A stretch of DNA of 64,000 bases. Origin: an uncultured Opitutia bacterium. GTDB taxonomy: Bacteria; Verrucomicrobiota; Verrucomicrobiia; Opitutales; Opitutaceae. A model generated the notes under the pieces. That model searched no databases, was not told the origin of the DNA, and saw only the letters and a program-made list of their open reading frames with translations. Positions 1 to 64,000 of the stretch are shown one piece after another. Where the stretch lies: assembly GCA_903840415.1 (NCBI GenBank), contig CAIMFY010000074.1, forward strand, positions 186,001-250,000, written 5' to 3'. Made by a program: the position numbers and the translations under genes. Each line of letters starts with the position of its first letter. Position 1 is the first letter of the stretch.

Positions 1-2
1 AC

Positions 3-1079
3 GTGCAGCTGTCCCGCGCGAAGATGGAGCAGATCTGCGACTCGCTGTTCGAGCGCTGCATCCAGCCCTTCAAGAACTGTCTCAAGGACGCTGATCTCAC
101 GGCGGCAAAAATCGACGAACTCGTGCTTGTCGGCGGCATGACTCGCATGCCGAAGGTCGTCGAGATTGCCCACCAACTCGGTGGCAAGCCGCCGCACCAA
201 GGCGTCAATCCTGACGAAGTCGTCGCCATCGGCGCCGCCGTCCAAGGCGGCGTGCTCAAGGGCGAAGTCCGCGACGTGCTCCTGCTCGACGTCACGCCGC
301 TCACGCTTGGCATCGAGACGGCCGGTCAGGTCGCCACGGCGATGATACCGCGCAACACTACCATTCCGTCGAAGAAGACGCAGACGTTCTCGACTTACAG
401 CGACAACCAGCCCTCTGTCGAAATCGTCGTGCTCCAGGGCGAGCGACCGATGTCCCGCGACAACAAGGTGCTCGGCACCTTCCGGCTTGACGGCATTCCG
501 CCCGCGCCACGCGGCGCACCGCAGATCGAAGTGACTTTCGATATCGATGCGAACGGCATTCTCCACGTCTCCGCGAAAGATCTCGGCACCGGTAAGGATC
601 AGAAGATCACGATCCAAGGTTCGTCGGGCCTCTCCAAGGAAGAGGTTGAGAAGATGACCAAGGAGGCCGAACTTCACGCCGCCGAAGACAAGAAGCGCAA
701 GGAAGCCGTCGAGGCAAAGAACCAGCTCGATTCCTCCATTTATCAGCTCGAGAAAACGCTGAAAGACGCCGGCGACAAACTCCCCGCCGACAAGAAATCG
801 AAAATTGAGTCCGCCATCGCCGACGCTAAAAAGGATCTCGAGAGCAACGACGCCGACAAGATGAAGGCTTCGATGGAGAAGCTCACCGCGCTCGGCGGTG
901 AACTCTATGCCGAAGCGGCGAAGGCCGCGCAGGCCGCTGGCGCCGCCGGTGCGACCGCCGCCGCCGGTGCCGATGCGGCCGCTGGCGCTCCGAACGCTGG
1001 TTCGTCGAAGAAGACCGAAAAGAAGGCCGACGTCGTCGACGCGGACTTCGAGGTCGTCGACGAAGAGAAGAAAAAATAA
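3..1079 (+). CDS. dnaK: Chaperone DnaK (Hsp70), 3' part only
   Basis: ATP-dependent Hsp70 chaperone of the cytoplasm, working with DnaJ and GrpE on unfolded proteins. The frame is open from the left edge, so 358 residues of a protein normally about 640 long are present and roughly 280 N-terminal residues lie outside the window; the GTG at 3 is an internal codon. Seen: the end of the ATPase domain with the [11 protein letters not shown] nucleotide-binding motif and GAAVQGGVL, the interdomain linker and start of the substrate domain ([11 protein letters not shown]), the lid helices, an Ala/Gly-rich linker and the conserved acidic tail [13 protein letters not shown]. It lies 96 bp upstream of groES on the same strand, an uncommon pairing because dnaK is usually beside grpE or dnaJ. 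Identification is secure. Confidence 0.97.
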
Positions 1080-1091
1080 CTTTCAACCTCT

Positions 1092-1124
1092 GCGCGCCTG
1101 CTTCGTTTTTCGCAGCCGGCGCGC
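1092..1124 (+). terminator. GC-rich hairpin between dnaK and groES
   Basis: GCGCGCC at 1092-1098 pairs with GGCGCGC at 1118-1124, followed by only three T. It may be a weak terminator or an mRNA-processing/attenuation hairpin separating dnaK from groESL. No CIRCE inverted repeat is visible in this gap. Confidence 0.4.
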
Positions 1125-1175
1125 TTTGCTGAAAACATAAACTAAAACCACCCTTCAACCCAAACCCAACCACAT

Positions 1176-1472
1176 ATGGCTAACGTTAAAATCAAGCCCA
1201 TCGGTGATCGTGTTCTCGTCGAACACATCGAAGAAAAAGAGCAAGTCCGCGGAGGCATTATCATCCCGGACAGCGCCAAAGAAAAGCCCCAGGAGGCCAA
1301 GGTCATTGCCCTCGGCACCGGCAAGCGCGAGGAGGACGGCAAAATTCGTCCCTTCGAAGTCAAAGTCGGCGACCGCGTGCTCATCAGCAAATACGGCGGC
1401 ACCGAAGTGAAGCTCGAAGAAAAGAAATACACGCTCGTCCGTGAGGACGACATCCTCGGCGTCATCGCCTGA
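1176..1472 (+). CDS. groES: Co-chaperonin GroES
   Basis: Heptameric lid of the GroEL chaperonin, closing the folding cavity in the cytoplasm. The 98 residues match the family length. Seen: N-terminal [12 protein letters not shown], the mobile loop region around [19 protein letters not shown], and the [15 protein letters not shown] segment. The ATG at 1176 starts directly at the conserved N-terminus. groEL begins 46 bp downstream, so the two are surely co-transcribed. Identification is secure. Confidence 0.98.
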
Positions 1473-1518
1473 GCGGTGTTTCTCTCAACTCTCAACACTC
1501 AACTCATTACTCACTACT

Positions 1519-3156
<1,638 letters not shown>

Positions 3157-3194
3157 TCCGAAAAATTCCGCGCGGAAACTCGCCGCTCGTTTTG

Positions 3195-3230
3195 AAACGG
3201 CGCGCTCCTCGGAGCGCGCCGTTTTGTTTT
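3195..3230 (+). terminator. Rho-independent terminator after groEL
   Basis: A perfect 14-bp inverted repeat (AAACGGCGCGCTCC at 3195-3208 with its complement at 3211-3224) is followed by TTTTGTTTT. This is the clearest terminator in the window and ends the dnaK-groESL group. Confidence 0.9.
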
Positions 3231-3266
3231 CTTCCGTTCGGCACTTCGCGCTGCTTTTCTTCGCCG

Positions 3267-4046
3267 ATGGAAGTTATCTTTCTGGGCACGGGCACATCGC
3301 AGGGCGTGCCGATGATCGCCTGCGATTGCGCCGTCTGCACCTCGGCGGATCCGCGCAATCAGCGGACGCGAGCCTCGATTCACGTTGTGATGGACGGGTT
3401 GCATGTGCAGGTGGATGCCTCGCCCGAATTTCGCCTCCAGTGCCTGCGCGAGAATATCAAGCAACTCGATCTCTTCATCCTGACGCATGGGCACGCCGAT
3501 CACATCGCCGGCATGGATGACCTGCGGCGTTTCTGTGATCTGCTCGGCGGCACGGCGCTGACCGTTTACACGACTGACGAAGGCGCGGACCGCGTGCGCG
3601 CGGGTTTTCCCTATGCGATCGGCGATCGGCCGGCCGCGAAGGGCTACGCGGCGTTCAAACTCGTCGACATGCCGGCGGCGCTCGACCTGCCGCAAGGCAC
3701 GATCCAATCGACGCTGCTGCCGCACGCCGGGGTCAACACTCTCGGGCTCGTCTTCACCGAACACAGCAGCGGGAGGAAATTTGTCTACTACACCGACTGC
3801 AAACGCCTGCCGCGCGAAGCCATCGCGCTCGCGCGCGGCGCCGATGCGGTCGTGCTCGACGGACTGCGTCCGTTACCGCACCCGTCGCACATGAGCATCG
3901 ACGAGGCGGTCGCCGCCGCGCGCGAAATCGCTGCGCCGCAGACGTGGCTAACCCATCTCACGCACTTGAGTGACCATGCGGCGCTGGCGGCGTCGCTTCC
4001 GGTTGGTGTCGCACCAGCTTACGACGGGTTGAGGGTAAAACTGTAG
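3267..4046 (+). CDS. MBL-fold metallo-hydrolase, PhnP-like
   Basis: Metallo-beta-lactamase-fold hydrolase of 259 residues, related to PhnP (a cyclic phosphodiesterase of phosphonate catabolism) and probably a phosphodiesterase; the substrate is unknown. Seen: the N-terminal FLGTGTSQGVP signature, a CDCAVC segment matching the structural zinc site of PhnP-type proteins, the metal motif THGHADHIAGMDD, a TDCKRL aspartate and a late LTHLTHLSDH histidine region. The ATG at 3267 was chosen because the conserved fold begins there; the open frame reaches 3069 inside groEL. No phosphonate genes are nearby, so a role in phosphonate breakdown is not supported by context. Confidence 0.85.
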   Translation: MEVIFLGTGTSQGVPMIACDCAVCTSADPRNQRTRASIHVVMDGLHVQVDASPEFRLQCLRENIKQLDLFILTHGHADHIAGMDDLRRFCDLLGGTALTVYTTDEGADRVRAGFPYAIGDRPAAKGYAAFKLVDMPAALDLPQGTIQSTLLPHAGVNTLGLVFTEHSSGRKFVYYTDCKRLPREAIALARGADAVVLDGLRPLPHPSHMSIDEAVAAAREIAAPQTWLTHLTHLSDHAALAASLPVGVAPAYDGLRVKL

Positions 4047-4106
4047 GTCGGGGCTTATCCCGACGTCTTTCGCTGGCGAATGAGTGGCGGGCGTAAAGCC
4101 CGACCT
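4045..4106. repeat. REP-like palindromic element
   Basis: AGGTCGGGGCTTA at 4045-4057 is nearly complementary to TAAAGCCCGACCT at 4094-4106, and the left arm itself folds (GTCGGG / CCCGAC). It begins inside the stop codon of the preceding hydrolase. The form suggests an interspersed REP-type repeat that may also stop transcription. Confidence 0.6.
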
Positions 4107-4196
4107 GTCAGGCGCGCCGTCATAAATTTCTTCCGAAACGAAGATCGTGCTTGCCTGATACCATACCAATCTAATCTACATTAAGTAAACAAGCCC

Positions 4197-4796
4197 ATGA
4201 AACTCTCGAAGAGAGGCGAATATGCCCTCCGCTCGCTCATCAACCTCGGGATTGCCGCTGAGGTAGGACGCTCGTTGGTGCAGGTGTCCGAGCTCGCCGA
4301 AAACGAGCAGTTGCCGGTGAAGTTTCTCGAACAAATCATGCAAGCGCTGAAGGAGGCCGGCTTCGTCGAAAGCGCGCGCGGCAAGTTCGGCGGCTACCGG
4401 CTCGCGAAGCCCGCCGGCAAGATCACGATCGGCTCCGTGGTGCGGCTTATCGACGGTCCGCTCGCGCCGATTGGCTGCGTGAGTCAGACGGCCTACGAAA
4501 AATGCACGTGTCCCGACGAGGAGCACTGCGGGCTGCGCATGCTGATGCTCGATGTGCGCAACGCCATCGCCGGCATCCTCGATCGCTACACGCTGGCGGA
4601 TGTGGTCGAGGTCACGTTGCGCAAACTGCGTCGCAGCGGCGTGCCGCTGCCGTTCTCTCCTGAAGCCGATTCCGCGGCTCCGCTCGCCCGCGTGCCTGCC
4701 CGCCACGCCCGCCGGCTCGCGCGTCGCGCGCACTCGCCGCGGCTCGATGCCACGGAGGGCGCCCTCCACCAACTGCTGGGCGATTATATAATTTAA
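4197..4796 (+). CDS. Rrf2-family transcriptional regulator, probably of sulfur assimilation
   Basis: Winged-helix DNA-binding regulator of 199 residues. The Rrf2 domain covers about residues 1-135, beginning MKLSKRGEYALRSL with the wing FGGYRLAK near residue 65. Four cysteines at 94, 103, 105 and 111 lie where Rrf2 proteins such as IscR ligate an Fe-S cluster, so redox or iron-sulfur sensing is possible. The last 50 residues are a basic, Arg/Ala-rich tail not typical of the family. It heads a run of sulfate uptake and cysteine synthesis genes, which resembles the role of CymR, an Rrf2 regulator of sulfur metabolism in Bacillus; that functional parallel is inference. The AT-rich stretch 4151-4190 just upstream is the likely promoter and possible autoregulatory site. 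Confidence 0.88.
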   Translation: MKLSKRGEYALRSLINLGIAAEVGRSLVQVSELAENEQLPVKFLEQIMQALKEAGFVESARGKFGGYRLAKPAGKITIGSVVRLIDGPLAPIGCVSQTAYEKCTCPDEEHCGLRMLMLDVRNAIAGILDRYTLADVVEVTLRKLRRSGVPLPFSPEADSAAPLARVPARHARRLARRAHSPRLDATEGALHQLLGDYII

Positions 4797-4819
4797 CCTG
4801 CACCACGCTGCTCCCCGCC

Positions 4820-5011
4820 ATGTCCACTGCTGCTCCCGAATCCCAACCCACCGCCACGCCGCCTGACTGGATCGCGCTCGTGCGCGAAAAAGTCGCCGGC
4901 CTCCGCTTCGGCGTCGTGCAACTCGTCGTCCACGACGGCCGTGTCACGCAGATCGAGCGCACGGAGAAGACGCGCCTGCCCGCCCACCGCGACGCGCCGG
5001 CCTCCGAATAA
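4820..5011 (+). CDS. YezD-like small protein (DUF2292)
   Basis: A 63-residue protein whose core WIALVREKVAGLRFGVVQLVV..GRVTQIERTEKTRL matches the YezD/DUF2292 family of small proteins often found beside sulfate or other oxyanion uptake genes. The biochemical role is unknown. It starts 23 bp after the Rrf2 regulator and precedes the porin and sulfate transporter genes, which supports a link to sulfur assimilation. The N-terminal 15 residues are Ser/Thr/Pro-rich. Confidence 0.8.
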   Translation: MSTAAPESQPTATPPDWIALVREKVAGLRFGVVQLVVHDGRVTQIERTEKTRLPAHRDAPASE

Positions 5012-5130
5012 TTTTTCCGCCCACCGGCGCCCGCCGGCGGCCCTCACACCAACTGCAAGACTCACTCGTCTTCGCGTGACACTGACCCGCCCACGGGAAG
5101 TTCCGCCACCACTGACCGTCACCCGCCTCC

Positions 5131-6516
5131 ATGAGGAACTTTACCATCATCCGCCGCACCGCGCTCGTCGCCGCGCTGGCGCTCACCTCCACGGCTTTCG
5201 CCGAACCGGCCGACGCCGCTGATCTCCTGGCCCTGCGCGAGCAAGTTCGCGCGCTCGAGCAGCAGCTGAAAATTATTTCGCGTCAGCTCGAAATCAAGGA
5301 GGAGGCGGCCACCGCCGCGGCTGCGACCACGCCGAAAATCACCGTCAACGACAAGGGCTTCACGCTCGCTTCTCCCGACGGCGCCAATTCGATCAAATTG
5401 CGCGGCCTCGTGCAACTCGACTCGCGCCTCTTCTTCAGCGACGGCGGCGGTGTGGCGAACAATGCCTTCATTCTCCGCCGTGCGCGACTCATCAGCGAAG
5501 GGCAGCTCGCCAAAAATTACAGTTTCCAACTCGTCACCGATTTCGGCGGGAGCAGCGTGATTATCCAGGACGCCAACTTCACGGTCGCGATCGACAAGTC
5601 GCTCCAGTTCAAGTTCGGCAAGTTCAAATCTCCCGTCGGCCTTGAGCTGCTCCAGTCCGACTCATGGACGTTTTTTAACGAACGCTCCATCGTCACCAAC
5701 CTCGTGCCGAACCGCGACCTCGGCGTGCAGGCCTCCGGCGATCTGTTCGGCGGCAGGGTGAACTACGCCGCCGGCGTCTTCAACGGCCTCGGCGACGGCG
5801 CCAGCACGACCAACGCCGATTTCGACAACGAAAAAGATGTCGTGGGCCGCGTCATCGCCACGCCGTTCAAGAACGACGCCGGCTCGCCGGTGCAGGGTCT
5901 GTCTTTCGGTGTCTCGGCCAGTTCCGGCCGCGAGAAAACGGCTTCGGGTCGCACCGCGGGCTACAAGACCGACGGCCAGCAGACATTTTTCACCTACGCG
6001 GCCACGACGATCGCCGACGGCCGCAACTGGCGCGTGTCGCCGCAGCTCGACTACCGCCTCGGCGCCTTCGGTGCGATCGGCGAATACGTCGTCTCCGGGA
6101 TCAACGTGCGCCCGAGCCCGACTGGCCTGAAAACGGAGTTGCAAAACAAAGCGTGGCAGCTGGCCGCCGGCTACGTGCTCACGGGCGAGGATTCATCCTA
6201 CAACGGAGTTTCTCCGCGCACGAATTTCGACTGGTCGGCCGGCACGTGGGGCGCGTTCGAAATCGTCGCGCGCTACGCCGCCGTGAAGGTCGATGACGCC
6301 GCGTTTCCGCTTTACGCCGCCGCCGCGAGCAACGCCGATCGCGCCAAAGCTTTCGGCCTCGGGTTTAACTGGTATCTCAGCAAGGCCGTCGCGTTCAAAA
6401 TCGACGGTTACCAGACGCGATTCGGCTTCAGCCCGCTCGCGCCCGCCGTGCCCACCACGCAAATCCTCCGCCAGAAAGAACAGGCGTTCCTCTCGCGGTT
6501 CCAACTCTCGTTCTAA
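5131..6516 (+). CDS. Outer-membrane porin, OprP/OprO-like
   Basis: Predicted trimeric porin of the phosphate-selective OprO/OprP family, 461 residues. Seen: a signal peptide of about 24 residues ending STAFA, a short heptad-rich coiled coil near residues 28-55 (DLLALREQVRALEQQLKII), then a beta-barrel starting NSIKLRGLVQLDSRLFF and ending with the terminal aromatic signature FLSRFQLSF. Known members of the family take up phosphate or pyrophosphate. This copy stands directly before the sulfate-binding protein and transporter genes, so sulfate or organosulfur anion uptake is a reasonable inference. Start at the ATG at 5131 fits the signal peptide. Confidence 0.88.
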   Translation: MRNFTIIRRTALVAALALTSTAFAEPADAADLLALREQVRALEQQLKIISRQLEIKEEAATAAAATTPKITVNDKGFTLASPDGANSIKLRGLVQLDSRLFFSDGGGVANNAFILRRARLISEGQLAKNYSFQLVTDFGGSSVIIQDANFTVAIDKSLQFKFGKFKSPVGLELLQSDSWTFFNERSIVTNLVPNRDLGVQASGDLFGGRVNYAAGVFNGLGDGASTTNADFDNEKDVVGRVIATPFKNDAGSPVQGLSFGVSASSGREKTASGRTAGYKTDGQQTFFTYAATTIADGRNWRVSPQLDYRLGAFGAIGEYVVSGINVRPSPTGLKTELQNKAWQLAAGYVLTGEDSSYNGVSPRTNFDWSAGTWGAFEIVARYAAVKVDDAAFPLYAAAASNADRAKAFGLGFNWYLSKAVAFKIDGYQTRFGFSPLAPAVPTTQILRQKEQAFLSRFQLSF

Positions 6517-6552
6517 TCCGCCCGAAACCTTCCGCCCAATTCTATTCTCAGC

Positions 6553-7548
6553 ATGAAATTTAAAACTCTTCTTCTCGTCGCGCTCGCGATTGCCACCGGC
6601 TCGGTCGCCGGCGCCAAAACGATCGAACTCCTCAACGTTTCCTACGATCCGACGCGTGAGCTCTACACCGACTACAACGCCGCCTTCGCCAAATACTGGA
6701 AGGCCAAGACCGGGGACGACATCGTCGTGAAGCAGTCGCACGGCGGCTCGGGCAAACAGGCCCGCTCACTCATCGATGGCCTCCAGGGGGACGTCGCCAC
6801 GCTCGCGCTCGCCGCCGACATCGACGCGCTTTACGACAACGCGAAACTCCTTCCGGCCGATTGGCAAAAACGACTGCCGAACAACTCCACGCCCTACACG
6901 AGCACGATTGTATTCCTCGTCCGCAAGGGCAACCCGAAGGCCATCAAAGACTGGAACGATCTCGTGAAACCGGGCGTGAGCGTCGTCACACCGAATCCGA
7001 AAACTTCCGGCGGCGCGCGCTGGAACTATCTTGCCGCGTGGGCTTACGCCAAGCACCGCGACGGCAGTGATGACGCCGCGAAAAAATTCGTCGCCGCGCT
7101 CTTCAAAAACGTGCCCGTGCTCGACAGCGGCGCGCGCGGTTCGACGACGACGTTCGTGCAAAGGGCCATCGGCGACGTCGCGATCTCGTGGGAGAACGAG
7201 GCGTTCCTCGCGCTGAAGGAATTTGGCGCCGATAAATTCGAGATCGTCGTCCCGTCGCTCAGCATCCTCGCCGAGCCGCCGGTGGCGATCGTCGACAAAG
7301 TCGTAAAGAAAAAGGGCACGACCGAAGTGGCGAAAGGTTATCTCGAGTATCTCTATTCCGACGAAGGCCAGGACATCGCGGGCCGGAATTTCTACCGGCC
7401 GCGCAATCCCTCGGCCGCCACAAAATACGCGAACGTCTTTCCCCAGCTCCAACTCGTGACGATCGACGCCGAGTTTGGCGGCTGGACCAGCGCGCAGAAG
7501 ACCCACTTCGCCGACGGCGGCGTGTTCGATCAAATCTACGCGAAATAA
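6553..7548 (+). CDS. sbp: Sulfate ABC transporter, periplasmic sulfate-binding protein
   Basis: Periplasmic receptor delivering sulfate (or thiosulfate) to the CysTWA importer. The 331 residues begin with a signal peptide cleaved near residue 20-21 ([16 protein letters not shown]). Seen: the family signatures [11 protein letters not shown] near the mature N-terminus, [13 protein letters not shown] around residue 62, [19 protein letters not shown] and [14 protein letters not shown]. It lies 36 bp after the porin. A strong hairpin follows it, so its transcript may be more abundant than that of the permease genes. CysP-type thiosulfate preference cannot be excluded. Confidence 0.95.
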
Positions 7549-7558
7549 AAAACCTCCC

Positions 7559-7617
7559 GTCCGCCGCCGGCGCCCGCTACCGGGCGACAGGCGCGCCCGC
7601 CGCGCGGCGGACTTTTT
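7559..7617 (+). terminator. Hairpin with T-run between sbp and the peptidase pair
   Basis: GTCCGCCGC at 7559-7567 pairs with GCGGCGGAC at 7604-7612, followed by TTTTT at 7613-7617; the interior carries a second fold (GCGCCCG...CGGGCG). It lies inside a row of same-strand sulfate genes, so it may act as a partial terminator or an mRNA 3'-end stabiliser giving excess binding protein. Confidence 0.65.
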
Positions 7618-7620
7618 CCC

Positions 7621-8445
7621 ATGATTGCCACCATGAGCACCATTCCTTCCCGTCGCAAGACGGTCGCCCTCACGCCGGCTGCGCCGGGCCCGGCGTCGCT
7701 GCCCGCGGCGTTCGCCGAGCAACTCTCCGAACTCTATCAACTCGTCGCGCGTTCGAGCCATGTGTTCGGTTCCCCGCTCGGGCCGCTGCATCATCCGGGA
7801 CGAGCCTTGGATCTGGCGCGCTTCGTTTACTTCGGCCCGCACTCGTCCGACGCCTCGCTCCGGCTCGCGTTTTACGCGGGCTTCGATCACCGCGATCTCC
7901 GCAGCACGCTCGCGCTGCTGCACTTGATCGAAGGTTTGGCGCTCAAGCCAGATTTTGGGCAGGGATTGAACCTCTCCTTCTTCCCGCTCGTCGATCTGCT
8001 GGGGCTCGCCGGGCTCGCGCCGGCGCGCAACCTTGCCACCGAAGACTGGACTCACACCGCTGCGCCCGAAATCCGACTGCTCGAGCAGGACGCGCGCAGC
8101 CGTGGCTACCAAGGCTTCATTCAGATCGCCACCGCGCCAAGTCAGGACGTCGTGACCGTGCGCCTCCGCGCGCCGGGGCGCGTCGAAAATCCGGCGCCGG
8201 CTTTGGAACTGATCTCGTCCGATGATATCGCGCCGTTTCCTGTGCGCTGGGAAAGCGAATGCCCGACCGAAGCCGCCGATGGCCCTCTCTCGGTCGCCGA
8301 CGACCTGCCGCAGCAACCGTTTGAGCTTACGCTCTCACTTCCGGCGGCGTGGCCGACCGAGCTCGTTCGCGAGGCCGCCGCCTCGATCCTGAAACGTTTC
8401 GTGCTGCGCTACCGCGGCTTCATCGCCTACGGCCAGCACCTCTAA
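7621..8445 (+). CDS. Inactive M14-peptidase paralogue (pseudo-enzyme) in the sulfate operon
   Basis: A 274-residue protein clearly homologous to the next gene: both share RFVYFGP/RFVFVGP, AxEIRLLE/QPEVRLLE and an identical ending RGFIAYxQxL. The M14 zinc site is gone. Where the neighbour has HGDE this protein has DHRD (within FYAGFDHRD); where it has TLHADD this one has QIATAP; and where it has the FETPA glutamate this one has LSLPA. It therefore cannot be a normal zinc carboxypeptidase; a regulatory or scaffold role with its active partner is an inference. Start at 7621 or at a second ATG, 7633. No signal peptide is seen, so it is cytoplasmic. It overlaps no gene and is separated from the partner by only 5 bp. 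Confidence 0.7.
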   Translation: MIATMSTIPSRRKTVALTPAAPGPASLPAAFAEQLSELYQLVARSSHVFGSPLGPLHHPGRALDLARFVYFGPHSSDASLRLAFYAGFDHRDLRSTLALLHLIEGLALKPDFGQGLNLSFFPLVDLLGLAGLAPARNLATEDWTHTAAPEIRLLEQDARSRGYQGFIQIATAPSQDVVTVRLRAPGRVENPAPALELISSDDIAPFPVRWESECPTEAADGPLSVADDLPQQPFELTLSLPAAWPTELVREAAASILKRFVLRYRGFIAYGQHL

Positions 8446-8450
8446 TTTCC

Positions 8451-9251
8451 ATGGTGCAATCCCTTCACCCCGTCGGTGCGCCCAGCCTGCGTGAACTGCT
8501 CAATCCCGTCCTCGGCATGGCGGAAGAGTGCGACGACATCATCGGCACGATGGCGGGCACTTTCGTGAGCGGAACGATACGGTATGGACTGCCGCGTTTT
8601 GTGTTCGTGGGTCCGCCGGCCGAACACGAACCGATTCGGCTCGGGCTGTTTGCAGGCGTGCATGGTGACGAGCCGGCGGGTTGCGCCGCGCTCGTTAATT
8701 TTATTTTGGAACTCGCAACCGATCCCGAGCGGGCTCGCGGTTATCAGTTGGTCGTCTTCCCGGTCTGCAACCCGACTGGTTACGAAGACGGCACGCGGCA
8801 CAACCGCGCTGGCCTCGATCTGAATCGCGAATTCTGGCGCGACTCAGCCCAACCTGAAGTCCGGTTGCTCGAAGCCGAACTCGCGACTCATTGCTTTGAC
8901 GGCATCATCACGCTGCACGCTGACGACACGAGCGAAGGACACTATGGCTACACGCACGGTCGTGAACTTAACGCCGCGCTCCTCGAGCCCGCGCTCCGTG
9001 CGGCCGAACGCGTGCTCCCGCGCGATCAGCGGCCCACGATCGATGGTTTCGCGGCGCAGGGCGGCCTCATCTGCGAGTGTTTCGGCGGCGTCCTCTCGGC
9101 GCCTCCCGGGCAGCGCCCGCAGCCGTTCGATCTGATTTTTGAAACGCCGGCCCGCGCGCCGTTCGCCTTGCAAGTGGACGCCAGCGTCGCTGCGCTGGAC
9201 GCGATCCTCGGCGCCTACCGCGGCTTTATCGCTTACGCCCAAAATCTTTGA
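8451..9251 (+). CDS. M14-family zinc metallopeptidase / deacylase-like protein
   Basis: A 266-residue cytoplasmic protein of the M14 carboxypeptidase/succinylglutamate desuccinylase-aspartoacylase group. Seen: the zinc ligands in AGVHGDEPAG near residue 70, an NPTGYEDGTRHNRAGLDLNREF substrate-binding stretch, the third ligand in ITLHADDTSEGHYGY, and the candidate catalytic glutamate in LIFETPAR. The ATG at 8451 follows the paralogue by 5 bp. The stop codon overlaps the start of cysT (TGATG), implying translational coupling to the sulfate permease. The substrate is unknown; a sulfur-containing amide or peptide is a guess from context only. Confidence 0.8.
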   Translation: MVQSLHPVGAPSLRELLNPVLGMAEECDDIIGTMAGTFVSGTIRYGLPRFVFVGPPAEHEPIRLGLFAGVHGDEPAGCAALVNFILELATDPERARGYQLVVFPVCNPTGYEDGTRHNRAGLDLNREFWRDSAQPEVRLLEAELATHCFDGIITLHADDTSEGHYGYTHGRELNAALLEPALRAAERVLPRDQRPTIDGFAAQGGLICECFGGVLSAPPGQRPQPFDLIFETPARAPFALQVDASVAALDAILGAYRGFIAYAQNL

Positions 9252-10147
9252 TGGCCTCCCCCTTCCGCCAACGCTCCGTCCTGCCCGGCTTCGGGCTGTC
9301 GCTCGGTTTCACGCTGGCGTATCTCGGGCTGATCGTGCTCATCCCGCTGTCGGCGGCGTTTCTGAAAATTGCGGGGATGAGCTGGCACGATTTCGTCGCC
9401 GCGGTGGCTTCGCCGCGGGTGGTGGCGTCCTATCGGCTGAGCTTTGGCGTGGCGCTGCTAGCCGCGCTGGTGAACGCGTTTTTCGGATTTATCGTCGCGT
9501 GGGTGTTGGTGCGCTACTCGTTTCCCGGCCGGCGCATCGTGGATGCGTTGGTCGATCTGCCGTTTGCGTTGCCGACGGCCGTCGCGGGCATCGCGCTGTC
9601 GGCCATCTACGCGAAGAACGGCTGGGTGGGGCAGTGGCTCGATCCGCTCTGGGCGCGGGGCGTGGGCAAACTCGCCACCGTCGTCCCGTGGATCGATTGG
9701 AAGGACTGGCTGGGTGGGACGCTGGCATTCGATCGGCCCGGGATCTTTATTGCGCTCACGTTCATCGGCCTGCCGTTTGTCGTGCGCACGCTCCAACCGG
9801 TGCTCGCGGAACTGGAACCGGAACTTGAGGAAGCGGCCGCCACGCTCGGGGCGAACCGCTGGCAGACGATGACGCGCGTGATTCTCCCCGAGCTTTTCCC
9901 CGCGCTCATCACCGGCTTCGCGCTGGCGTTTGCCCGCGCGATTGGTGAATACGGCTCGGTGGTTTTCATCGCCGGCAACCAGCCGGCCCACAGCGAAATC
10001 ACGCCCCTGATCATCATCACAAAACTCGAGCAATACGATTATCGCGGCGCGACGGCGGTGGCCGTCGTCATGCTCGTCGCCTCGTTCCTCCTGCTGCTCG
10101 CGATCAACCTGCTGCAGAAGTGGAGTCGCCGGTTTTCTGCCGTCTGA
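9251..10147 (+). CDS. cysT: Sulfate ABC transporter permease CysT (CysU)
   Basis: Inner-membrane permease subunit of the sulfate/thiosulfate importer, 298 residues with about six membrane segments. Seen: [14 protein letters not shown] in the channel region and the [21 protein letters not shown] loop (the EAA motif contacting CysA), followed by [17 protein letters not shown]. The ATG at 9251 overlaps the TGA of the peptidase gene by one base; a TTG one codon earlier is not needed. Pairs with CysW encoded 2 bp downstream. Confidence 0.95.
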
Positions 10148-10149
10148 CT

Positions 10150-11070
10150 ATGAGCGCCGTCACCACCGCCCCATTCCCAGTCAGGCGCGCCCCGGTGCGC
10201 GCCGTCGGCCCGCGCGTGGTCCGCAACCCCTGGTGGGTGCGAGTGATCTTCATGACGATCGCGCTCAGCTTCGTCGGCTTTTTCCTGCTGCTGCCGCTGG
10301 TGGCGGTGTTTGTCGAAGCGCTGCGCAAAGGCTTCGGCGCCTACTTCCACGCCTTCGCCGATCCGGACGCGCGCAGCGCGATCCGGCTGACCCTGACGGC
10401 CGCGGCGATTGCGGTGCCGGCGAATCTAGTCTTTGGCATCGCGGCGTCGTGGTGCATCGCGAAGTTTAATTTCGCCGGCAAAAGCATCCTCACCACGCTC
10501 ATCGATCTGCCGTTCGCGGTCTCCCCGGTGATCTCCGGCTTGATTTACGTGCTCGTCTTCGGGGCGCAGGGCTGGCTCGGGCCTTACCTCGGAGCCGGCG
10601 ATCACCCGTGGTTGGGCGAGTGGATCAACCAGCACGACATCACGATCATTTTCGCGGTTCCCGGCATCGTGTTGGCGACGATCTTTGTGACTTTTCCGTT
10701 CGTGGCCCGCGAACTCATCCCGCTGATGCAGACGCAGGGCAACGACGAGGAATACGCGGCGCTGACGCTCGGCGCCAACGGCTGGCAGACGTTCTGGCAT
10801 GTGACGTTGCCGAATATCAAGTGGGGTCTCTTCTATGGCGTCATCCTGTGCAACGCCCGCGCCATGGGCGAATTTGGTGCAGTCTCCGTCGTCTCTGGCC
10901 ACATTCGTGGCGAGACCAACACGATGCCGCTGCACATCGAGATACTCTACAACGAATATAACTTTGTCGCCGCCTTTGCGATTTCCTCGCTGCTGGCAAT
11001 GCTGGGCATCGTGACGTTGATTTTGAAGAGCTTCATCGAGTGGCGCCATATGCAGGCGAAGACGAGCTGA
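10150..11070 (+). CDS. cysW: Sulfate ABC transporter permease CysW
   Basis: Second inner-membrane permease of the sulfate importer, 306 residues. Seen: [22 protein letters not shown], the EAA-type loop [21 protein letters not shown], and the CysW-specific [27 protein letters not shown]. The ATG at 10150 lies two bases after the cysT stop. Its own stop codon touches the first inverted repeat of the inserted four-helix-bundle segment, which separates it from cysA by 480 bp. Confidence 0.95.
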
Positions 11071-11109
11071 ACGTCGAACGCCCAACTTCGAACGCCGAAC
11101 ATCGAACGG
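11069..11109. repeat. Left TCGAAC-rich repeat flanking a four-helix-bundle gene
   Basis: A run built of GAACGTCGAACG / CAACTTCGAACG / GAACATCGAACG units. It is an inverted, slightly offset counterpart of the repeat at 11502-11538. The word CGAACATCGAACG occurs here and, reversed, in the right copy. It begins within the last codons of cysW. Confidence 0.75.
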
Positions 11110-11117
11110 AAAATGCC

Positions 11118-11483
11118 ATGAGCGCGGAACGCTACGACCTTGAAGAACGCCTGCTAGAATACGCGGCGAGAATCATCCGATTGGCGGAACAGGTGACACG
11201 TTCGTCGGCAGGGCAGCATGTCGCGCTGCAGATTTTGCGCTCCGGCACCTCACCGCTGCCGAACCACGGGGAAGCGCAAGCCGCGGAATCGAATCGCGAC
11301 TTCGTTCACAAACTAAAAATCTGCCTGAAGGAACTGCGCGAGACGCTGCGTTGGCTGCGCCTCATCCAGCGCGTGCCGCTCGTGAAGAAACCCGAGCGGG
11401 TGGCTTCACTGCTGCAAGAGACGGATGAACTGATCCGCATCTTCGTCACCAGCATCAAGACCGCCCAGAAAAACACCAAGTGA
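11118..11483 (+). CDS. Four-helix-bundle protein (23S rRNA intervening-sequence protein family)
   Basis: A 121-residue all-helical protein starting [20 protein letters not shown]. Seen: the family-typical core [54 protein letters not shown] and a last helix [20 protein letters not shown]. Members of this family occur inside 23S rRNA intervening sequences and as isolated genes scattered in environmental bacteria; they resemble the Avd accessory protein of diversity-generating retroelements in fold. Function is unknown. Here it splits cysW from cysA and is bordered by TCGAAC-rich inverted repeats, so it looks like an inserted module rather than a sulfur gene. It keeps operon orientation. Confidence 0.88.
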
Positions 11484-11501
11484 CGATGCCGCCATCTGTT
11501 C

Positions 11502-11538
11502 AAAGTTCGACGTTGGAAGTTCGACGTTCGATGTTCGC
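11502..11538. repeat. Right TCGAAC-rich repeat flanking a four-helix-bundle gene
   Basis: AAAGTTCGACGTTGGAAG followed by TTCGACGTTCGATGTTCG units, the inverse complement type of the repeat at 11069-11109. It ends 12 bp before the cysA start codon, so it could influence cysA translation. Confidence 0.75.
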
Positions 11539-11550
11539 CCCAGTCATCGC

Positions 11551-12606
11551 ATGAGCATCGCCGTCAAAAATATTCGCAAGACATTCGGGGCGTTCACCGC
11601 CTTGGATGGCGTCGATCTCAATGTGCGCAGTGGCCAGCTCGTGGCTTTGCTGGGTCCGTCGGGCTCCGGCAAGACCACGTTGTTGCGCATCATCGCCGGC
11701 CTCGAATATGCCGATCCGGAAAGTGGACGCATCCAATTTCACGGCGAAGATGTGACCGATGTGCCCGCCGGCAAACGCAAGGTCGGCTTTGTCTTCCAGC
11801 ATTACGCGCTCTTCCGGCACATGACGATTTGTGAAAATATCGCCTTCGGCCTGAAGGTGCGCGGCCGGCGCGAGCGTCCAGCGAAGGACGAAATCGCGGC
11901 GCGCGTCGCGAAATTGCTCAAACTGGTGCAGCTGGATCAGCTCGGCGGACGCTATCAGCATCGACTTTCCGGCGGCCAGCGCCAGCGGATCGCGCTCGCC
12001 CGCGCGCTGGCGGTCGAGCCGAAGGTGCTGCTGCTCGACGAGCCGTTCGGCGCGCTCGACGCCAAGGTGCGCAAGGAGCTGCGCCGCTGGCTCCGCCGAT
12101 TTCAGGATGAGATCAATATCACGACGATCTTTGTCACGCATGACCAGGAGGAGGCGCTCGAGATCGCCGACGAGGTCGTGATCATGAACAACGCGCGAGT
12201 CGAACAAGTGGGCACGCCGCAGGAAGTTTATGACCGGCCGGCGTCGCCTTTTGTCTATCAGTTTCTCGGCAACGTAAACGTGCTCCGGGCCCAATCCTTG
12301 GCGCATGCCGGCGCCCACGCGCCGACGGAAGCCATGCTGGAGGTCGATGGGCAGATCTATGTGCGACCGCACGACATCGAAGTGTTGCCGCATGTGCCGG
12401 GAGCCGCCGGCGTTGTCGCCGTGTTGCGCTACATCCACGCGGCCGGTTCGACCGCGCGCCTTTCGCTGGAACAAGTGTCGACGCGCGAACCCATCGAGGT
12501 GGAAACCACGCGTGTGACACTGGCTGGCCTTGACCTGCAGGTGGGCGACCTCGTGAATTTGCGCCTGCGCCAATCGCGATCCTTCGACGACGACTTCTCC
12601 ATTTAA
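11551..12606 (+). CDS. cysA: Sulfate ABC transporter ATP-binding protein CysA
   Basis: ATPase that energises the CysTW sulfate channel at the cytoplasmic face, 351 residues. Seen: Walker [10 protein letters not shown] near residue 37, Q-loop [13 protein letters not shown], signature [15 protein letters not shown], Walker [12 protein letters not shown], switch histidine FVTHDQEEA, and a C-terminal TOBE-like regulatory domain from about residue 245 (VRPHDIEV). The family length is usual. It restarts after the four-helix-bundle insertion, so expression must pass through the repeats or use its own promoter. Confidence 0.96.
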
Positions 12607-12638
12607 TTCCCGGTAACCAAACTCAACCCACGCTCATC

Positions 12639-13625
12639 ATGGCCAAAATCTATAACGACATCACCGAGACCATCGGTAACACTCCGCTCGTGCGCCTCAA
12701 TCGCACCGCGGCGCTTCACGGCGCCCAGGCGGAAATCCTCCTGAAACTGGAGTTTTTCAACCCGCTCTCATCCGTCAAAGACCGCATTGGCTTCGCCATG
12801 ATCGACGATGCGCTGAAGAGCGGCAAGATTACCACCAAATCTGTCCTCATCGAACCGACGAGCGGCAACACCGGCATCGCGCTCGCGTTCGTCGCCGCCT
12901 CCAAGGGCATCACACTCATTCTCACGATGCCCGAGACGATGACGATGGAGCGCCGCAAGCTCCTCAAGATTCTCGGCGCGCGCCTCGTCCTCACTGAGGG
13001 TTCAAAGGGCATGAAGGGCGCCATCGCCAAAGCCGAGGAACTCGCGTCGAAGATTCCCAACAGCGTCATCCTCCAGCAATTCTCCAACCCGGCGAATCCC
13101 GCGGTGCACCGCAAGACGACCGCGGAGGAAATCTGGCGCGATACCGACGGCAAGGTCGACATCGTCGTCGCCGGCATCGGCACCGGCGGAACGATCACGG
13201 GCGTTGGCGAAGTGCTGAAGGCCCGCAAACCCTCCGTGAAAATGGTTGCTATTGAGCCGGATGCCTCGCCGGTTCTCTCCGGTGGCGCGCCCGGTCCGCA
13301 CAAGCTTCAGGGCATCGGTGCCGGCTTCGTGCCCGCCGTGCTCAACACGAAAATTTACGACGAAGTGATCCGCGTGAAGGAAGCCGACTCCGGTCCCATC
13401 TCCAAACAGATTAACCAATTGGATGGCATTCCCGTGGGCATCTCGTCCGGTGCGATCGCCTGGGCTGCGATTCAACTCGCGAAACGTCCTGAAAATAAAG
13501 GCAAGCAGATCGTCGCGATCATTCCGTCGAGCACGGAGCGCTATCTGTCGTCGTGGCTGTTCGCGGATGTCGGCGTCGAGAGCGACTCCGTGGACGATCT
13601 CATTGGCGCGGCTCCGACGGCGTGA
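12639..13625 (+). CDS. cysK: Cysteine synthase A (O-acetylserine sulfhydrylase)
   Basis: PLP enzyme making cysteine from O-acetylserine and sulfide, the last step of assimilation. The 328 residues match the family. Seen: [11 protein letters not shown] at the N-terminus, the PLP lysine in [10 protein letters not shown] near residue 45, the substrate loop [12 protein letters not shown], the phosphate loop [13 protein letters not shown] and GIGAGFVP. It starts 32 bp after cysA and ends the sulfur block, followed by a terminator. No sulfate reduction genes (cysD, cysN, cysH, cysI) are in the window. Confidence 0.96.
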
Positions 13626-13629
13626 AGCG

Positions 13630-13650
13630 GCGCCGGTCTGAGACCGGCGC
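13630..13650 (+). repeat. Perfect hairpin after cysK
   Basis: GCGCCGGTC at 13630-13638 and GACCGGCGC at 13642-13650 form a 9-bp stem with a three-base loop. No T-run follows; it may be a REP-like element or an RNA 3'-end stabiliser ahead of the terminator at 13676. Confidence 0.5.
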
Positions 13651-13675
13651 ATCAGCTTCCTCAGAGTGTTCCGGG

Positions 13676-13702
13676 CCGGTCAACTGACCGGTCCTATTTT
13701 TT
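13676..13702. terminator. Terminator between convergent cysK and ctaG
   Basis: CCGGTCA at 13676-13682 pairs with TGACCGG at 13685-13691, followed by TCCTATTTTTT. It overlaps the ctaG stop codon and serves cysK on the plus strand. Confidence 0.65.
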
Positions 13703-14488
13703 ATCCGCACGCTCGCCGGCGCGGAACCAGTGGTAGAACGCCACGCCAAACGCGCTGCCGGCCACGCCCATGCCGACGAGTTTCATGCCGACACCCGCCA
13801 GCAACTGATCGTCGGCGGCGGAAAAACTGGCGAAGAGTCGCGGGGCGTATTCGTAGGTGGGGTAGAGGATGTCGTCAGAAAACGTGATGTAGGCGAAGAC
13901 CGGTGTCATCAGGATCAACACGCTGAAGAAATACACCATTTGTCCGCCATAGGTGATCGGCGGCAGCACCCGTGACGGACTCAGCATCGGCCACCAGTAG
14001 AACAGCGCTGCGCCGAAAAACATCACGTGTTCGCCGACGTGGACGAGTTTGTTTTGCAGCGCGAGGTCGTAGGCATAGGGCGCGTGCCATAGGCTGATGA
14101 CGAGAGTGTAGATGACGGCGCACATCAGCGGATGCGTGAGGAGGCGGAGCGGTCGCCGCAACGCCGGCTGGGCCAACACCGGATCGATCATCCACGACGT
14201 GAGGCCGAGGAGAAACAGGATGGCAGCCGGATAAATCAGCAACTGGTGTTGAAACATATGCGCGCTGAAAAGAAATCGCTCGCCGATTTGATCGAGTGGT
14301 GAACCGACGGCGAAGTAGAAAATGAAGAGTGACGAATAGAAGCACCACGCGCAGCGCTGGGGAAATGGTTCGCCGACCGGCGCCAGTCGGGCGCGCAGCG
14401 GGCCAGCGGCGACGGCCCAGAGCCAGCCGAGGAGCACCAGCCCGCCGACGAGGTACGGTTCATTGTGCCAGTGACGCCAGTCGATCAT
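13694..14488 (-). CDS. ctaG: Cytochrome c oxidase assembly factor CtaG (caa3 type)
   Basis: Inner-membrane protein of the caa3_CtaG family, needed for assembly of caa3-type oxidase, probably CuB insertion; it is not the Cox11-type CtaG. The 264 residues form about seven membrane segments. Seen: SAHMFQHQLLIYPAAILFLLG, SLWHAPYAYDLALQN and VHVGEHVMFFGAALFYWWP, with the conserved His residues of the family. It lies 60 bp downstream of subunit IV on the minus strand, the last gene of the oxidase operon. Confidence 0.9.
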   Translation of the reverse strand: MIDWRHWHNEPYLVGGLVLLGWLWAVAAGPLRARLAPVGEPFPQRCAWCFYSSLFIFYFAVGSPLDQIGERFLFSAHMFQHQLLIYPAAILFLLGLTSWMIDPVLAQPALRRPLRLLTHPLMCAVIYTLVISLWHAPYAYDLALQNKLVHVGEHVMFFGAALFYWWPMLSPSRVLPPITYGGQMVYFFSVLILMTPVFAYITFSDDILYPTYEYAPRLFASFSAADDQLLAGVGMKLVGMGVAGSAFGVAFYHWFRAGERADKK

Positions 14489-14548
14489 CGGAAAAGAGAA
14501 AGGCGGCCCGAGGCCGCCTGCGACGCAAGAGTGATTTTAGCCCGCTGC

Positions 14549-14887
14549 TTAGGTTGGTAGCGGCAGCGATGCAGTGGCACCGAAGAGCTGGAGCAGCGCC
14601 CACATCGTGCCGCCGGTCAGCACCAGCCCGATAAAAAAGAGGATCGTGCAGAACGGTTTGTCCCACCGCAGGTGCATGAAATAGAAGATCACGAACATGA
14701 ACTTAACGGCCGAGAGTGTGACGAGCGCCGTAACGATCATCCATTTCGCGAATGGCAGATAGACGCCGATGATTTCCACGCCGGTGATGACCGCGAGGAG
14801 CATCGCGATCTCCACATAGAGTGGAAACTTGCTTTCGTCGTGGTGTCCGTGGTCGGAGGCGGGAAGGGTGGCGGCGGGTGCGGTCAT
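14549..14887 (-). CDS. coxD: Cytochrome c oxidase subunit IV
   Basis: Small inner-membrane subunit, 112 residues with three hydrophobic segments, of the prokaryotic COX4/CyoD type. Seen: FPLYVEIAMLLAVITGVEI, KWMIVTALVTLSAVKFMFVIFYFMHL and ILFFIGLVLTGGTMWALL. The start codon at 14887 is preceded by 7 bp from the subunit III stop; a longer reading into subunit III was rejected as low-complexity. A His-rich stretch (SDHGHHDES) precedes the first membrane helix. Confidence 0.88.
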   Translation of the reverse strand: MTAPAATLPASDHGHHDESKFPLYVEIAMLLAVITGVEIIGVYLPFAKWMIVTALVTLSAVKFMFVIFYFMHLRWDKPFCTILFFIGLVLTGGTMWALLQLFGATASLPLPT

Positions 14888-14894
14888 AGTTGAA

Positions 14895-15740
14895 TCAAAG
14901 ATATTCGAGGAGATAGACGGCGGTGAAGATGACGATCCACACGATGTCGACGAAGTGCCAGTAAAGGCCCATCGACTCGACATCGATGGCGTGGCGCTCG
15001 TTGAAATCGACTGCACCGGCGGGCCGGGCAAACCAGAAGCAGGCGCCGATCGCCACGAGTGTGCCGCCGAGTGTCAGAAACTCGCGACCGGCGAAGCCAG
15101 TGAGCGAGTAGCCGTTAAAGCCGTGGAGCGACCAGACGAGTTCGATCACGAACTTCATCGCGAGCAGGAGCGTGCCGAAAAGCGCGGCGAGGTGGAGCAG
15201 GTTGGCGCCCCACGGGCCAGCGCCGCCGACGCCGTCGGCGCGCTTGAACGAACGCACATACATCAGCCCGAGCCAGAGGACGCCGATGGCGACGTGGCAG
15301 CCGTGCGTGCCGGTCAGAGTGAAGAACGTCGTCCCGAGCAGGCTGTTCGAGATCGTCATGTGATGCTCAAGGACGAAGTTGTTAAACTCGAAAACCTGAC
15401 AGCCGAGGAAGATCGTGCCGAAGAACATCGTCGTGAGCAGCGACCAGCGGCAGCTCCGGACGTTGCCTTTCTGGATCGCGTTGACGGCGAGCGCCATCAT
15501 CAGCGACGACATCAGGAGGATGAACGTCGAAAACGACGTGAGCTGAATGTCGAAGACGTCGAGAGGGCGGATACTGCCGGAGGGCGGATGGAGCCGGTAA
15601 ATGAGGTGCGTCGAAATCAGCGCGCCGAAGAACATGCAGTCCGACGCGAGAAACGCCCACATGAGGAGTTTCTTATTCGGAATGCCCGTCGCTGTGCTAG
15701 GGTCGTGATGGTGATCGATGGTGGCCGCGTGACTCGTCAT
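14895..15740 (-). CDS. coxC: Cytochrome c oxidase subunit III
   Basis: Inner-membrane oxidase subunit with seven predicted helices, 281 residues from the ATG at 15740. Seen: KLLMWAFLASDCMFFGALI, TGTHGCHVAIGVLWLGLM (the conserved H-G-H-like segment) and the C-terminal SMGLYWHFVDIVWIVIFTAVYLLEYL, which is highly characteristic of the family. N-terminal His-rich segment ATIDHHHDPST may bind metal. The upstream in-frame extension to 15989 overlaps ctaD and is rejected. Confidence 0.94.
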   Translation of the reverse strand: MTSHAATIDHHHDPSTATGIPNKKLLMWAFLASDCMFFGALISTHLIYRLHPPSGSIRPLDVFDIQLTSFSTFILLMSSLMMALAVNAIQKGNVRSCRWSLLTTMFFGTIFLGCQVFEFNNFVLEHHMTISNSLLGTTFFTLTGTHGCHVAIGVLWLGLMYVRSFKRADGVGGAGPWGANLLHLAALFGTLLLAMKFVIELVWSLHGFNGYSLTGFAGREFLTLGGTLVAIGACFWFARPAGAVDFNERHAIDVESMGLYWHFVDIVWIVIFTAVYLLEYL

Positions 15741-15778
15741 GTCGGAAGTTGGAGATGGAAGGCTGAAAGGTGAGGGGC

Positions 15779-17758
15779 TCAGTGTTTCTTGGCGGTTGCG
15801 TCGGGAGTGTGATCGTCGCCGGGAGGGTGAAGATGGTAACCCTCGGCACCTTCGAGCGCCCAGAGATAGATGCCGGCAAACATGATGACGCCGCCGGTGA
15901 GCGTGACGCCGAGTTTCCAGTGGATGCCGGGATGCACCCAATCGGCGTCGAGGGCACTGACGCCGATCGCTGCGATCAGAATGCCGCAACTCGCGACGAA
16001 CGGATAGATGGAGGAAAACGGCATGTGGATGCCGCCGTGGGTATCCTCGGCCTTCGCGTGCTCGGCCTTTTCCTGGGCGATTTCCTCCTGATGGTGTTTC
16101 TCATACCACCAGGCGTCGCGTGCATGGACCGTCGGAATCACGCGGAAATTATACTCCGGCGGCGGATTTGGGATCGACCATTCAAGGGTGCGGCCATCCC
16201 AGACATCGGGCCCGACGCGCTCGCCCTTCAGATAGGTATAAACCATCACGATGAAATAGATCAGGATGCCGAGCCCGAGAATGTAAGCGCCGATGGTTGA
16301 GACGAAGTTGGCGGTGTTCCAACCCATGTTCGGATCGTAGGTGAAGTTGCGGCGGGGCATGCCGTTCAGGCCGAGGAAGTGCATCGGAAAGAACGTGACG
16401 TTGAAGCCGACGAAGATGACCCAGAAGGAGAGTTTCCCCCAAAACTCGCTGACCATGCGCCCGAAGATCAGTGGAAACCAATAGTGGATGCCGGCGAGCA
16501 GGGCGAAAATCGAGCCGCCGATGAGCACGTAGTGGAAGTGTGCGACGACGAAATAACTGTCCTGCTGCTGGGCGTCGGCCGGCGCCGCGGAGTGCATTAC
16601 CCCGGAGAAGCCACCGATCATGAACATCCAGATGAAGCCGAGCGCGAACATCATCGGCGTGCGCATCTGGAGGTGGCCGCCCCAAAGGGTGCCAATCCAG
16701 TTGAAGATTTTCACGCCAGTGGGCACCGCGATGCACATCGTCGCGAGCGAGAACGCGGCCGTCGCGACTGCGCCCATGCCGGTGGTGAACATGTGGTGGC
16801 TCCAAACCGCGAAACCCAGAAAGCCGATACAGGCCCCAGAGAAGACCACGATCGGATAGCCGTAGAGCGGCTTGCGGGAGAAGCACGGCAGGATTTCTGA
16901 GACGATGCCCATGGCGGGCAGAATCAGGATGTAAACCTCGGGATGGCCAAACACCCAGAACAAGTGTTGCCAGAGAATCGGCATGCCGCCGCCCGACACT
17001 TCGAAGAAGTTGGTGCCGAAGTTGCGATCCATCATCAGTTCAACGAGAGCGATGGTGATCGCGGGAAATGAGAGGATGATGAGAAACGAGGTGACGAGCG
17101 TCATCCACACGAACACGGGCAGGCGCATCATCGTCATGCCGGGTGCGCGCATATTGATGATGGTGACGATGAAGTTTAGCGCCGCGGCGATGGAGGCGAC
17201 GCCGAGCAGTTGCAGGCCCATGATCCAGAAATCGGTCGCGTGGGCAGGATTGAAGGTCTTCGAGGTGAGCGGGGCGTAGCCGACCCAGCTGGCATCAGGC
17301 GCGCCAAAGCGGTCCACCGGGAGGAACCAGCCGATGTTCAGGATAATCGCGCCGGCGCAAAACGTCCACAACGAGAACGCATTCAGGCGCGGAAACGCGA
17401 CGTCGCGCGCCCCGATTTGCAGCGGCATGATGAAGTTGAAGAACGCGGCGCCGAGCGGCATGACGGCGAGAAAAATCATCGTCGTGCCATGCATCGTGAA
17501 CATGGTGTTGAACTGCTGCGCGGTCAGCACGGTGTTGTTCGGCACCATGAGTTGCGTGCGGATGAGCAGCGCCTCGAAGCCGCCCACGATGAAAAAAAAC
17601 AGCGCGAAGAGTCCGTAGAGAAAACCGATCTTTTTGTGATCGACGGTTGTTAGCCAGCCCATGAGGCCGGTCGGCGCAATGGGTCGCCAGAGGACGAAAG
17701 TTTTGGCAGGTGCGTGCTCCTCTTGGGGGAGGAAATCCGATTTGGCGGTTGCGTCCAT
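15779..17758 (-). CDS. ctaD: Cytochrome c oxidase subunit I
   Basis: Catalytic subunit holding heme a and the heme a3-CuB centre, 659 residues. Seen: VDHKKIG near the N-terminus, the heme a ligand in FTMHGTTM, the D-channel glutamate and CuB histidine in WVFGHPEVY (an A-type oxidase mark), CuB histidines VWSHHMF, and heme ligands VAHFHYVLIGG. The C-terminal 100 residues add His-rich loops and two further helices, as in longer caa3-type subunit I. The start lies 10 bp after the subunit II stop. It pumps protons while reducing oxygen with electrons from the fused cytochrome of subunit II. Confidence 0.97.
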   Translation of the reverse strand: MDATAKSDFLPQEEHAPAKTFVLWRPIAPTGLMGWLTTVDHKKIGFLYGLFALFFFIVGGFEALLIRTQLMVPNNTVLTAQQFNTMFTMHGTTMIFLAVMPLGAAFFNFIMPLQIGARDVAFPRLNAFSLWTFCAGAIILNIGWFLPVDRFGAPDASWVGYAPLTSKTFNPAHATDFWIMGLQLLGVASIAAALNFIVTIINMRAPGMTMMRLPVFVWMTLVTSFLIILSFPAITIALVELMMDRNFGTNFFEVSGGGMPILWQHLFWVFGHPEVYILILPAMGIVSEILPCFSRKPLYGYPIVVFSGACIGFLGFAVWSHHMFTTGMGAVATAAFSLATMCIAVPTGVKIFNWIGTLWGGHLQMRTPMMFALGFIWMFMIGGFSGVMHSAAPADAQQQDSYFVVAHFHYVLIGGSIFALLAGIHYWFPLIFGRMVSEFWGKLSFWVIFVGFNVTFFPMHFLGLNGMPRRNFTYDPNMGWNTANFVSTIGAYILGLGILIYFIVMVYTYLKGERVGPDVWDGRTLEWSIPNPPPEYNFRVIPTVHARDAWWYEKHHQEEIAQEKAEHAKAEDTHGGIHMPFSSIYPFVASCGILIAAIGVSALDADWVHPGIHWKLGVTLTGGVIMFAGIYLWALEGAEGYHLHPPGDDHTPDATAKKH

Positions 17759-17768
17759 GGTTGGGAAA

Positions 17769-19061
17769 TTACTTCAGACTTTCGATGTAGGCGACGAGCG
17801 CAGCTTCGTCGGCATCGGTCAGGGTGATTTTGTTGTCGAGGTAACCCTTGGCCATTTTGTTGCCAGGTTTCGCGGCGCCGGGATTGTGGATCCAGCGCTG
17901 GAGTTGCTCGTGATTGTTTTCGAGCAGCCCCGCGGCGATGGTCGTGCGGGCGCCGACATGAGTGAGTTCGGGCGCGGTGACGCCCTGCGCGCCGTGTCCA
18001 CGGACAGTGTGGCAACCGACGCAAGTCTTCGCCGTGAAGAGCGCCTTGCCCTTCGCGATCAGTTCGGGGTCTTCGTTTTTCTCGGGGAACTGCTTTTCTT
18101 TCCAGGCCTCAAGCGGTGCAACATCAAACCTGCTGGAAAAACCTGATTCGTTTTGCCGGAACGCGCGCAGCGAGGCGAATTGGGCCTTGGCGCCGCCAGT
18201 GGCCGCCGTCTTGACCGGCACGTTGCGGGCGGGCTGAAGTTGTGAGTCGAGCCAGTCGTTGAAATCCTTCGGTCCGAGGGCGACGATGCGAAAGCGCATG
18301 ACGGCGTGCGAATCACCGCAATACTCGGCGCACTGACCCCAGTAATAGCCGGGATGGTCGGCCTTCAGCCAGAGGAAGTTCGCGCGATTCGGGATCATGT
18401 CGACTTTGCCGGCGAGCTTCGGAATCCAGAACGAGTGGATGACGTCAGTCGTGCGGAGGTTGAACCGGACAGGACGACCGGCGGGGATGATGAGTTCGTT
18501 GGCGGTCGCGAGCGGCGCCTTGCCGCCGGACTCGGGCACGGTCGCGAGCTCGCCTGGATATTCGAAGCGCCACCACCATTGGTAACCGGTGGCGTTGACC
18601 TCGTAGGCTTCACCTTTCTGAAGCATCTCTTCGAACTGCGCGCGGGTCTCTACGCCGGGCACGTCGTAGGTGAACCAGATGGCTTTGAGTGTGGGAATCG
18701 CGATGATGACGAGGGCAAGGACGGAACCAGCGATGAGGCCGATTTCGACGAGCGGATTGCCGTGGCTTTGCGGCGGAGGTTCGGCGTGTTCGTCGGCGGC
18801 GTTGCGCGCCTTGAACTTCACGGTCGCGTAAGCGAGCACCGCGCCGACCAAAATGAAGATCACGAGCGTGACCCAGCAGGTCACAAAGAACAGGTCAGTC
18901 TGGGACCGGGCGACAGGACCTTCGGTGAAGATCGTGGTTTGGCGCCCGTCCATCACAAAGAAATTTGCGTCTGACGCCCGGAGCAGGGAACCGCCGCCGA
19001 GAATCAGGAACGCACTAACATTCAGGCAGAATAGTTTCGTGAGCAGGGTGGTCAGACGCAT
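17769..19061 (-). CDS. coxB: Cytochrome c oxidase subunit II with fused cytochrome c domain (caa3)
   Basis: Electron-entry subunit of the caa3 oxidase. From the ATG at 19061 it is 430 residues; a TTG at 19139 is also in frame but lacks a signal-like start. Seen: an N-terminal hydrophobic signal, two membrane helices, the CuA site with DVIHSFW and GQCAEYCGDSHAVM, and a C-terminal cytochrome c domain with CVGCH and a candidate axial methionine in GNKMAKGYL. The heme domain makes this the caa3 type that accepts electrons directly. It is first in the minus-strand oxidase operon (II-I-III-IV-CtaG). Confidence 0.95.
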   Translation of the reverse strand: MRLTTLLTKLFCLNVSAFLILGGGSLLRASDANFFVMDGRQTTIFTEGPVARSQTDLFFVTCWVTLVIFILVGAVLAYATVKFKARNAADEHAEPPPQSHGNPLVEIGLIAGSVLALVIIAIPTLKAIWFTYDVPGVETRAQFEEMLQKGEAYEVNATGYQWWWRFEYPGELATVPESGGKAPLATANELIIPAGRPVRFNLRTTDVIHSFWIPKLAGKVDMIPNRANFLWLKADHPGYYWGQCAEYCGDSHAVMRFRIVALGPKDFNDWLDSQLQPARNVPVKTAATGGAKAQFASLRAFRQNESGFSSRFDVAPLEAWKEKQFPEKNEDPELIAKGKALFTAKTCVGCHTVRGHGAQGVTAPELTHVGARTTIAAGLLENNHEQLQRWIHNPGAAKPGNKMAKGYLDNKITLTDADEAALVAYIESLK

Positions 19062-19299
19062 GGGTGCAGTGGGAATGGCAGGTGGGAGCGGCGCTGGCGC
19101 CGTGGGGCAAAAGAGTTCGCGAACATTTCGGCATTTCAAGTCCTATCCGCATTTTTTGCCATCCACTGTGCATTTATTGGCTTAAAAAACGACGATGTTA
19201 CGGGCGCTTCTGACCTGAATTTTGGCCTTTTTGCATTATCGGCATAACTGCGGCTTCGCGTTTGCATGTTGTCGCGAGGTCGCCACTTCTTTTAACGCC

Positions 19300-19830
19300 A
19301 TGAAAATCAGAATCCCATTCGCCATTGTCCTTTCCTCTCTCGTCCTTACCGGCTGCGGCCAGAAAGACTCCGCTGCCGCCAGTGCCACCGCCTCCACTGA
19401 GGCGTCGGCACCGGTTGCCGGCCCGCGCGTGATCGAAATCACGGCCAACGACACCATGAAATACATGATGGGTGACAAGGCTTCGGGCCCAACAGCCGGT
19501 CTGGTGATCGAGGCGAAGGCTGGGGAGCAACTGAAAATCGTCCTGACGAACACGGGCACGGCTCCGAAGGAAGTCATGGGCCACAATTTCGTGTTGCTGA
19601 AGGCCGGCTCCGACGCCGCGGCGTTCTCGACGGCCGCGACCACCGCGAAGGAAACCAACTATATCCCGACGGCACTCAACGATCAGATTATCGCTCGCAT
19701 CGACTTACTCGGGCCGCGGAAGTCCGGTGAGATCGTCTTCACGGTGCCGGCGGCCGGCGAATATCCGTTCCTCTGCACGTTCCCGGCGCACTTTGCGATC
19801 GGGATGAAGGGCAAGCTTGTTGTGAAGTAA
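19300..19830 (+). CDS. Azurin/plastocyanin-like copper lipoprotein
   Basis: A 176-residue cupredoxin. A lipobox LVLTGC places Cys at about residue 20, so the mature protein is lipid-anchored in the periplasm. Seen: the first Cu ligand in EVMGHNFVLL and the C-terminal loop FLCTFPAHFAIGMKG supplying Cys, His and Met, which is the type 1 copper pattern. An Ala/Ser/Thr-rich linker joins lipid and fold. It is encoded divergently from the caa3 subunit operon and between it and the heme A synthesis genes; by analogy with auracyanins it likely shuttles electrons from a quinol oxidoreductase to the oxidase (inference). Confidence 0.9.
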   Translation: MKIRIPFAIVLSSLVLTGCGQKDSAAASATASTEASAPVAGPRVIEITANDTMKYMMGDKASGPTAGLVIEAKAGEQLKIVLTNTGTAPKEVMGHNFVLLKAGSDAAAFSTAATTAKETNYIPTALNDQIIARIDLLGPRKSGEIVFTVPAAGEYPFLCTFPAHFAIGMKGKLVVK

Positions 19831-19872
19831 ATCCTGCGTTGCACGCGGCCTATTCGTGTCGCCCCTATTTTC

Positions 19873-19898
19873 AGCCGGACCTCGGGCCCGGCTTTTTT
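19873..19898 (+). terminator. Terminator after the azurin-like gene
   Basis: AGCCGG at 19873-19878 pairs with CCGGCT at 19888-19893, followed by TTTTT; extra CC/GG pairing lies inside. Confidence 0.75.
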
Positions 19899-19989
19899 GT
19901 GCACTGTGCCGCGATGACCAATTGACGAACGCTCGCGCCTTCGCGCTCGCCCTCGTGAAAGCGTCGCGCCGGCGTGTTACGCGGGCAGA

Positions 19990-20424
19990 TCAGCGCGCCG
20001 CGGGCCACCATTGGTAGAGGAAAAAATAGACGAGCACGCCCGTCACACTGACGTAATACCAGATCGGAAAAGTAAACTTTGCCCAAGCCTTGTGACGCTC
20101 AAAGTCGCCTCGGATGGCGAACAGAAACGTGCGCGGCACGAGGTAGGCGATGCTGATCGCAAGGAGGATGTGCGTGACGAGCATCACATAGTAAACCTTC
20201 GCGATGGCCCCCGTGCCGCCAAAGGGTGTGTGCACGCCGCGGATCAAAATTTTATGCGTGACGTATCCCACGAGGAACACCGCTGAGACGACGGCGGCGC
20301 TCAGCATGATTTTGCGATGCGCCTCTTTGCGGCCGGACTTAATGAGTAGAAAACCCGCCGTGATGAGGACGGTGGCGATCGCGTTGAGCGTGGCGTTGAG
20401 CGCGGGAATGTCGCGAATGGTCAT
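19990..20424 (-). CDS. DUF420 membrane protein (YozB/CtaM-like)
   Basis: A 144-residue inner-membrane protein with four predicted helices, of the DUF420 family. Seen: LNAIATVLITAGFLLIKSGRKEAHRKIML, YVTHKILIRG, YYVMLVTHILLAISIAYLVPRT and HKAWAKFTFPIWYYVSVTGV, with the conserved His residues in each helix pair. Family members (YozB; CtaM of Staphylococcus) support maturation of heme-copper oxidases. It follows ctaB by 6 bp in the ctaA-ctaB-DUF420 unit, which agrees with that role. Confidence 0.85.
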   Translation of the reverse strand: MTIRDIPALNATLNAIATVLITAGFLLIKSGRKEAHRKIMLSAAVVSAVFLVGYVTHKILIRGVHTPFGGTGAIAKVYYVMLVTHILLAISIAYLVPRTFLFAIRGDFERHKAWAKFTFPIWYYVSVTGVLVYFFLYQWWPAAR

Positions 20425-20430
20425 GGCAGT

Positions 20431-21324
20431 TTAGAAATGAACCACGCGATCAGCCACGAAGGTGCCGAGGACGATCGGGAGGTAGCCGAGGGTAGCGAAG
20501 AAAAGTTTTCGGGCAGAGACATCGCGGCCGTCGGCGCGAAGAAAGAGCGCGGCGCGCCACAGGAACCAGAGGCCGCAAGCGCCGGCGGGCACTCCGGACC
20601 AAAGGGTCGCGAGCCCAAACGCGAACGGCAGCAGGCTGACGGCGACGAGGGCAAGGGCGTTGACAAACGACCAGCCCGCGACCCAAGCGCCGGTCTGGTC
20701 GCGCACAGACAGCATCGGGAAATGCACGGCCGAGTAGTCGCGCCGGTAGGTCCAAGCGATCGCCATGAAGTGCGGGATCTGCCAGAAAAAGAGCACGCCG
20801 AAGAGGATCCAGCCGAGCGCCGTCACGCGACCTTCGCCGGCGGACCAGCCGATGAGCGGGGGAAACGCGCCGGCGATCGCGCCGATTTCGGTGGACCAAC
20901 GGGACCATCGTTTCGCGGGGGTATACCAGCCGAGATACGATACGATGGTGAACAGCGTGAACATCGCGGCGAGCGGGTTTACCTTGGCGAACAGCAGGAA
21001 CAGGGCAGCGATGCACATCAGAGTGCCGAGCACGAATGCCGAGCCGGTGGCGACTTTGCCGGTGGGGATCGGGCGATCGGCGGTGCGCTTCATGCGGGCG
21101 TCGGTGTCGTGCTCGAGCCACTGATTGAGCGACGCCACGCCGCCCGCAGCGAGCGAAGTGCCGACGACAACGCAGACAACTTTGACGGGGTCGAAGGCCG
21201 GGCGCGCGGCGAAATAGCCGACGAGCGCGGTCAAGACGGAGAGGAGGCTGAGCCGTGGTTTGGTCAACTCAAGGTAGTCGCCGAATTTGGCGGGTGCGGC
21301 CGCGCTGGTGTTTTCTGTGATCAT
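20431..21324 (-). CDS. ctaB: Protoheme IX farnesyltransferase (heme O synthase)
   Basis: Membrane enzyme adding a farnesyl group to heme b to make heme O, precursor of heme A. The 297 residues form a UbiA-type helical bundle. Seen: YLELTKPRLSLLSVLTALVGY, the Mg-diphosphate motif NQWLEHDTDARMKRTADRPIP, YTPAKRWSRWSTEIGAIAGAFPPLIGW and FFWQIPHFMAIAW. The ATG at 21324 overlaps the ctaA stop (ATGA). The longer reading to 21804 overlaps ctaA and is rejected. Confidence 0.95.
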   Translation of the reverse strand: MITENTSAAAPAKFGDYLELTKPRLSLLSVLTALVGYFAARPAFDPVKVVCVVVGTSLAAGGVASLNQWLEHDTDARMKRTADRPIPTGKVATGSAFVLGTLMCIAALFLLFAKVNPLAAMFTLFTIVSYLGWYTPAKRWSRWSTEIGAIAGAFPPLIGWSAGEGRVTALGWILFGVLFFWQIPHFMAIAWTYRRDYSAVHFPMLSVRDQTGAWVAGWSFVNALALVAVSLLPFAFGLATLWSGVPAGACGLWFLWRAALFLRADGRDVSARKLFFATLGYLPIVLGTFVADRVVHF

Positions 21325-22301
21325 GCGGGCGGACGGGTTTCGAGAGCGTCGCGATGCGCGACCCAAGTCAGCCAAAAAGTCGTGGCGAGGGTCAACGCGC
21401 CAACGAGCACATGGCCGGTTGTCATGGTGGCGGTGCGCTGGGACCAGATGATTTGAGCGCCGAGGAAAATCTGGAGCGCGAGCAGGCTGATGAGCGCCGA
21501 GGCGGCGGTGCGCATGCCAAGGGTCGAGCCACGATCGCGCATGACGAGAAGAGAGAAGGTGGGCAGTGACAGGGCAAGCACGGCTGCCATCACCCGGTGC
21601 GCAAATTGGATCGACACTCTGAAATCCCAGTGCGCCGGCAGCAGCGCGCCTTCGGGGGTGGAGTAGGGAAAGGTCGGAATCGCTAGCCCGGCAAAGCTGT
21701 GCCGCACCACGGCGGCGATCGCCAGTTGCAGGAACACCAGTGCGCAGCAAACGAGGCCGAATCGGCGCAGCGCCGCGCTGACCGGCACCCGGCGCTCCCG
21801 CCAACCGCGCGAGCAGGCGGCAGCGAGCGCGATGATCGTGCAGGCGAACAGTTGCGCCAGGCAGGCGTGCAGCATCGCGAGCAGCCGGCCGACACTGGTT
21901 TCAAGCGAGGGCAGCGCGTGCGAGTCGAGCAGCACGCGGAGTCCGCCGACGACGGCCTGCGCGAACACGAGACCGACGGCGAACCACGCCAGCTGGCGCA
22001 CCCACGCCCGCGTTTCCGTGCGCCAGATCCACACCGCGAGCACAATCGTGATCGCGCTCATCAAACCGGCGCTGAGGCGGTGCGAGTGCTCGGCAAACAT
22101 CGAGAGGTTGTCGAGCCAGCCGATGGGATTCAGCGATCCGTTGGACAACGGCCAGTCGGGAAACGCCATGCCCGCTCCGATACTCGTCGTGAACGCGCCG
22201 AGTGACACGAGCACGAAGACCCACGCCGCGCCCAGACCGGCAAAGAGGGAGAGTGCGGGCCGGTGGTCGGTGGTGCGCGAGGATTTGGTCGGAGTCTCCA
22301 T
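21321..22301 (-). CDS. ctaA: Heme A synthase (COX15/CtaA)
   Basis: Inner-membrane enzyme oxidising the heme O methyl group to give heme A for the caa3 oxidase. The 326 residues have about eight helices. Seen: VSLGAFTTSIGAGMAFPDWPLSNG, the heme-ligand glutamate/histidine in FAEHSHRLSAGLM, IQFAHRVMAAVLA and TTGHVLVGALTLATTFWL. The ATG at 22301 gives the family start; the in-frame extension to 22823 crosses the divergent sco gene. Overlaps ctaB by 4 bp. Divergent from the Sco gene across 86 bp. Confidence 0.93.
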   Translation of the reverse strand: METPTKSSRTTDHRPALSLFAGLGAAWVFVLVSLGAFTTSIGAGMAFPDWPLSNGSLNPIGWLDNLSMFAEHSHRLSAGLMSAITIVLAVWIWRTETRAWVRQLAWFAVGLVFAQAVVGGLRVLLDSHALPSLETSVGRLLAMLHACLAQLFACTIIALAAACSRGWRERRVPVSAALRRFGLVCCALVFLQLAIAAVVRHSFAGLAIPTFPYSTPEGALLPAHWDFRVSIQFAHRVMAAVLALSLPTFSLLVMRDRGSTLGMRTAASALISLLALQIFLGAQIIWSQRTATMTTGHVLVGALTLATTFWLTWVAHRDALETRPPA

Positions 22302-22352
22302 GAACAAAGTGAGCGCACACCAGAAACCGCACCTGCATTCACCGCAAACCCT

Positions 22353-22387
22353 TTGACAATTTTTCCGCCCGACGAATCCGTATCGGG
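22353..22387 (+). promoter_or_regulatory. Candidate promoter of the CusF-Sco gene
   Basis: A consensus TTGACA occurs at 22353-22358, only 30 bp before the ATG at 22388. No good -10 hexamer is visible (GTATCG is the closest), so if functional the transcript would be nearly leaderless. Confidence 0.3.
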
Positions 22388-23290
22388 ATGAAATCATCTG
22401 TCGTCGCGGCGCTGGCCGGACTTGTCGCGTGTTTACTGCCGGGGTGTGCTCGGCAGCCGCCTGTGGATCGCACGGCGAGCGCGACCGAAAATGCCCCGGC
22501 GCCTCAGCACTATCCGCTGCGTGGCGAAGTGATCTCGGTCGATCTTGAGCGGCACGTTCTCGTGGTGAAACACGAGGCCATCCCCAGCTACATGCCGGCA
22601 ATGACGATGGAGTTTGCCGTGTCGGCGGGCGATGCCGCCGTCGCCAAGTCCGGGCAGCGGATCCGCGCGCAGATGATCCCGAGTGCGACGGGGGACTTTC
22701 GCCTCGAGGAAATCTGGCCCGACGACAAGGTCGCGGCGGATACCGTCGCGGCGATGGCCAACGCGCTGCGGCAGGATACGCACAACCGCGGCAAGGAAGC
22801 CTACCGCGAGGTCGGCGAGACAATTCCTGATTTTGCGCTCTACGATCAGGATGGCCGCGTGGTGCGGAGCACGCGTTTCCACGGCAAGCAGATCATGCTG
22901 AATTTCATTTTTTCGCGCTGCCCGGTGGCGACGATGTGTCCGGCCTCGACGGCGAAGATGATGCGCGCGCAGAAACTGGCGGCGGATGCCGGCGTGGCGA
23001 ATCTCGAACTGGTTTCCATCACCCTCGATCCGACCTACGACACGCCGGGCGTGCTGAAAGACTACGCGCTCGCCCGTGGCATCGACACGAAGAATTTTTC
23101 GTTTCTCACCGGCCCGGAAAACGCAATCAAGGACTTGCTGACGCAGTTCGGCGTGATCGCGGAGTTCAAGGGCGACCTGCTTTCGCACACGCTGGCGACA
23201 CTCTTGATCGACGAGAACGGGAAAATCATCCACCGCGCTGACGGCAGCCAGTGGGAGCCCGAGCCCTTTGTGGAGAAGATGAAAAAGTGA
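22388..23290 (+). CDS. Lipoprotein fusion of a CusF-like copper domain and Sco (SCO1/SenC)
   Basis: A 300-residue periplasmic copper chaperone. Lipobox LLPGC gives an anchor at about Cys20. Residues about 45-115 form a CusF-like copper-binding domain (GEVISVDLERHVLVVKHEAI, MPAMTMEF). Residues about 140-300 are a thioredoxin-fold Sco domain with GETIPDFALYDQDG, FIFSRCPVATMCP and the third ligand in LLSHTLATLLID. Sco delivers Cu to the CuA site of oxidase subunit II. The two cysteines are five residues apart (CPVATMC) instead of the common CxxxC. It lies divergent to ctaA and 10 bp before another periplasmic protein gene, so both likely serve oxidase copper supply. Confidence 0.9.
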   Translation: MKSSVVAALAGLVACLLPGCARQPPVDRTASATENAPAPQHYPLRGEVISVDLERHVLVVKHEAIPSYMPAMTMEFAVSAGDAAVAKSGQRIRAQMIPSATGDFRLEEIWPDDKVAADTVAAMANALRQDTHNRGKEAYREVGETIPDFALYDQDGRVVRSTRFHGKQIMLNFIFSRCPVATMCPASTAKMMRAQKLAADAGVANLELVSITLDPTYDTPGVLKDYALARGIDTKNFSFLTGPENAIKDLLTQFGVIAEFKGDLLSHTLATLLIDENGKIIHRADGSQWEPEPFVEKMKK

Positions 23291-23300
23291 CCGGCCTCTC

Positions 23301-24215
23301 ATGACGCTCGCCTCTACGGAGAAAAAGCAACTGGCTTGGATCACCACCGGCGCGATTGCGGTGTTTCTATTTTTACGGTTCCTGCCGACGGGGACGAATC
23401 TCAACCACATGGATTTTCGCGTGACAGCGAAAAACTCGATCGATTTTTGCGATCCGTTGAACCCGCAGTTCATCCCCGTCATCGCCGTCGCTTCGCCGGT
23501 GACGATGGCGATCACGAGTGTCGATGCGCCACTGACGCTCGGGGTCGAAGGGCGGTTCACGCTCACGTTGAAAACGGCGAGCGGAAAAGTGATCGCGCCT
23601 GAGGATCTGGTGGTTGTGCACACGAAGCGGCTGCACTTGCTGATCGCCGACCCGACTCTCACGGACTACCAGCATGTGCATCCCGAGCCCGGACGGACGC
23701 GCGGCGAGTGGTTGTTTTCCTTCACGCCGCGGCGGAACGGCGCTTACCGGGTGTTTGCCGATTTCACGCCGGTGGCGACGGGGCGGAGCCTTTACGCGTC
23801 AGCGGAGGCGGCGGCGGCGCAGGGGCCGGTTTTGATGGAGGTTTTCCGGCAGACGCCGGCATGGACCGCCGACCGAGATGGTTTCCACTTTGCGCTGACT
23901 CCGGGCGCACTCCCGGTGGGTGCGGGGAAGCCACTTGATTTGAAACTTTCGGTGACACGCCCCGATGGTGGCGCGGTGGCGCTTGCGCCGGTGATGGGGG
24001 CGTTTGCGCATCTCGTGGCGTTCGATGAGGCGCGGAGCGGATTCGCGCACTTGCATCCGAAGGAGATCGATCTGACGAAGCAGCCGGATGAGAGGCGGCC
24101 GGAATTGAATTTCAAAATCACCATTCCTCGCGCGGGGCGCTACGTGATTTGGGCGCAAGTCAACGCCGGCGGGCGCGAGATGTTCGTGCCGTTTTGGTTC
24201 GACGTGTCGGCTTAG
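23301..24215 (+). CDS. Membrane-anchored periplasmic protein with two FxHxHP-type repeats
   Basis: A 304-residue protein with one N-terminal membrane helix (WITTGAIAVFLFLRFLP) and a periplasmic beta-rich body. Two related segments are visible: RLHLLIADPTLTDYQHVHPEP near residue 112 and FAHLVAFDEARSGFAHLHPKE near residue 235. This HL-x-D-x-(F/Y)-x-H-x-HP pattern recurs in putative periplasmic metal-handling proteins of the YtkA-like type, and the His/Asp groups suggest copper binding. The function is not established. It is 10 bp after the CusF-Sco gene, so a part in oxidase copper loading is likely. The 3' end overlaps the converging MazG-like gene by 56 bp. Confidence 0.7.
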   Translation: MTLASTEKKQLAWITTGAIAVFLFLRFLPTGTNLNHMDFRVTAKNSIDFCDPLNPQFIPVIAVASPVTMAITSVDAPLTLGVEGRFTLTLKTASGKVIAPEDLVVVHTKRLHLLIADPTLTDYQHVHPEPGRTRGEWLFSFTPRRNGAYRVFADFTPVATGRSLYASAEAAAAQGPVLMEVFRQTPAWTADRDGFHFALTPGALPVGAGKPLDLKLSVTRPDGGAVALAPVMGAFAHLVAFDEARSGFAHLHPKEIDLTKQPDERRPELNFKITIPRAGRYVIWAQVNAGGREMFVPFWFDVSA

Positions 24216-24540
24216 CAGTTCGTTTTTCGAGCTGGGCCTCGAGGTAGTCCATCGTACGGTGAAACGCGTCCTCAAGATCGACTTCGTAGGCGTCGGCGAG
24301 GACGAGGAGGCACCAGAGACAGTCGCCAAACTCGTGGCGCAGACGCGCGTCGAGCTGTGCGGCGGGCCGGATGCCTTCCTTCGCCATCGCCAGTTTCATC
24401 AAGTCGCCCACGTCGCCGACGAAGCCCTGCGCGAGTTCGGCGCGCGTCCACGGCCGGCCGGCGCGCTGCGTTTCGAGTGTGGCGTAGAGTGCGCGCACCC
24501 GGCGGGCGCGGGCGGCGAGGGGAGCGAGACGGCGCGACAT
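24160..24540 (-). CDS. MazG-like nucleotide pyrophosphohydrolase domain protein
   Basis: A 126-residue all-helical protein. Seen: FVGDVGDLMKLAMAKEG near residue 40 and EFGDCLWCLLVLADAYEVDLEDAFHRTMDYLE near residues 70-100, matching the metal-binding E/D pattern of MazG/dUTPase-like NTP pyrophosphatases. Such enzymes remove abnormal nucleotides. The last 20 residues are a basic Arg/Thr/Lys tail and lie largely in the stretch shared with the convergent gene. The start overlaps the AMP nucleosidase stop (TGATG), so the two are translationally coupled; both act on nucleotides. Confidence 0.8.
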   Translation of the reverse strand: MSRRLAPLAARARRVRALYATLETQRAGRPWTRAELAQGFVGDVGDLMKLAMAKEGIRPAAQLDARLRHEFGDCLWCLLVLADAYEVDLEDAFHRTMDYLEAQLEKRTAKPTRRTKTARTSRARRR

Positions 24541-25310
24541 CAGAACTTCAGGTGCTTTACCGTGACGCCTTTGTTGATGAGCTGTTTCAGTGACGCGATG
24601 CCGATCTTGAGGTGGTCGGTGACGTAGTGTTCATCGACTTGTTTGTCGCTCTCGGCGGTCTTCACGCCCTCGGGTGTCATCGGTTGATCGGAGACGAGGA
24701 GTAGCGCGCCCGTTGAGATTTCGTTGTAAAAACCGGTCATGAAGATGGTCGCGGTTTCCATATCGACGGCGAGGACGCGGATTTTTTTGAGGTATTTCTT
24801 AAAACTTTCGTCGTGTTCCCAGACCCGGCGATTGGTCGTGTAGATCGTGCCGGTCCAATAGTCACGGGCGTGATCGCGGATGGTGGTGGAGATGGCTTTT
24901 TGCAGCGCAAACGACGGCAGCGCTGGCACCTCGGGCGGAAAATAGTCGGTGCTCGTGCCTTCGCCGCGCACGGCTGCGATGGGGAGGATGAGGTCGCCGA
25001 TTTCGGCGCGGTGCTTCACGCCACCGCATTTGCCGAGAAAGAGGACTGCCTTGGGTTTGATCGCACTGAGCAAGTCCATGACGGTTGCGGCGGTGGCGCT
25101 GCCCATGCCGAAGTTGATGATGGTGATGTCTCCGGCGGTGGCATTGGGCATCGGTTTGTCCTTCCCCCGAATCGGGACGCGATGCCACTGCGCGAAGAGG
25201 TTCACGTAGCGGTCAAAATTGGTAAGGAGGATGTAGTCGCCGAATTCCTTGAGCGGCACGCCGGTGTAGCGGGGCAGCCAGTTTTCGACGATTTCTTTGC
25301 GGGATTTCAT
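24540..25310 (-). CDS. amn: AMP nucleosidase, short form
   Basis: Cleaves AMP to adenine and ribose 5-phosphate. The 256 residues contain only the nucleoside phosphorylase-like catalytic domain; the N-terminal regulatory domain of the E. coli enzyme (484 residues) is absent, as in many Bacteroidota homologues. Seen: ITIINFGMGSATAATVMDLL, KAVLFLGKCGGVKHRAEIGDLILPIAAVRGEGTS, VDMETATIFMTGF and LLLVSDQPMTPEGVKT. Likely partner of the coupled MazG-like gene in purine nucleotide turnover. Confidence 0.9.
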   Translation of the reverse strand: MKSRKEIVENWLPRYTGVPLKEFGDYILLTNFDRYVNLFAQWHRVPIRGKDKPMPNATAGDITIINFGMGSATAATVMDLLSAIKPKAVLFLGKCGGVKHRAEIGDLILPIAAVRGEGTSTDYFPPEVPALPSFALQKAISTTIRDHARDYWTGTIYTTNRRVWEHDESFKKYLKKIRVLAVDMETATIFMTGFYNEISTGALLLVSDQPMTPEGVKTAESDKQVDEHYVTDHLKIGIASLKQLINKGVTVKHLKF

Positions 25311-25330
25311 GGGAATGAGTTAGCCCGCCG

Positions 25331-25377
25331 AAACCGCGGATGACACGGAAAAAAATGAGGCCGCGATCGCGCGGCCT
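25331..25377. repeat. Dispersed repeat with palindrome
   Basis: AAACCGCGGATGACACGGAAA is a short CACGGA-type word, followed by AGGCCGCG-ATCG-CGCGGCCT (25358-25377), an 8-bp stem with a four-base loop. It fills part of the 266-bp gap between amn and the secreted orphan, where no other gene is seen. Confidence 0.5.
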
Positions 25378-25576
25378 ACCGGGTGGATAAGGCGCTTGAA
25401 GCAGACTGAAATTGGAGAGGCGATCGCTTCGTGTCGCTGCTGCCACCAGACGATTCCGCTCGTGATTCTGGAGCGGGCGTGAGTCGCGGTGTCGATAATT
25501 CACACATGGCTCCTTCCGGCTGCTCTGGCTTGCCCATTCTGCTTGCCGCCGTTTTGCGGCGGGATCTGCATGAGGC

Positions 25577-26266
25577 ATGCATAGAGGATTCGAATCCCTT
25601 GCGGTTAGCTTCGCTTTTTTGTTCGGCTTGGGTGCTGCCGCGAGTGCGCAGACGGACGACTTGGTGGCCAGGGCGAAGGGTTACGCTAACAAGTCACTAG
25701 CGGACTTCCATATCGATCCTTCCGGTGGCATCGGACGTTCCGAAGCAAAGATCATCGGCGACGTCATGGTGTTGGGATGGATCGATTTCGATCAGAGCCA
25801 CGTCAAAATCGTCAGCTATTCCGAACCGGTGAGCGACGGGGCGTTTTGGCGGATCGATATGGTGCAGGATGCGTCCGTGGCCGCGGCCGATCGCCGCGGG
25901 CCGCTCTTCATCGGAAAGCTTTCGGGAAGAAGTTTTTGCAACGGCTGGTTCAACTGTGGCGGCCCGATGGGTAAACTGGGGGAAGCGGAATTTTTGATCG
26001 ATGACTGGAGCGGACCTCCCGAGTTGAACATCACGTTGAAGCGGGTCGTGCGTCCAAACGATGTGGCCGCGAAGAAAGAAATTAAACGATGCGCAAATGA
26101 GATAACAGACCATTTCAACGCGAGGTCCGCCGCCTCCCTCGAACCCATTCGGCCGGAAGACATCGAAATAACCGAAGAGCAAATCTCCCATCAATCCGGC
26201 CGCCCTGACCGAACGTGGGCCGCGAGAATAGTGCTGCGCTTGAGGAAGCCAGCCCCGAAATTTTAA
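25577..26266 (+). CDS. Secreted protein of unknown function
   Basis: A 229-residue protein not recognised. A signal peptide (LAVSFAFLFGLGAAASAQ) ends near residue 25. The body is mixed alpha/beta with three cysteines (SFCNGWFNCGG and KRCANE), the first two able to form a disulfide in the periplasm, and ends with a basic ARIVLRLRKPAPKF. The ATG at 25577 lies 266 bp from amn. Its stop is at 26264-26266 and overlaps the convergent lipA end by 4 bp. No neighbour suggests a role. Confidence 0.65.
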   Translation: MHRGFESLAVSFAFLFGLGAAASAQTDDLVARAKGYANKSLADFHIDPSGGIGRSEAKIIGDVMVLGWIDFDQSHVKIVSYSEPVSDGAFWRIDMVQDASVAAADRRGPLFIGKLSGRSFCNGWFNCGGPMGKLGEAEFLIDDWSGPPELNITLKRVVRPNDVAAKKEIKRCANEITDHFNARSAASLEPIRPEDIEITEEQISHQSGRPDRTWAARIVLRLRKPAPKF

Positions 26267-27177
26267 GGTGCAGCCAACGCGTTTGCCGTGTTGAGATGCT
26301 CCGGGCCGGTGTATTTTTGCGACTGCTCGTCGGCGTGGTAACTGGAGCGGACGAGTGGGGCGCTTTCGACGACGCCGAGACCGATGCTCAGGCCAAAATT
26401 TTTCCAGTGCAGGAATTCCTCCGGCGTCGCCCAGCGCACGATCGGAAGGTGGTGTTTCGTCGGTTGCAGGTATTGGCCGATGGTCAGGATGTTGGTGCCG
26501 TCGGAGGCGATGTCGCGGAGGGTCTGCTCGATTTCCTCGTGCGTCTCGCCGAGGCCGAGCATGATGCCGGTCTTCGTCGTGAAGCCGCGGCTCTTCGCGT
26601 GGCGGAGCACAGAGCGCGAGCGGTCGTAGCGGGCTTGCACGCGGACGGGTTTCTGGAGGCGTTCGACGGTCTCGATATTGTGGTTGAAGATGTCGGGCTT
26701 GGCGTTGAGCACGAGGTCGATGTGCTCGGTGTTACCCTTGAAATCGGAGGTGAGCACCTCGATGGCGGTGTGCGGGCAACGGTGGCGGATGGCGCGGATG
26801 GTTGCGGCCCAAACGCTCGCGCCGCCATCGGCGAGCTCGTCGCGGGCGACGCTCGTGATGACGCAGTGGCGGAGGTTCATTTTCGCGACGGCGTCGGCGA
26901 CGCGGGCGGGTTCGCCGAGGTCGAGTTCGGTGGGGCGGCCAGTGGCGATGGCGCAGAAGTTGCACGAGCGGGTGCAGATGTTGCCGAGGATCATCACGGT
27001 GGCGGTGCCGCGCGCCCAGCATTCGCCGAGGTTGGGGCACTGGGCGCTCTGGCAGACGGTGTGGAGCGTGTTGGTGTCGACGAGGGAGCGCGTGGCGGCG
27101 TAACCGGCGCCGCCGGGGAGTTTGGCGCGGAGCCAGGCGGGTTTGCGCGTGGTGTCGGTGGTGGCGATAGGATACAT
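26263..27177 (-). CDS. lipA: Lipoyl synthase
   Basis: Radical SAM enzyme inserting two sulfurs into octanoyl chains on lipoyl domains. From the ATG at 27177 the product is 304 residues. Seen: the auxiliary cluster cysteines CQSAQCPNLGECW, the radical SAM motif CTRSCNFC, GRPTELDLGEPARVA, FNHNIETVERLQKPVR and the C-terminal PLVRSSYHADEQ with the conserved R-S-S-Y. An upstream extension to 27300 is low-similarity and rejected. No lipB is adjacent. Confidence 0.95.
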   Translation of the reverse strand: MYPIATTDTTRKPAWLRAKLPGGAGYAATRSLVDTNTLHTVCQSAQCPNLGECWARGTATVMILGNICTRSCNFCAIATGRPTELDLGEPARVADAVAKMNLRHCVITSVARDELADGGASVWAATIRAIRHRCPHTAIEVLTSDFKGNTEHIDLVLNAKPDIFNHNIETVERLQKPVRVQARYDRSRSVLRHAKSRGFTTKTGIMLGLGETHEEIEQTLRDIASDGTNILTIGQYLQPTKHHLPIVRWATPEEFLHWKNFGLSIGLGVVESAPLVRSSYHADEQSQKYTGPEHLNTANALAAP

Positions 27178-27311
27178 CGGTATGAACGGAACAGGAAACC
27201 GTTCCGCGTCTGGCGAGGAATGGACACGAAAGAAGCGCGATAACAAGCGGGTTTTAGGCGCGGCAAACTTTGCCCTTGGCGTGTGAGGCGCATGGCCCAC
27301 AAACGAGGCCC

Positions 27312-27890
27312 ATGAAAGCGACCCGGCTAGAGGCCTTCAGCGATGGTGTGATCGCAATTATTATCACCATCATGGTCCTCGAACTCAAAGTGCCGCACCA
27401 CCATTCGTGGTCAGACCTGCTGGAAGTGGCGCCGACGTTTCTCGCCTACGCACTCAGTTTCCTCAACGTCGCGATTTACTGGGTGAATCACCACCATCTC
27501 ATCCATCTGGTGCGGCGCGTGAACGCTTCCGTCATGTGGGCCAACATGAATCTGCTTTTCTGGCTGTCGCTCGTGCCGTTCGCGACCGCCTATCTCGGCG
27601 AGAACCGCGCTTCGGCGCAATCGGTCGCAGTCTATGGGTTCTCGGCTGGGCTCTGCGCACTCGCCTATTATATTCTTCGCCACGCCATTGCGTGCCAGAC
27701 GCACGATGATCCGAAGGTCAGCCAGCTGCACCGTTGCATGTTGAGGAAAAACCGGATCGCGATGGGACTCTACGGGGTCGCGGTCGGGGTTTCGTTTCTT
27801 TCGCCATGGCTCGCGCTCGCGTTGATCATGATGCCGGCGCTGATGTATTTTATGCCCGACCGCGAAGTGGAGAAACTGATCGGCGAGTAG
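27312..27890 (+). CDS. TMEM175-like potassium channel protein (DUF1211)
   Basis: A 192-residue inner-membrane protein with six predicted helices. The first helix carries the family mark RLEAFSDGVIAIIITIMVLELK (the FSDG motif that lines the potassium pore in bacterial TMEM175 homologues). Seen also: LNVAIYWVNHHHLIHLVRRV with the conserved His cluster, and FWLSLVPFATAYLGEN. The ATG at 27312 matches the family N-terminus. It is divergent from lipA and 74 bp before lysS. Confidence 0.88.
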   Translation: MKATRLEAFSDGVIAIIITIMVLELKVPHHHSWSDLLEVAPTFLAYALSFLNVAIYWVNHHHLIHLVRRVNASVMWANMNLLFWLSLVPFATAYLGENRASAQSVAVYGFSAGLCALAYYILRHAIACQTHDDPKVSQLHRCMLRKNRIAMGLYGVAVGVSFLSPWLALALIMMPALMYFMPDREVEKLIGE

Positions 27891-27964
27891 ACCGCGCGAC
27901 GCAGCGGCCGTGCACTGCTTTCCGTTTGCCCCACACCCTCGCGCCGCTCAACGTGCGCGGTTCC

Positions 27965-29434
27965 ATGAGCGACATCCATCACGACATCTCCCACGACCAG
28001 CATGCGGTGCGGCGCCAAAAGCTCGCCGAGATGCGCGCCGCGGGCTTCGATCCGTTTCGCGCGAATTTTTCGACGACGCACTTCTCGGCCGATGCGCTCA
28101 AGCTCCATGTCGACGGGCAGGACAACGTCGTAACCGTCGCTGTCGCCGGCCGCCTCGTGACGATCCGCGACATGGGTAAGAGCCAGTTCGTGAAGATTCT
28201 CGACCAGCAGGGGCAAATCCAGCTCTACGTGAAGAAGGACGTCGTCGGCGACGAGGCTTACGCCGCGTTCAAGAAACTCGATCTCGGCGACATCCTTGGC
28301 GCGCGCGGCACCCTCTTCAAAACGAAGACTGGCGAAGTCACGGTGCGCGTCGAAAGCACGACGCTCGTCGCCAAGTCGCTACGCCCGCTCCCGGAAAAAT
28401 TCCACGGTCTCACCGATCCTGAGCAGGTCTACCGGCAGCGCTACCTCGATCTGATCGTCAACGCGGAGTCGCGCGCGCGTTTGCAATTGCGGTCGCGGGT
28501 CGTCTCGCATATCCGCCGCTTTCTTGAGGCGCGCCAGTTCATCGAAGCCGAGACGCCGGTGCTTGAAAGCACGGCGGGCGGCGCGGCGGCGCGGCCGTTC
28601 GTCACCCACCACAACGCGCTCGGCACGGATTTTTACCTGCGCATCGCGACCGAGCTGCGGCTGAAACGGCTGCTCGTCGGCGGATTCGATCGCGTGTTCG
28701 AAATCGGCCGCATCTTCCGCAACGAGGGTGTCTCGCGGAAACACAATCCCGAGTTCACCATGCTCGAAGTCTATCAGGCCTACAGCGACTACCGCGGCAT
28801 GATGGCGCTCATCCGCGACCTGCTCACGTCACTCTGCACCGACGTGCTCGGCACGACGAAAATCAAACACGCCGCCAGCGGCCAGGAGATCGACTTCGCC
28901 GGCGAGTGGCGCGAGGTGCGCTACAAGGATTTGATTAAGGAAGCCACCGGCGATGCCGATTGGTTCGCGCGCAGCAAGGCGGAGAAAATCGCCGCCGCCG
29001 AAAAACTCGGTCTCGGGATCCATCCCGGCTGGGAAGAGTTCGAGATTACCAACGAAATTTTCTCCAAGAAAATTGAGCCGACGCTGATTCAGCCGACCTT
29101 CGTCACGCACCTGCCGAAAGAACTCTGCCCGCTCGCAAAGCTCAACGCCGACGACCCGGCCGTGCTCGACGTCTTCGAACTCACGATCGGTGGCATGGAA
29201 GTGGCGCCAGCGTATTCCGAGCAAAACGATCCCGACGTGCAGCGCGCGATGTTCGAGGCGCAGGCTGGCGAGGAGAAGCAAAGCATCGATCAAGATTTTC
29301 TGCTCGCGCTGGAGCACGGCATGCCGCCCGCCGGCGGGATGGGTGTCGGCATCGATCGCCTTTGCATCCTTCTCACCGGCGCGGAAAGCATCCGCGACGT
29401 GATTCTGTTTCCGCAGCTGAAGCCGGGCGCTTGA
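27965..29434 (+). CDS. lysS: Lysyl-tRNA synthetase, class II
   Basis: Charges tRNA-Lys in the cytoplasm; 489 residues from the ATG at 27965, the family length. Seen: an OB-fold anticodon domain (GRLVTIRDMGKSQFVKILDQQGQIQLYVK), the motif 1 region ETPVLESTAGGAAARPFVTHHNAL, motif 2 FEIGRIFRNEGVSRKHNPEFTMLE and motif 3 MPPAGGMGVGIDRL near the C-terminus. The frame is open to 27734 inside the preceding channel gene but similarity begins after 27965. Confidence 0.96.
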   Translation: MSDIHHDISHDQHAVRRQKLAEMRAAGFDPFRANFSTTHFSADALKLHVDGQDNVVTVAVAGRLVTIRDMGKSQFVKILDQQGQIQLYVKKDVVGDEAYAAFKKLDLGDILGARGTLFKTKTGEVTVRVESTTLVAKSLRPLPEKFHGLTDPEQVYRQRYLDLIVNAESRARLQLRSRVVSHIRRFLEARQFIEAETPVLESTAGGAAARPFVTHHNALGTDFYLRIATELRLKRLLVGGFDRVFEIGRIFRNEGVSRKHNPEFTMLEVYQAYSDYRGMMALIRDLLTSLCTDVLGTTKIKHAASGQEIDFAGEWREVRYKDLIKEATGDADWFARSKAEKIAAAEKLGLGIHPGWEEFEITNEIFSKKIEPTLIQPTFVTHLPKELCPLAKLNADDPAVLDVFELTIGGMEVAPAYSEQNDPDVQRAMFEAQAGEEKQSIDQDFLLALEHGMPPAGGMGVGIDRLCILLTGAESIRDVILFPQLKPGA

Positions 29435-29460
29435 GACAAAGAAGAAGATAGAAACATCAG

Positions 29461-29513
29461 AAAGAAGAAACTCGGAAACTCTCGGTCGTTTCGTCTTTCT
29501 CAGTTTCTTCTTT
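29461..29513. repeat. Inverted repeat between lysS and lolC
   Basis: AAAGAAGAAACTCGGAAA at 29461-29478 is matched by TTTCTCAGTTTCTTCTTT at 29496-29513 (16 of 18 paired). It could terminate lysS transcripts on either strand, or be a dispersed repeat. It is A/G-rich, unlike the surrounding GC-rich DNA. Confidence 0.6.
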
Positions 29514-29520
29514 GCCCGCC

Positions 29521-30757
29521 ATGCCTTGGTATCTCTATCTCGCGCTGAAACAGCTGTTCCCGACCGGACGGCGGTTTCCGTTTTTCACGGCGATCTCGGT
29601 GCTCGGCGTGGCGTTGGGCGTGGCGGTGCTGATCATTTCGTCGAGCGTGATGGGCGGCTTTGGGCACAAGATTCGCGAGATGACCGTCGACACCCAGGGC
29701 GACGTGCAGGTGCGCGGCGACGGGTTGATCGCCGATCCGGCGGCGTTGCAGGTGCAGCTCATGAAAATCCCCGGTGTCGTCGCGACGACACCGTTCGCCG
29801 AGGGACCAGTCGCGGTGATTTACCAGCTCAAACCGCAGTTTCCGGGGCTGCAGGGCATCGATCCCAATCGCATCGGCAACGTGATTCCGCTTAATCGCTA
29901 CATCACCGGCGGATCGCTCGCGGCGCTCGACGACGACTCGATCATTCTCGGCTCGCAACTTGCGATCGCGCTTGGCGCGCGGTTGGGGGACAAGGTCGAG
30001 GTCTACTCGCCGCTTGCGTTCGAGAAATTAAGGATGTCGAAGGGTGACGAAGTTTTCCTGCCGCGCGAGCTGCGCGTCGTCGGCTATTTTGAATTCGGCC
30101 ACCAGGCGCTCGACGGCTCGGTGGCGCTCGTGCCGCTCCGCGCGATGCAGGATCTCTACGGGCTCGGTCGCGCGGTGCATGGCATCAATATCAAGATCAC
30201 CCACGGCCTCGACGCCGATGTCATGGCGGAGCGCATCAACGCCGCCTTGCCATCGCCGCAGCACCTCCGCGCCCGCTCGTGGATCGAGATTAATCAGGAC
30301 TTTCTCTTCGTGCTCCAGTTCGAGCGGAATATGATGTTTTTCCTCCTGATGTTCATCGTGGTCGTCGCGGCGTTTTCCGTGACGAGTTCGCTGCTCATCG
30401 CGGTGGTGCGCAAGACCCGCGAGATTGGATTACTGGGCGCGCTCGGCGCGAAACCGCGGCAAGTGGCGGCGTGTTTTTGCTTCCAGGGATTTTTCATTGG
30501 CGTGGCCGGCACCTTGGTCGGTCTCGGCCTCGGCTTCGGCGTGCTGGGCGTGCGGGATAACATCATCGAAATCTTCGCGCGGATCACCCAGAGCAAGGCG
30601 GCGCTGTTGCGCTTCTACCAGTTCAGCCACCTGCCGTCCTACACCGAACCGTCCTACCTTGTCGCGACGATCATCGGCACCATCGGCATCTCGACGCTCG
30701 CCGGGCTCCTCCCGGCGTGGCGGGCGGCGAAACTCAAACCCGTGGAGGCGCTTCGCA

Positions 30758-30765
<8 letters not shown>
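29521..30765 (+). CDS. lolC: Lipoprotein-releasing system permease LolC/LolE
   Basis: Inner-membrane subunit of the Lol ABC machine that extracts mature lipoproteins toward the outer membrane. The 414 residues have the MacB/FtsX layout: one N-terminal helix (FFTAISVLGVALGVAVLIISSSVMGGF), a large periplasmic domain about residues 50-270, then three helices starting FLLMFIVVVAAFSVTSSLL and ending LAGLLPAWRAAKLKPVEALRSE. A single LolC/E gene may form a homodimer. It overlaps lolD by 8 bp. Confidence 0.9.
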
Positions 30766-31409
<644 letters not shown>

Positions 31410-31417
<8 letters not shown>

Positions 31418-32393
31418 ACCGAAAATCCGGTGCGGCGTCGCGGGCGTCGGCTCGCTCGGGCAACATCACGCCCGTATCTACTCCACACTGCCGGGAGCGG
31501 AACTCGCCGGGATTTTCGAGACGAGCGACGCGCGCGCGGCGGAGATTTGCGCGAAGTTTAATTGCCGCCGCTTCGCGACGCTCGCGGAGCTGGGGGCGAA
31601 TTGCGATGCGGCGTCGGTCGTCGTGCCGACGGACAAGCATGAAGCGGTGGCGTTACCGCTGCTAGCGCAGGGCTGTCACTTGCTAATCGAGAAGCCGTTG
31701 TGCGCCTCGCTTGAGGAAGCGGAGCGCGTGTTGGCGGCGGCGCAGGCAAGAAAGTGCCTCGTGCAGGTCGGCCATATCGAGCACTTCAACCCGGTGATGA
31801 GTTTCCTCGAGAAGGAAATCGACGAGCCGCGCTACATCACCGCCGAGCGGCTCGCGCCCTACCAGCCGCGCGGCACCGAGGTCGGTGTGGTGCTCGACCT
31901 GATGATCCACGACATCGGAATCGTGCTTGCACTGGTGAAATCGCCGATCGCGAAGATCGACAGCGTCGGCGTGACGGTGCTCTCGAAGAGCGAGGACATC
32001 GCCAACGCGCGCATGCAGTTCGCGAACGGCTGCGTTGCCAACCTCAGCGCGAGTCGGATGAGCACGAAGAAGGCGCGCGAGATCCGGATCTTTCAGGGCG
32101 ACGCCTACCTCTCGCTTGATTTCATGAACCAGACCGGGCACCTCGTGAAGAAGAGCGACATCATCGCCTACGGACTGAAAATGAAGATCGGCCTCGTGAA
32201 GGCCGGCGATCTCAGTGCGATTCCGGTGAAGGAGATTCCGATCGAAAAGGGCGAGCCGCTGGCGCTGGAGCTGGCGAGTTTTGTCGAGAGCGTGCGGGAG
32301 GCGAAGCAGCCGAAGGTCGGCGCGGCGCTGGGCAAGAGCGCGCTCGAAGTGGCGATCACGATCACGGAGCAGATTCGCGCTGGGGGAAAGTGA
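31410..32393 (+). CDS. Gfo/Idh/MocA-family oxidoreductase, GnnA candidate
   Basis: NAD(P)-dependent sugar dehydrogenase of 327 residues. Seen: Rossmann GVAGVGSLGQHHARIY at the N-terminus, the family motif LLIEKPLCASLEEAE near residue 95, and VGHIEHFNPV with the sugar-binding C-terminal domain (DLMIHDIGIVLAL). The ATG at 31410 overlaps lolD by 8 bp, and lpxB follows 10 bp downstream. In some bacteria (Acidithiobacillus, Leptospira) the Gfo/Idh enzyme GnnA oxidises UDP-GlcNAc for amide-linked lipid A and lies beside lpx genes. That role is proposed here from context; the partner aminotransferase GnnB is not in the window. Confidence 0.85.
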
Positions 32394-32403
32394 CGCTCGT
32401 CGC

Positions 32404-33555
32404 ATGAGTGCCGCGCTGCCGTTTCGTCTGCCGCCGCCGACCGGCGGCCCCGTCGATGTGCTGGTGATCGCAGGCGAGCATTCGGGCGATGAACACGCGG
32501 CGCGGATGGTGCGCGATTTGCGGTCTAAGCAACCCGGTCGGGTCGTGGCCGCCCTCGGCGGACCGCAGCTCGCTGCGGCGGGCGCGCAGTTGCTGCACGA
32601 TCTCACGGCGTCTTCGGTGGTGGGGCTGGTGGAGGTGTTGAAGAATTATTCCTTCTTTCGCGCGCTCTTCGCCGAGACGCTGCGCTGGATCGGCGAGCAC
32701 CGGCCGCGGGCGGTGTGCTTCGTGGATTATCCGGGGCTGAATCTCCGGCTGGCGGCGGCGTTGCGGGAGCGCGGGTGGTCGGTGAAAGGTGGAGGAAAAA
32801 TCAAAACGCTCTACTACATCTCACCGCAAATCTGGGCATGGAAAGCCGGCCGGCGCTTCGCGATGGCGCGCGATCTCGATGGGCTGGCAGTGATTTTTCC
32901 ATTCGAGGTGAAGTGCTATGCGGACACGGCGCTGCCGGCGGAATTTGTCGGGCATCCGTTCGTGGCGCCGGATTACGCAGCGCCCGTCAGCTACGATCCG
33001 GCGGGGCCGGTGTTGTTGCTGCCCGGGAGCCGGGTGCAGGCAGTGAAGCGGATATTTCCGGCGCTGCTGGCGGGGTTTGAAAAATTTGCGAGCGAGCGGG
33101 TCGACGCGATGGCGGTGGTGTTGCATCCGAGCGATGAGATTCTCGCGATGCTGCGCGCGGCGAATCCACCGGCTAACGTTCGCTTGCAGCAAACCGGGGC
33201 GGTGGTTGCGGCATCGGCCGTGCTGACGTCGAGCGGCACGATGTCGATGCATTGTTCCCTCGCAGGCATTCCGGGCGCGGTGGCCTATCGCGCCAATCCG
33301 TTGACCTACCTGCTCGGCAAAATGCTCGTGAGCGTCGAGCACCTCGGCATTGCCAACCTGCTACTCGGCGAAGCGGTGTATCCCGAATATTTGCAGGGAG
33401 CGGCGTCACCGGCGGCGCTGGCTGCAGAACTGCGGATGTGTGTCGGCGATGCGGCGCGGCGCCAGCGGACGGCAGAGCACGCGGCGCGGTTGCGCGCGTT
33501 GCTGAGCGTGCACGCGAATGGGACCGTGGCGGACTGGCTCGCGCGGCAGCTTTGA
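32404..33555 (+). CDS. lpxB: Lipid-A-disaccharide synthase
   Basis: GT19 glycosyltransferase joining UDP-2,3-diacylglucosamine and lipid X to the lipid A disaccharide at the inner membrane. The 383 residues match the family. Seen: VLVIAGEHSGDEHAARMV, VGLVEVLKNYSFF, CFVDYPGLNLRLA, YYISPQIWAWK and LLLPGSRVQAVKR, with SGTMSMHCSLAGIPGAVAYR near residue 280. It proves an LPS-type outer membrane. The ATG at 32404 follows the oxidoreductase by 10 bp. Confidence 0.94.
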   Translation: MSAALPFRLPPPTGGPVDVLVIAGEHSGDEHAARMVRDLRSKQPGRVVAALGGPQLAAAGAQLLHDLTASSVVGLVEVLKNYSFFRALFAETLRWIGEHRPRAVCFVDYPGLNLRLAAALRERGWSVKGGGKIKTLYYISPQIWAWKAGRRFAMARDLDGLAVIFPFEVKCYADTALPAEFVGHPFVAPDYAAPVSYDPAGPVLLLPGSRVQAVKRIFPALLAGFEKFASERVDAMAVVLHPSDEILAMLRAANPPANVRLQQTGAVVAASAVLTSSGTMSMHCSLAGIPGAVAYRANPLTYLLGKMLVSVEHLGIANLLLGEAVYPEYLQGAASPAALAAELRMCVGDAARRQRTAEHAARLRALLSVHANGTVADWLARQL

Positions 33556-33624
33556 TCCGGGTTCGGGCGCAAAAAATGCGGAGTAGCGTCGGCGCGAAAT
33601 TGTCACATTGTCTGAGCTGATCCC

Positions 33625-36600
33625 ATGCTGAGTCCGGAACGCTACTCGCCACCCCGTCGCCGCAGCCGCGCGTTGCCGTGGCTCGTGCTCGCCGCCGGCG
33701 TACTCGTGTCGGTCCTGACGTGGCAGGTCACGCGCCGGGAATTGCACCGGCAGGACGAGGCGCGGTTCGAGCGGTTGCAGGAGCGCGTGCTGGCGAGCGT
33801 AAACCAGCGCTTTCAGGCCGCGGCTCAGGCGCTCTACGGCGGGCGGGCGCTGATCGAGGCGCAGGGCGAATTGTCGACGGCGCGCTGGACGGACTTCGTG
33901 CAGGCGGAGGCACGTTTTTTTGATCGAGGAGTCGTCGGGCTTGGCATCGTGCGGCGCGTGGAGCGATCGCAACTCGACGCCCTTGAAGCCCGGGTTCGGG
34001 CTCTTGGCCGGCCGGATTTCAAGGTGGAGCGTCGGAGCGACGCCGGTGTCGCCTACATCGTTACCCAGATCGAACCGATCGCGACGAACCGCAATGCGCT
34101 CGGGCTCGATCTCGCGGCGAGCACGACGGGGCGCCGGCGCGCGGCGGCGGATGAGGCGATGCGCACCGGCCAGCCGGTGATCACACGGCGGCTCGACGTG
34201 ATTGCGGGCGACAGTTCGGTGGTGGGCGGACTGTTGTTCTTGCCCGTCTTTGGTGCGACCGAATTTTCGGATGAGGAAGCGAGAGTGTGCGCGTTGCGCG
34301 GGTGGGTTTATGCGTCGCTGCGCTTCGACTTGCTGCTGCGCGGAGTCGCGCAGGTCGCGGAAGAGCAAGTGGAGTTCGAAGCCTATGAGGATGGCGTGGC
34401 GAACGCGGAGGCGCTGCTGTTCGATGAGGACGGTAAACTCAATTTCGACGACAAACACTGGCAACAACTCGCGTCGGCGGATGACGGACCGTTGATGGCT
34501 TCGCTCATAGTGCCGGTTTATGGCCGCACATGGATGCTGCGGATGCGGACCACCACGGCATTTGATGCCCGGGGCAATCACTGGCTGGCGGAGGCGCTGC
34601 TGGGCGGCGGCTGCTTCTTGAGCGTGCTCACGGCAGGGTTCACGTGGCTGTTGGTCGGAGCGCGAGCCCGCGCACTCGCGAAGGCCGGGCGGATGACCAG
34701 CCAGCTCGCGCGGAAGGAGGCGCAGTTCCGCTTCATATTCGAGCAATCACCCATCGGCATCTCGTGGATGCAGAGCCGGCGGGCGGAGACCCGACTCGTC
34801 AACTCCGCGCACGAGCGCATCACGGGCGTCCCGGCGGCCCAGTCGAAGAACACTCAGAATTATTTCAAGGTCACGCATCCTGACGACGTCGTGAAACAAC
34901 AGGCCTTGCTCGACCAGCTCTACAGCGGGAAAATTTCTCAATTTTCACTGGAGAAACGCTACCTGCGACCGGACGGCAGCGTGGTCTGGGCCGTGATGTC
35001 CACGGCCATCCATCGCGACACGGCGGAGGCTGATCCGCTGGAGGTGACGACGCTTGTCGACATCACCGATCTCAAGTTGGCGCAGGAGCAGGCCGCGCGG
35101 GAGCAGGAACGCTTTCGGTTTATTTTCGATGCGATGCCGGTCGGGGTGTCGTGGCGATTTGTCCCGGCGCACGGTCCGGCGGTGCGGCTAATCAACGACG
35201 CTCACCTGCGAATCTGCGGGCTGACGCGCGAGGAGGTCGACCAGCCGGGCGCATTTGATCGCATCAGCCACCCGGATGAGCAGGAGCGCGAACGCGAACT
35301 TAGCGGCCGCCTCGAATCCGGCGAAATCGAGCATTTCTTAATCGAGAAGCGCTACCTGCGGCCGGACGGTGAGACGGTGTGGGTCGTCTTCGAGTTTGAG
35401 CGCAAGCGGTTTCCCGACGGCAGCCACGCCGATCTCTCAACGGTCGTCGATATCACGGCGCAGAAGCGGCAGGAGGGCGAGCTGCGCACCGCGAAGGAAG
35501 CGGCCGAGGCGGCCAACATTGCGAAGAGCCAGTTCCTCGCGATGATGAGCCACGAAATCCGCACGCCGATGAACGGTGTGATCGGCATGACTTCGTTGTT
35601 GCTCGATTCGAGCCTCAATTCGGAGCAACGCGACTACGTCGACACGATTCGGCACAGTGGCGATTCGCTGCTGACGATCATCAACGACATCCTCGATTTT
35701 TCCAAAATCGAGTCAGGCCGGCTGGAGTTGGAGCAAACCGAGTTCGACGTGCGCGAATGTGTCGAGGCTGCGCTCGATCTGCTGGCGCCACGCGTGGCGG
35801 AGAAGGGCCTCGACCTACTCTACGAAGTAGCGGACGGCGTGCCCGGCCTCGTGCGGGGCGATCCGACGCGGTTGAGGCAGATCCTGGTGAATCTGCTCGG
35901 CAACGCTGTGAAATTCACGGCGCATGGCGAAGTGATGTTAAGCGTGGCGTCGCAGCCGGGCGAGGGCGGTCACATTGAGATGGTGTTTGCGGTACGCGAC
36001 ACGGGCATCGGGATTTCCGAGGAGGGGCGGCGGCGGTTGTTCCAGTCGTTCTCGCAGGTCGATGCGTCGACCACGCGCAAGTTTGGCGGCACCGGCCTCG
36101 GTCTCGTGATCAGCAAGCGGCTCGCCGAGCTGATGGGTGGACGGATGTGGGTCGAGAGCGAGCCGGGCGTGGGATCGACGTTTCATTTCACCATCGTGGC
36201 CGAACTGTGCGCGAGCAAACCCCGCGCTTGGACGACTGTCAGTGCCGCGCATCTGGCGGGTCGCCGGCTGCTCGTAGTCGATGACAACGCCACCAACCGC
36301 CGCATCCTCGCCGACGTGGGGGCGAGTTGGGGCATGCAGGTCACGACGCTTGCCACGGGCCGCGAGGCGCTCGCTTGTTTGCGCGACGGGCAGTTGTTCG
36401 ACGTGGGTGTGCTCGACATGCACATGCCGGAGATGGATGGCTTGGATCTGGCACGCGAGATTCGGCGCCTGCGCGACGAAGGCAGCATGCCCCTCGTGTT
36501 GCTCTCCTCGCTCGGTCAGGGCGAGTCAGGGGCGAACTTTAAAATTTTCGCGGCGCGGCTGACGAAACCGACGAAGCCCGCGCAGCTGTTCGAGGTGCTG

Positions 36601-37071
36601 GCGTCGTTGTTCAAGACCGAGGGACCGGAGGCCCGCCCCGTGTCGGCGCAGCCGTTTGTCGTGGCTGCCGCCGCAGCCGCCACACGCACCGAGCACTTGC
36701 TGCTCGCCGAGGATAATGCGGTCAACCAGAAGGTCGCGCTCCTCATGCTCGGCAAACTCGGCTATCGGGCCGACATCGCAGCGAGCGGCTACGAGGTGCT
36801 CGATGCAGTGCAACGCCAGCCCTACGACATCATTCTCATGGATGTCCAGATGCCGGATATGGACGGGCTCGAAGCGGCGCGGCAAATCCGGGTCCGCGAA
36901 GCCGGTGGCGCCACGCACTGCTGGATCATCGCGTTGACCGCGAATGCCATGCAGGGCGATCGCGAAGTCTGCCTGGCCGCCGGGATGGACGACTACATCA
37001 GCAAGCCGATCAAGACCGACGAACTCGGCGCGGCGCTGGACCGTGCGCGGTCTGCTCGGCAGAAATCCTAG
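33625..37071 (+). CDS. Membrane hybrid histidine kinase: CHASE-PAS-PAS-HisKA-HATPase-REC-REC
   Basis: A 1148-residue sensor kinase. Order: membrane helix about 16-34, periplasmic CHASE domain about 90-270 ([16 protein letters not shown]), second helix about 320-345, PAS about 365-490, PAS about 500-625, HisKA with His643 in [12 protein letters not shown], HATPase with [11 protein letters not shown]-type box and [12 protein letters not shown], receiver 1 from about 880 ([10 protein letters not shown]; Asp931), receiver 2 from about 1025 ([10 protein letters not shown]; Asp1073; Lys in YISKPIK). Both receivers keep acidic, Asp and Lys residues. There is no Hpt domain, so a separate phosphotransfer protein is needed. 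The signal sensed is unknown. Its end overlaps hemA convergently by 4 bp. Confidence 0.93.
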
Positions 37072-38150
37072 GCTGGATCCGCGCGAGGAACAGACGAGGC
37101 ATTTACGCCATTGGCGAGCGCTTCGACTTGCGGGGCCACGTGTCGCCATAGTGCCTCGGCTTTTTCCGCGATGATAGCGCGGCCCTTCGCCAGTTCGGCG
37201 GCGCGGGCGGCGCGATTTTCCTCGGCGATCTTTGCGAGGTCGTCGAGGTTGTAGACGTAGACGTTTTCCAATTCGGCCACAGCCGGCTCCACATCGCGCG
37301 GGAGCGCTTGATCGATGAAGAAGAGCGGCCGGGCCGGACGCCGGTGCATCGCGGCCGCGACGGCGGCCAGCGAAACCACGGTGCCCGGCGCGGAAGTCGC
37401 GCAGACGATGACATCGAATTCCGAGAATCTCGCGTCGCGTTGTTCGAATGGCATCGCGCTGCCGCCGAGCAAGGTCGCCAACTCCATCGCGCGCTCGAAC
37501 CGCCGGCTCGCCACGGTGAGCGCCGCTGCGCCGCGGCTTTGAAAAGCCTTGGCCGTTTTCTCGCCAATCTCGCCGGCGCCGAGGAGCAGAATGCGCGCTT
37601 CCTGCAGGCCGCCAAAAATATTCAGCGCAAGATCGACCGCGACGTTGGCGATGCTGACTTGGCCGGCGGTGATCGCGGTGTTAGTGCGGACCGCCTTGGC
37701 CGCCTGAAATCCTTTTTGGAAAACGCGGTTCAGCACCGGGCCGGTCGATCCGCTCGACTGGGCGGCGGCGTAGGCTTCCTTTACCTGGCCGAAAATTTCC
37801 GTTTCACCGATGAGCTGGGAATCGAGGCCGGCGGCGACTTCGAGCAGGTGCTGCACAGCTTCGCGCCCGCGGAGACTGAGCCGGATCTTTTCAAATTCGA
37901 TCGTCGCAAAATTCTGCCGCGCGCAAAACGCCGCGGTCACGAGCGCCACGGCAGTCGCATCGCTGCCCACGCCGTAGAACTCGATTCGGTTGCACGTGCT
38001 GAGCACCGCGAATTCCTTGAGCCCGGCGATCTGGGTGAGCTCGGTGCGGAGGGCGGCGGCGTTGTCCGCAGTGATGGCGAGCTTTTCGCGCACTTCGATC
38101 GGCGCACGGTGGTGATTGGCGCCGATGACAAAGAGTCCGTCGGCGCTCAT
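37068..38150 (-). CDS. hemA: Glutamyl-tRNA reductase
   Basis: First enzyme of tetrapyrrole synthesis by the C5 route, reducing glutamyl-tRNA to glutamate-1-semialdehyde. The 360 residues show [15 protein letters not shown], the catalytic Cys in [12 protein letters not shown] near residue 52, [17 protein letters not shown], the NADPH loop [16 protein letters not shown] and [15 protein letters not shown]. It is shorter than the E. coli protein (418) and lacks most of the C-terminal dimerisation helices. It overlaps the upstream HemX/CcsA-like gene by 4 bp (ATGA). Supplies heme, in keeping with the large oxidase locus elsewhere. Confidence 0.95.
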
Positions 38151-38995
38151 CGCGTGCTCGCCATCTTCATCGGCGGGTTGATCGGATGGCGGCTGGCGTC
38201 AACGAAACCAAGCGAAAGGAGCGCGATGGGGAAGAGCACGAGGCAGGTCCACGCAAAGCGCTTCGCGAGCAGTTGACCCCGGAGGCGCAGGCTGAGCGCG
38301 GAGCTGTAGGCCGTCCACACGAGAATGGGCGCGATGAACTTGCCAGCATCGACCGCCGCGATCCCGCGTGCCCAGAAAATTAGTCCCATGGTCAACGAAA
38401 ACCCGAGCAACGACACGCCGGCGACGAGTAGCCGCAGTCCGATATGATCGAGATCGAGGATGGAAGGCAGGAACGAAAAGAGGCCGCCGAACTGTTTCGA
38501 TTTGAGTGAGAAGTGGCGGAGCAAAAACATCAGCGAAGTGAGCGCGAGCAGCGCAAACACGCCGTAGCTGAAAAGCGCGAGGGCGGCGTGCAGTTCGACG
38601 AGGGTATTGCCGCCGAAGATGTGGGCGCGACGCGTGGCATCCCAGCCCGGAAAGATGAGCGAGACAATCGAGAGCACAGCGGCAAGGCAGGACGTAAAAT
38701 AACCGAGCAAACTCAGCCGGAACGTCACACCGATCATGAAATAGAGGGTGATGGCTGACCACGCAGTGAATTGGAAAATCTCGAAAGTGTTGCCGAGCGG
38801 ACAGCCGGCGACCGCTTTGCCACGGATGCCCAGACCGACGAGTTGAAGCGCGTAACCGAGAGCGATAAGGATGTTGGTCTGACCACCTGCGGGCCGGCCC
38901 GTGCGAAGGATCGACAACGTGCCCAGCAGGAAGCCCACGAGATAAAATCCCGCGGCACCCCAGAGCCACGTGCGATCAGCGATGTCGGTAAACAT
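38147..38995 (-). CDS. HemX/CcsA-like cytochrome c assembly membrane protein
   Basis: A 282-residue inner-membrane protein with about eight helices of the CcsA/HemX family. Seen: NTFEIFQFTAWSAITLYFMIG (the family W-region near residue 70), FGGNTLVELHAALALFSYGVFALLALTS with its conserved His and YGVF, and GFSLTMGLIFWARGIAA. Coupling to hemA (4-bp overlap) is the HemX arrangement, where the protein tunes HemA; a heme-handling role in cytochrome c assembly is the alternative. Confidence 0.87.
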   Translation of the reverse strand: MFTDIADRTWLWGAAGFYLVGFLLGTLSILRTGRPAGGQTNILIALGYALQLVGLGIRGKAVAGCPLGNTFEIFQFTAWSAITLYFMIGVTFRLSLLGYFTSCLAAVLSIVSLIFPGWDATRRAHIFGGNTLVELHAALALFSYGVFALLALTSLMFLLRHFSLKSKQFGGLFSFLPSILDLDHIGLRLLVAGVSLLGFSLTMGLIFWARGIAAVDAGKFIAPILVWTAYSSALSLRLRGQLLAKRFAWTCLVLFPIALLSLGFVDASRHPINPPMKMASTR

Positions 38996-39120
38996 GTTGC
39001 GGCGTCACGGTAGGCAACCGGACGCGTTGGGCAAGACTTGCGCACACGGACCGCAAATCTTGCTTGAAAATTAGCAAACGCCGCGGCGCCCACTGCCGCC
39101 GAATAGCGTATCGGCTAGCG

Positions 39121-39891
39121 CTAATGTTTTCGCGCCACCCAAAATCGGCATTCGTCGGAGAAATCGCGGACGGCGCGCGACTCGCGGGCGAGTTCGGTGC
39201 GCATGGCATCATACTCGTGCGTCCAACCCGTCGCCGCGAGATCGGCGAGGATTTCCGCTCGATCGGGCAGGTGCATGAAAGTGCGGCCAGCTTCGTCCTC
39301 GAAGTAACGGTCGCCAAATTCGACGAGCCGCGGGTCTTGCACGGCGTGCACCCAGCGCTCGGTTTCAAGACGCCAGAGCACGCGCTCGGTCGGCGAGGCA
39401 TCGCGGTCGTGGGTCGTGAAAAGGAATGGGGCTCCGAGCGCGCAGACCCGGTGCAATTCGCGCAATGCGGCGCGACGGTGCTCCCGGCCGGGGATCTGCA
39501 TGAGGCCGTTGAAGAAAAACAGCGCGCCGAAAAATACCGTATCTCGCAAGGGGTGACTCTTTTTCAGGTCGGTGGCATCGGCGACGAGCAGGGTGATCGC
39601 GGTGGCGCCGCGTTCGGCGGCGAGATAACCGGCCTGCTCCACCAATTCCTCGGCGAAGTCGAAGGCGGTGATCTGCGTGAAGCCGAGTTGCCAGAGGCCG
39701 AGCGTCGCTCGACCGGCGCCGCAACCGGCTTCAAGAAGCGGCGCAGCTTTGTCGGGAAAGAAACGCTCGATGAGGATGCGTTCGGATTCCCACAGACCAA
39801 GAAAGTGCGCGGCGCGGGCGTAGTGGGCGACGGCGACGGAGTCGTTAAAGTCGGCGCGAACGGTCGCCGCGGTTATTTTTTGCGCGTCCAC
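39121..39891 (-). CDS. SAM-dependent methyltransferase
   Basis: Class I methyltransferase of about 256 residues. Seen: the SAM motif PLLEAGCGAGRATLGLWQLG near residue 50, followed by ITAFDFAEELVEQAGYLAAERGA and LLVADATDL, then FFGALFFFNGLMQI. The exact substrate is unknown. No ATG lies at the start of similarity; a GTG at 39891 overlaps the upstream gene by 19 bp and is the best choice, so the first codons are uncertain. The C-terminal half is rich in Arg and ends FWVARKH. Confidence 0.75.
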   Translation of the reverse strand: MDAQKITAATVRADFNDSVAVAHYARAAHFLGLWESERILIERFFPDKAAPLLEAGCGAGRATLGLWQLGFTQITAFDFAEELVEQAGYLAAERGATAITLLVADATDLKKSHPLRDTVFFGALFFFNGLMQIPGREHRRAALRELHRVCALGAPFLFTTHDRDASPTERVLWRLETERWVHAVQDPRLVEFGDRYFEDEAGRTFMHLPDRAEILADLAATGWTHEYDAMRTELARESRAVRDFSDECRFWVARKH

Positions 39892-40994
39892 GCGACGAGA
39901 AACATGCCGTTGGCGTTGAGTTCGTGGGGCCAGAGTGTCGCCCGCGGGCCGGCCCCGAACAGCGCGAGTGGCTCCAATTCGGGATGCGCGGTGCCAAAGG
40001 CATCGGCGATCGCGGTAGTTTCGCTGCGGGTGAGGGTGCAAACGGCGTAAACGAGTCGGCCACCGGGCTTCAGGGAGCCGACGACGTTGTTGAGCAACGT
40101 GAGCTGAGTGGCGGCGAGTTCGCGGACGTCTTCGGGCGTCGTGGTCCAGCGGGCGTGCGGGTTGCGCTGCCAGGTGCCGACGCCGCTGCACGGGGCGTCC
40201 AGGAGAATACCGTCGAATTTTTGCTTCGTCGGCAGCATGCGGCCACCGTCCCAGAAATCGGTGCGGTAGTTAAAAAGTTTCGCGCGGGCGGCGCGGCGCT
40301 TGAGGGTGTCGATGCGGCGGGCGTTGCGATCGGTGGCCCAGACGACGCCCTTGTTTTTCATGAGGTCGGCGAGATGAAGCGTCTTGCCGCCTTCACCCGC
40401 GCAGGCATCCCACCAGTTTTCGCCGGGTATCGGCGCCGCCGCGACGCCGACGAGCTGGGAAGCGAGATCCTGAATTTCGAATTCGCCGGTGCGGAATTGC
40501 TCGGTCTTGAACAAGTCCTGCGTGCCCGTGAAGCGCAGCGCATCCGGCGCGCGGTCACTCGGCTCGCATGAAAACAGCGACTTCGCGAGCGCGGCACTCC
40601 GACCCGGCCGGGCGCGAAGCCACAGTGCCGGGTCGCGCTGGAGTTGCCGCAGGTAATCAGCCTTCGCTTCCGCCGGCAAATCGAGTTCGGTCCAGAGCCA
40701 AGCGGGCACGGCGCGCACGGCGAGCGTCTCGGCCTTGATGCTTTTCGGATCGGCGGTGAAGCGCTCGTGCAGTTCGACGGCTTGCTCGAGGCGTTTCTGT
40801 GGCGACGCCTTAGAGTCGAGCCAAGAGAGCCAGCGGAAATAGACGAAGACCGTGTGGCTGATTTCGCGCTTCGCGATCGGCTGGAGATAGCGGTGGCTTT
40901 CGAAATAGAAACGCAACGCCGTGTCGGCGCGCTCGTCGGTGGAGACGGCGGCGAGTATCTGCGCGGCGTGGTTGAGGGTGGCTTGGTCGGGCAT
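39873..40994 (-). CDS. RsmB/NOP2-type rRNA (cytosine-5) methyltransferase
   Basis: SAM-dependent m5C methyltransferase of the Sun/NOL1/NOP2 family, 373 residues, acting on 16S or 23S rRNA. An N-terminal helical region about residues 1-150 precedes the catalytic domain with WWDACAGEGGKTLHLAD, TDRNARRIDTLKRR, and the two cysteines in LLDAPCSGVGTWQRNPHARW and VYAVCTLTRSE. Pro-Cys motif supports a C5 mechanism. Which rRNA base is modified cannot be told from sequence. Confidence 0.9.
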   Translation of the reverse strand: MPDQATLNHAAQILAAVSTDERADTALRFYFESHRYLQPIAKREISHTVFVYFRWLSWLDSKASPQKRLEQAVELHERFTADPKSIKAETLAVRAVPAWLWTELDLPAEAKADYLRQLQRDPALWLRARPGRSAALAKSLFSCEPSDRAPDALRFTGTQDLFKTEQFRTGEFEIQDLASQLVGVAAAPIPGENWWDACAGEGGKTLHLADLMKNKGVVWATDRNARRIDTLKRRAARAKLFNYRTDFWDGGRMLPTKQKFDGILLDAPCSGVGTWQRNPHARWTTTPEDVRELAATQLTLLNNVVGSLKPGGRLVYAVCTLTRSETTAIADAFGTAHPELEPLALFGAGPRATLWPHELNANGMFLVAWTRKK

Positions 40995-40998
40995 TTGT

Positions 40999-41026
40999 CA
41001 CCACGAAACACACGAAACCTGCGAAA
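40999..41026. repeat. CACGAA-type dispersed repeat
   Basis: CACCACGAAACACACGAAACCTGCGAAAA is a short word of the same style as the CACGGA/CACAAA repeats at 25331, 48141 and 49235. It fills part of the 119-bp gap upstream of the rRNA methyltransferase. Confidence 0.4.
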
Positions 41027-41113
41027 AGGGGAAGCTGCGAATACGGGACCGATATTCTGCCGGCACAAAAGAGGATGGAAACGGCAATGCGTGGATCGAA
41101 TCCTGACCCGGCT

Positions 41114-42019
41114 TCAGGAATGCGGTGGTGCGTCTTCCGGTTCGGGGTGCAACAGCGTCCGCACCTCCGGAAAATATTCGCGCATTTCGGTTTCGACCGC
41201 GGTAAGCCGATCGTGGACTTGGCCGAGGGTCTCATCTCGGGCGAAAGTGACATGCGCTTGAACCCAGATGACGAGGGAGTCGTGCCGAATCTGAATGTCA
41301 TGCACTCGGCCGTCCTGGCGAAGGACGGCCGCGGCAAGTTTGCCGGAAATCGCCGTCGTTTCCTCTGGGTTGACTCCATCGGTGAGGCCGTGGAATGCGC
41401 GCCAGGTAATAGTGCTCCCGGAATAGATGATGATCAGGGCGATGGCGCAGCTGCAAAGGGCGTCCATGATCGGATTTCCCGTGAATTTCACCAGCAGCAT
41501 GGCGGTCAGGGCGCCGAGACTGGTCCACGAATCCGTGAAAACATGGTGACCGTTTGCCTCCAAGAGGAGGCTTTTCGCGTTCTTGCCGTGGCGGATCAGG
41601 GCGAAGCCCAGCGCGCCGTTGATGAGGAGCGTGGCGGCTACGAGTGCCATGCTCAGCAAACCAACCTCGACCGGAGCGGGGTGATTCAGATGAGTGATCG
41701 AACTCAACAAAATGACCAAGCCCGTCACCAAAATTAGGCTACCCTCAAGCCCGCTTGAGATAAACCCGAACTTGCCGTGGCCATGCGGATGATTTTGGTC
41801 CGCAGGCTGCAACTGCAGGTAGGCGAGATAGGTCGCTACTCCGACCGCGAGTTGATGGACCACGGATTCGGCCACGTCGGCGAGGAGGGCTTGAGAGTGA
41901 GACAGCACATAAGCCGTAATCTTCAGGGCAAGGACCCCGAGGCCGACGAACAGCGACAACCGCATCCAGCTTTGGACAGAACGTTCTGGTGAGGTAGATT
42001 CCATGGAAACTACTATCAT
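41114..42019 (-). CDS. Cation diffusion facilitator (CDF) transporter
   Basis: Proton-coupled divalent metal exporter of 301 residues, with six helices and a C-terminal cytoplasmic domain. Seen: ALLADVAESVVHQ in helix 2, HPHGHGKFGFISSG after it, and GHHVFTDSWTSLG in helix 5 supplying H-x3-D. The helix-2 site reads E-x3-H where zinc CDFs have H-x3-D, so metal choice (Zn, Fe, Co or Mn) is open. Start is either ATG at 42019 or ATG at 42004. It is transcribed with the same direction as dnaE but is an independent function. Confidence 0.88.
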   Translation of the reverse strand: MIVVSMESTSPERSVQSWMRLSLFVGLGVLALKITAYVLSHSQALLADVAESVVHQLAVGVATYLAYLQLQPADQNHPHGHGKFGFISSGLEGSLILVTGLVILLSSITHLNHPAPVEVGLLSMALVAATLLINGALGFALIRHGKNAKSLLLEANGHHVFTDSWTSLGALTAMLLVKFTGNPIMDALCSCAIALIIIYSGSTITWRAFHGLTDGVNPEETTAISGKLAAAVLRQDGRVHDIQIRHDSLVIWVQAHVTFARDETLGQVHDRLTAVETEMREYFPEVRTLLHPEPEDAPPHS

Positions 42020-42112
42020 GGAATCGCGTGGCTGGCGGGCAATCTCCGTCTGAGGCGATGGATCAGTCCCAGCTATTGTGGCACCGAACTAGAGGACCGA
42101 ACTGATTTGATG

Positions 42113-45100
42113 CTAGGCGCGCTTCGACCAGCGGCGATCTTGTTTAAGTTCAAGGCGTTTGGTTTCCAGCTGCACGCCGGCGACGGCGGGGTGGGCGCGG
42201 AGCTGCTGGAAAGTGGCCGCATTGAGTTTCCACGCGAGCGCGCCGCTCGCCTCGGCGATTGGAGCGGCGCGGTCCTCGAAGACGAAGGCGAACTCGACGC
42301 GGGTGTCGCCGACCTGGGCGTTAAGCGTGTCGCGCAGCAGGCGGAGGAACGCCGGAAGTTCGCGATGCGTCGGGTGGAGGAGCCACGTGACTTTCCTGAT
42401 GGCGCTGCCGACGAAGCTGTCGAGCGGGTAGCACTCCTTCACGTTGATACGCGTGCCGTCATTGCCGGCGAGGATGTTGCCTTGGACGACGACGAGCGCG
42501 TTTTCCGCGAGCACGGTGCCATAGGACGCGGTGGCATCGGCAAACATGTTGAGCGCGACGGAGGCGTTTTTCGTGGCGAGCGTGAAGGCGACCCACGGGC
42601 GGTTGTCCTTCTTCGCAAGTTTCTTCTGGAGATTTCCGGCGATGCCACAGAGGCGAAATTCCGTGCGGTCACCTTGCTGCAGCAACTCCTCGATGGCGAA
42701 GGTGTCGATGGCGTCGGCGAGCCCGAGGTAGGAATTCATCGGGTGTCCCGAGACATAAAATCCGAGGAGTTCCTTTTCGAACGCGAGGCGTTCGGGCGCG
42801 GAGAAATCGTCGGCAGTGCCGTGAACGGTGGGTTGAGGGCTCGCGGGTGCACCATTCGCGGCGGATTTTCCGTGGCCATTTTTCGGCGCGTCCTCGGCGA
42901 GCATGTCGAGAAAACTGTGCTGGCCGGCGGCTTTGTCGCGGGCGGCGGAGGCGGCGCCGGAGAGCGCTCCGTCAATGCCATCGAAGAGTTGCTTGCGCGG
43001 TGCACCGCTGAAGTCAAAGGCGCCCGTCTTCACGAGGTGCTCGAGCACGCGCCGGTTGAGCGCGCGGGCATCGACGCGCGCGGCGAAATCGGCGAAGTCG
43101 GCAAACGGCCCGTTCTTCTCGCGCTCCTCGATGATTTTCTGTGCGGCGAGTTCGCCGACGCCTTTGACGCCGGCTAATCCAAAGCGAATTTTCGCGCCGA
43201 CTGGCGTGAACATCTCGCGGCTCTCATTTACATCTGGTCCGAGAACTTTAAGGCCCATGGCCTCGCATTCGCCCACGAAGTGCGCGACCTTTTCCGAATT
43301 GCCGAGCTCCGAACTGAGCATGGCCGCCATGAACTGCACCGGGTAGTTCGCCTTTAGGAAACCGGTCTGATAGCTGAGGATCGCGTAGGCGGCGGAGTGG
43401 GATTTGTTGAATCCGTAACCAGCGAATTTGTTGAGAATGTCGAAGATGGAGTCGGCGATCTTGGCGTCGATGTTGTTCACGCGCTTCGCGCCCTCGACGA
43501 ATTTCGCGCGCTCGTCGGCCATCGCCTTTTCGTCCTTCTTGCCCATCGCGCGGCGCAGCATGTCGGCGCCGCCGAGCGTGTAGCCGGCGATAATCTTCGC
43601 CGCTTCCATGACCTGCTCCTGATAGACCATCACGCCGTAAGTTTCGCGGCACACCTCCTCGAGGAGTTTGTGCGGGAACTTGACGGTGCTCGGATCTTTT
43701 TTGCCGCGCACGTAATCGGGAATCCACTCCATCGGGCCCGGACGGTAGAGCGCGATGAGCGCGACGATCTCGTCGATGGTGGAGAGGCCGATCTGGCGGC
43801 AGAGATTCTGCATGCCGCCGGATTCCAACTGAAACACGCCGGTCGTGCGGCCAGAGTTGAGGAGCGCGAAAGTCTTCGTGTCCTCGAGCGGAATTGTCTC
43901 GATGTCGAATTTCGGATCGGCGGTGCGGCGGATGTTATCGACGGCATCGGCGATGACGGTGAGCGTTTTGAGGCCGAGAAAGTCCATCTTCAGCAGCCCG
44001 AGCTTGCCGACGGCGTTCATGTCGAACTGCACGGTGACGTCGCCTTCCTGCAGCGTGAGCGGGACGAATTCCTCGAGTGGCCGGTCGGTGATGATGATGC
44101 CGGCGGCGTGCTTGCCAGTGTTCCGCACCATGCCTTCGAGGACGAGGCCCTGGTCGAAGATTTTTTTGGCGACAGGATTCTTATTCACCTCGTCGCGCAA
44201 CTCGGCGGATTTCGCGACGGCGTCGGCCAGGGTGATGTTGAGTTCGTCGGGCACCATCTTCGCGAGGCGGTCGGCGTCGGCGTAGGGGACGTTGTGGACG
44301 CGCGCGACGTCGCGGATGACCATCTTCGCGCCGAGCGTGCCATAGGTGATGATGTTCGCGACGCAGTCGTTGCCATATTTCTGGCGGACATAGTCGATCA
44401 CCTCGCCGCGGCGGCGCATGCAGAAGTCGATGTCGAAGTCGGGCGGCGAGACGCGCTCGGGATTCAAGAAGCGTTCGAAGAGCAACTTGAAGCGCAGCGG
44501 ATCGAGATTCGTAATGCCGAGAAGATAGGCGACGATGCAACCGGCGCCCGAACCGCGGCCGGGACCGACCGGGATACCGTGTTTTTTCGCCCAATCGATG
44601 AAATCCCAGACGACGAGAAAATAGTCGATGAACCCGGTCTTGCCGATGATCGAGAGCTCGAAGTCGAGGCGCTCGACGAGCGTCTTGCCGAGCGCGGGAT
44701 CGGAGAATTTTTCCGGCGAGGCATAGTCGACGCCGTAGCGCTTCCTCAGCCCGCCGACACAGAGATCGCGCAGATAGCCGGCGCGATCGGTTTTGATTTC
44801 CGGTGGGATCGGATATTTCGGGTAGCGCTCGCTGCCTTTCGGAAAAGGAATTGTGAGGTCGCACATCTCGGCGACGAGCTGGGTGTTCGTCACCGACTCG
44901 GGAACCTCGGCGAAGAGCTTGGCCATCTCGTCGCGCGACTTCAGGAAAAACTGCGTGCCGTCGAAGCGCATGCGCTTCTCGTCATCGATCTTTGCGCCCG
45001 TTTGGATGCAGAGCATCGCGTCGTGTGGGCCGGAATCCTGCGCGCGGACGTAGTGCACGTCGTTCGTGCAGATCACCTTGAGGTTGAATTCCTCGGCGAG

Positions 45101-45724
45101 TTTGAGCAGGCCCGGGATGATCTGGCGCTGCTCGGGGATGCCGTGGTCCTGGATTTCGACGAAATAATTTTCGCGGCCGAAGATCTCGACAAAGCGGCCG
45201 CAGGCCTTGCGGGCGGCCTCGTAGTCGCCAGTGAGCAGGCGCTGCGGGACGAGCGAGGCGAGACAACCAGTGAATCCGATCAGGCCCGAAGAAAATTGGG
45301 CGAGCGTGTCGATATCCGTGCGCGGCTTGTAGTAGAAGCCCTTGAGATGGGCGTCGGAGACGAGTTTGAGGAGGTTTTGGTAGCCAGTGAGGTTCTTGGC
45401 CAGCAGGCCGAGGTGGAAGATCGTTTTGCCCTCGTCGTCGTTGCGACCCTTCTTCTCCAAACGGGAGGTCTCGACGAGGTAGAGTTCGCAGCCGATTAGG
45501 GGCTTGATGCCCTTGGCCTTGGCTTGGTTGTAGAATTCGATCGCGCCGTAGAGGTTGCCGTGATCGGTCAGGGCGAGGGCGGGCATGCCGAGTTCGGCGG
45601 CACGGTCCATCAGGCGGTCGATGCGGCAGCAGCCGTCGAGGAGGCTGTAGTCCGAATGGACGTGGAGATGGACGAAGTTCTTGTCGGCGGACGGCACGGA
45701 GGGGTTCAAACAAGCCCATCGCAC
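42113..45724 (-). CDS. dnaE: DNA polymerase III alpha subunit
   Basis: Replicative polymerase of 1203 residues. Seen: PHP domain at the start (FVHLHVHSDYSLLDGC), LALTDHGNLYGAI, GPGRGSGAGCIVAYLLGIT, the palm ERVSPPDFDIDFCMRRRGEV with catalytic Asp pair, KMDFLGLKTLTV, FAGYGFNKSHSAAYA and a C-terminal OB-fold region. The start is uncertain: GTG at 45724, TTG at 45709 or GTG at 45697 all precede conserved sequence. Divergent from rpsU across about 90 bp, so the two may share a control region. Confidence 0.96.
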   Translation of the reverse strand: MRWACLNPSVPSADKNFVHLHVHSDYSLLDGCCRIDRLMDRAAELGMPALALTDHGNLYGAIEFYNQAKAKGIKPLIGCELYLVETSRLEKKGRNDDEGKTIFHLGLLAKNLTGYQNLLKLVSDAHLKGFYYKPRTDIDTLAQFSSGLIGFTGCLASLVPQRLLTGDYEAARKACGRFVEIFGRENYFVEIQDHGIPEQRQIIPGLLKLAEEFNLKVICTNDVHYVRAQDSGPHDAMLCIQTGAKIDDEKRMRFDGTQFFLKSRDEMAKLFAEVPESVTNTQLVAEMCDLTIPFPKGSERYPKYPIPPEIKTDRAGYLRDLCVGGLRKRYGVDYASPEKFSDPALGKTLVERLDFELSIIGKTGFIDYFLVVWDFIDWAKKHGIPVGPGRGSGAGCIVAYLLGITNLDPLRFKLLFERFLNPERVSPPDFDIDFCMRRRGEVIDYVRQKYGNDCVANIITYGTLGAKMVIRDVARVHNVPYADADRLAKMVPDELNITLADAVAKSAELRDEVNKNPVAKKIFDQGLVLEGMVRNTGKHAAGIIITDRPLEEFVPLTLQEGDVTVQFDMNAVGKLGLLKMDFLGLKTLTVIADAVDNIRRTADPKFDIETIPLEDTKTFALLNSGRTTGVFQLESGGMQNLCRQIGLSTIDEIVALIALYRPGPMEWIPDYVRGKKDPSTVKFPHKLLEEVCRETYGVMVYQEQVMEAAKIIAGYTLGGADMLRRAMGKKDEKAMADERAKFVEGAKRVNNIDAKIADSIFDILNKFAGYGFNKSHSAAYAILSYQTGFLKANYPVQFMAAMLSSELGNSEKVAHFVGECEAMGLKVLGPDVNESREMFTPVGAKIRFGLAGVKGVGELAAQKIIEEREKNGPFADFADFAARVDARALNRRVLEHLVKTGAFDFSGAPRKQLFDGIDGALSGAASAARDKAAGQHSFLDMLAEDAPKNGHGKSAANGAPASPQPTVHGTADDFSAPERLAFEKELLGFYVSGHPMNSYLGLADAIDTFAIEELLQQGDRTEFRLCGIAGNLQKKLAKKDNRPWVAFTLATKNASVALNMFADATASYGTVLAENALVVVQGNILAGNDGTRINVKECYPLDSFVGSAIRKVTWLLHPTHRELPAFLRLLRDTLNAQVGDTRVEFAFVFEDRAAPIAEASGALAWKLNAATFQQLRAHPAVAGVQLETKRLELKQDRRWSKRA

Positions 45725-45751
45725 GGCTTCCGCAAGACGGGAAAAAAGCCA

Positions 45752-45781
45752 TTGACGCGCGTCGCGCGGCTTGGCCTATTT
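45752..45781 (+). promoter_or_regulatory. Candidate promoter of rpsU
   Basis: TTGACG at 45752-45757 is spaced 17-18 bp from CTATTT, 40 bp before the ATG at 45816. The same TTGACG box stands before the tRNA gene at 61356. Confidence 0.45.
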
Positions 45782-45815
45782 GTCGGCTTTTCCTTTCACC
45801 AACACGTCCGTTCAC

Positions 45816-46013
45816 ATGTCCATCGAAATCAAAATCCGCAAGAACGAGCCCATCGACCGCGCCCTGCGCCGCATGAAGAAGAAGCTCGATCGCGAGAACA
45901 TCATCAAGGGCACCCGCGCCAAGCGCTACTACGAGAAGCCCTGCGAGAAGCGCCGCCGCAAGGATAAGGTCCAAGCCTTCACGCAGATGCTCCGCCGCCG
46001 TTACGCGGAATAA
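45816..46013 (+). CDS. rpsU: 30S ribosomal protein S21
   Basis: Small 30S subunit protein of 65 residues. Seen: IRKNEPIDRALRRMKKKLD and the basic RRRKDKVQAFTQMLRRRYAE tail. S21 helps recognise Shine-Dalgarno sequences in other bacteria. The ATG at 45816 gives the family N-terminus MSIEIKIRKNEP. It stands alone, with its own promoter-like box and a terminator. Confidence 0.96.
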   Translation: MSIEIKIRKNEPIDRALRRMKKKLDRENIIKGTRAKRYYEKPCEKRRRKDKVQAFTQMLRRRYAE

Positions 46014-46050
46014 GCCGATCTGCGCGGCCGCTGTGCCGCTCTTACATCTT

Positions 46051-46085
46051 ACCGCGCTCCCGTTTAATCGGTAGCGCGGTTTTCG
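46051..46085 (+). terminator. Terminator after rpsU
   Basis: ACCGCGCT at 46051-46058 pairs with AGCGCGGT at 46073-46080, followed by TTTTCGTTT. The 8-bp stem has a 14-base loop containing a second small stem. Confidence 0.75.
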
Positions 46086-46150
46086 TTTCCTAAGTAGCTT
46101 TTCCCCGTGCAACTTTCCGACGCACCGCTTCGTCTTTCGGTTTATCCCGC

Positions 46151-47098
46151 GTGAAACCGATCTTCGCCCTTTCCACCAGTTGGTGTTCGCACCGCCATAA
46201 GGATGGCTTCGCGATGCTCCGTGAGATGGCCGATTTGGGTTTTGAACACGTCGAACTGAGCCACGGTATTCGGATTACGCTCGTGCCGGGCATCCTCAAG
46301 GCGGTGGAGGAAGGCGTGGTGAAGATTTCCTCGACGCATAATTTCTGCCCATTGCCGACCGGTGTGGTGCAGGCGGCGCCCAATCTCTTCGAGCCGTCGG
46401 CGCGAGATTTTCGGGAGCACGACCAGTGGCTCCGACACACGAAACGAACGATTGACTTTGCCGACCAGGTGAAAGCGGGAGTGGTAGTTTGCCATCTCGG
46501 CAGCGTGTCATTTTTTTGGTTCAACCCGGCGCGCAACCTGCGCGTTTACCTGCGTGAACATCGAGAGGCCGGTCGCACGCCCGATGACAAGGATTACCAC
46601 GCACTCCTCGCCAAATCGCTCACGAAGCTGCGCAAGCGGATGGGACCGTTTTGGGAACAGACCAAGGCAAGCGTGAACGAGATTCTCGGCTACGCCGCGC
46701 AGAAGGGCGTGAAACTCGCCTTCGAGAATCGCGAGAAATTCGAGGAGTTACCGCTCGATGCCGATTATGAGGCGTTTCTCGCCAGCTTTCCTCCGACGGC
46801 TCCGGTCGGCTACTGGCATGACACCGGCCACGCTGATATCAAAGAGGGCATGGGGCTGCTCGTGCATCGCCAGCATCTCACGGAGATGGCGCCGCGGCTC
46901 ATCGGCTTTCACCTGCATGACGTGAACGCACAAGGCGACGACCACCAACCGGTCGGTTCCGGACACATCGATTTCAAAATGGTCAGCGAGTTCTGGCGTC
47001 CGGAGCACCGACTGACGCTGGAGTTTGGTCCGCGACTGACGGTCGATGATGTGCGGGTGTCGAAGCTTCGCATCGAGGCGCTGTTGGCGCAAATTTAG
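46151..47098 (+). CDS. Sugar phosphate isomerase/epimerase-like TIM-barrel protein
   Basis: A 315-residue protein of the xylose isomerase-like AP endonuclease 2 fold. Seen: FALSTSWCSHRHKDGFAML, EHVELSHGI, FCPLPTGVV, VVVCHLGSV, KLAFENREKFEELP with a metal glutamate, GYWHDTGHADI and LIGFHLHDVNAQGDDHQPVGSG, which carry the usual Glu, His, Asp and His metal ligands of the barrel. The substrate is not identified. GTG at 46151 is the start; it ends just before the convergent mutY gene. Confidence 0.82.
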   Translation: MKPIFALSTSWCSHRHKDGFAMLREMADLGFEHVELSHGIRITLVPGILKAVEEGVVKISSTHNFCPLPTGVVQAAPNLFEPSARDFREHDQWLRHTKRTIDFADQVKAGVVVCHLGSVSFFWFNPARNLRVYLREHREAGRTPDDKDYHALLAKSLTKLRKRMGPFWEQTKASVNEILGYAAQKGVKLAFENREKFEELPLDADYEAFLASFPPTAPVGYWHDTGHADIKEGMGLLVHRQHLTEMAPRLIGFHLHDVNAQGDDHQPVGSGHIDFKMVSEFWRPEHRLTLEFGPRLTVDDVRVSKLRIEALLAQI

Positions 47099-47102
47099 CG
47101 GC

Positions 47103-48137
47103 CTAGCGTTGTCGGGCGGCAAGGATTTCGTTGATCCAGCGGCGGTGCGGGCCAGAGAGCGTGATCGCGTCGAGGTCGGGGATCGGAATCCATACACCAT
47201 CGCGCGGGATCCGTTTGCGGCGCGCAGTGGCGATGTGGATCGACTCGATGATTTGAAAACGCGTGATGCTGCGGCGTTTTTTGGCGAGCAACTGGCCGAG
47301 GGTGGCGGCAGCGGTGTCGAGTCCAGCTTGAGCTGGCGTGGGGAGTTCGTGGATGTTGGCGAACCGCCGGGCGCCGGCCGCGGCCCGGTGCAGCAGGAGC
47401 GCGCCGCGAATTTCGCACCACACTCGGGTGACGGCGCGACGTTCCATTGTCTTTGCTGCGAGTCGCGGAAATCTTTCCGGTGTTCCACTGCGCGCACCGG
47501 CGCAAAATTCGCGCACCGGGCACGTGCGGCAGAGTGGATTTCGGCGGACGCACACGGTCGCGCCGAGTTCCATCATCGCCTGATTGAAGTCGCCGGGCGC
47601 GTCGCGCGGCAGCACAGCCGCTGCGAGCGGGGCGAGCAATTTCGCGGCGCTGGCGCTGTCGCGAAACTCCGTCGCGTCTGCCGTGAGCCGCGCGAGAATC
47701 CGCACGACGTTGCCGTCGACGCATGCCGCCGGCGCCTCAAACGAAATGCTGGTGATCGCGGCGGCGGTGTAAGGACCGACGCCCGGTAGCTCGCGCCACT
47801 CGGCGGGCGTGCACGGTTTGGTCGACAGCGCGACCCATTCCCTTGCGAGTTTATGGAGGTTGCGGGCGCGAGAATAGTAGCCGAGTCCCTCCCAGAGTTT
47901 GAGGACGCGTTCCTCGGGCGCAGCAGCGAGCGCAGCGAAGTCTGGTAGCGCAACTAGCCAGCGCGCGAAGTAGGGGAGGACGGTTTTGACCTGCGTCTGT
48001 TGGAGCATGAATTCACTCACGACTGTTTTGTAGAGCGAAGGCGCCTCACGCCACGGTAGCACCCGGGCGTGAGCTTGATACCAAGCGAGCAGGGCGCGTT
48101 GGAAATCAGTTCGCTTTTTGATCAAAGCCTTGGACAC
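47103..48137 (-). CDS. mutY: A/G-specific adenine glycosylase
   Basis: Removes adenine mispaired with 8-oxoguanine. About 344 residues. Seen: LPWREAPSLYKTVVSEFMLQQTQVKTVLPYF with the catalytic glutamate, ELPGVGPYTAAAITSI (helix-hairpin-helix), VDGNVVRILARL with the catalytic aspartate, the 4Fe-4S cysteines CVRRNPLCRTCPVREFC, and a C-terminal NUDIX-like recognition domain. The GTG at 48137 is preferred; a GTG at 48146 lies inside an inverted repeat. Confidence 0.94.
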   Translation of the reverse strand: MSKALIKKRTDFQRALLAWYQAHARVLPWREAPSLYKTVVSEFMLQQTQVKTVLPYFARWLVALPDFAALAAAPEERVLKLWEGLGYYSRARNLHKLAREWVALSTKPCTPAEWRELPGVGPYTAAAITSISFEAPAACVDGNVVRILARLTADATEFRDSASAAKLLAPLAAAVLPRDAPGDFNQAMMELGATVCVRRNPLCRTCPVREFCAGARSGTPERFPRLAAKTMERRAVTRVWCEIRGALLLHRAAAGARRFANIHELPTPAQAGLDTAAATLGQLLAKKRRSITRFQIIESIHIATARRKRIPRDGVWIPIPDLDAITLSGPHRRWINEILAARQR

Positions 48138-48140
48138 GAA

Positions 48141-48210
48141 GGCCACAAAAGGCGCAAAAACTCCCGGAGCGAAGCAGAATCATTTTGTGCTTTCGGTGCT
48201 TTTTGTGGCC
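48141..48210. repeat. CACAAA-type inverted repeat between mutY and rnhC
   Basis: GGCCACAAAAGGCGCAAAA at 48141-48159 is mirrored by TTTTGTGC...TTTTTGTGGCC ending at 48210. It sits exactly between the divergent mutY and rnhC starts and so may carry both promoters or be an inserted dispersed repeat. Confidence 0.6.
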
Positions 48211-48216
48211 AATCCC

Positions 48217-49230
48217 ATGGTGCCGAAGAAATTCTCCGACGAACCCGAACCGCCCAAGAAGATCGCCTCCTACACGGCGAAGCTCGACGACGCGCAGATG
48301 AAAAAGCTCGGCGCGCTCCTGGAAGAACGCGGCTGGACACCATTCGAGGTCGGCTACACCCATTTCGCTTACAAAGCTGACCACCTCAAGGTCAACGTGT
48401 CCGCCTACACGAGCGGCAAGGTGGTCATCGCCGGCAAGGGCACGGAGGATTTTGTGCGCGACGTCTTGGAGCCAGAAATCACCCGCGCCGCGAAACTCGG
48501 TTACGACGACGTGTTGCACCCCGACTGGTTCGAGCCGCACGCCGGTCTCGACGAGAGCGGCAAGGGCGACTTCTTCGGCCCCGTCATCGCCGCGACCGTG
48601 ATCGCGGACAAGCCGGCCATCGACGCATGGATCGCCGCAGGCGTGAAGGACTCGAAGAAAATCGCCGAGACCCAAATCATCAAGCTCGACCGACTCATCC
48701 GCGAAACGAAGGGCGTCGCGGTGCGCGTGTGTTTCTGCGGCATGCCGAAATACAACGAACTGATGTCGCGCCCCGGTGCGAATCTCAACCGGCTCCTCGC
48801 GTGGCAGCACGCCACGGCGCTGGAGCAGGCGCTCGGCGTGAAGCGCGTGCCGCGCGGATTGCTCGACCAGTTCACCAAGTCGCCGCTCGTGCAAAATGAG
48901 CTCAAGAGAAAAGGCGTGAAGGACTTCGATCTCGCGATGCGCACCAAGGCGGAAGAAGACCCCGTCGTCGCCGCAGCCTCAGTTGTAGCCCGCGCTGAGT
49001 TTGTGCGGCAGATGAACCTGCTTTCGAAAAAATTCGGCGCAAAGCTCCAGAAAGGTGCGGGCCCGCTCGTCAAAGAGCAGGCGCTTGAGATCATCAACAA
49101 ATTCGGCGCGCGGGCGCTCGGTGATTTTGCGAAGCTCCACTTCCGGACGGCCTACGAGGTCGTGGTGGCGGCGGGCAAACTCGGCGAGTTGCCGCTGCCC
49201 GAGCCGAAGGAAAAAACCGAATGGAACTGA
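48217..49230 (+). CDS. rnhC: Ribonuclease HIII
   Basis: RNA-DNA hybrid nuclease of 337 residues. An N-terminal TBP-like substrate-binding domain (about residues 15-95) precedes the RNase H fold. Seen: the catalytic GLDESGKGDFFGPVIAATVI near residue 110, GVKDSKK, and LAMRTKAEEDPVVAAASVVAR with the later acidic residues. Unlike most bacteria, this gene is adjacent to rnhB for RNase HII. The ATG at 48217 is chosen because the extension to 48118 crosses the repeat. Confidence 0.94.
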   Translation: MVPKKFSDEPEPPKKIASYTAKLDDAQMKKLGALLEERGWTPFEVGYTHFAYKADHLKVNVSAYTSGKVVIAGKGTEDFVRDVLEPEITRAAKLGYDDVLHPDWFEPHAGLDESGKGDFFGPVIAATVIADKPAIDAWIAAGVKDSKKIAETQIIKLDRLIRETKGVAVRVCFCGMPKYNELMSRPGANLNRLLAWQHATALEQALGVKRVPRGLLDQFTKSPLVQNELKRKGVKDFDLAMRTKAEEDPVVAAASVVARAEFVRQMNLLSKKFGAKLQKGAGPLVKEQALEIINKFGARALGDFAKLHFRTAYEVVVAAGKLGELPLPEPKEKTEWN

Positions 49231-49234
49231 TTTT

Positions 49235-49317
49235 GAACCACGGATTAATCCGGATGCGCACGGATAAAACCTCCGACGGGCCAATCTTCATCCGTGTTCA
49301 TCCGTGCCTCCCCGTGA
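49235..49317. repeat. CACGGAT-type dispersed inverted repeat
   Basis: ACCACGGATTAATCCGGATG...CACGGATAAAA is mirrored by TTCATCCGTG, TTCATCCGTG and CCCGTGATTG at 49287-49320. Such CACGGATGAACACGGAT-type words are frequent in Verrucomicrobiota genomes (general knowledge). It separates rnhC from rnhB. Confidence 0.65.
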
Positions 49318-49340
49318 TTGATTTTTGTTTTGCCTGAGCC

Positions 49341-50105
49341 ATGTCCAAACGTCGCCAACTCCGCAGATTCGATCTCCGGCAGATCGAGGGCATTGCCGAA
49401 CTCATAGGCGTTGATGAGGCGGGACGCGGTGCGCTGGCGGGGCCGGTCGTGGCCGGTGCGGTGCTCGTGACGAAGGAGTTTCTTGAGGGCCGCTGGGCCG
49501 TCGCGAAGGGCGGTCGCGTGAACGATTCCAAGCAACTCACGGCGGCCGAGCGTGACGAATTGTGGCTCGAATTCGAGGCACTCGTCGCGCAGGGGCAAAT
49601 CCATGCCCATTTCGGTGTCGCCGACGTCGCGGAGATCGAGGCGCACAACATCCTCGGCGCAACCAAGCTCGCGATGCGGCGCGCCATCGCGGGGATTTAC
49701 GCGCCGGATGCGTTCGAGCAAAAGGCGGAGCCTGATCTGTTCGCGTCGGACGAAGTGGTGGCAAATTTCAAACCGACCGTGTCGTGCCGCGTGCTGATCG
49801 ATGGGCTGGCGTTGCGCGGGTTTCCCTATCCGCACCGTGGCATTGTGAAGGGCGACGCGCGTTCGCTCTGCATCGCGATGGCTTCGATCATTGCGAAAGT
49901 GACGCGCGATCGGCTGATGACGGAGCTGGAGCCGAAGTATCCCGGCTACGGGTTTGCGCAGCACAAAGGCTACGGCACCGACGAGCACCGCGAGGCGGTG
50001 CTGCGGATCGGTCGTTGCCCGCAGCACCGGGAAATGTTCCTGCGCAAACTCCTCGCTGGCCGCACCGATCCGGCGCAGATGGATTTTCTGACGGGCGCGG
50101 ACTGA
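49341..50105 (+). CDS. rnhB: Ribonuclease HII
   Basis: Removes ribonucleotides from DNA and RNA-DNA hybrids; 254 residues. Seen: LIGVDEAGRGALAGPVVAGAVLV with the catalytic Asp-Glu pair, VNDSKQL, VLIDGLALRG and SLCIAMASIIAKVTRDRLM, plus YPGYGFAQHKGYGT. It follows rnhC by 110 bp, with a dispersed repeat between. A 30-residue extra loop lies near residues 115-145 (FEQKAEPDLFASDE), making it longer than the E. coli enzyme (198). Confidence 0.95.
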   Translation: MSKRRQLRRFDLRQIEGIAELIGVDEAGRGALAGPVVAGAVLVTKEFLEGRWAVAKGGRVNDSKQLTAAERDELWLEFEALVAQGQIHAHFGVADVAEIEAHNILGATKLAMRRAIAGIYAPDAFEQKAEPDLFASDEVVANFKPTVSCRVLIDGLALRGFPYPHRGIVKGDARSLCIAMASIIAKVTRDRLMTELEPKYPGYGFAQHKGYGTDEHREAVLRIGRCPQHREMFLRKLLAGRTDPAQMDFLTGAD

Positions 50106-50151
50106 GTCGCGTCGTTGACCGGCCGCGCGCGTTCGTCCACAAAATTTCCCG

Positions 50152-51315
50152 ATGGCCGGAAAAAAACACACCTCGCTGGACCGCGTGCTCGGGCGGCTCG
50201 ACGCGCTCGACTCGGTCAACCTCGCCAACCTCGTCCAGCGGCTCGCGCGCGAGCGCGGGCTCTTCGAGGAAATCTTCAACACCTTGCAGGAAGGCGTGCT
50301 CGTCATCGACCCCGACGGCACCGTCGAGTATGCCAACGCTGCGGCACAGCGGCTCATCGGCCTCGGCGACGACGAGATCGCCGGCCAGACTTTGTGGCGC
50401 CTGGTGCCCGGCTTACGACCGTCGCTCGACGAAAATTCCAAGACGGCGCAGCCCGTCTTCGCGCATGAATTTGAGCTGACCTATCCCGAGCCGCGCACCG
50501 TGCGGCTCTACATGGTGCCGTTTCGCGGCGAGGGCCGCGGGGCGTCCAAGCGCTCCGTCGTCATCCTGACCGACATCACGCGCGAAAAACAGACGACCGA
50601 GCGGCGCATCGAGGACGAGCGCACGTCGTCCGTGCTCCTGCTTGCGGCGGGCGTCGCGCACGAACTCGGCAACCCGCTCAACTCGCTCACGATTCACCTC
50701 CAGCTTATCGAGCGAAAATTGAAAAAGCTGAAGGCCTCGAAGGAGTCCGAGTCACTCGCCGAATCGATCCGCGTCTGCCGTGACGAGGTCGCGCGGCTCG
50801 ACGGCATCATCAGCAACTTTCTTGAAGCGATCCGACCGCAGCCGCCCGACTTGGCGGAGACAAACCTGCCCGACGTGCTGGCAGAGGTGCTGCGTTTTCA
50901 GCAGCGCGAAATCGCGGCCCGTGGCATCACCGTCGACGCGGAGACGCCCGCGACGCTCCCCGCCGTCATGGCCGATCGCCAGCAGCTCAAGCAGGTGTTT
51001 TTCAATCTCACCAAGAACGCGCTTGAAGCGATGCAGCCGGGTGGAAAGTTGAAAATCAAATCCCGCGCCGACGACGACAGTGTGTTTCTCCTCTTCGGAG
51101 ACAGTGGTGCCGGGATCAAGCCGGACGAAATCGGGCGGCTCTTTCAGCCTTACCACACCACCAAGCCCGGCGGCCACGGCCTCGGTTTGATGATCGTCCA
51201 ACGCATCATGCGCGAGCACGGCGGCCAAGTCGGCCTCGAAAGCAAGGAAGGCATCGGCACCGTCGTGACGCTCCAACTCCCGCGCAAAGATCGTCGCGTG
51301 CGGATGCTGCGCTGA
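50152..51315 (+). CDS. Soluble PAS sensor histidine kinase, NtrB-like
   Basis: A 387-residue kinase without membrane helices. Order: N-terminal helix, PAS about residues 35-155 (GVLVIDPDGTVEYANAAAQRLIG), HisKA with the His in AAGVAHELGNPLNSLTIHL near residue 175, HATPase with NLTKNALEAM, DSGAGIKPDEIGRLFQPYHTTK and GHGLGLMIVQRIM. The HELGNPLN box is typical of NtrB and ZraS-like kinases that phosphorylate sigma-54 activators. The probable partner is the NtrC-like gene at 53764. The promoter box TTGACC lies about 40 bp upstream of the ATG. Confidence 0.9.
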   Translation: MAGKKHTSLDRVLGRLDALDSVNLANLVQRLARERGLFEEIFNTLQEGVLVIDPDGTVEYANAAAQRLIGLGDDEIAGQTLWRLVPGLRPSLDENSKTAQPVFAHEFELTYPEPRTVRLYMVPFRGEGRGASKRSVVILTDITREKQTTERRIEDERTSSVLLLAAGVAHELGNPLNSLTIHLQLIERKLKKLKASKESESLAESIRVCRDEVARLDGIISNFLEAIRPQPPDLAETNLPDVLAEVLRFQQREIAARGITVDAETPATLPAVMADRQQLKQVFFNLTKNALEAMQPGGKLKIKSRADDDSVFLLFGDSGAGIKPDEIGRLFQPYHTTKPGGHGLGLMIVQRIMREHGGQVGLESKEGIGTVVTLQLPRKDRRVRMLR

Positions 51316-51334
51316 ATCTGCGCCCGCCGCAGCG

Positions 51335-51358
51335 GGGCCGTCGCCTCGGCCCTATTTC
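51335..51358. terminator. Weak bidirectional terminator between kinase and lipoprotein genes
   Basis: GGGCCG at 51335-51340 pairs with CGGCCC at 51347-51352, followed by TATTT. The two genes converge here. Confidence 0.4.
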
Positions 51359-52011
51359 CGCACCGATGGCAGAATGAGATTCTTCACCGTGATGATGTTC
51401 GACTCTTTCTTGCCAGCGTAGCGCACCTCGATCTTCAGCGGGATCTCGTCGCTGGTCACGCCGAGTTGCGAAATCATCGGATCGAGCGTGCCGCTCTCGC
51501 CGGGCGCGAGCAGGAGTTTGGGCGGACGGACCGCGAAATTTCCCAACTCAGAATTGACCTCGGTGATTTCGACTTCCATCGGCGCAGTGGAGTGATTTTG
51601 GAATTGCAGCCGCAGGGTCACGGGCGGCATGGGGCTGCCCGCCGCGCGCTGGGCCCGGGCCATGCGATAGTATTCTTCCACCGCTGCCTTTTGGTCCTCT
51701 TCGGAGTCGCCGTAGCCGGTCGAGTAGGTCTCGCCGAACACTCCGCTGTCGTTCTTCCGATCCCGCCGGCTCTCGGGCGTGCCAGCCTTGATGCCTTTGC
51801 CAAAACCTCGGCTGACCGTCGCCAAGGCGATGAGTTTGCCGTCGAGAAAGGCGGCCTCGCCCCGCATCGCCACGGGCTGTTCACCGGCAGTCAAAGCTTC
51901 AGTCATCATGTCGCGCTGCACGGGTGCGCTACGGCATCCGGCGCCGAGTGCGACGGCCAGCAGAAGAGCAGTGCAAGCCGCTAGGCGGTAAAGGGAGAGC
52001 GTGGAACTCAT
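51352..52011 (-). CDS. Lipoprotein of unknown function
   Basis: A 219-residue protein starting with a type II signal peptide (LLLAVALGAGC, lipid Cys at about residue 26). The region 95-125 is Glu/Arg-rich, and the C-terminal half (LRLQFQNHSTAPMEVEITEVNSELGNF) has an Ig-like beta-sandwich appearance ending EVRYAGKKESNIITVKNLILP. The family was not recognised. It is divergent from the sigma factor operon across 119 bp, which might link it to envelope stress control (inference). Confidence 0.65.
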   Translation of the reverse strand: MSSTLSLYRLAACTALLLAVALGAGCRSAPVQRDMMTEALTAGEQPVAMRGEAAFLDGKLIALATVSRGFGKGIKAGTPESRRDRKNDSGVFGETYSTGYGDSEEDQKAAVEEYYRMARAQRAAGSPMPPVTLRLQFQNHSTAPMEVEITEVNSELGNFAVRPPKLLLAPGESGTLDPMISQLGVTSDEIPLKIEVRYAGKKESNIITVKNLILPSVRK

Positions 52012-52130
52012 GGGTTTTGCTTGGGACGCTTAACTCAGGGGAAGGTTGCGCCGATTGCAAGGATCGCTCCCGGCGGGTCGAATCTTTCTGGCCTTCCTCC
52101 CGTCTTGCTGCTCATCACCATGTCTTCCGA

Positions 52131-52679
52131 ATGGATTCAACTGCAACAACGGCGCTGGCCGACCTGGTTCGCCGGGCTCAAAAAGGGCATGAGGACGCCC
52201 AGCGGGAGCTTATTGTCGCCTACCAGCACCGTGTTGCCGGCTTCGTTTTCGCCATGACCAACCGGAGCGATTACGTGGAGGATTTGTCGCAGCAGGTCTT
52301 CATCAAAATGATCCGGGCGCTCGACCGGTTGCAGGCGCCGGCACAGTTCGAATCGTGGCTCTTCCGCCTCGCGCGCAATACCTGCATCGACCAGCTCCGC
52401 CGGCAAAAACTCCGCCGCATCTTTCTGCCCTTCGGCGACGAACACGAAAACATCGCCGAGCCGCCCGGCGCCGTCGACACCGAGGAACTCGATGCTCTCC
52501 GCCACGCGCTCGCCCAGCTCCGCCCGCAGGATCGCGCGCTCCTCGCTCTCGTGCAGGAAGGCCGCAGTCACGCCGAAATCGCCGAAACTCTCCAAACCAG
52601 TGTCGCCGCGGTGAAAGCTCGCCTCCACCGTGCGCGCGAACACCTTCGCGAGCATTACCAACCTGACCATGAAGACTGA
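52131..52679 (+). CDS. ECF-type RNA polymerase sigma factor
   Basis: Sigma-70 family factor of 182 residues. Seen: region 2 with YQHRVAGFVFAMTNRSDYVEDLSQQVFIKMIRALDRLQ and FESWLFRLARNTCIDQLRRQKLRR, and region 4 with LRPQDRALLALVQEGRSHAEIAETLQTSVAAVKARLHRAREHLRE (helix-turn-helix). It starts at an ATG at 52131 giving MDSTATT; upstream in-frame codons are not conserved. Its stop overlaps the next gene by 11 bp, so the two are co-translated. Confidence 0.92.
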   Translation: MDSTATTALADLVRRAQKGHEDAQRELIVAYQHRVAGFVFAMTNRSDYVEDLSQQVFIKMIRALDRLQAPAQFESWLFRLARNTCIDQLRRQKLRRIFLPFGDEHENIAEPPGAVDTEELDALRHALAQLRPQDRALLALVQEGRSHAEIAETLQTSVAAVKARLHRAREHLREHYQPDHED

Positions 52680-53037
52680 AAACCAAGCTTGGCACGACCT
52701 CCAGGCGCACGCCGTCACGCAGCTCCGCTCCGACTTCGCTGACCGCACGCTCCGTTTCGCTCGCGGTCCCGCCGCCGCCGAGTGGGAGCAACTTCGCACC
52801 CACGCCGCTGCGCAACTGCGGCCCGGCTTCGCCGCGCGCGTCCTCCGTGCCGCCCGTGCGCTGCCCGGTAGCGCGACGCTCCTGGAGCAATTTGCCTTCG
52901 GTGCCGCGACCGCCGCGATTTGCCTTGTGGCGGTCGTTTACCTCCACTCAAGCAACACCCGCCTCGAAAACGAGCGCAACCTCGCCGGCTGGCAGCAACT
53001 CGCCGACGAAGCCGACGACCTCGACCAGACGCTGTGA
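52669..53037 (+). CDS. Small membrane protein linked to the ECF sigma factor (putative anti-sigma)
   Basis: A 122-residue protein with one membrane helix (FAFGAATAAICLVAVVYL, about residues 80-98) and a short periplasmic tail. No zinc-binding anti-sigma motif is seen in the cytoplasmic part. Position alone, with an 11-bp overlap with the sigma gene and a 4-bp overlap with the next, suggests an anti-sigma role; it could instead be another envelope protein. The cytoplasmic half contains two similar Arg/Phe-rich segments (QLRSDFADRTLRFAR and QLRPGFAARVLRAAR), an internal repeat. Confidence 0.65.
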   Translation: MKTENQAWHDLQAHAVTQLRSDFADRTLRFARGPAAAEWEQLRTHAAAQLRPGFAARVLRAARALPGSATLLEQFAFGAATAAICLVAVVYLHSSNTRLENERNLAGWQQLADEADDLDQTL

Positions 53038-53717
53038 AACAACGACTGCTGATCGTGCTCTTCACCGCGCTCGTCTTCGGCGCGGGCTATGGTGCGCACA
53101 TGTGGTTCGGCGACGATACCGCCGTGCCGCCGCCGCCCGCGGCGATCGGCAGCGAGTTTGCGCACGGCCCTGGCACCCCGGCGGTTACTGCCGCGACCGA
53201 TTCGAAAAACACCAAGCGCAGCAACGCGCCATTCGACCGGGCCAAGATGATGGCCGAAATCCAGCGCTACAGCTCCCAAATCAAAACCTACCAAGCGAGC
53301 CTCGACCGGATCGACGCCGAGTTCGATCAGGGGTTGAAACCGCTTTTTACCGACGACCAGCGCACCCGTTACGCCGCCTTGCAAAAACGCTGGGCTGATC
53401 GCCGGGCCAAGGGCGAGGCCGCCATCGCCGCCGAAACCACACCACTCAGCGACGAGCAGATTTTTCGCCTGCAGCGGGCGCCGCTTTACGGCGTGCTGAG
53501 TTCCGTCTCTGTCACGATGCGCTTCGATCAACTCAAGAAGGATCTCAAACTCGCCGACAGTCAGGATGCAAAAGTGCGCGAGCTTCTGGTCATTCGGCGC
53601 GAAAGATTTCTAGCCCTGATCGACGCCACGCCGCCGCCCAGCATCACGCTGAGCCAGCTCGCGCTGCACGCTGCGAAACTCGGTGCCGATCCAGAAAAGC
53701 CGGCGCCCGCGAAGTAA
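53034..53717 (+). CDS. Membrane-anchored periplasmic Spy/CpxP-like protein
   Basis: A 227-residue protein with an N-terminal membrane helix (LLIVLFTALVFGAGYGAHMWF) and a helical periplasmic region. Seen: KPLFTDDQRTRYAALQKRW near residue 100 and LKLADSQDAKVRELLVIRRERFLALI near residue 170, matching the LTxxQ helices of Spy-like periplasmic chaperones or metal sensors. The GTG at 53034 overlaps the preceding stop (GTGA). With the sigma factor and small membrane protein it forms an envelope-stress-like operon (inference). No metal site is obvious. Confidence 0.7.
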   Translation: MKQRLLIVLFTALVFGAGYGAHMWFGDDTAVPPPPAAIGSEFAHGPGTPAVTAATDSKNTKRSNAPFDRAKMMAEIQRYSSQIKTYQASLDRIDAEFDQGLKPLFTDDQRTRYAALQKRWADRRAKGEAAIAAETTPLSDEQIFRLQRAPLYGVLSSVSVTMRFDQLKKDLKLADSQDAKVRELLVIRRERFLALIDATPPPSITLSQLALHAAKLGADPEKPAPAK

Positions 53718-53763
53718 ATCCCCGTTGCTGGCGAGCTTGACCGCCGCCCGCGCCGCCGTGTGA

Positions 53764-55161
53764 ATGGGCGCCATGGTGCCGAGCGTCCTCATCGTTGATG
53801 ACGAGAAACATACCCGCGAAGGGCTCCAGCAGGCGCTCGCGGAAAATTACGACGTGACCGTCGCCGCGAACGCCGATGAAGCGTTCAACCTTCTCGACGC
53901 GCAGCCGTTCGACGTCGTCCTCACCGACTTGCGGATGCCCGGCAAGTCCGGCCTCAAGATCATCGACAAGGCCCTCGCGCTCGCGCAGCGCCCCGCCGTC
54001 CTGATGATGACCGCCTACGGCAACATCGACACCGCCGTCGAGGCGATGAAACGCGGCGCCGTGGATTTTCTCACCAAGCCCGTCAACATCGAGCGACTTG
54101 AAGTCCTCATCCAGCGCGCCCTCAAGACCAAGACCCTTGAAGTCGAGGTGAAGCAACTCCACGAGCGCCTCGACGAGAAATTCAGCCTCGACGGCATTAT
54201 CGGCACCTCACTGCAACTCAAGGCAGTGATCGATAAGATGAAACTGGTCGCCCCCTCGCGCGCCACGATCCTTATCGAGGGCGAGTCCGGCACCGGAAAG
54301 GAACTGATCGCGCAGGCGATTCATCAGGCGAGCCCGCGCGCCCGCGCGCCGTTTGTCGCCGTGCATTGTGCGGCGCTCTCGGAGAATCTCCTCGAAAGCG
54401 AACTTTTCGGCCATGAGCGCGGCTCGTTCACTGGCGCGACCGAACGTCGCATCGGCCGCTTCGAATCTGCCGACGGCGGCACGATCTTCCTCGACGAAAT
54501 CGGGGAAATTTCCGCCTCCACGCAGGTGAAGCTCCTGCGGTTTCTCGAAACGAAAGCCGTCGAACGTGTCGGCGGTTCGAAACCGATTGAGCTCGATGTG
54601 CGCTTGGTCGCTGCGACCAACCGCAATCTCGAACAGCTCGTGCGCGAGGGAAAATTCCGCGACGATTTGTTTTTCCGTCTCAACGTCGTGCGGCTCGCGA
54701 TGCCGCCGCTGCGCGATCGGCCGGAAGATATTCCGCTGCTGCTGGCGCATTTTATCCAGATTTTTTCCGCGGAGAACGGCGTGCCTCCGCTCACGGTGGA
54801 GACGGGCGCGGTGCAGACGCTCCAAGCCTATCCGTGGCCGGGCAACATCCGCGAACTCCGGAATTTTTGCGAAAATGCCGTCGTGCTCCGCCGCGGTGGC
54901 AGCTTTACCGAATATGATCTCGAGCCGAAGTTTCGCGGGCATCACCTCGGAGGAAATCAGGTCTCCGACTTGGGTCATAAAACGGTTTCGCCGGCCGCGA
55001 ATCAATTTTCCGTCGAGGAAAACGAGAAACGCCTGCTGCGCGAGGCGTTGATCAAGGCGCGCGGCAACCGCACGAAAGCCGCCGAGCTGATGGGCGTGAG
55101 CCGCCGCACGCTGCACCGCAAGATCGCGCAGTGGCCGGAACTCGACGTCACGGACAAATGA
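53764..55161 (+). CDS. Sigma-54-dependent response regulator, NtrC-like
   Basis: A 465-residue activator. Order: receiver about residues 5-120 (VLIVDDEKHTREG; phospho-Asp in VLTDLRMPG; Lys in FLTKPVN), AAA+ about residues 145-380 with Walker A GESGTGKELIAQAIH, the loop GSFTGA (variant of GAFTGA) that contacts sigma-54, Walker B GGTIFLDEIGEI, WPGNIRELRNF, and a C-terminal Fis-type helix (RTKAAELMGVSRRTLHRKI). Probable partner of the kinase at 50152. It is followed, with a 4-bp overlap, by an exopolysaccharide-like gene group it may control. ATG at 53764 or 53773. Confidence 0.93.
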   Translation: MGAMVPSVLIVDDEKHTREGLQQALAENYDVTVAANADEAFNLLDAQPFDVVLTDLRMPGKSGLKIIDKALALAQRPAVLMMTAYGNIDTAVEAMKRGAVDFLTKPVNIERLEVLIQRALKTKTLEVEVKQLHERLDEKFSLDGIIGTSLQLKAVIDKMKLVAPSRATILIEGESGTGKELIAQAIHQASPRARAPFVAVHCAALSENLLESELFGHERGSFTGATERRIGRFESADGGTIFLDEIGEISASTQVKLLRFLETKAVERVGGSKPIELDVRLVAATNRNLEQLVREGKFRDDLFFRLNVVRLAMPPLRDRPEDIPLLLAHFIQIFSAENGVPPLTVETGAVQTLQAYPWPGNIRELRNFCENAVVLRRGGSFTEYDLEPKFRGHHLGGNQVSDLGHKTVSPAANQFSVEENEKRLLREALIKARGNRTKAAELMGVSRRTLHRKIAQWPELDVTDK

Positions 55162-56963
55162 GCCGTCCGAAGACCGCGCAGGAATTCATCCACTGGCTCG
55201 AAGTGGGCGAGGGCGCGCGGTGGATTCGGCTCGCGGCCGTGCTGACTGCCACGTTTGCGCTGTCGCTGCTGGTGGCGTGGAAGCAGTTCCACGGGCCCGT
55301 GAGCGAGCTCACGCTTATTCAGGCCGACACGGGGCGGCAGCTGGCACGCGGTGCCGGTTTCACAACCAACGTTAATTATCCGCAGGCCGTTGCGTTTCTC
55401 CAAACACGTGGGATGAAGTTCGATGCTGTGCGGCCCGGCCCCGAACTTTATCAGGCGCCGCTCTATCCGTTGGTGATCGCGGGAGCCATGCGGCTGCTGC
55501 CGGAGGCGAAACGCGAGGCGCTCTTTGCCGCGGCGCCGGTGCCGCCCGATGGATTCGCGGCCGATTATTTTTTGCTCGGCTTGAATCTCATGCTCCTCTG
55601 GCTCGCCGCCTGGCTGACGTTTCTGCTCGGGCGCGCGCTCTTCGGTGCGCAAGCGGGCTGGCTCGCGGCGTTAGCGCTGCTGCTGTCGGTTTCGATCTGG
55701 CAGCAGACGGTCGCCGTCAATGGCACGCCGCTGCTGATGGTGATCGCGCTCGGGGCATTTTTGATCTGGCACCGTTTGGAAGTGGCGGCCGTTGATGCGG
55801 GCGGAGCCGGGTCGAGGCGACTGCTCGCTTGGCTCGCGGCGCTGGGCGCGGCGTGCGGACTGATGTTTCTTTGCGAGTATTCCGCCGGCGCGCTCGTGCT
55901 CGTGGCACTTGGCTATGCGGCGTGGCGTTTCATGGGGGCGGCTCGCTGGACGGCGTTGGCGTTGATCGCGGGCGGGTTCGCTGTCGTGACGGGACCGTGG
56001 GTCGCGCGCAACCTAGCGCTCACGGGTCACCCCGTCGCGCTGGCGGCGCAGGATGTGGCCCTAAAATTCGGCGATCCGACGGCGGAGCCAGCGACGGTGC
56101 GCGCGACGCTCTCACCTGACGGACCTGCCATCGATCTCAACAAGTTGGGCAACAAGACGCTTACGGCGTTGCAGGAAAATCTAAAATTCCGTCTGTGGTC
56201 GGGTGGGGCGATGTGGCTGGCGGCGTTCTTCGTCGCGGGCATGCTTTACACCTTTCAGTCAGCGGTCGCGGAGCGGCTCCGGTGGGTGCTAACGGCGGCG
56301 CTGGCCGTGCAGCTGCTGTCGCAGGCGGCGCTCAATTCCGGCGAAAGCGAGCGGCTCGTCGCGGTGTGGCTCGCGCCGTTGATAATCGTTTTTGGCGCCG
56401 GCTTTTTCTTTGTGCTCCTGGGCAGCCATGCGATCCTCTCGCGGTGGCCGCGGCTGCTCACGACCGCGCTGTTGATCGTGCAGGCGCTGCCGTTGGCGCA
56501 TGACGCGCTCGAACCGCGGCGGCTGCATTTTCAATATCCACCGTATTTTCCTGCGCTGTTTCAGGGCATGCGCTCGGAGTTGGCGCGCCGCGATGCGCTG
56601 AGCCGCTTCGGGTTGATGGCCGATGTGCCGGCCGGCGCCGCGTGGTATGGCGACGTTCGCGTGTGGGCCCAGCCGCCGCGGCTGCACGATTTTTACGCGA
56701 TTACACTCGAGCAGCCGCTCGGCGAGCTGCTGCTGACGCCCCGCACGCTCGATCGGCCCTTTTTTAGCGAGCTCAATGCCAAGCCCATTCTCCCCGGTTC
56801 CTTGGCGACGTCGGCGAGCCGTTTTGGCGAGTGGGGTGGAGTCTATGCGGGATTGCTGACGGGCGCGCTGCCGCCGGAATTTCCGCTGATGGCGCCGCAG
56901 AAACTCGCCGAAAATCTTTACGTGTTGCTCAACCCGATGCTGCCCGCGCCACGGGGAAAATAA
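55158..56963 (+). CDS. Polytopic membrane protein, GT39/ArnT-like glycosyltransferase candidate
   Basis: A 601-residue inner-membrane protein with about ten helices. Features of the GT-C (DolP-mannosyl/ArnT) fold: an N-terminal helix then a loop with RPGPELYQAPLYPLV, several helices (LALIAGGFAVVTGPWVARNLALTGHPV) and a periplasmic C-terminal domain. The typical catalytic DE/ED pair of the first loop is not clearly visible, so activity is uncertain. ATG at 55158 overlaps the ntrC-like stop (ATGA). It is followed by barrel and Wzc-like genes, so polysaccharide assembly is likely. Confidence 0.7.
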   Translation: MSRPKTAQEFIHWLEVGEGARWIRLAAVLTATFALSLLVAWKQFHGPVSELTLIQADTGRQLARGAGFTTNVNYPQAVAFLQTRGMKFDAVRPGPELYQAPLYPLVIAGAMRLLPEAKREALFAAAPVPPDGFAADYFLLGLNLMLLWLAAWLTFLLGRALFGAQAGWLAALALLLSVSIWQQTVAVNGTPLLMVIALGAFLIWHRLEVAAVDAGGAGSRRLLAWLAALGAACGLMFLCEYSAGALVLVALGYAAWRFMGAARWTALALIAGGFAVVTGPWVARNLALTGHPVALAAQDVALKFGDPTAEPATVRATLSPDGPAIDLNKLGNKTLTALQENLKFRLWSGGAMWLAAFFVAGMLYTFQSAVAERLRWVLTAALAVQLLSQAALNSGESERLVAVWLAPLIIVFGAGFFFVLLGSHAILSRWPRLLTTALLIVQALPLAHDALEPRRLHFQYPPYFPALFQGMRSELARRDALSRFGLMADVPAGAAWYGDVRVWAQPPRLHDFYAITLEQPLGELLLTPRTLDRPFFSELNAKPILPGSLATSASRFGEWGGVYAGLLTGALPPEFPLMAPQKLAENLYVLLNPMLPAPRGK

Positions 56964-57025
56964 TTGCTTCGGCCAAATGATTGCGCCTAGCTGCGACGCA
57001 GATTTTCCTGCGCGGTGAACGAGCT

Positions 57026-58201
57026 ATGAACCACTTTCGAGTTTTTCTTGCCTGCGGCCTGTTGGCCGCGGTGTCAGCTCGCGCCGTCTATGCGCCGATC
57101 CCGGAACAGGAACAGGGGAAGGATCTGACGTTCGCGTTTGCCCTAAACGTCTCGCACGACAGCAACATTTTCGGCAGCGCGACGGGTGCGATTGGGAGCA
57201 TGATTTACGAGTTTTCGCCGAAGGTCTCCTACAACGCCTCAATCACCGAACAGACGTTCGTCTCACTGGGTTACCAGCTCATTCTTGACCAATTTGACAA
57301 CCGGCCGGGCGACAAATTGCTCGACAGTCACATGGCATCCGCCCGCGTGGCGCATGCGTTTTCATCCTCGAGCACGCTCGATGTCATCGACATGTTTCAG
57401 GCGGCACGCAACCCCGAGTCGCTCCTGAACGGCCTGCCGCTCAACGCCGACCAGTCGTTCAAACGCAACGAACTCGACGGCAACTATACGACCTCGCTCA
57501 CGCCCAAAATTGGCGCGACGCTCAAGGCCCGGATCGTCTACTACAATTACCGCAATCCGCTCCTTGGCAGCAGCCTCAACCGCTTCGAAAACCTCTTCGG
57601 TCTTTCCGGCGACTATGCCGTGCTGCCAGAGGTCAAAGCCGTCGCCGAATACCGCCATCAGGATGTGGATTACGACACCTCACCGGATACCAAGAACAAA
57701 CACTCCGATTTTCTCATGGCCGGAGCCGACTACGCAGTCGCAAAAAAACTCACCACGAGCGGTCGCATCGGCGTCGAGTATCGGCAGCGCAAAGGCGCGA
57801 GCAACACCACCGCGCCCTATGCCGAGTTCTCCGGCAAATACGACTATGCTGACGGCTCGTTTCTGACGGGCGGCTATACCTACACGCTGGAGGAGGCTTC
57901 CGACACCGCCCAGTTTACCGACAACAAGGTGAATCGATTTTTCGTGAATCTGCAGCACACGATCACGCCGCTGTTGGTCGCATCGGCTTCGCTCACCTTC
58001 GAATCCGCGATCCTGCAGGCGCGTTCGATCTCCACCAATGTTTCTGAGGACACGACTCGCTTGGGTGTCGCGTTGAGCTATTTACCGACCAAACATTGGA
58101 CGATTGCCGTGAGCTACGATGGCGACCACGTGACCTCGGACGAGGCAGCCCGAAAACTCGATCGGCGGCGCGTCGGTCTCAGCGCGGCCTACGCCTTTTG
58201 A
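57026..58201 (+). CDS. Outer-membrane beta-barrel protein of exopolysaccharide type
   Basis: A 391-residue protein with a signal peptide ending near residue 20 (VSARAVYA), then repeated beta strands. Seen: FALNVSHDSNIFGSA, KVSYNASITEQTFVSLGYQLI, VAEYRHQDVDYDT, TLEEASDTAQF and a terminal Phe (GLSAAYAF). The DSNIF-type start is common in barrel proteins encoded with exopolysaccharide or PEP-CTERM/exosortase loci. It probably forms a pore or anchoring barrel for the polymer. The precise family was not settled. Lies between the membrane glycosyltransferase-like gene and the Wzc-like gene. Confidence 0.78.
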   Translation: MNHFRVFLACGLLAAVSARAVYAPIPEQEQGKDLTFAFALNVSHDSNIFGSATGAIGSMIYEFSPKVSYNASITEQTFVSLGYQLILDQFDNRPGDKLLDSHMASARVAHAFSSSSTLDVIDMFQAARNPESLLNGLPLNADQSFKRNELDGNYTTSLTPKIGATLKARIVYYNYRNPLLGSSLNRFENLFGLSGDYAVLPEVKAVAEYRHQDVDYDTSPDTKNKHSDFLMAGADYAVAKKLTTSGRIGVEYRQRKGASNTTAPYAEFSGKYDYADGSFLTGGYTYTLEEASDTAQFTDNKVNRFFVNLQHTITPLLVASASLTFESAILQARSISTNVSEDTTRLGVALSYLPTKHWTIAVSYDGDHVTSDEAARKLDRRRVGLSAAYAF

Positions 58202-58229
58202 GCGGCGCCGCGCGCGTTTTCGCCGTCTC

Positions 58230-60386
58230 ATGGCCACCACCCACGCCTCCAAGGACAGCGCATCGCTTGCCGACTTCCTGCAAGTGCTGCGCGTGCGCCG
58301 TGCGCTCATGACGCTCATCCTCGCGCTGGTGGTCGTCACCACGCTCGCCGTCACCGCGTTTCTGCCGAAATGGTATCGTGCGACAACCAAGGTTCGCGTC
58401 GAGAAACCCGAAGGCGAAGTGAAGCTCTTCCAAGCGCAGAGCAGCAACAGTTACGACCCGTATTTCCTGCAGGATCAGTTTAGGATCATGGGGTCGGAAA
58501 AAATCCTCTATCCGGTCATCCAGCACCTCAGCCTCGGGGCGAAGTTCGCGGCGGCCCGTGGGGCGACCATCGCACTCCCCGACGCGCTCGCCTACCAGAT
58601 TCTCGTCAAGGATATGCTCCGCATCGAGTCGCAACGCAGTTCCTCGCTAATCGAGATCAATGTTGACGCACAGGATGCGCAACTCGCTGCCGACATCGCC
58701 AACGAGATCGCCCGTGTTTACTCCACCGACCGCATCGACCTCGCGACCTCCGAACAGCGCGAAGGCCTCGCGCACCTCCGCCAGGAACTCGTCGCGCAGG
58801 AAAGAGTGGTTACCGCTCAGCGCGATGCTGTCGAAAAACTCCGCAAGGACCTGAACATTTCCGGCGTCGATCTCAACGCCCGCTATTCCGACATGGAGAT
58901 CGAGACGCTGCGCCAGATGCAGAATTCGCTCATCGCGCTCAGCGTCGATGCCATCGGTCGGAAGACCCGCTGGGAGCGCTTCAAGTCCATCGCCCCGACC
59001 GATCGCATGAGCCTCGTCAACTCCGAGCTCATCCCCGACACGAACATCCAGAATCTCCTCCAGGCCTTCCTCATCGCCGACCAGAACGTTACCAAGCTTT
59101 CCGCCCGCCTCGGCACCGCGCACCCCGACCTCATCTCTGCCGTCGAAAACAAGGCCAAGATCAAGGAGCAACTCGACACCCAACTCGGCGGCTACGAAAA
59201 CGCCCTCGAAATCGCGTGGAAGGAAGCCGAGGCGCGTGTGAACGAACTCAAGAGCCAGCTCGCTCAGGCGAAGGTCGATCAAATCCTGTCGGCCCGCGAG
59301 CGGATGCGGCCGTTCGAGGAAGCCGCGCAAAAACTCGACGACGAAACGCGCCTCAGCACCACGCTCAAGCTCACGCTCCGCCAGCGTGAAATCGATTTCC
59401 AAGTCCCGAAGAAAACGATCGAGATTCTTAACACCGCCGAACCCGCGAAGATTGCCAGCCGCCCGAACTGGACCCTCAACCTCTCGTTCTCCGTGCTCTT
59501 TGGACTCGTGCTGGCCGTCGGTGTGGCGCTGCTCCTCGAGTATTTCGACACCAGTTTCCGCAACGTCTCTGACGTCGAGACGCGCCTGAAACTCCCCGTC
59601 CTTGGTGTGATTCCGTTTCAGCGCGATCCCCTCGGCACCTCGTCCGACGATCCGGCCGACACCGAACCGTATCGCGTACTGCACACCAACCTGAACCTGG
59701 CACTCAAGCCCGGCCAGCCGCACGCGCTCGTGCTTTTTTCCGCCGGCCCCGGTGAAGGCAAATCTACCACTCTCCACCGTCTCGCCGGCCTCATCGCCGC
59801 GGCAGGCGAGCGCGTCATCCTGATCGATTCCGATCTTCGCCGACCGACGCAGCACCACCTCGCGCATCGCCCCAAGGAGCCGGGTCTCAGCGATTTGTTG
59901 CTCGGCCAAAAATCGCTCGATGAGGTTACGCAAAAGAACATCGCGCCCGGCCTCGATTTCATCCCGAGCGGTGCCCAGCCCGGCTTTACGCTCAGTCTGC
60001 TATACTCGAACCGTCTCCGCGATCTCATCGCCACGCTCCGCGGCCGTTACGACAAGATCGTCTTCGATTCGCCGCCGATCATCGGCGTGAGCGATGCGAG
60101 TGTGCTCGCCAGTGCTGTCGATGGCGCGGTGTTGCTCATCCAGCATCGCCGCAATCCGCAAAGCATGGTGCTGCGCGCGCAGCAAATCGTCGACGGGCTC
60201 AAGATTCCTCTTATCGGAGTCGTGCTTACTCAAGTGCCGCCGAATTCCGGAGAAGACTACGGCTACTACACGAATAACTACGCCTATTACAGCGACCATT
60301 CGGGAGGAAAGTCGCGTTCGTCGAAGCCGTTCGCCGCGCCATCGGGCGACCGCCTCGTGTTGCGTGAACCGGGCTCGAAAACATAG
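58230..60386 (+). CDS. Polysaccharide co-polymerase with tyrosine autokinase domain (Wzc/CpsD-like)
   Basis: A 718-residue inner-membrane protein controlling exopolysaccharide chain length and export. Order: N-terminal helix (ALMTLILALVVVTTLAVTAFLP), Wzz domain, long coiled coil about residues 180-390, a second helix (LSFSVLFGLVLAVGVALLLEY), then a BY-kinase domain from about residue 470. Seen: Walker A AGPGEGKSTT near residue 505, Walker A' VILIDSDLRRP, Walker B IVFDSPPI, and a C-terminal tyrosine cluster YGYYTNNYAYYSDH for autophosphorylation. Ends the exopolysaccharide group. The tail is short and basic. Confidence 0.93.
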   Translation: MATTHASKDSASLADFLQVLRVRRALMTLILALVVVTTLAVTAFLPKWYRATTKVRVEKPEGEVKLFQAQSSNSYDPYFLQDQFRIMGSEKILYPVIQHLSLGAKFAAARGATIALPDALAYQILVKDMLRIESQRSSSLIEINVDAQDAQLAADIANEIARVYSTDRIDLATSEQREGLAHLRQELVAQERVVTAQRDAVEKLRKDLNISGVDLNARYSDMEIETLRQMQNSLIALSVDAIGRKTRWERFKSIAPTDRMSLVNSELIPDTNIQNLLQAFLIADQNVTKLSARLGTAHPDLISAVENKAKIKEQLDTQLGGYENALEIAWKEAEARVNELKSQLAQAKVDQILSARERMRPFEEAAQKLDDETRLSTTLKLTLRQREIDFQVPKKTIEILNTAEPAKIASRPNWTLNLSFSVLFGLVLAVGVALLLEYFDTSFRNVSDVETRLKLPVLGVIPFQRDPLGTSSDDPADTEPYRVLHTNLNLALKPGQPHALVLFSAGPGEGKSTTLHRLAGLIAAAGERVILIDSDLRRPTQHHLAHRPKEPGLSDLLLGQKSLDEVTQKNIAPGLDFIPSGAQPGFTLSLLYSNRLRDLIATLRGRYDKIVFDSPPIIGVSDASVLASAVDGAVLLIQHRRNPQSMVLRAQQIVDGLKIPLIGVVLTQVPPNSGEDYGYYTNNYAYYSDHSGGKSRSSKPFAAPSGDRLVLREPGSKT

Positions 60387-60450
60387 CGACCCCGATTTTT
60401 GCGGCGGGTCCAGGTCTTCTGCTGGCCGGAACTTCCTCGCCGTGTTCAGC

Positions 60451-61312
60451 ATGACAAAATATTACTGGCCTCTCTGGTAACTGCGATGGCGGTCACAGCT
60501 GCGGAACTGTGCGTGGTCGGAACCGACTTGCTTGGCCTTGAAGCCACGCAGGCGCTTTACAAATTTTCCAGTCGCGCCGCACTTCCGCTGGTGCTCGCGT
60601 TCGACGGTAGCGGGCCGGGGCTCGACCACTGCGGTCTGGCCGTGGCGATCTAGCGCTGCTGGTGCTCACGCCCAGCGAAAGTGCGGCGGTGGAAGGCTTC
60701 GAATCGATCACACTCGCCTATCATTGCATCGTTGTGCTTGTGCCCGCGACCGTGCCGCTTGAGAAAATTACGTTGGATCAACTCCGCGATACCTTTGGCG
60801 AGAGCGGTTCAAACACCGACAGCCGCTGGGGTGACCTCGGACTCGATGGCCCGATTGGCTCGAGTGCGATCGCGCTGCAGGTGCCGGCCGTGGGGCTGGG
60901 CATCGGCGTCGAATTCTTTCGCCAGATCGTCCTCGGGAATCGACCGTTTCAGACCACGGTCGCACGCTACGCGACCCCCGCAGAGTTGGTTCTCCGTTTC
61001 GCCGGCGATCACCGGGCTATGGCGCTCGCGCCAGTGCGACCGCCGAATGGGGTCGACTTGAAAATTGTGCCCGTGGCTGCGAGCGCGAAGGAACCAGCTT
61101 TTTCGCCGACGCCCGAGAACCTGCATTCCGGCGACTATCCACTGGCGTTACCGCTGCGGATCGTTTTTCGGCGCGACATGACGCAGACGCTGCGACCATT
61201 GCTCCGATTTTTGTTCAGCGATGAATTAGTCCTCATCCTCGAACAAGCGCAGCTTATCCCACTCGCACCGGCGGCCCGTCGGCAGCAGAGATCGGCGTTC
61301 GAAAAGCCCTGA
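60451..61312 (+). pseudogene. PstS-like substrate-binding protein gene with two frameshifts
   Basis: Two reading frames together encode a secreted PstS-type phosphate/anion-binding protein. From ATG 60451 the frame stops after nine codons; inserting one base in the A-run 60456-60459 gives a signal peptide MTKILLASLVTAMAVTA then AELCVVGTDLLGLEATQALYK. That frame stops at 60651-60653; a second one-base shift near 60629 rejoins it with the downstream frame (GDLALLVLTPSE and on to 61312, containing ITLAYHCIVVLVP, TLDQLRDTF and SGDYPLALPLRIVF). The last parts match the PstS fold. Two one-base losses suggest a decayed gene or sequencing errors. Its role, if intact, is unknown but it follows the exopolysaccharide group. 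Confidence 0.75.
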
Positions 61313-61355
61313 TTATGAGGTGAGGCGGAGGAATTTTAGGAAACGAAAATAGCAG

Positions 61356-61389
61356 TTGACGGAAGCAGCTTCGGGCCTACTCCTAGCAC
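61356..61389 (+). promoter_or_regulatory. Candidate promoter of tRNA-Gly
   Basis: TTGACG at 61356-61361 precedes TACTCC or TCCTAG by 16-19 bp, ending about 10 bp before the tRNA. The same TTGACG box stands before rpsU. Confidence 0.4.
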
Positions 61390-61397
61390 CCTGCTCT

Positions 61398-61473
<76 letters not shown>

Positions 61474-61477
61474 TTTG

Positions 61478-61509
61478 CCTGCATCTCAATGAGATGCAGG
61501 CTTTCTTTT
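61478..61509 (+). terminator. Terminator after tRNA-Gly
   Basis: CCTGCATCTC at 61478-61487 and GAGATGCAGG at 61491-61500 form a perfect 10-bp stem with a three-base loop, followed by CTTTCTTTT. Confidence 0.85.
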
Positions 61510-61600
61510 GCTCCAGTCATAACCAAACCTCCCCGAAAGTCATAAGATGTCGCCGACTGACGGGCATCGACGTGGGGCAAGCTGCACCTACTCTAGGTCA

Positions 61601-62635
61601 ATGTCGTCGACTCTTGCGTCGTTTAAGCAGCTGGGTGCGGAGGGACTACCGAGGAAGCTTTCATCGACTTTCTCCGGCGTAGGTTTCGACCCTTCCATCA
61701 CGGAGCTATTCTTGGGTTCTCCTGCTTTCGTTCAGGAAAATTGGAACGTGATTTCGGGCTTGTTGCATAGCCCAGGTGACCGAAAGCAGTTCCTCGTTAA
61801 CTTGCATGCTCTCGCAGAGGTTTGCGTCATGGCCCTGCGCGATGCGTCTCTCGACCAACAAGCGGTAGAAATTCTGCGCGAGATTGCGGGTTCGCGCTTA
61901 ACTTGGCCGGAAATGCGTTCGCTTTCACCTGCGCTGGAAAAAAATGCCCAGCAAACATTGCTCAAAGTTGGGCTCGGCGTGCATTTTGATCTGAGTTCGA
62001 TCCGCAAGCCGATAGGAATTCCGAAAGCGCTGAGTCTTGGACTCGTCGAGGATCTCAGGCGCAAGGAGAAGCGAGCCATCTCACAGGCCAACGGCACGCG
62101 AGAATATTGGGAATATCACTACATAGCGGAAAAGCTTCCGCCTTTTCTGGAAAGCAATTTGAATATTTGGCAACAGCTTGTGAAGGAACATATGGACCTG
62201 ACGATGGGGACCTTGTCCAAGCGGATTGCTGTCGTGCGCCGACAGGCTGCGATGCTAAAACGTAACCCGATGAAGGTTGGCAAGGGTGCTGGGGTTGCCG
62301 GCAAGAGCATTGCCTCACTAAATCGATTACACGCAAAGAAAAGCTATGCTGGCGATTGGGTGCGTTATTATTTGGAAAGCTTGGGACTGTCTGATGACGA
62401 CCGAACATTTTACGAGACGCACACGCGTCCCTTGAGAACTAGAAAGCAGGTAGCGCGAAATATTCTAGAAATCGAGGCTGCCGCACCGTGTGTGCTTAGT
62501 TCGCCTGAGGTGGCTGCCATGTTCGAGATCCGAAAGACTTTGATCGCGGATCCCAACTCTCGCTACGAACAACTCTGGAAGGACGTGAAGCGAGCATTGA
62601 GGGAAATTGTTCGAGGCAAGACGCGGACAAGCTAG
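61601..62635 (+). CDS. Unrecognised protein at the left end of a putative integrative element
   Basis: A 344-residue protein, mostly helical by appearance, with no recognised domain, no signal peptide and no membrane segment. The nucleotide composition is visibly lower in GC than the chromosome genes. Seen: a basic central region (KRIAVVRRQAAMLKRNPMKVGKGAG) that may bind nucleic acid, SLVEDLRRKEKRAIS-like charged helices, and a C-terminal PNSRYEQLWKDVKRALREI. The start at 61601 is an ATG; upstream in-frame codons run back toward the tRNA terminator. Position next to tRNA-Gly suggests an integrase or defence-type role, but no tyrosine or serine recombinase motif is found. Confidence 0.6.
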   Translation: MSSTLASFKQLGAEGLPRKLSSTFSGVGFDPSITELFLGSPAFVQENWNVISGLLHSPGDRKQFLVNLHALAEVCVMALRDASLDQQAVEILREIAGSRLTWPEMRSLSPALEKNAQQTLLKVGLGVHFDLSSIRKPIGIPKALSLGLVEDLRRKEKRAISQANGTREYWEYHYIAEKLPPFLESNLNIWQQLVKEHMDLTMGTLSKRIAVVRRQAAMLKRNPMKVGKGAGVAGKSIASLNRLHAKKSYAGDWVRYYLESLGLSDDDRTFYETHTRPLRTRKQVARNILEIEAAAPCVLSSPEVAAMFEIRKTLIADPNSRYEQLWKDVKRALREIVRGKTRTS

Positions 62636-62736
62636 ATTGCGGCGGATAGTACAAAATCTAGTGGGCTAGGCGAAACGACGAGGATCGCCTTGGTGAGAAA
62701 ATCGCGACTCGCGAGGATTTCGACTCTGCTGGGACA

Positions 62737-63102
62737 ATGACTTATTCGTCCAAATCGGGCAGCGTCGATATTCGCGCTGCAGGTGGTCTCGAGCCTCGAG
62801 CTTCGGTTTCCACCTCCTGTTCGACAGAGGTTCCGCTTTTTATTCGCCTTCCGAAAGCGGGAACAAGATGCCGTTTCTGTAACCTCTCTCGCACGACTCT
62901 CGTGGAGATTTCGGTGCCCTGTCTCGCTAATGACTATTGTCCGCCGGTGCCGTGCCGACGCGTAAAGAGCAGGGGCGCGACTCGTGGCATCGTGCTAATT
63001 CCGCTGAGGGAACTACGGGAATTTATCGACTCGCAGCAGGTCCAGGTGACCCCGGGCCCCGAGGCTGGTGGCGACTGCGCGCCCGCGAAAGGTGACCGAT
63101 GA
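62737..63102 (+). CDS. AlpA-like helix-turn-helix protein
   Basis: A 121-residue small protein with a MerR/AlpA-type DNA-binding core: FIRLPKAGTRCRFCNLSRTTLVEI is a helix-turn-helix start and RGATRGIVLIPLRELREFIDSQQ the end. This pattern is typical of short regulators or excisionase-like proteins in integrative elements and phages. Cysteines (RCRFCNL, YCPPVPC) could bind zinc. The stop overlaps the next start by 4 bp (ATGA), indicating co-translation with the primase gene, so it may govern element replication or excision. Confidence 0.72.
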   Translation: MTYSSKSGSVDIRAAGGLEPRASVSTSCSTEVPLFIRLPKAGTRCRFCNLSRTTLVEISVPCLANDYCPPVPCRRVKSRGATRGIVLIPLRELREFIDSQQVQVTPGPEAGGDCAPAKGDR

Positions 63103-64000
63103 TAAGCGCTAACCCTAATTCAGAGGTGCTTTGCGATGTGCCTCCCGAGAAGCCCAGTGCCGCCGGTGCCCACGGCGTTGAAGAGATATATACCCTTCTG
63201 GGTCGCGACGCCGTATTGCTGCCGCTTTCCCGGGGAAACAAGGGCTGCTTTGTTCCGGGATGGCCGAAAACGACGCTCCGCGAAACCAGCTCGCCTAACT
63301 ATCAGGCAGCGTTGGCGGCCGGCGACGTGGCCGTCCTGCTGGGCAGCGGTGGCGACCGGATTTGCACGATCGATTGCGATAGCGACGAAGCCGCGGAGGC
63401 GCTGCTTGCTGCGAACCCGGTGCTTGCTGGAACCTTTCGGACCCGTGGCGCACGTGGCTGTAATTTTTGGGTCCGCGTCGTCGGTGAGATCCCGAAAGGC
63501 TGCCCGTTATTCTCTGATGAGAAGCAGGTCGGAGAATGGCGAGCCGATGGAAACGCGACGAAGATTGCCGGGACCCATCCCGATACGGGCGAGCGGTATC
63601 AGTGGCTCGTTCGCGCTCCGCTGCTCGAGATCGCGTTTCAGGAAATAATTTGGCCGGCTGGCTGGACCGGCGCCTGTATTAAATCGGACTTCGACCGACT
63701 CGTTGATAAATGGGGAATCCCGTTTTCCGCCGGGCGCTCCACCGTAACTCTCTGTCAGCCGTTCTTCGCGGGAAAGTTCGCCTTCGAGAATTGCGTTCTG
63801 TTCGAAGCCGACGAGGCGCGGTTCTACCTCTACTCGCTTGAGCGCGGACTCTGGGAGCATGTTACCGAAGCGAAAATCAAGACGCTGGTGCTGGAAGAGC
63901 TGATGATCTTTTCCCGGGCTCAGGACGAAAAATTCCGACCGCGGCTGGAGCTCGCACGAACCGACCAGAACGCCGCCAGTATCGCGCGGGTTTTGCGAGG
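63099..64000 (+). CDS. Primase-polymerase / D5-type replication protein, N-terminal part
   Basis: Reading frame open from ATG 63099 to the right edge, about 300 residues, 3' incomplete. Seen: an archaeo-eukaryotic primase-like (prim-pol) N-terminal domain with GSGGDRICTIDCDSDEAAEAL (the catalytic Asp pattern D-x-D) and TRGARGCNFWVRVV, then FYLYSLERGLWEHVTEAKIKTLVLEEL, resembling the D5 N-terminal linker before a helicase domain. Such proteins drive replication of plasmids, phages and satellites. It implies that the element may replicate after excision. A helicase domain should follow beyond the window. Confidence 0.72.
   Translation, partial: MISANPNSEVLCDVPPEKPSAAGAHGVEEIYTLLGRDAVLLPLSRGNKGCFVPGWPKTTLRETSSPNYQAALAAGDVAVLLGSGGDRICTIDCDSDEAAEALLAANPVLAGTFRTRGARGCNFWVRVVGEIPKGCPLFSDEKQVGEWRADGNATKIAGTHPDTGERYQWLVRAPLLEIAFQEIIWPAGWTGACIKSDFDRLVDKWGIPFSAGRSTVTLCQPFFAGKFAFENCVLFEADEARFYLYSLERGLWEHVTEAKIKTLVLEELMIFSRAQDEKFRPRLELARTDQNAASIARVLR

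Follow-up and report, generated by a model that had tools for sequence, protein, structure and literature searches.

Background

Proteins of the PF05635 family have, to our knowledge, no settled function beyond the Avd branch, and we know of no function of the family that would enable movement of DNA. One described setting of such a gene is the intervening sequence (IVS) of the Coxiella burnetii 23S rRNA, which is 428 nt long, has a 28-bp terminal stem with the S23p open reading frame (ORF) in the loop, and has been referred to as a selfish genetic element (PMC4990558). REPINs and their associated RAYT genes are another point of comparison, with two inverted ends, a short and diverse spacer, many non-autonomous copies, and an associated gene that is often long resident at one site (PMC8049555). 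Finally, the TAACTGA repeats of Beggiatoaceae are intergenic 7-nt direct repeats that often lie before start codons, and consist of one fixed heptamer in 169 direct sets and one indirect set (PMC4679880); the terms intervening, S23 and four helix are absent from the text of that paper.

Here we report on a module between cysW and cysA in a 64-kb stretch of DNA (the window), in which a predicted four-helix-bundle gene lies between inverted arrays of 7-nt units. With the 23S rRNA IVS (PMC4990558) it has in common a length of about 430-470 nt, a single S23/IVP ORF closed by complementary ends that form a terminal inverted repeat, and a scattered distribution; in contrast to the IVS it is situated in the cysW-cysA gap and not within a 23S rRNA gene, and its family has 7-nt tandem arms, units that track the protein subfamily, and ORF-less relatives. 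The features listed above for REPINs and RAYTs (PMC8049555) recur here, long residence of the associated gene included, and inverted end pairs of the REPIN type were found in many copies in three relatives (G239, G234 and G391), but not in the window's own genome. The associated protein is, however, a PF05635 four-helix bundle instead of a Y1 transposase, the ends are 7-nt arrays, and the ORF-bearing unit itself is present at many junctions. As in DNA transposons and MITEs, ORF-bearing and ORF-less copies share terminal inverted repeats; unlike in these, a target-site duplication was not seen in 19 ORF-less units, where a shifted one could escape. The family resembles the Beggiatoaceae repeats in unit length, intergenic position and frequent placement before start codons, and differs in that its heptamer is not fixed. 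By analogy, the anatomy of the window module may thus be likened to that of a 23S rRNA IVS set in an mRNA operon and its population structure to that of REPINs and RAYTs, and a REPIN-like population structure is our best reading of the family. PF05635 proteins with subfamily-tracking heptamer arrays and ORF-less units were not found in a literature search that covered titles and the starts of abstracts, with few subscription papers and preprints.

Results

The module in the window

The features of the locus are given in Table 1. From the letters of the window, an earlier note had described a four-helix-bundle ORF placed between cysW and cysA and bordered by oppositely oriented TCGAAC-rich repeats. 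Profile searches bear out the gene assignments: the 121-aa ORF scores 47.6 bits against PF05635 (curated cut-off 33.8) and 84.5 bits against TIGR02436 (curated cut-off 24), with CysW upstream (TIGR02140, 401.3 bits) and a CysA-type ATPase downstream (TIGR00968, 382.4 bits). As to the borders, the arms are indeed inverted (33 nt at 82%, 11069-11101 vs 11497-11529, plus a perfect 13 nt), but the right one starts at approximately 11497 and not at 11502, and both go beyond mere TCGAAC words, being 7-nt periodic arrays of GAACGTC-like units (14-nt register, lag 7). Specifically, the left array reads GAACGTC GAACGCC CAACTTC GAACGCC GAACATC GAACG, and the alignment score of the left and right arms is 29, compared to 26 for the 99.9% quantile of cross-locus pairings (110 loci).

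Table 1. Positions of the module and its neighbours in the window
Feature	Position	Strand	Description
cysW	10150..11070	+	TGA stop at 11068-11070 overlaps first array unit
Left array	11069..11109	+	about six degenerate 7-nt units, SAACNYC type
Four-helix-bundle gene	11118..11483	+	121 aa, PF05635/TIGR02436 (23S rRNA IVP / S23 family), Avd-like fold
Right array	11497..11538	-	opposite-strand units of left-array type, TGTTCAAAGTTCGACGTTGGAAGTTCGACGTTCGATGTTCG
cysA	11551..12606	+	start 12 nt past right array

A scan of the 64 kb for lag-7 periodicity at 75%, a threshold below which the left array of the module falls, gave two stretches, the right array and positions 1481-1519. The latter is a solo array of another type (CTCAACT CTCAACA CTCAACT CATTACT CACTACT) directly before the groEL start, where it fills the gap after a 98-aa ORF (1176-1472) that we read as GroES. 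An inverted partner was not present within 700-1700, and the array is perhaps a relic of an element of another subfamily.

PF05635 has a single match in the window's own genome. The array pattern, allowing ≤3 mismatches, matches this genome 18 times (7 with the reversed-pattern control), of which 7 are at the window locus; all 6 matches with ≤2 mismatches belong to the locus and the other 11 all have 3. A second array pattern gave 6+4 matches vs 1 in the control. No other strong array copy was found by the pattern search at ≤3 mismatches, and the assembled genome appears to be without sign of recent activity of the element.

The cysW-cysA junction in relatives

In G001, the only genome of the same genus among those searched, the module is absent and the end of cysW runs 4 nt into cysA; PF05635 has no match there. 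We therefore suggest that the module arrived after the congeners parted, or that G001 has lost it. The distance from cysW to cysA was scorable at 24 of 27 cysW loci, the window's among them, with L076 repeating the junction of L061. The gap is 480 nt in the window, where it holds the ORF, and from -4 to 169 nt in the other 23 scored rows (one repeated junction), none of which has a match to the window protein in the gap. These data support the view of a small module with its own ends that was placed between the two genes. The same insertion in all relatives with no copies elsewhere, or repeats confined to this site, had been named as what would speak against a module; neither is the case, since only the window's row of 24 has the ORF and like arrays surround close relatives of the protein at other junctions in other genomes. 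That the neighbours had been left undisturbed needs amending for cysW, which is slightly disturbed because its C-terminal tail differs from that of G001 and its stop overlaps the first array unit.

A few further observations were made at this junction. The cysW tail of G001 has one CAACGTC, which may be chance. In G004 the 57-nt gap (L058) starts TGAACATCGAACCTCGATGACC, resembling two units of the NAACRTY type, which may also be chance; a search of this genome with the window protein gave no hit at E 1e-12. Moreover, G056 (contig C49; L042/L071) carries a different four-helix element beside cysW, oriented opposite to it, which is an independent insertion next to this gene.

The four-helix protein

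The AlphaFold2 model of the window protein is a confident four-helix bundle (pLDDT 93.8). Among solved chains it comes nearest to 2RLD (Z 17.2, rmsd 1.6 over 107) and 2GSC (Z 15.9, rmsd 2.0 over 111), followed by Avd of the diversity-generating retroelements (4DWL, Z 13.4; 8UB7, Z 13.2) and chains of Avd-bearing DGR ribonucleoproteins (Z 13.3-12.6), and the kinship with 23S rRNA IVP and Avd that had been proposed for it thus agrees with the fold. Since an unrelated designed bundle also reaches Z 13.3, the Avd match leans equally on Z and on knowledge of the family (PMC10053308). Unlike for Avd, no reverse transcriptase gene is present beside the window gene, and the fold is nearer to 2RLD and 2GSC. 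Profile searches recognised no catalytic domain in the window protein. Among the basic residues, R11, R41, K65 and K71 are some of those that never or hardly ever vary. The median dN/dS among relatives is 0.09 (294 of 634 pairs used; the pairs are not independent and one locus may enter from two sources), which indicates purifying selection and hence that the protein is maintained.

PF05635 genes lie between locus-specific 7-nt arrays

PF05635 was present in 38 of the 57 genomes searched (own included), with up to 15 copies. We fetched 110 loci from among the matches listed, plus the window's own, and oriented all of them together; 110 of these 111 loci entered the arm analysis (one short flank was left out) and 107 the far-flank control. 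Using as criterion the best 28-nt stretch that repeats at a given lag with ≥75% identity, lag-7 periodicity was found in 36/110 left flanks and 36/110 right flanks, compared to 0/107 far flanks and 0/110 ORF stretches. Lag 14 was seen in 14 left and 13 right flanks and lag 8 in 7 and 6, while each of the other lags from 4 to 15 gave ≤2 flanks; in the far flanks, lags 12 and 14 each occurred once.

The unit varies with the locus (GAGTCAG, TTGAAAG, GGCTGTG, GTAGCGA as in the subfamily at gyrB-gyrA, and others), and the arms of one locus match each other: the mean score of the left arm against the reverse complement of its own right arm is 20.1, vs 10.1 against other loci, and among 110 candidate partners the own right arm scores highest in 52 loci and does not in 58. 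Arms that match within an element, though units differ between elements, suggest that something acts on their pairing or on the equality of the two ends. At a shared junction both arms of one element were seen in examples to switch unit together (L023 vs L029, L080, L085 and L097). A comparison of arms within and between elements at shared sites gave 48/55 pairs; this number serves as illustration only, being biased in that segments were picked by their own best alignment (arm score ≥15, arms ≤75 nt).

There are 22 groups with a shared site, where many copies occupy one junction across several genera, which argues for long residence rather than frequent movement. Gene direction was scorable on both flanks in 90 of 135 loci, and in 88 of these the two neighbours run the same way as the ORF; the scoring requires a like flanking gene elsewhere, so shared sites weigh heavily and the loci are not independent. 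This orientation suggests that the element ORF is probably expressed from the host operon. Two loci deviate from the simple layout: in L170 (G105, contig C46) the ORF-bearing element is apparently flanked on both sides by short ORF-less inverted-array pairs, and in L169 the left array is doubled.

The unit follows the protein subfamily

For pairwise comparison we used 135 loci, after dropping five duplicates and one short flank, and kept pairs with a common flanking gene apart. For two loci at different sites, the mean repeat similarity rises with that of the proteins, from 9.2 (n=4660) at score ratios <0.15 to 14.1 (n=179) at 0.55-0.70 and 23.5 (n=26) at ≥0.70, and the Mantel correlation between repeat and protein similarity is 0.354, a value as high in 0/1000 permutations. 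As judged from these alignments, the 7-nt unit tracks the protein subfamily and not the insertion site.

The subfamily of the window protein is represented by 16 fetched relatives (60-73% identity) at other junctions in other genomes, namely accD-folC (L158-L161, L164), leuB-alaS (L162, L163, L165-L167, L169) and further junctions for the rest; the gene names were identified for L160 and L162, and those of the other members of each group follow from like flanking sequence. By eye, a NAACRTY-type array is present on the left in 16/16 and on the right in 15/16, L173 being without a right array within 150 nt. The ORF with its two arrays thus occupies operon junctions that differ from genome to genome, and G001 is without it at the junction where the window has it.

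We extended this to 80 named loci (57-76% identity), the best 80 of 217 relatives. The array was found on the left in 66, on the right in 58 and on both sides in 52, in the opposite orientation in 4 left and 11 right flanks, and in 1/72 and 1/71 far-flank controls. The record titles name Desulfobacterales, other former Deltaproteobacteria, Verrucomicrobia, Lentisphaerae, Kiritimatiellae, Planctomycetes, Chlamydiota and Thermodesulfovibrionia, such that the unit of the window subfamily is retained across records titled with seven phyla; most are metagenome bins, of which single titles may be wrong, and one record (CP120722.1, Kiritimatiellota) is labelled a complete genome.

ORF-less units in array-rich genomes

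Several genomes are rich in matches to the array pattern, counted with overlapping registers separately: G239 (73+72, 145 in total), G234 (39+35, 74), G084 (48+53, 101), G216 (32+53, 85) and G076 (28+25, 53), with 0-1 matches in the reversed-pattern controls. A slightly stricter pattern gave 140+112 (252) in G391 and 0 in its control. Counts near the control were obtained for G388 (21 vs 23), G210 (16 vs 14) and G275 (22 vs 14), despite a close relative of the protein in each. Conversely, G005 has 41 matches to a GTAGYGR array and no match to PF05635, which contradicts a strict dependence of the arrays on the four-helix gene.

Among 40 fetched regions of G239 and G234 there are 19 paired ORF-less units of 66-188 nt, 18 of which have GAAC..GTTC ends, a form that the search expression favours. 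An abutting direct repeat of 2-9 nt was found in 0/19, with unit ends set by that same search expression. Twenty fetched regions of G391 contain 13 paired ORF-less units of up to 221 nt with common spacers that in some cases occur in both orientations; identity reaches 94% for the best pair (mean 66%), while the 100-nt left flanks reach ≤59%. ORF-less units with these arrays are thus scattered over several genomes in which a protein of the cognate subfamily is encoded as well, and in G391 such units at unrelated sites have near-identical spacers. Outside the arrays, several ORF-less units of G391 (L427-L440) are enclosed by AAAAGAT ... ATCTTTT, either as an extension of the inverted repeat or as the mark of a preferred target.

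The flanks of twelve G239 units were searched in the congener G234, and seven of the units were aligned. At two of the seven sites (L258 vs L287, L257 vs L290) the unit is missing in G234, and the gap holds about four AATTAGT-like 7-nt units in one case and a 15-nt tandem repeat in the other; among 140 control stretches, each 60 nt long, none attains 80% at lag 7. Since both carry another short tandem array, we rejected them as clean empty sites: either an earlier, different unit was present there or the unit changed in place, which lowers the likelihood of an element that has moved and raises that of stationary modules (see below). Of the remaining five aligned sites, L248 and L255 are occupied in both genomes with diverged arrays, L252 and L254 have partial or decayed arrays, and L249 is unclear in the alignment. 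Besides these seven, L250 is apparently occupied in both genomes as judged by match coordinates.

Discussion

Taken together, the data very probably reflect a family of elements with cognate repeats that has moved. The 470-base interval in the window is, on balance, best regarded as one copy of a compact element, mobile or formerly mobile, that consists of the four-helix gene and its cognate arrays. That the four-helix protein is the factor which acts on the arrays for mobility is plausible, although we stop just short of calling it probable. In the mechanism that we propose, a four-helix gene, putatively without a promoter of its own, would be closed by inverted 7-nt arrays and would obtain free transcription from its sense-direction position in operon gaps. 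The cognate protein would recognise the arrays, in DNA or in a hairpin of either strand, and the cutting or copying chemistry might come from another enzyme, of the host or otherwise. Excision, insertion or a jump in progress was not seen in the compared genomes.

One alternative is that a Y1/HUH transposase of the RAYT type or a reverse transcriptase mobilises the units in trans, with the four-helix protein as cargo, regulator or accessory. The unit architecture is REPIN-like, Avd is itself an accessory of reverse transcriptase (DGR ribonucleoprotein structures are among the fold matches), and Y1_Tnp matches are numerous in array-rich genomes (G239 13, G234 6, G084 17, G216 35, G076 15), compared to 0-8 in most searched members of the window's family (0 in G018 and in G000, the window's own genome). 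Y1 numbers are, however, confounded by phylogeny (G105 has 50 Y1 matches and 12 array matches), and PF01797 has no match in G000, so that a Y1 transposase is doubtful as obligate partner. A reverse transcriptase in that role is unsupported: RVT_1 has no match in the copy-bearing genomes G002, G085, G275 and G255, and its sole match in G000, on contig C118 and not on the window's contig C74, has an internal stop. Moreover, the unit tracks the four-helix protein, and we consider movement in trans unlikely. One Y1 gene of G234 (C39:88462) is situated approximately 1.4 kb from an array.

Quite unlikely, in our judgement, is that the module acts at the RNA level as an intervening sequence, the arms of which pair in the transcript and are cut in the stem by RNase III or a similar enzyme; it would then be a neutral passenger of the mRNA and the protein no mobility factor. 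The anatomy is that of the Coxiella IVS as described in PMC4990558, and paired as RNA the window arms form strong duplexes (sense -44.9, antisense -52.2 kcal/mol). The RNA-based module that had been suggested for this locus is also left open by the co-directional placement (88/90 loci, many of which share sites and are not independent), but it is unsupported by the mismatches within the arms. Were an RNA stem under selection on the sense strand, G.U mismatches should outnumber those of A.C, which is not seen: GT and AC numbered 92 vs 118 (p 0.08 in the other direction) in the 72 of 110 loci with arm score ≥17, and 144 vs 139 (p 0.81) in 64 of the 80 named loci. The lack of a G.U excess favours recognition of the arrays by the cognate protein, with the chemistry left to another enzyme. 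Units that track the protein and dispersed ORF-less units are, in addition, unexplained by an RNA-level passenger.

Stationary modules, in which the arrays are binding sites for autoregulation or operon regulation, spread mostly vertically and turn over in place, would fit the many sites common to several genera, the other short tandem array at both G234 sites that are without the G239 unit, and the solo array just before groEL in the window, but are very unlikely given the array-less cysW-cysA junction of G001, the near-identical ORF-less units at unrelated sites of one genome, and a single protein subfamily at accD-folC, leuB-alaS, cysW-cysA and other junctions.

Returning to the mobile element with its cognate arrays, our data give the PF05635 family a likely nucleic-acid partner that can be read from sequence, and since each protein lies between its own arrays, the binding specificity is directly testable by swapping proteins and arrays. 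Should movement depend on an action of the protein at the arrays, the family would represent mobility in which no known transposase takes part; this would inform the question of how an Avd-like fold was recruited to reverse transcriptases, and would account for many heptamer arrays in operon gaps. There is a fair chance that a new kind of mobility system is involved. The widest form of this proposal, that of a new class of mobile DNA in which Avd-like proteins without a recognised catalytic domain each recognise a 7-nt array code of their own and bring about or permit the copying of segments that arrays enclose, with REPIN-like populations and a lock-and-key co-evolution of protein and heptamer across several phyla, is offered tentatively, as possible rather than probable.

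Finally, genes for PDDEXK_3 (GxxExxY, PF13366) proteins of relatives (L187-L216) are also bordered by inverted, locus-matched repeats, in this case of the ACCACGAA/ACACGAAT type and without 7-nt periodicity. In the 27 of 30 loci used for the arm test the own score is 21.6 vs 10.3, and the own partner is the best in 15/27. This family appears to use the same layout with other repeats, and the layout may be general. As read from the sequence, some of the PDDEXK_3 loci apparently share junctions with four-helix elements, at the starts of gatB and alaS.
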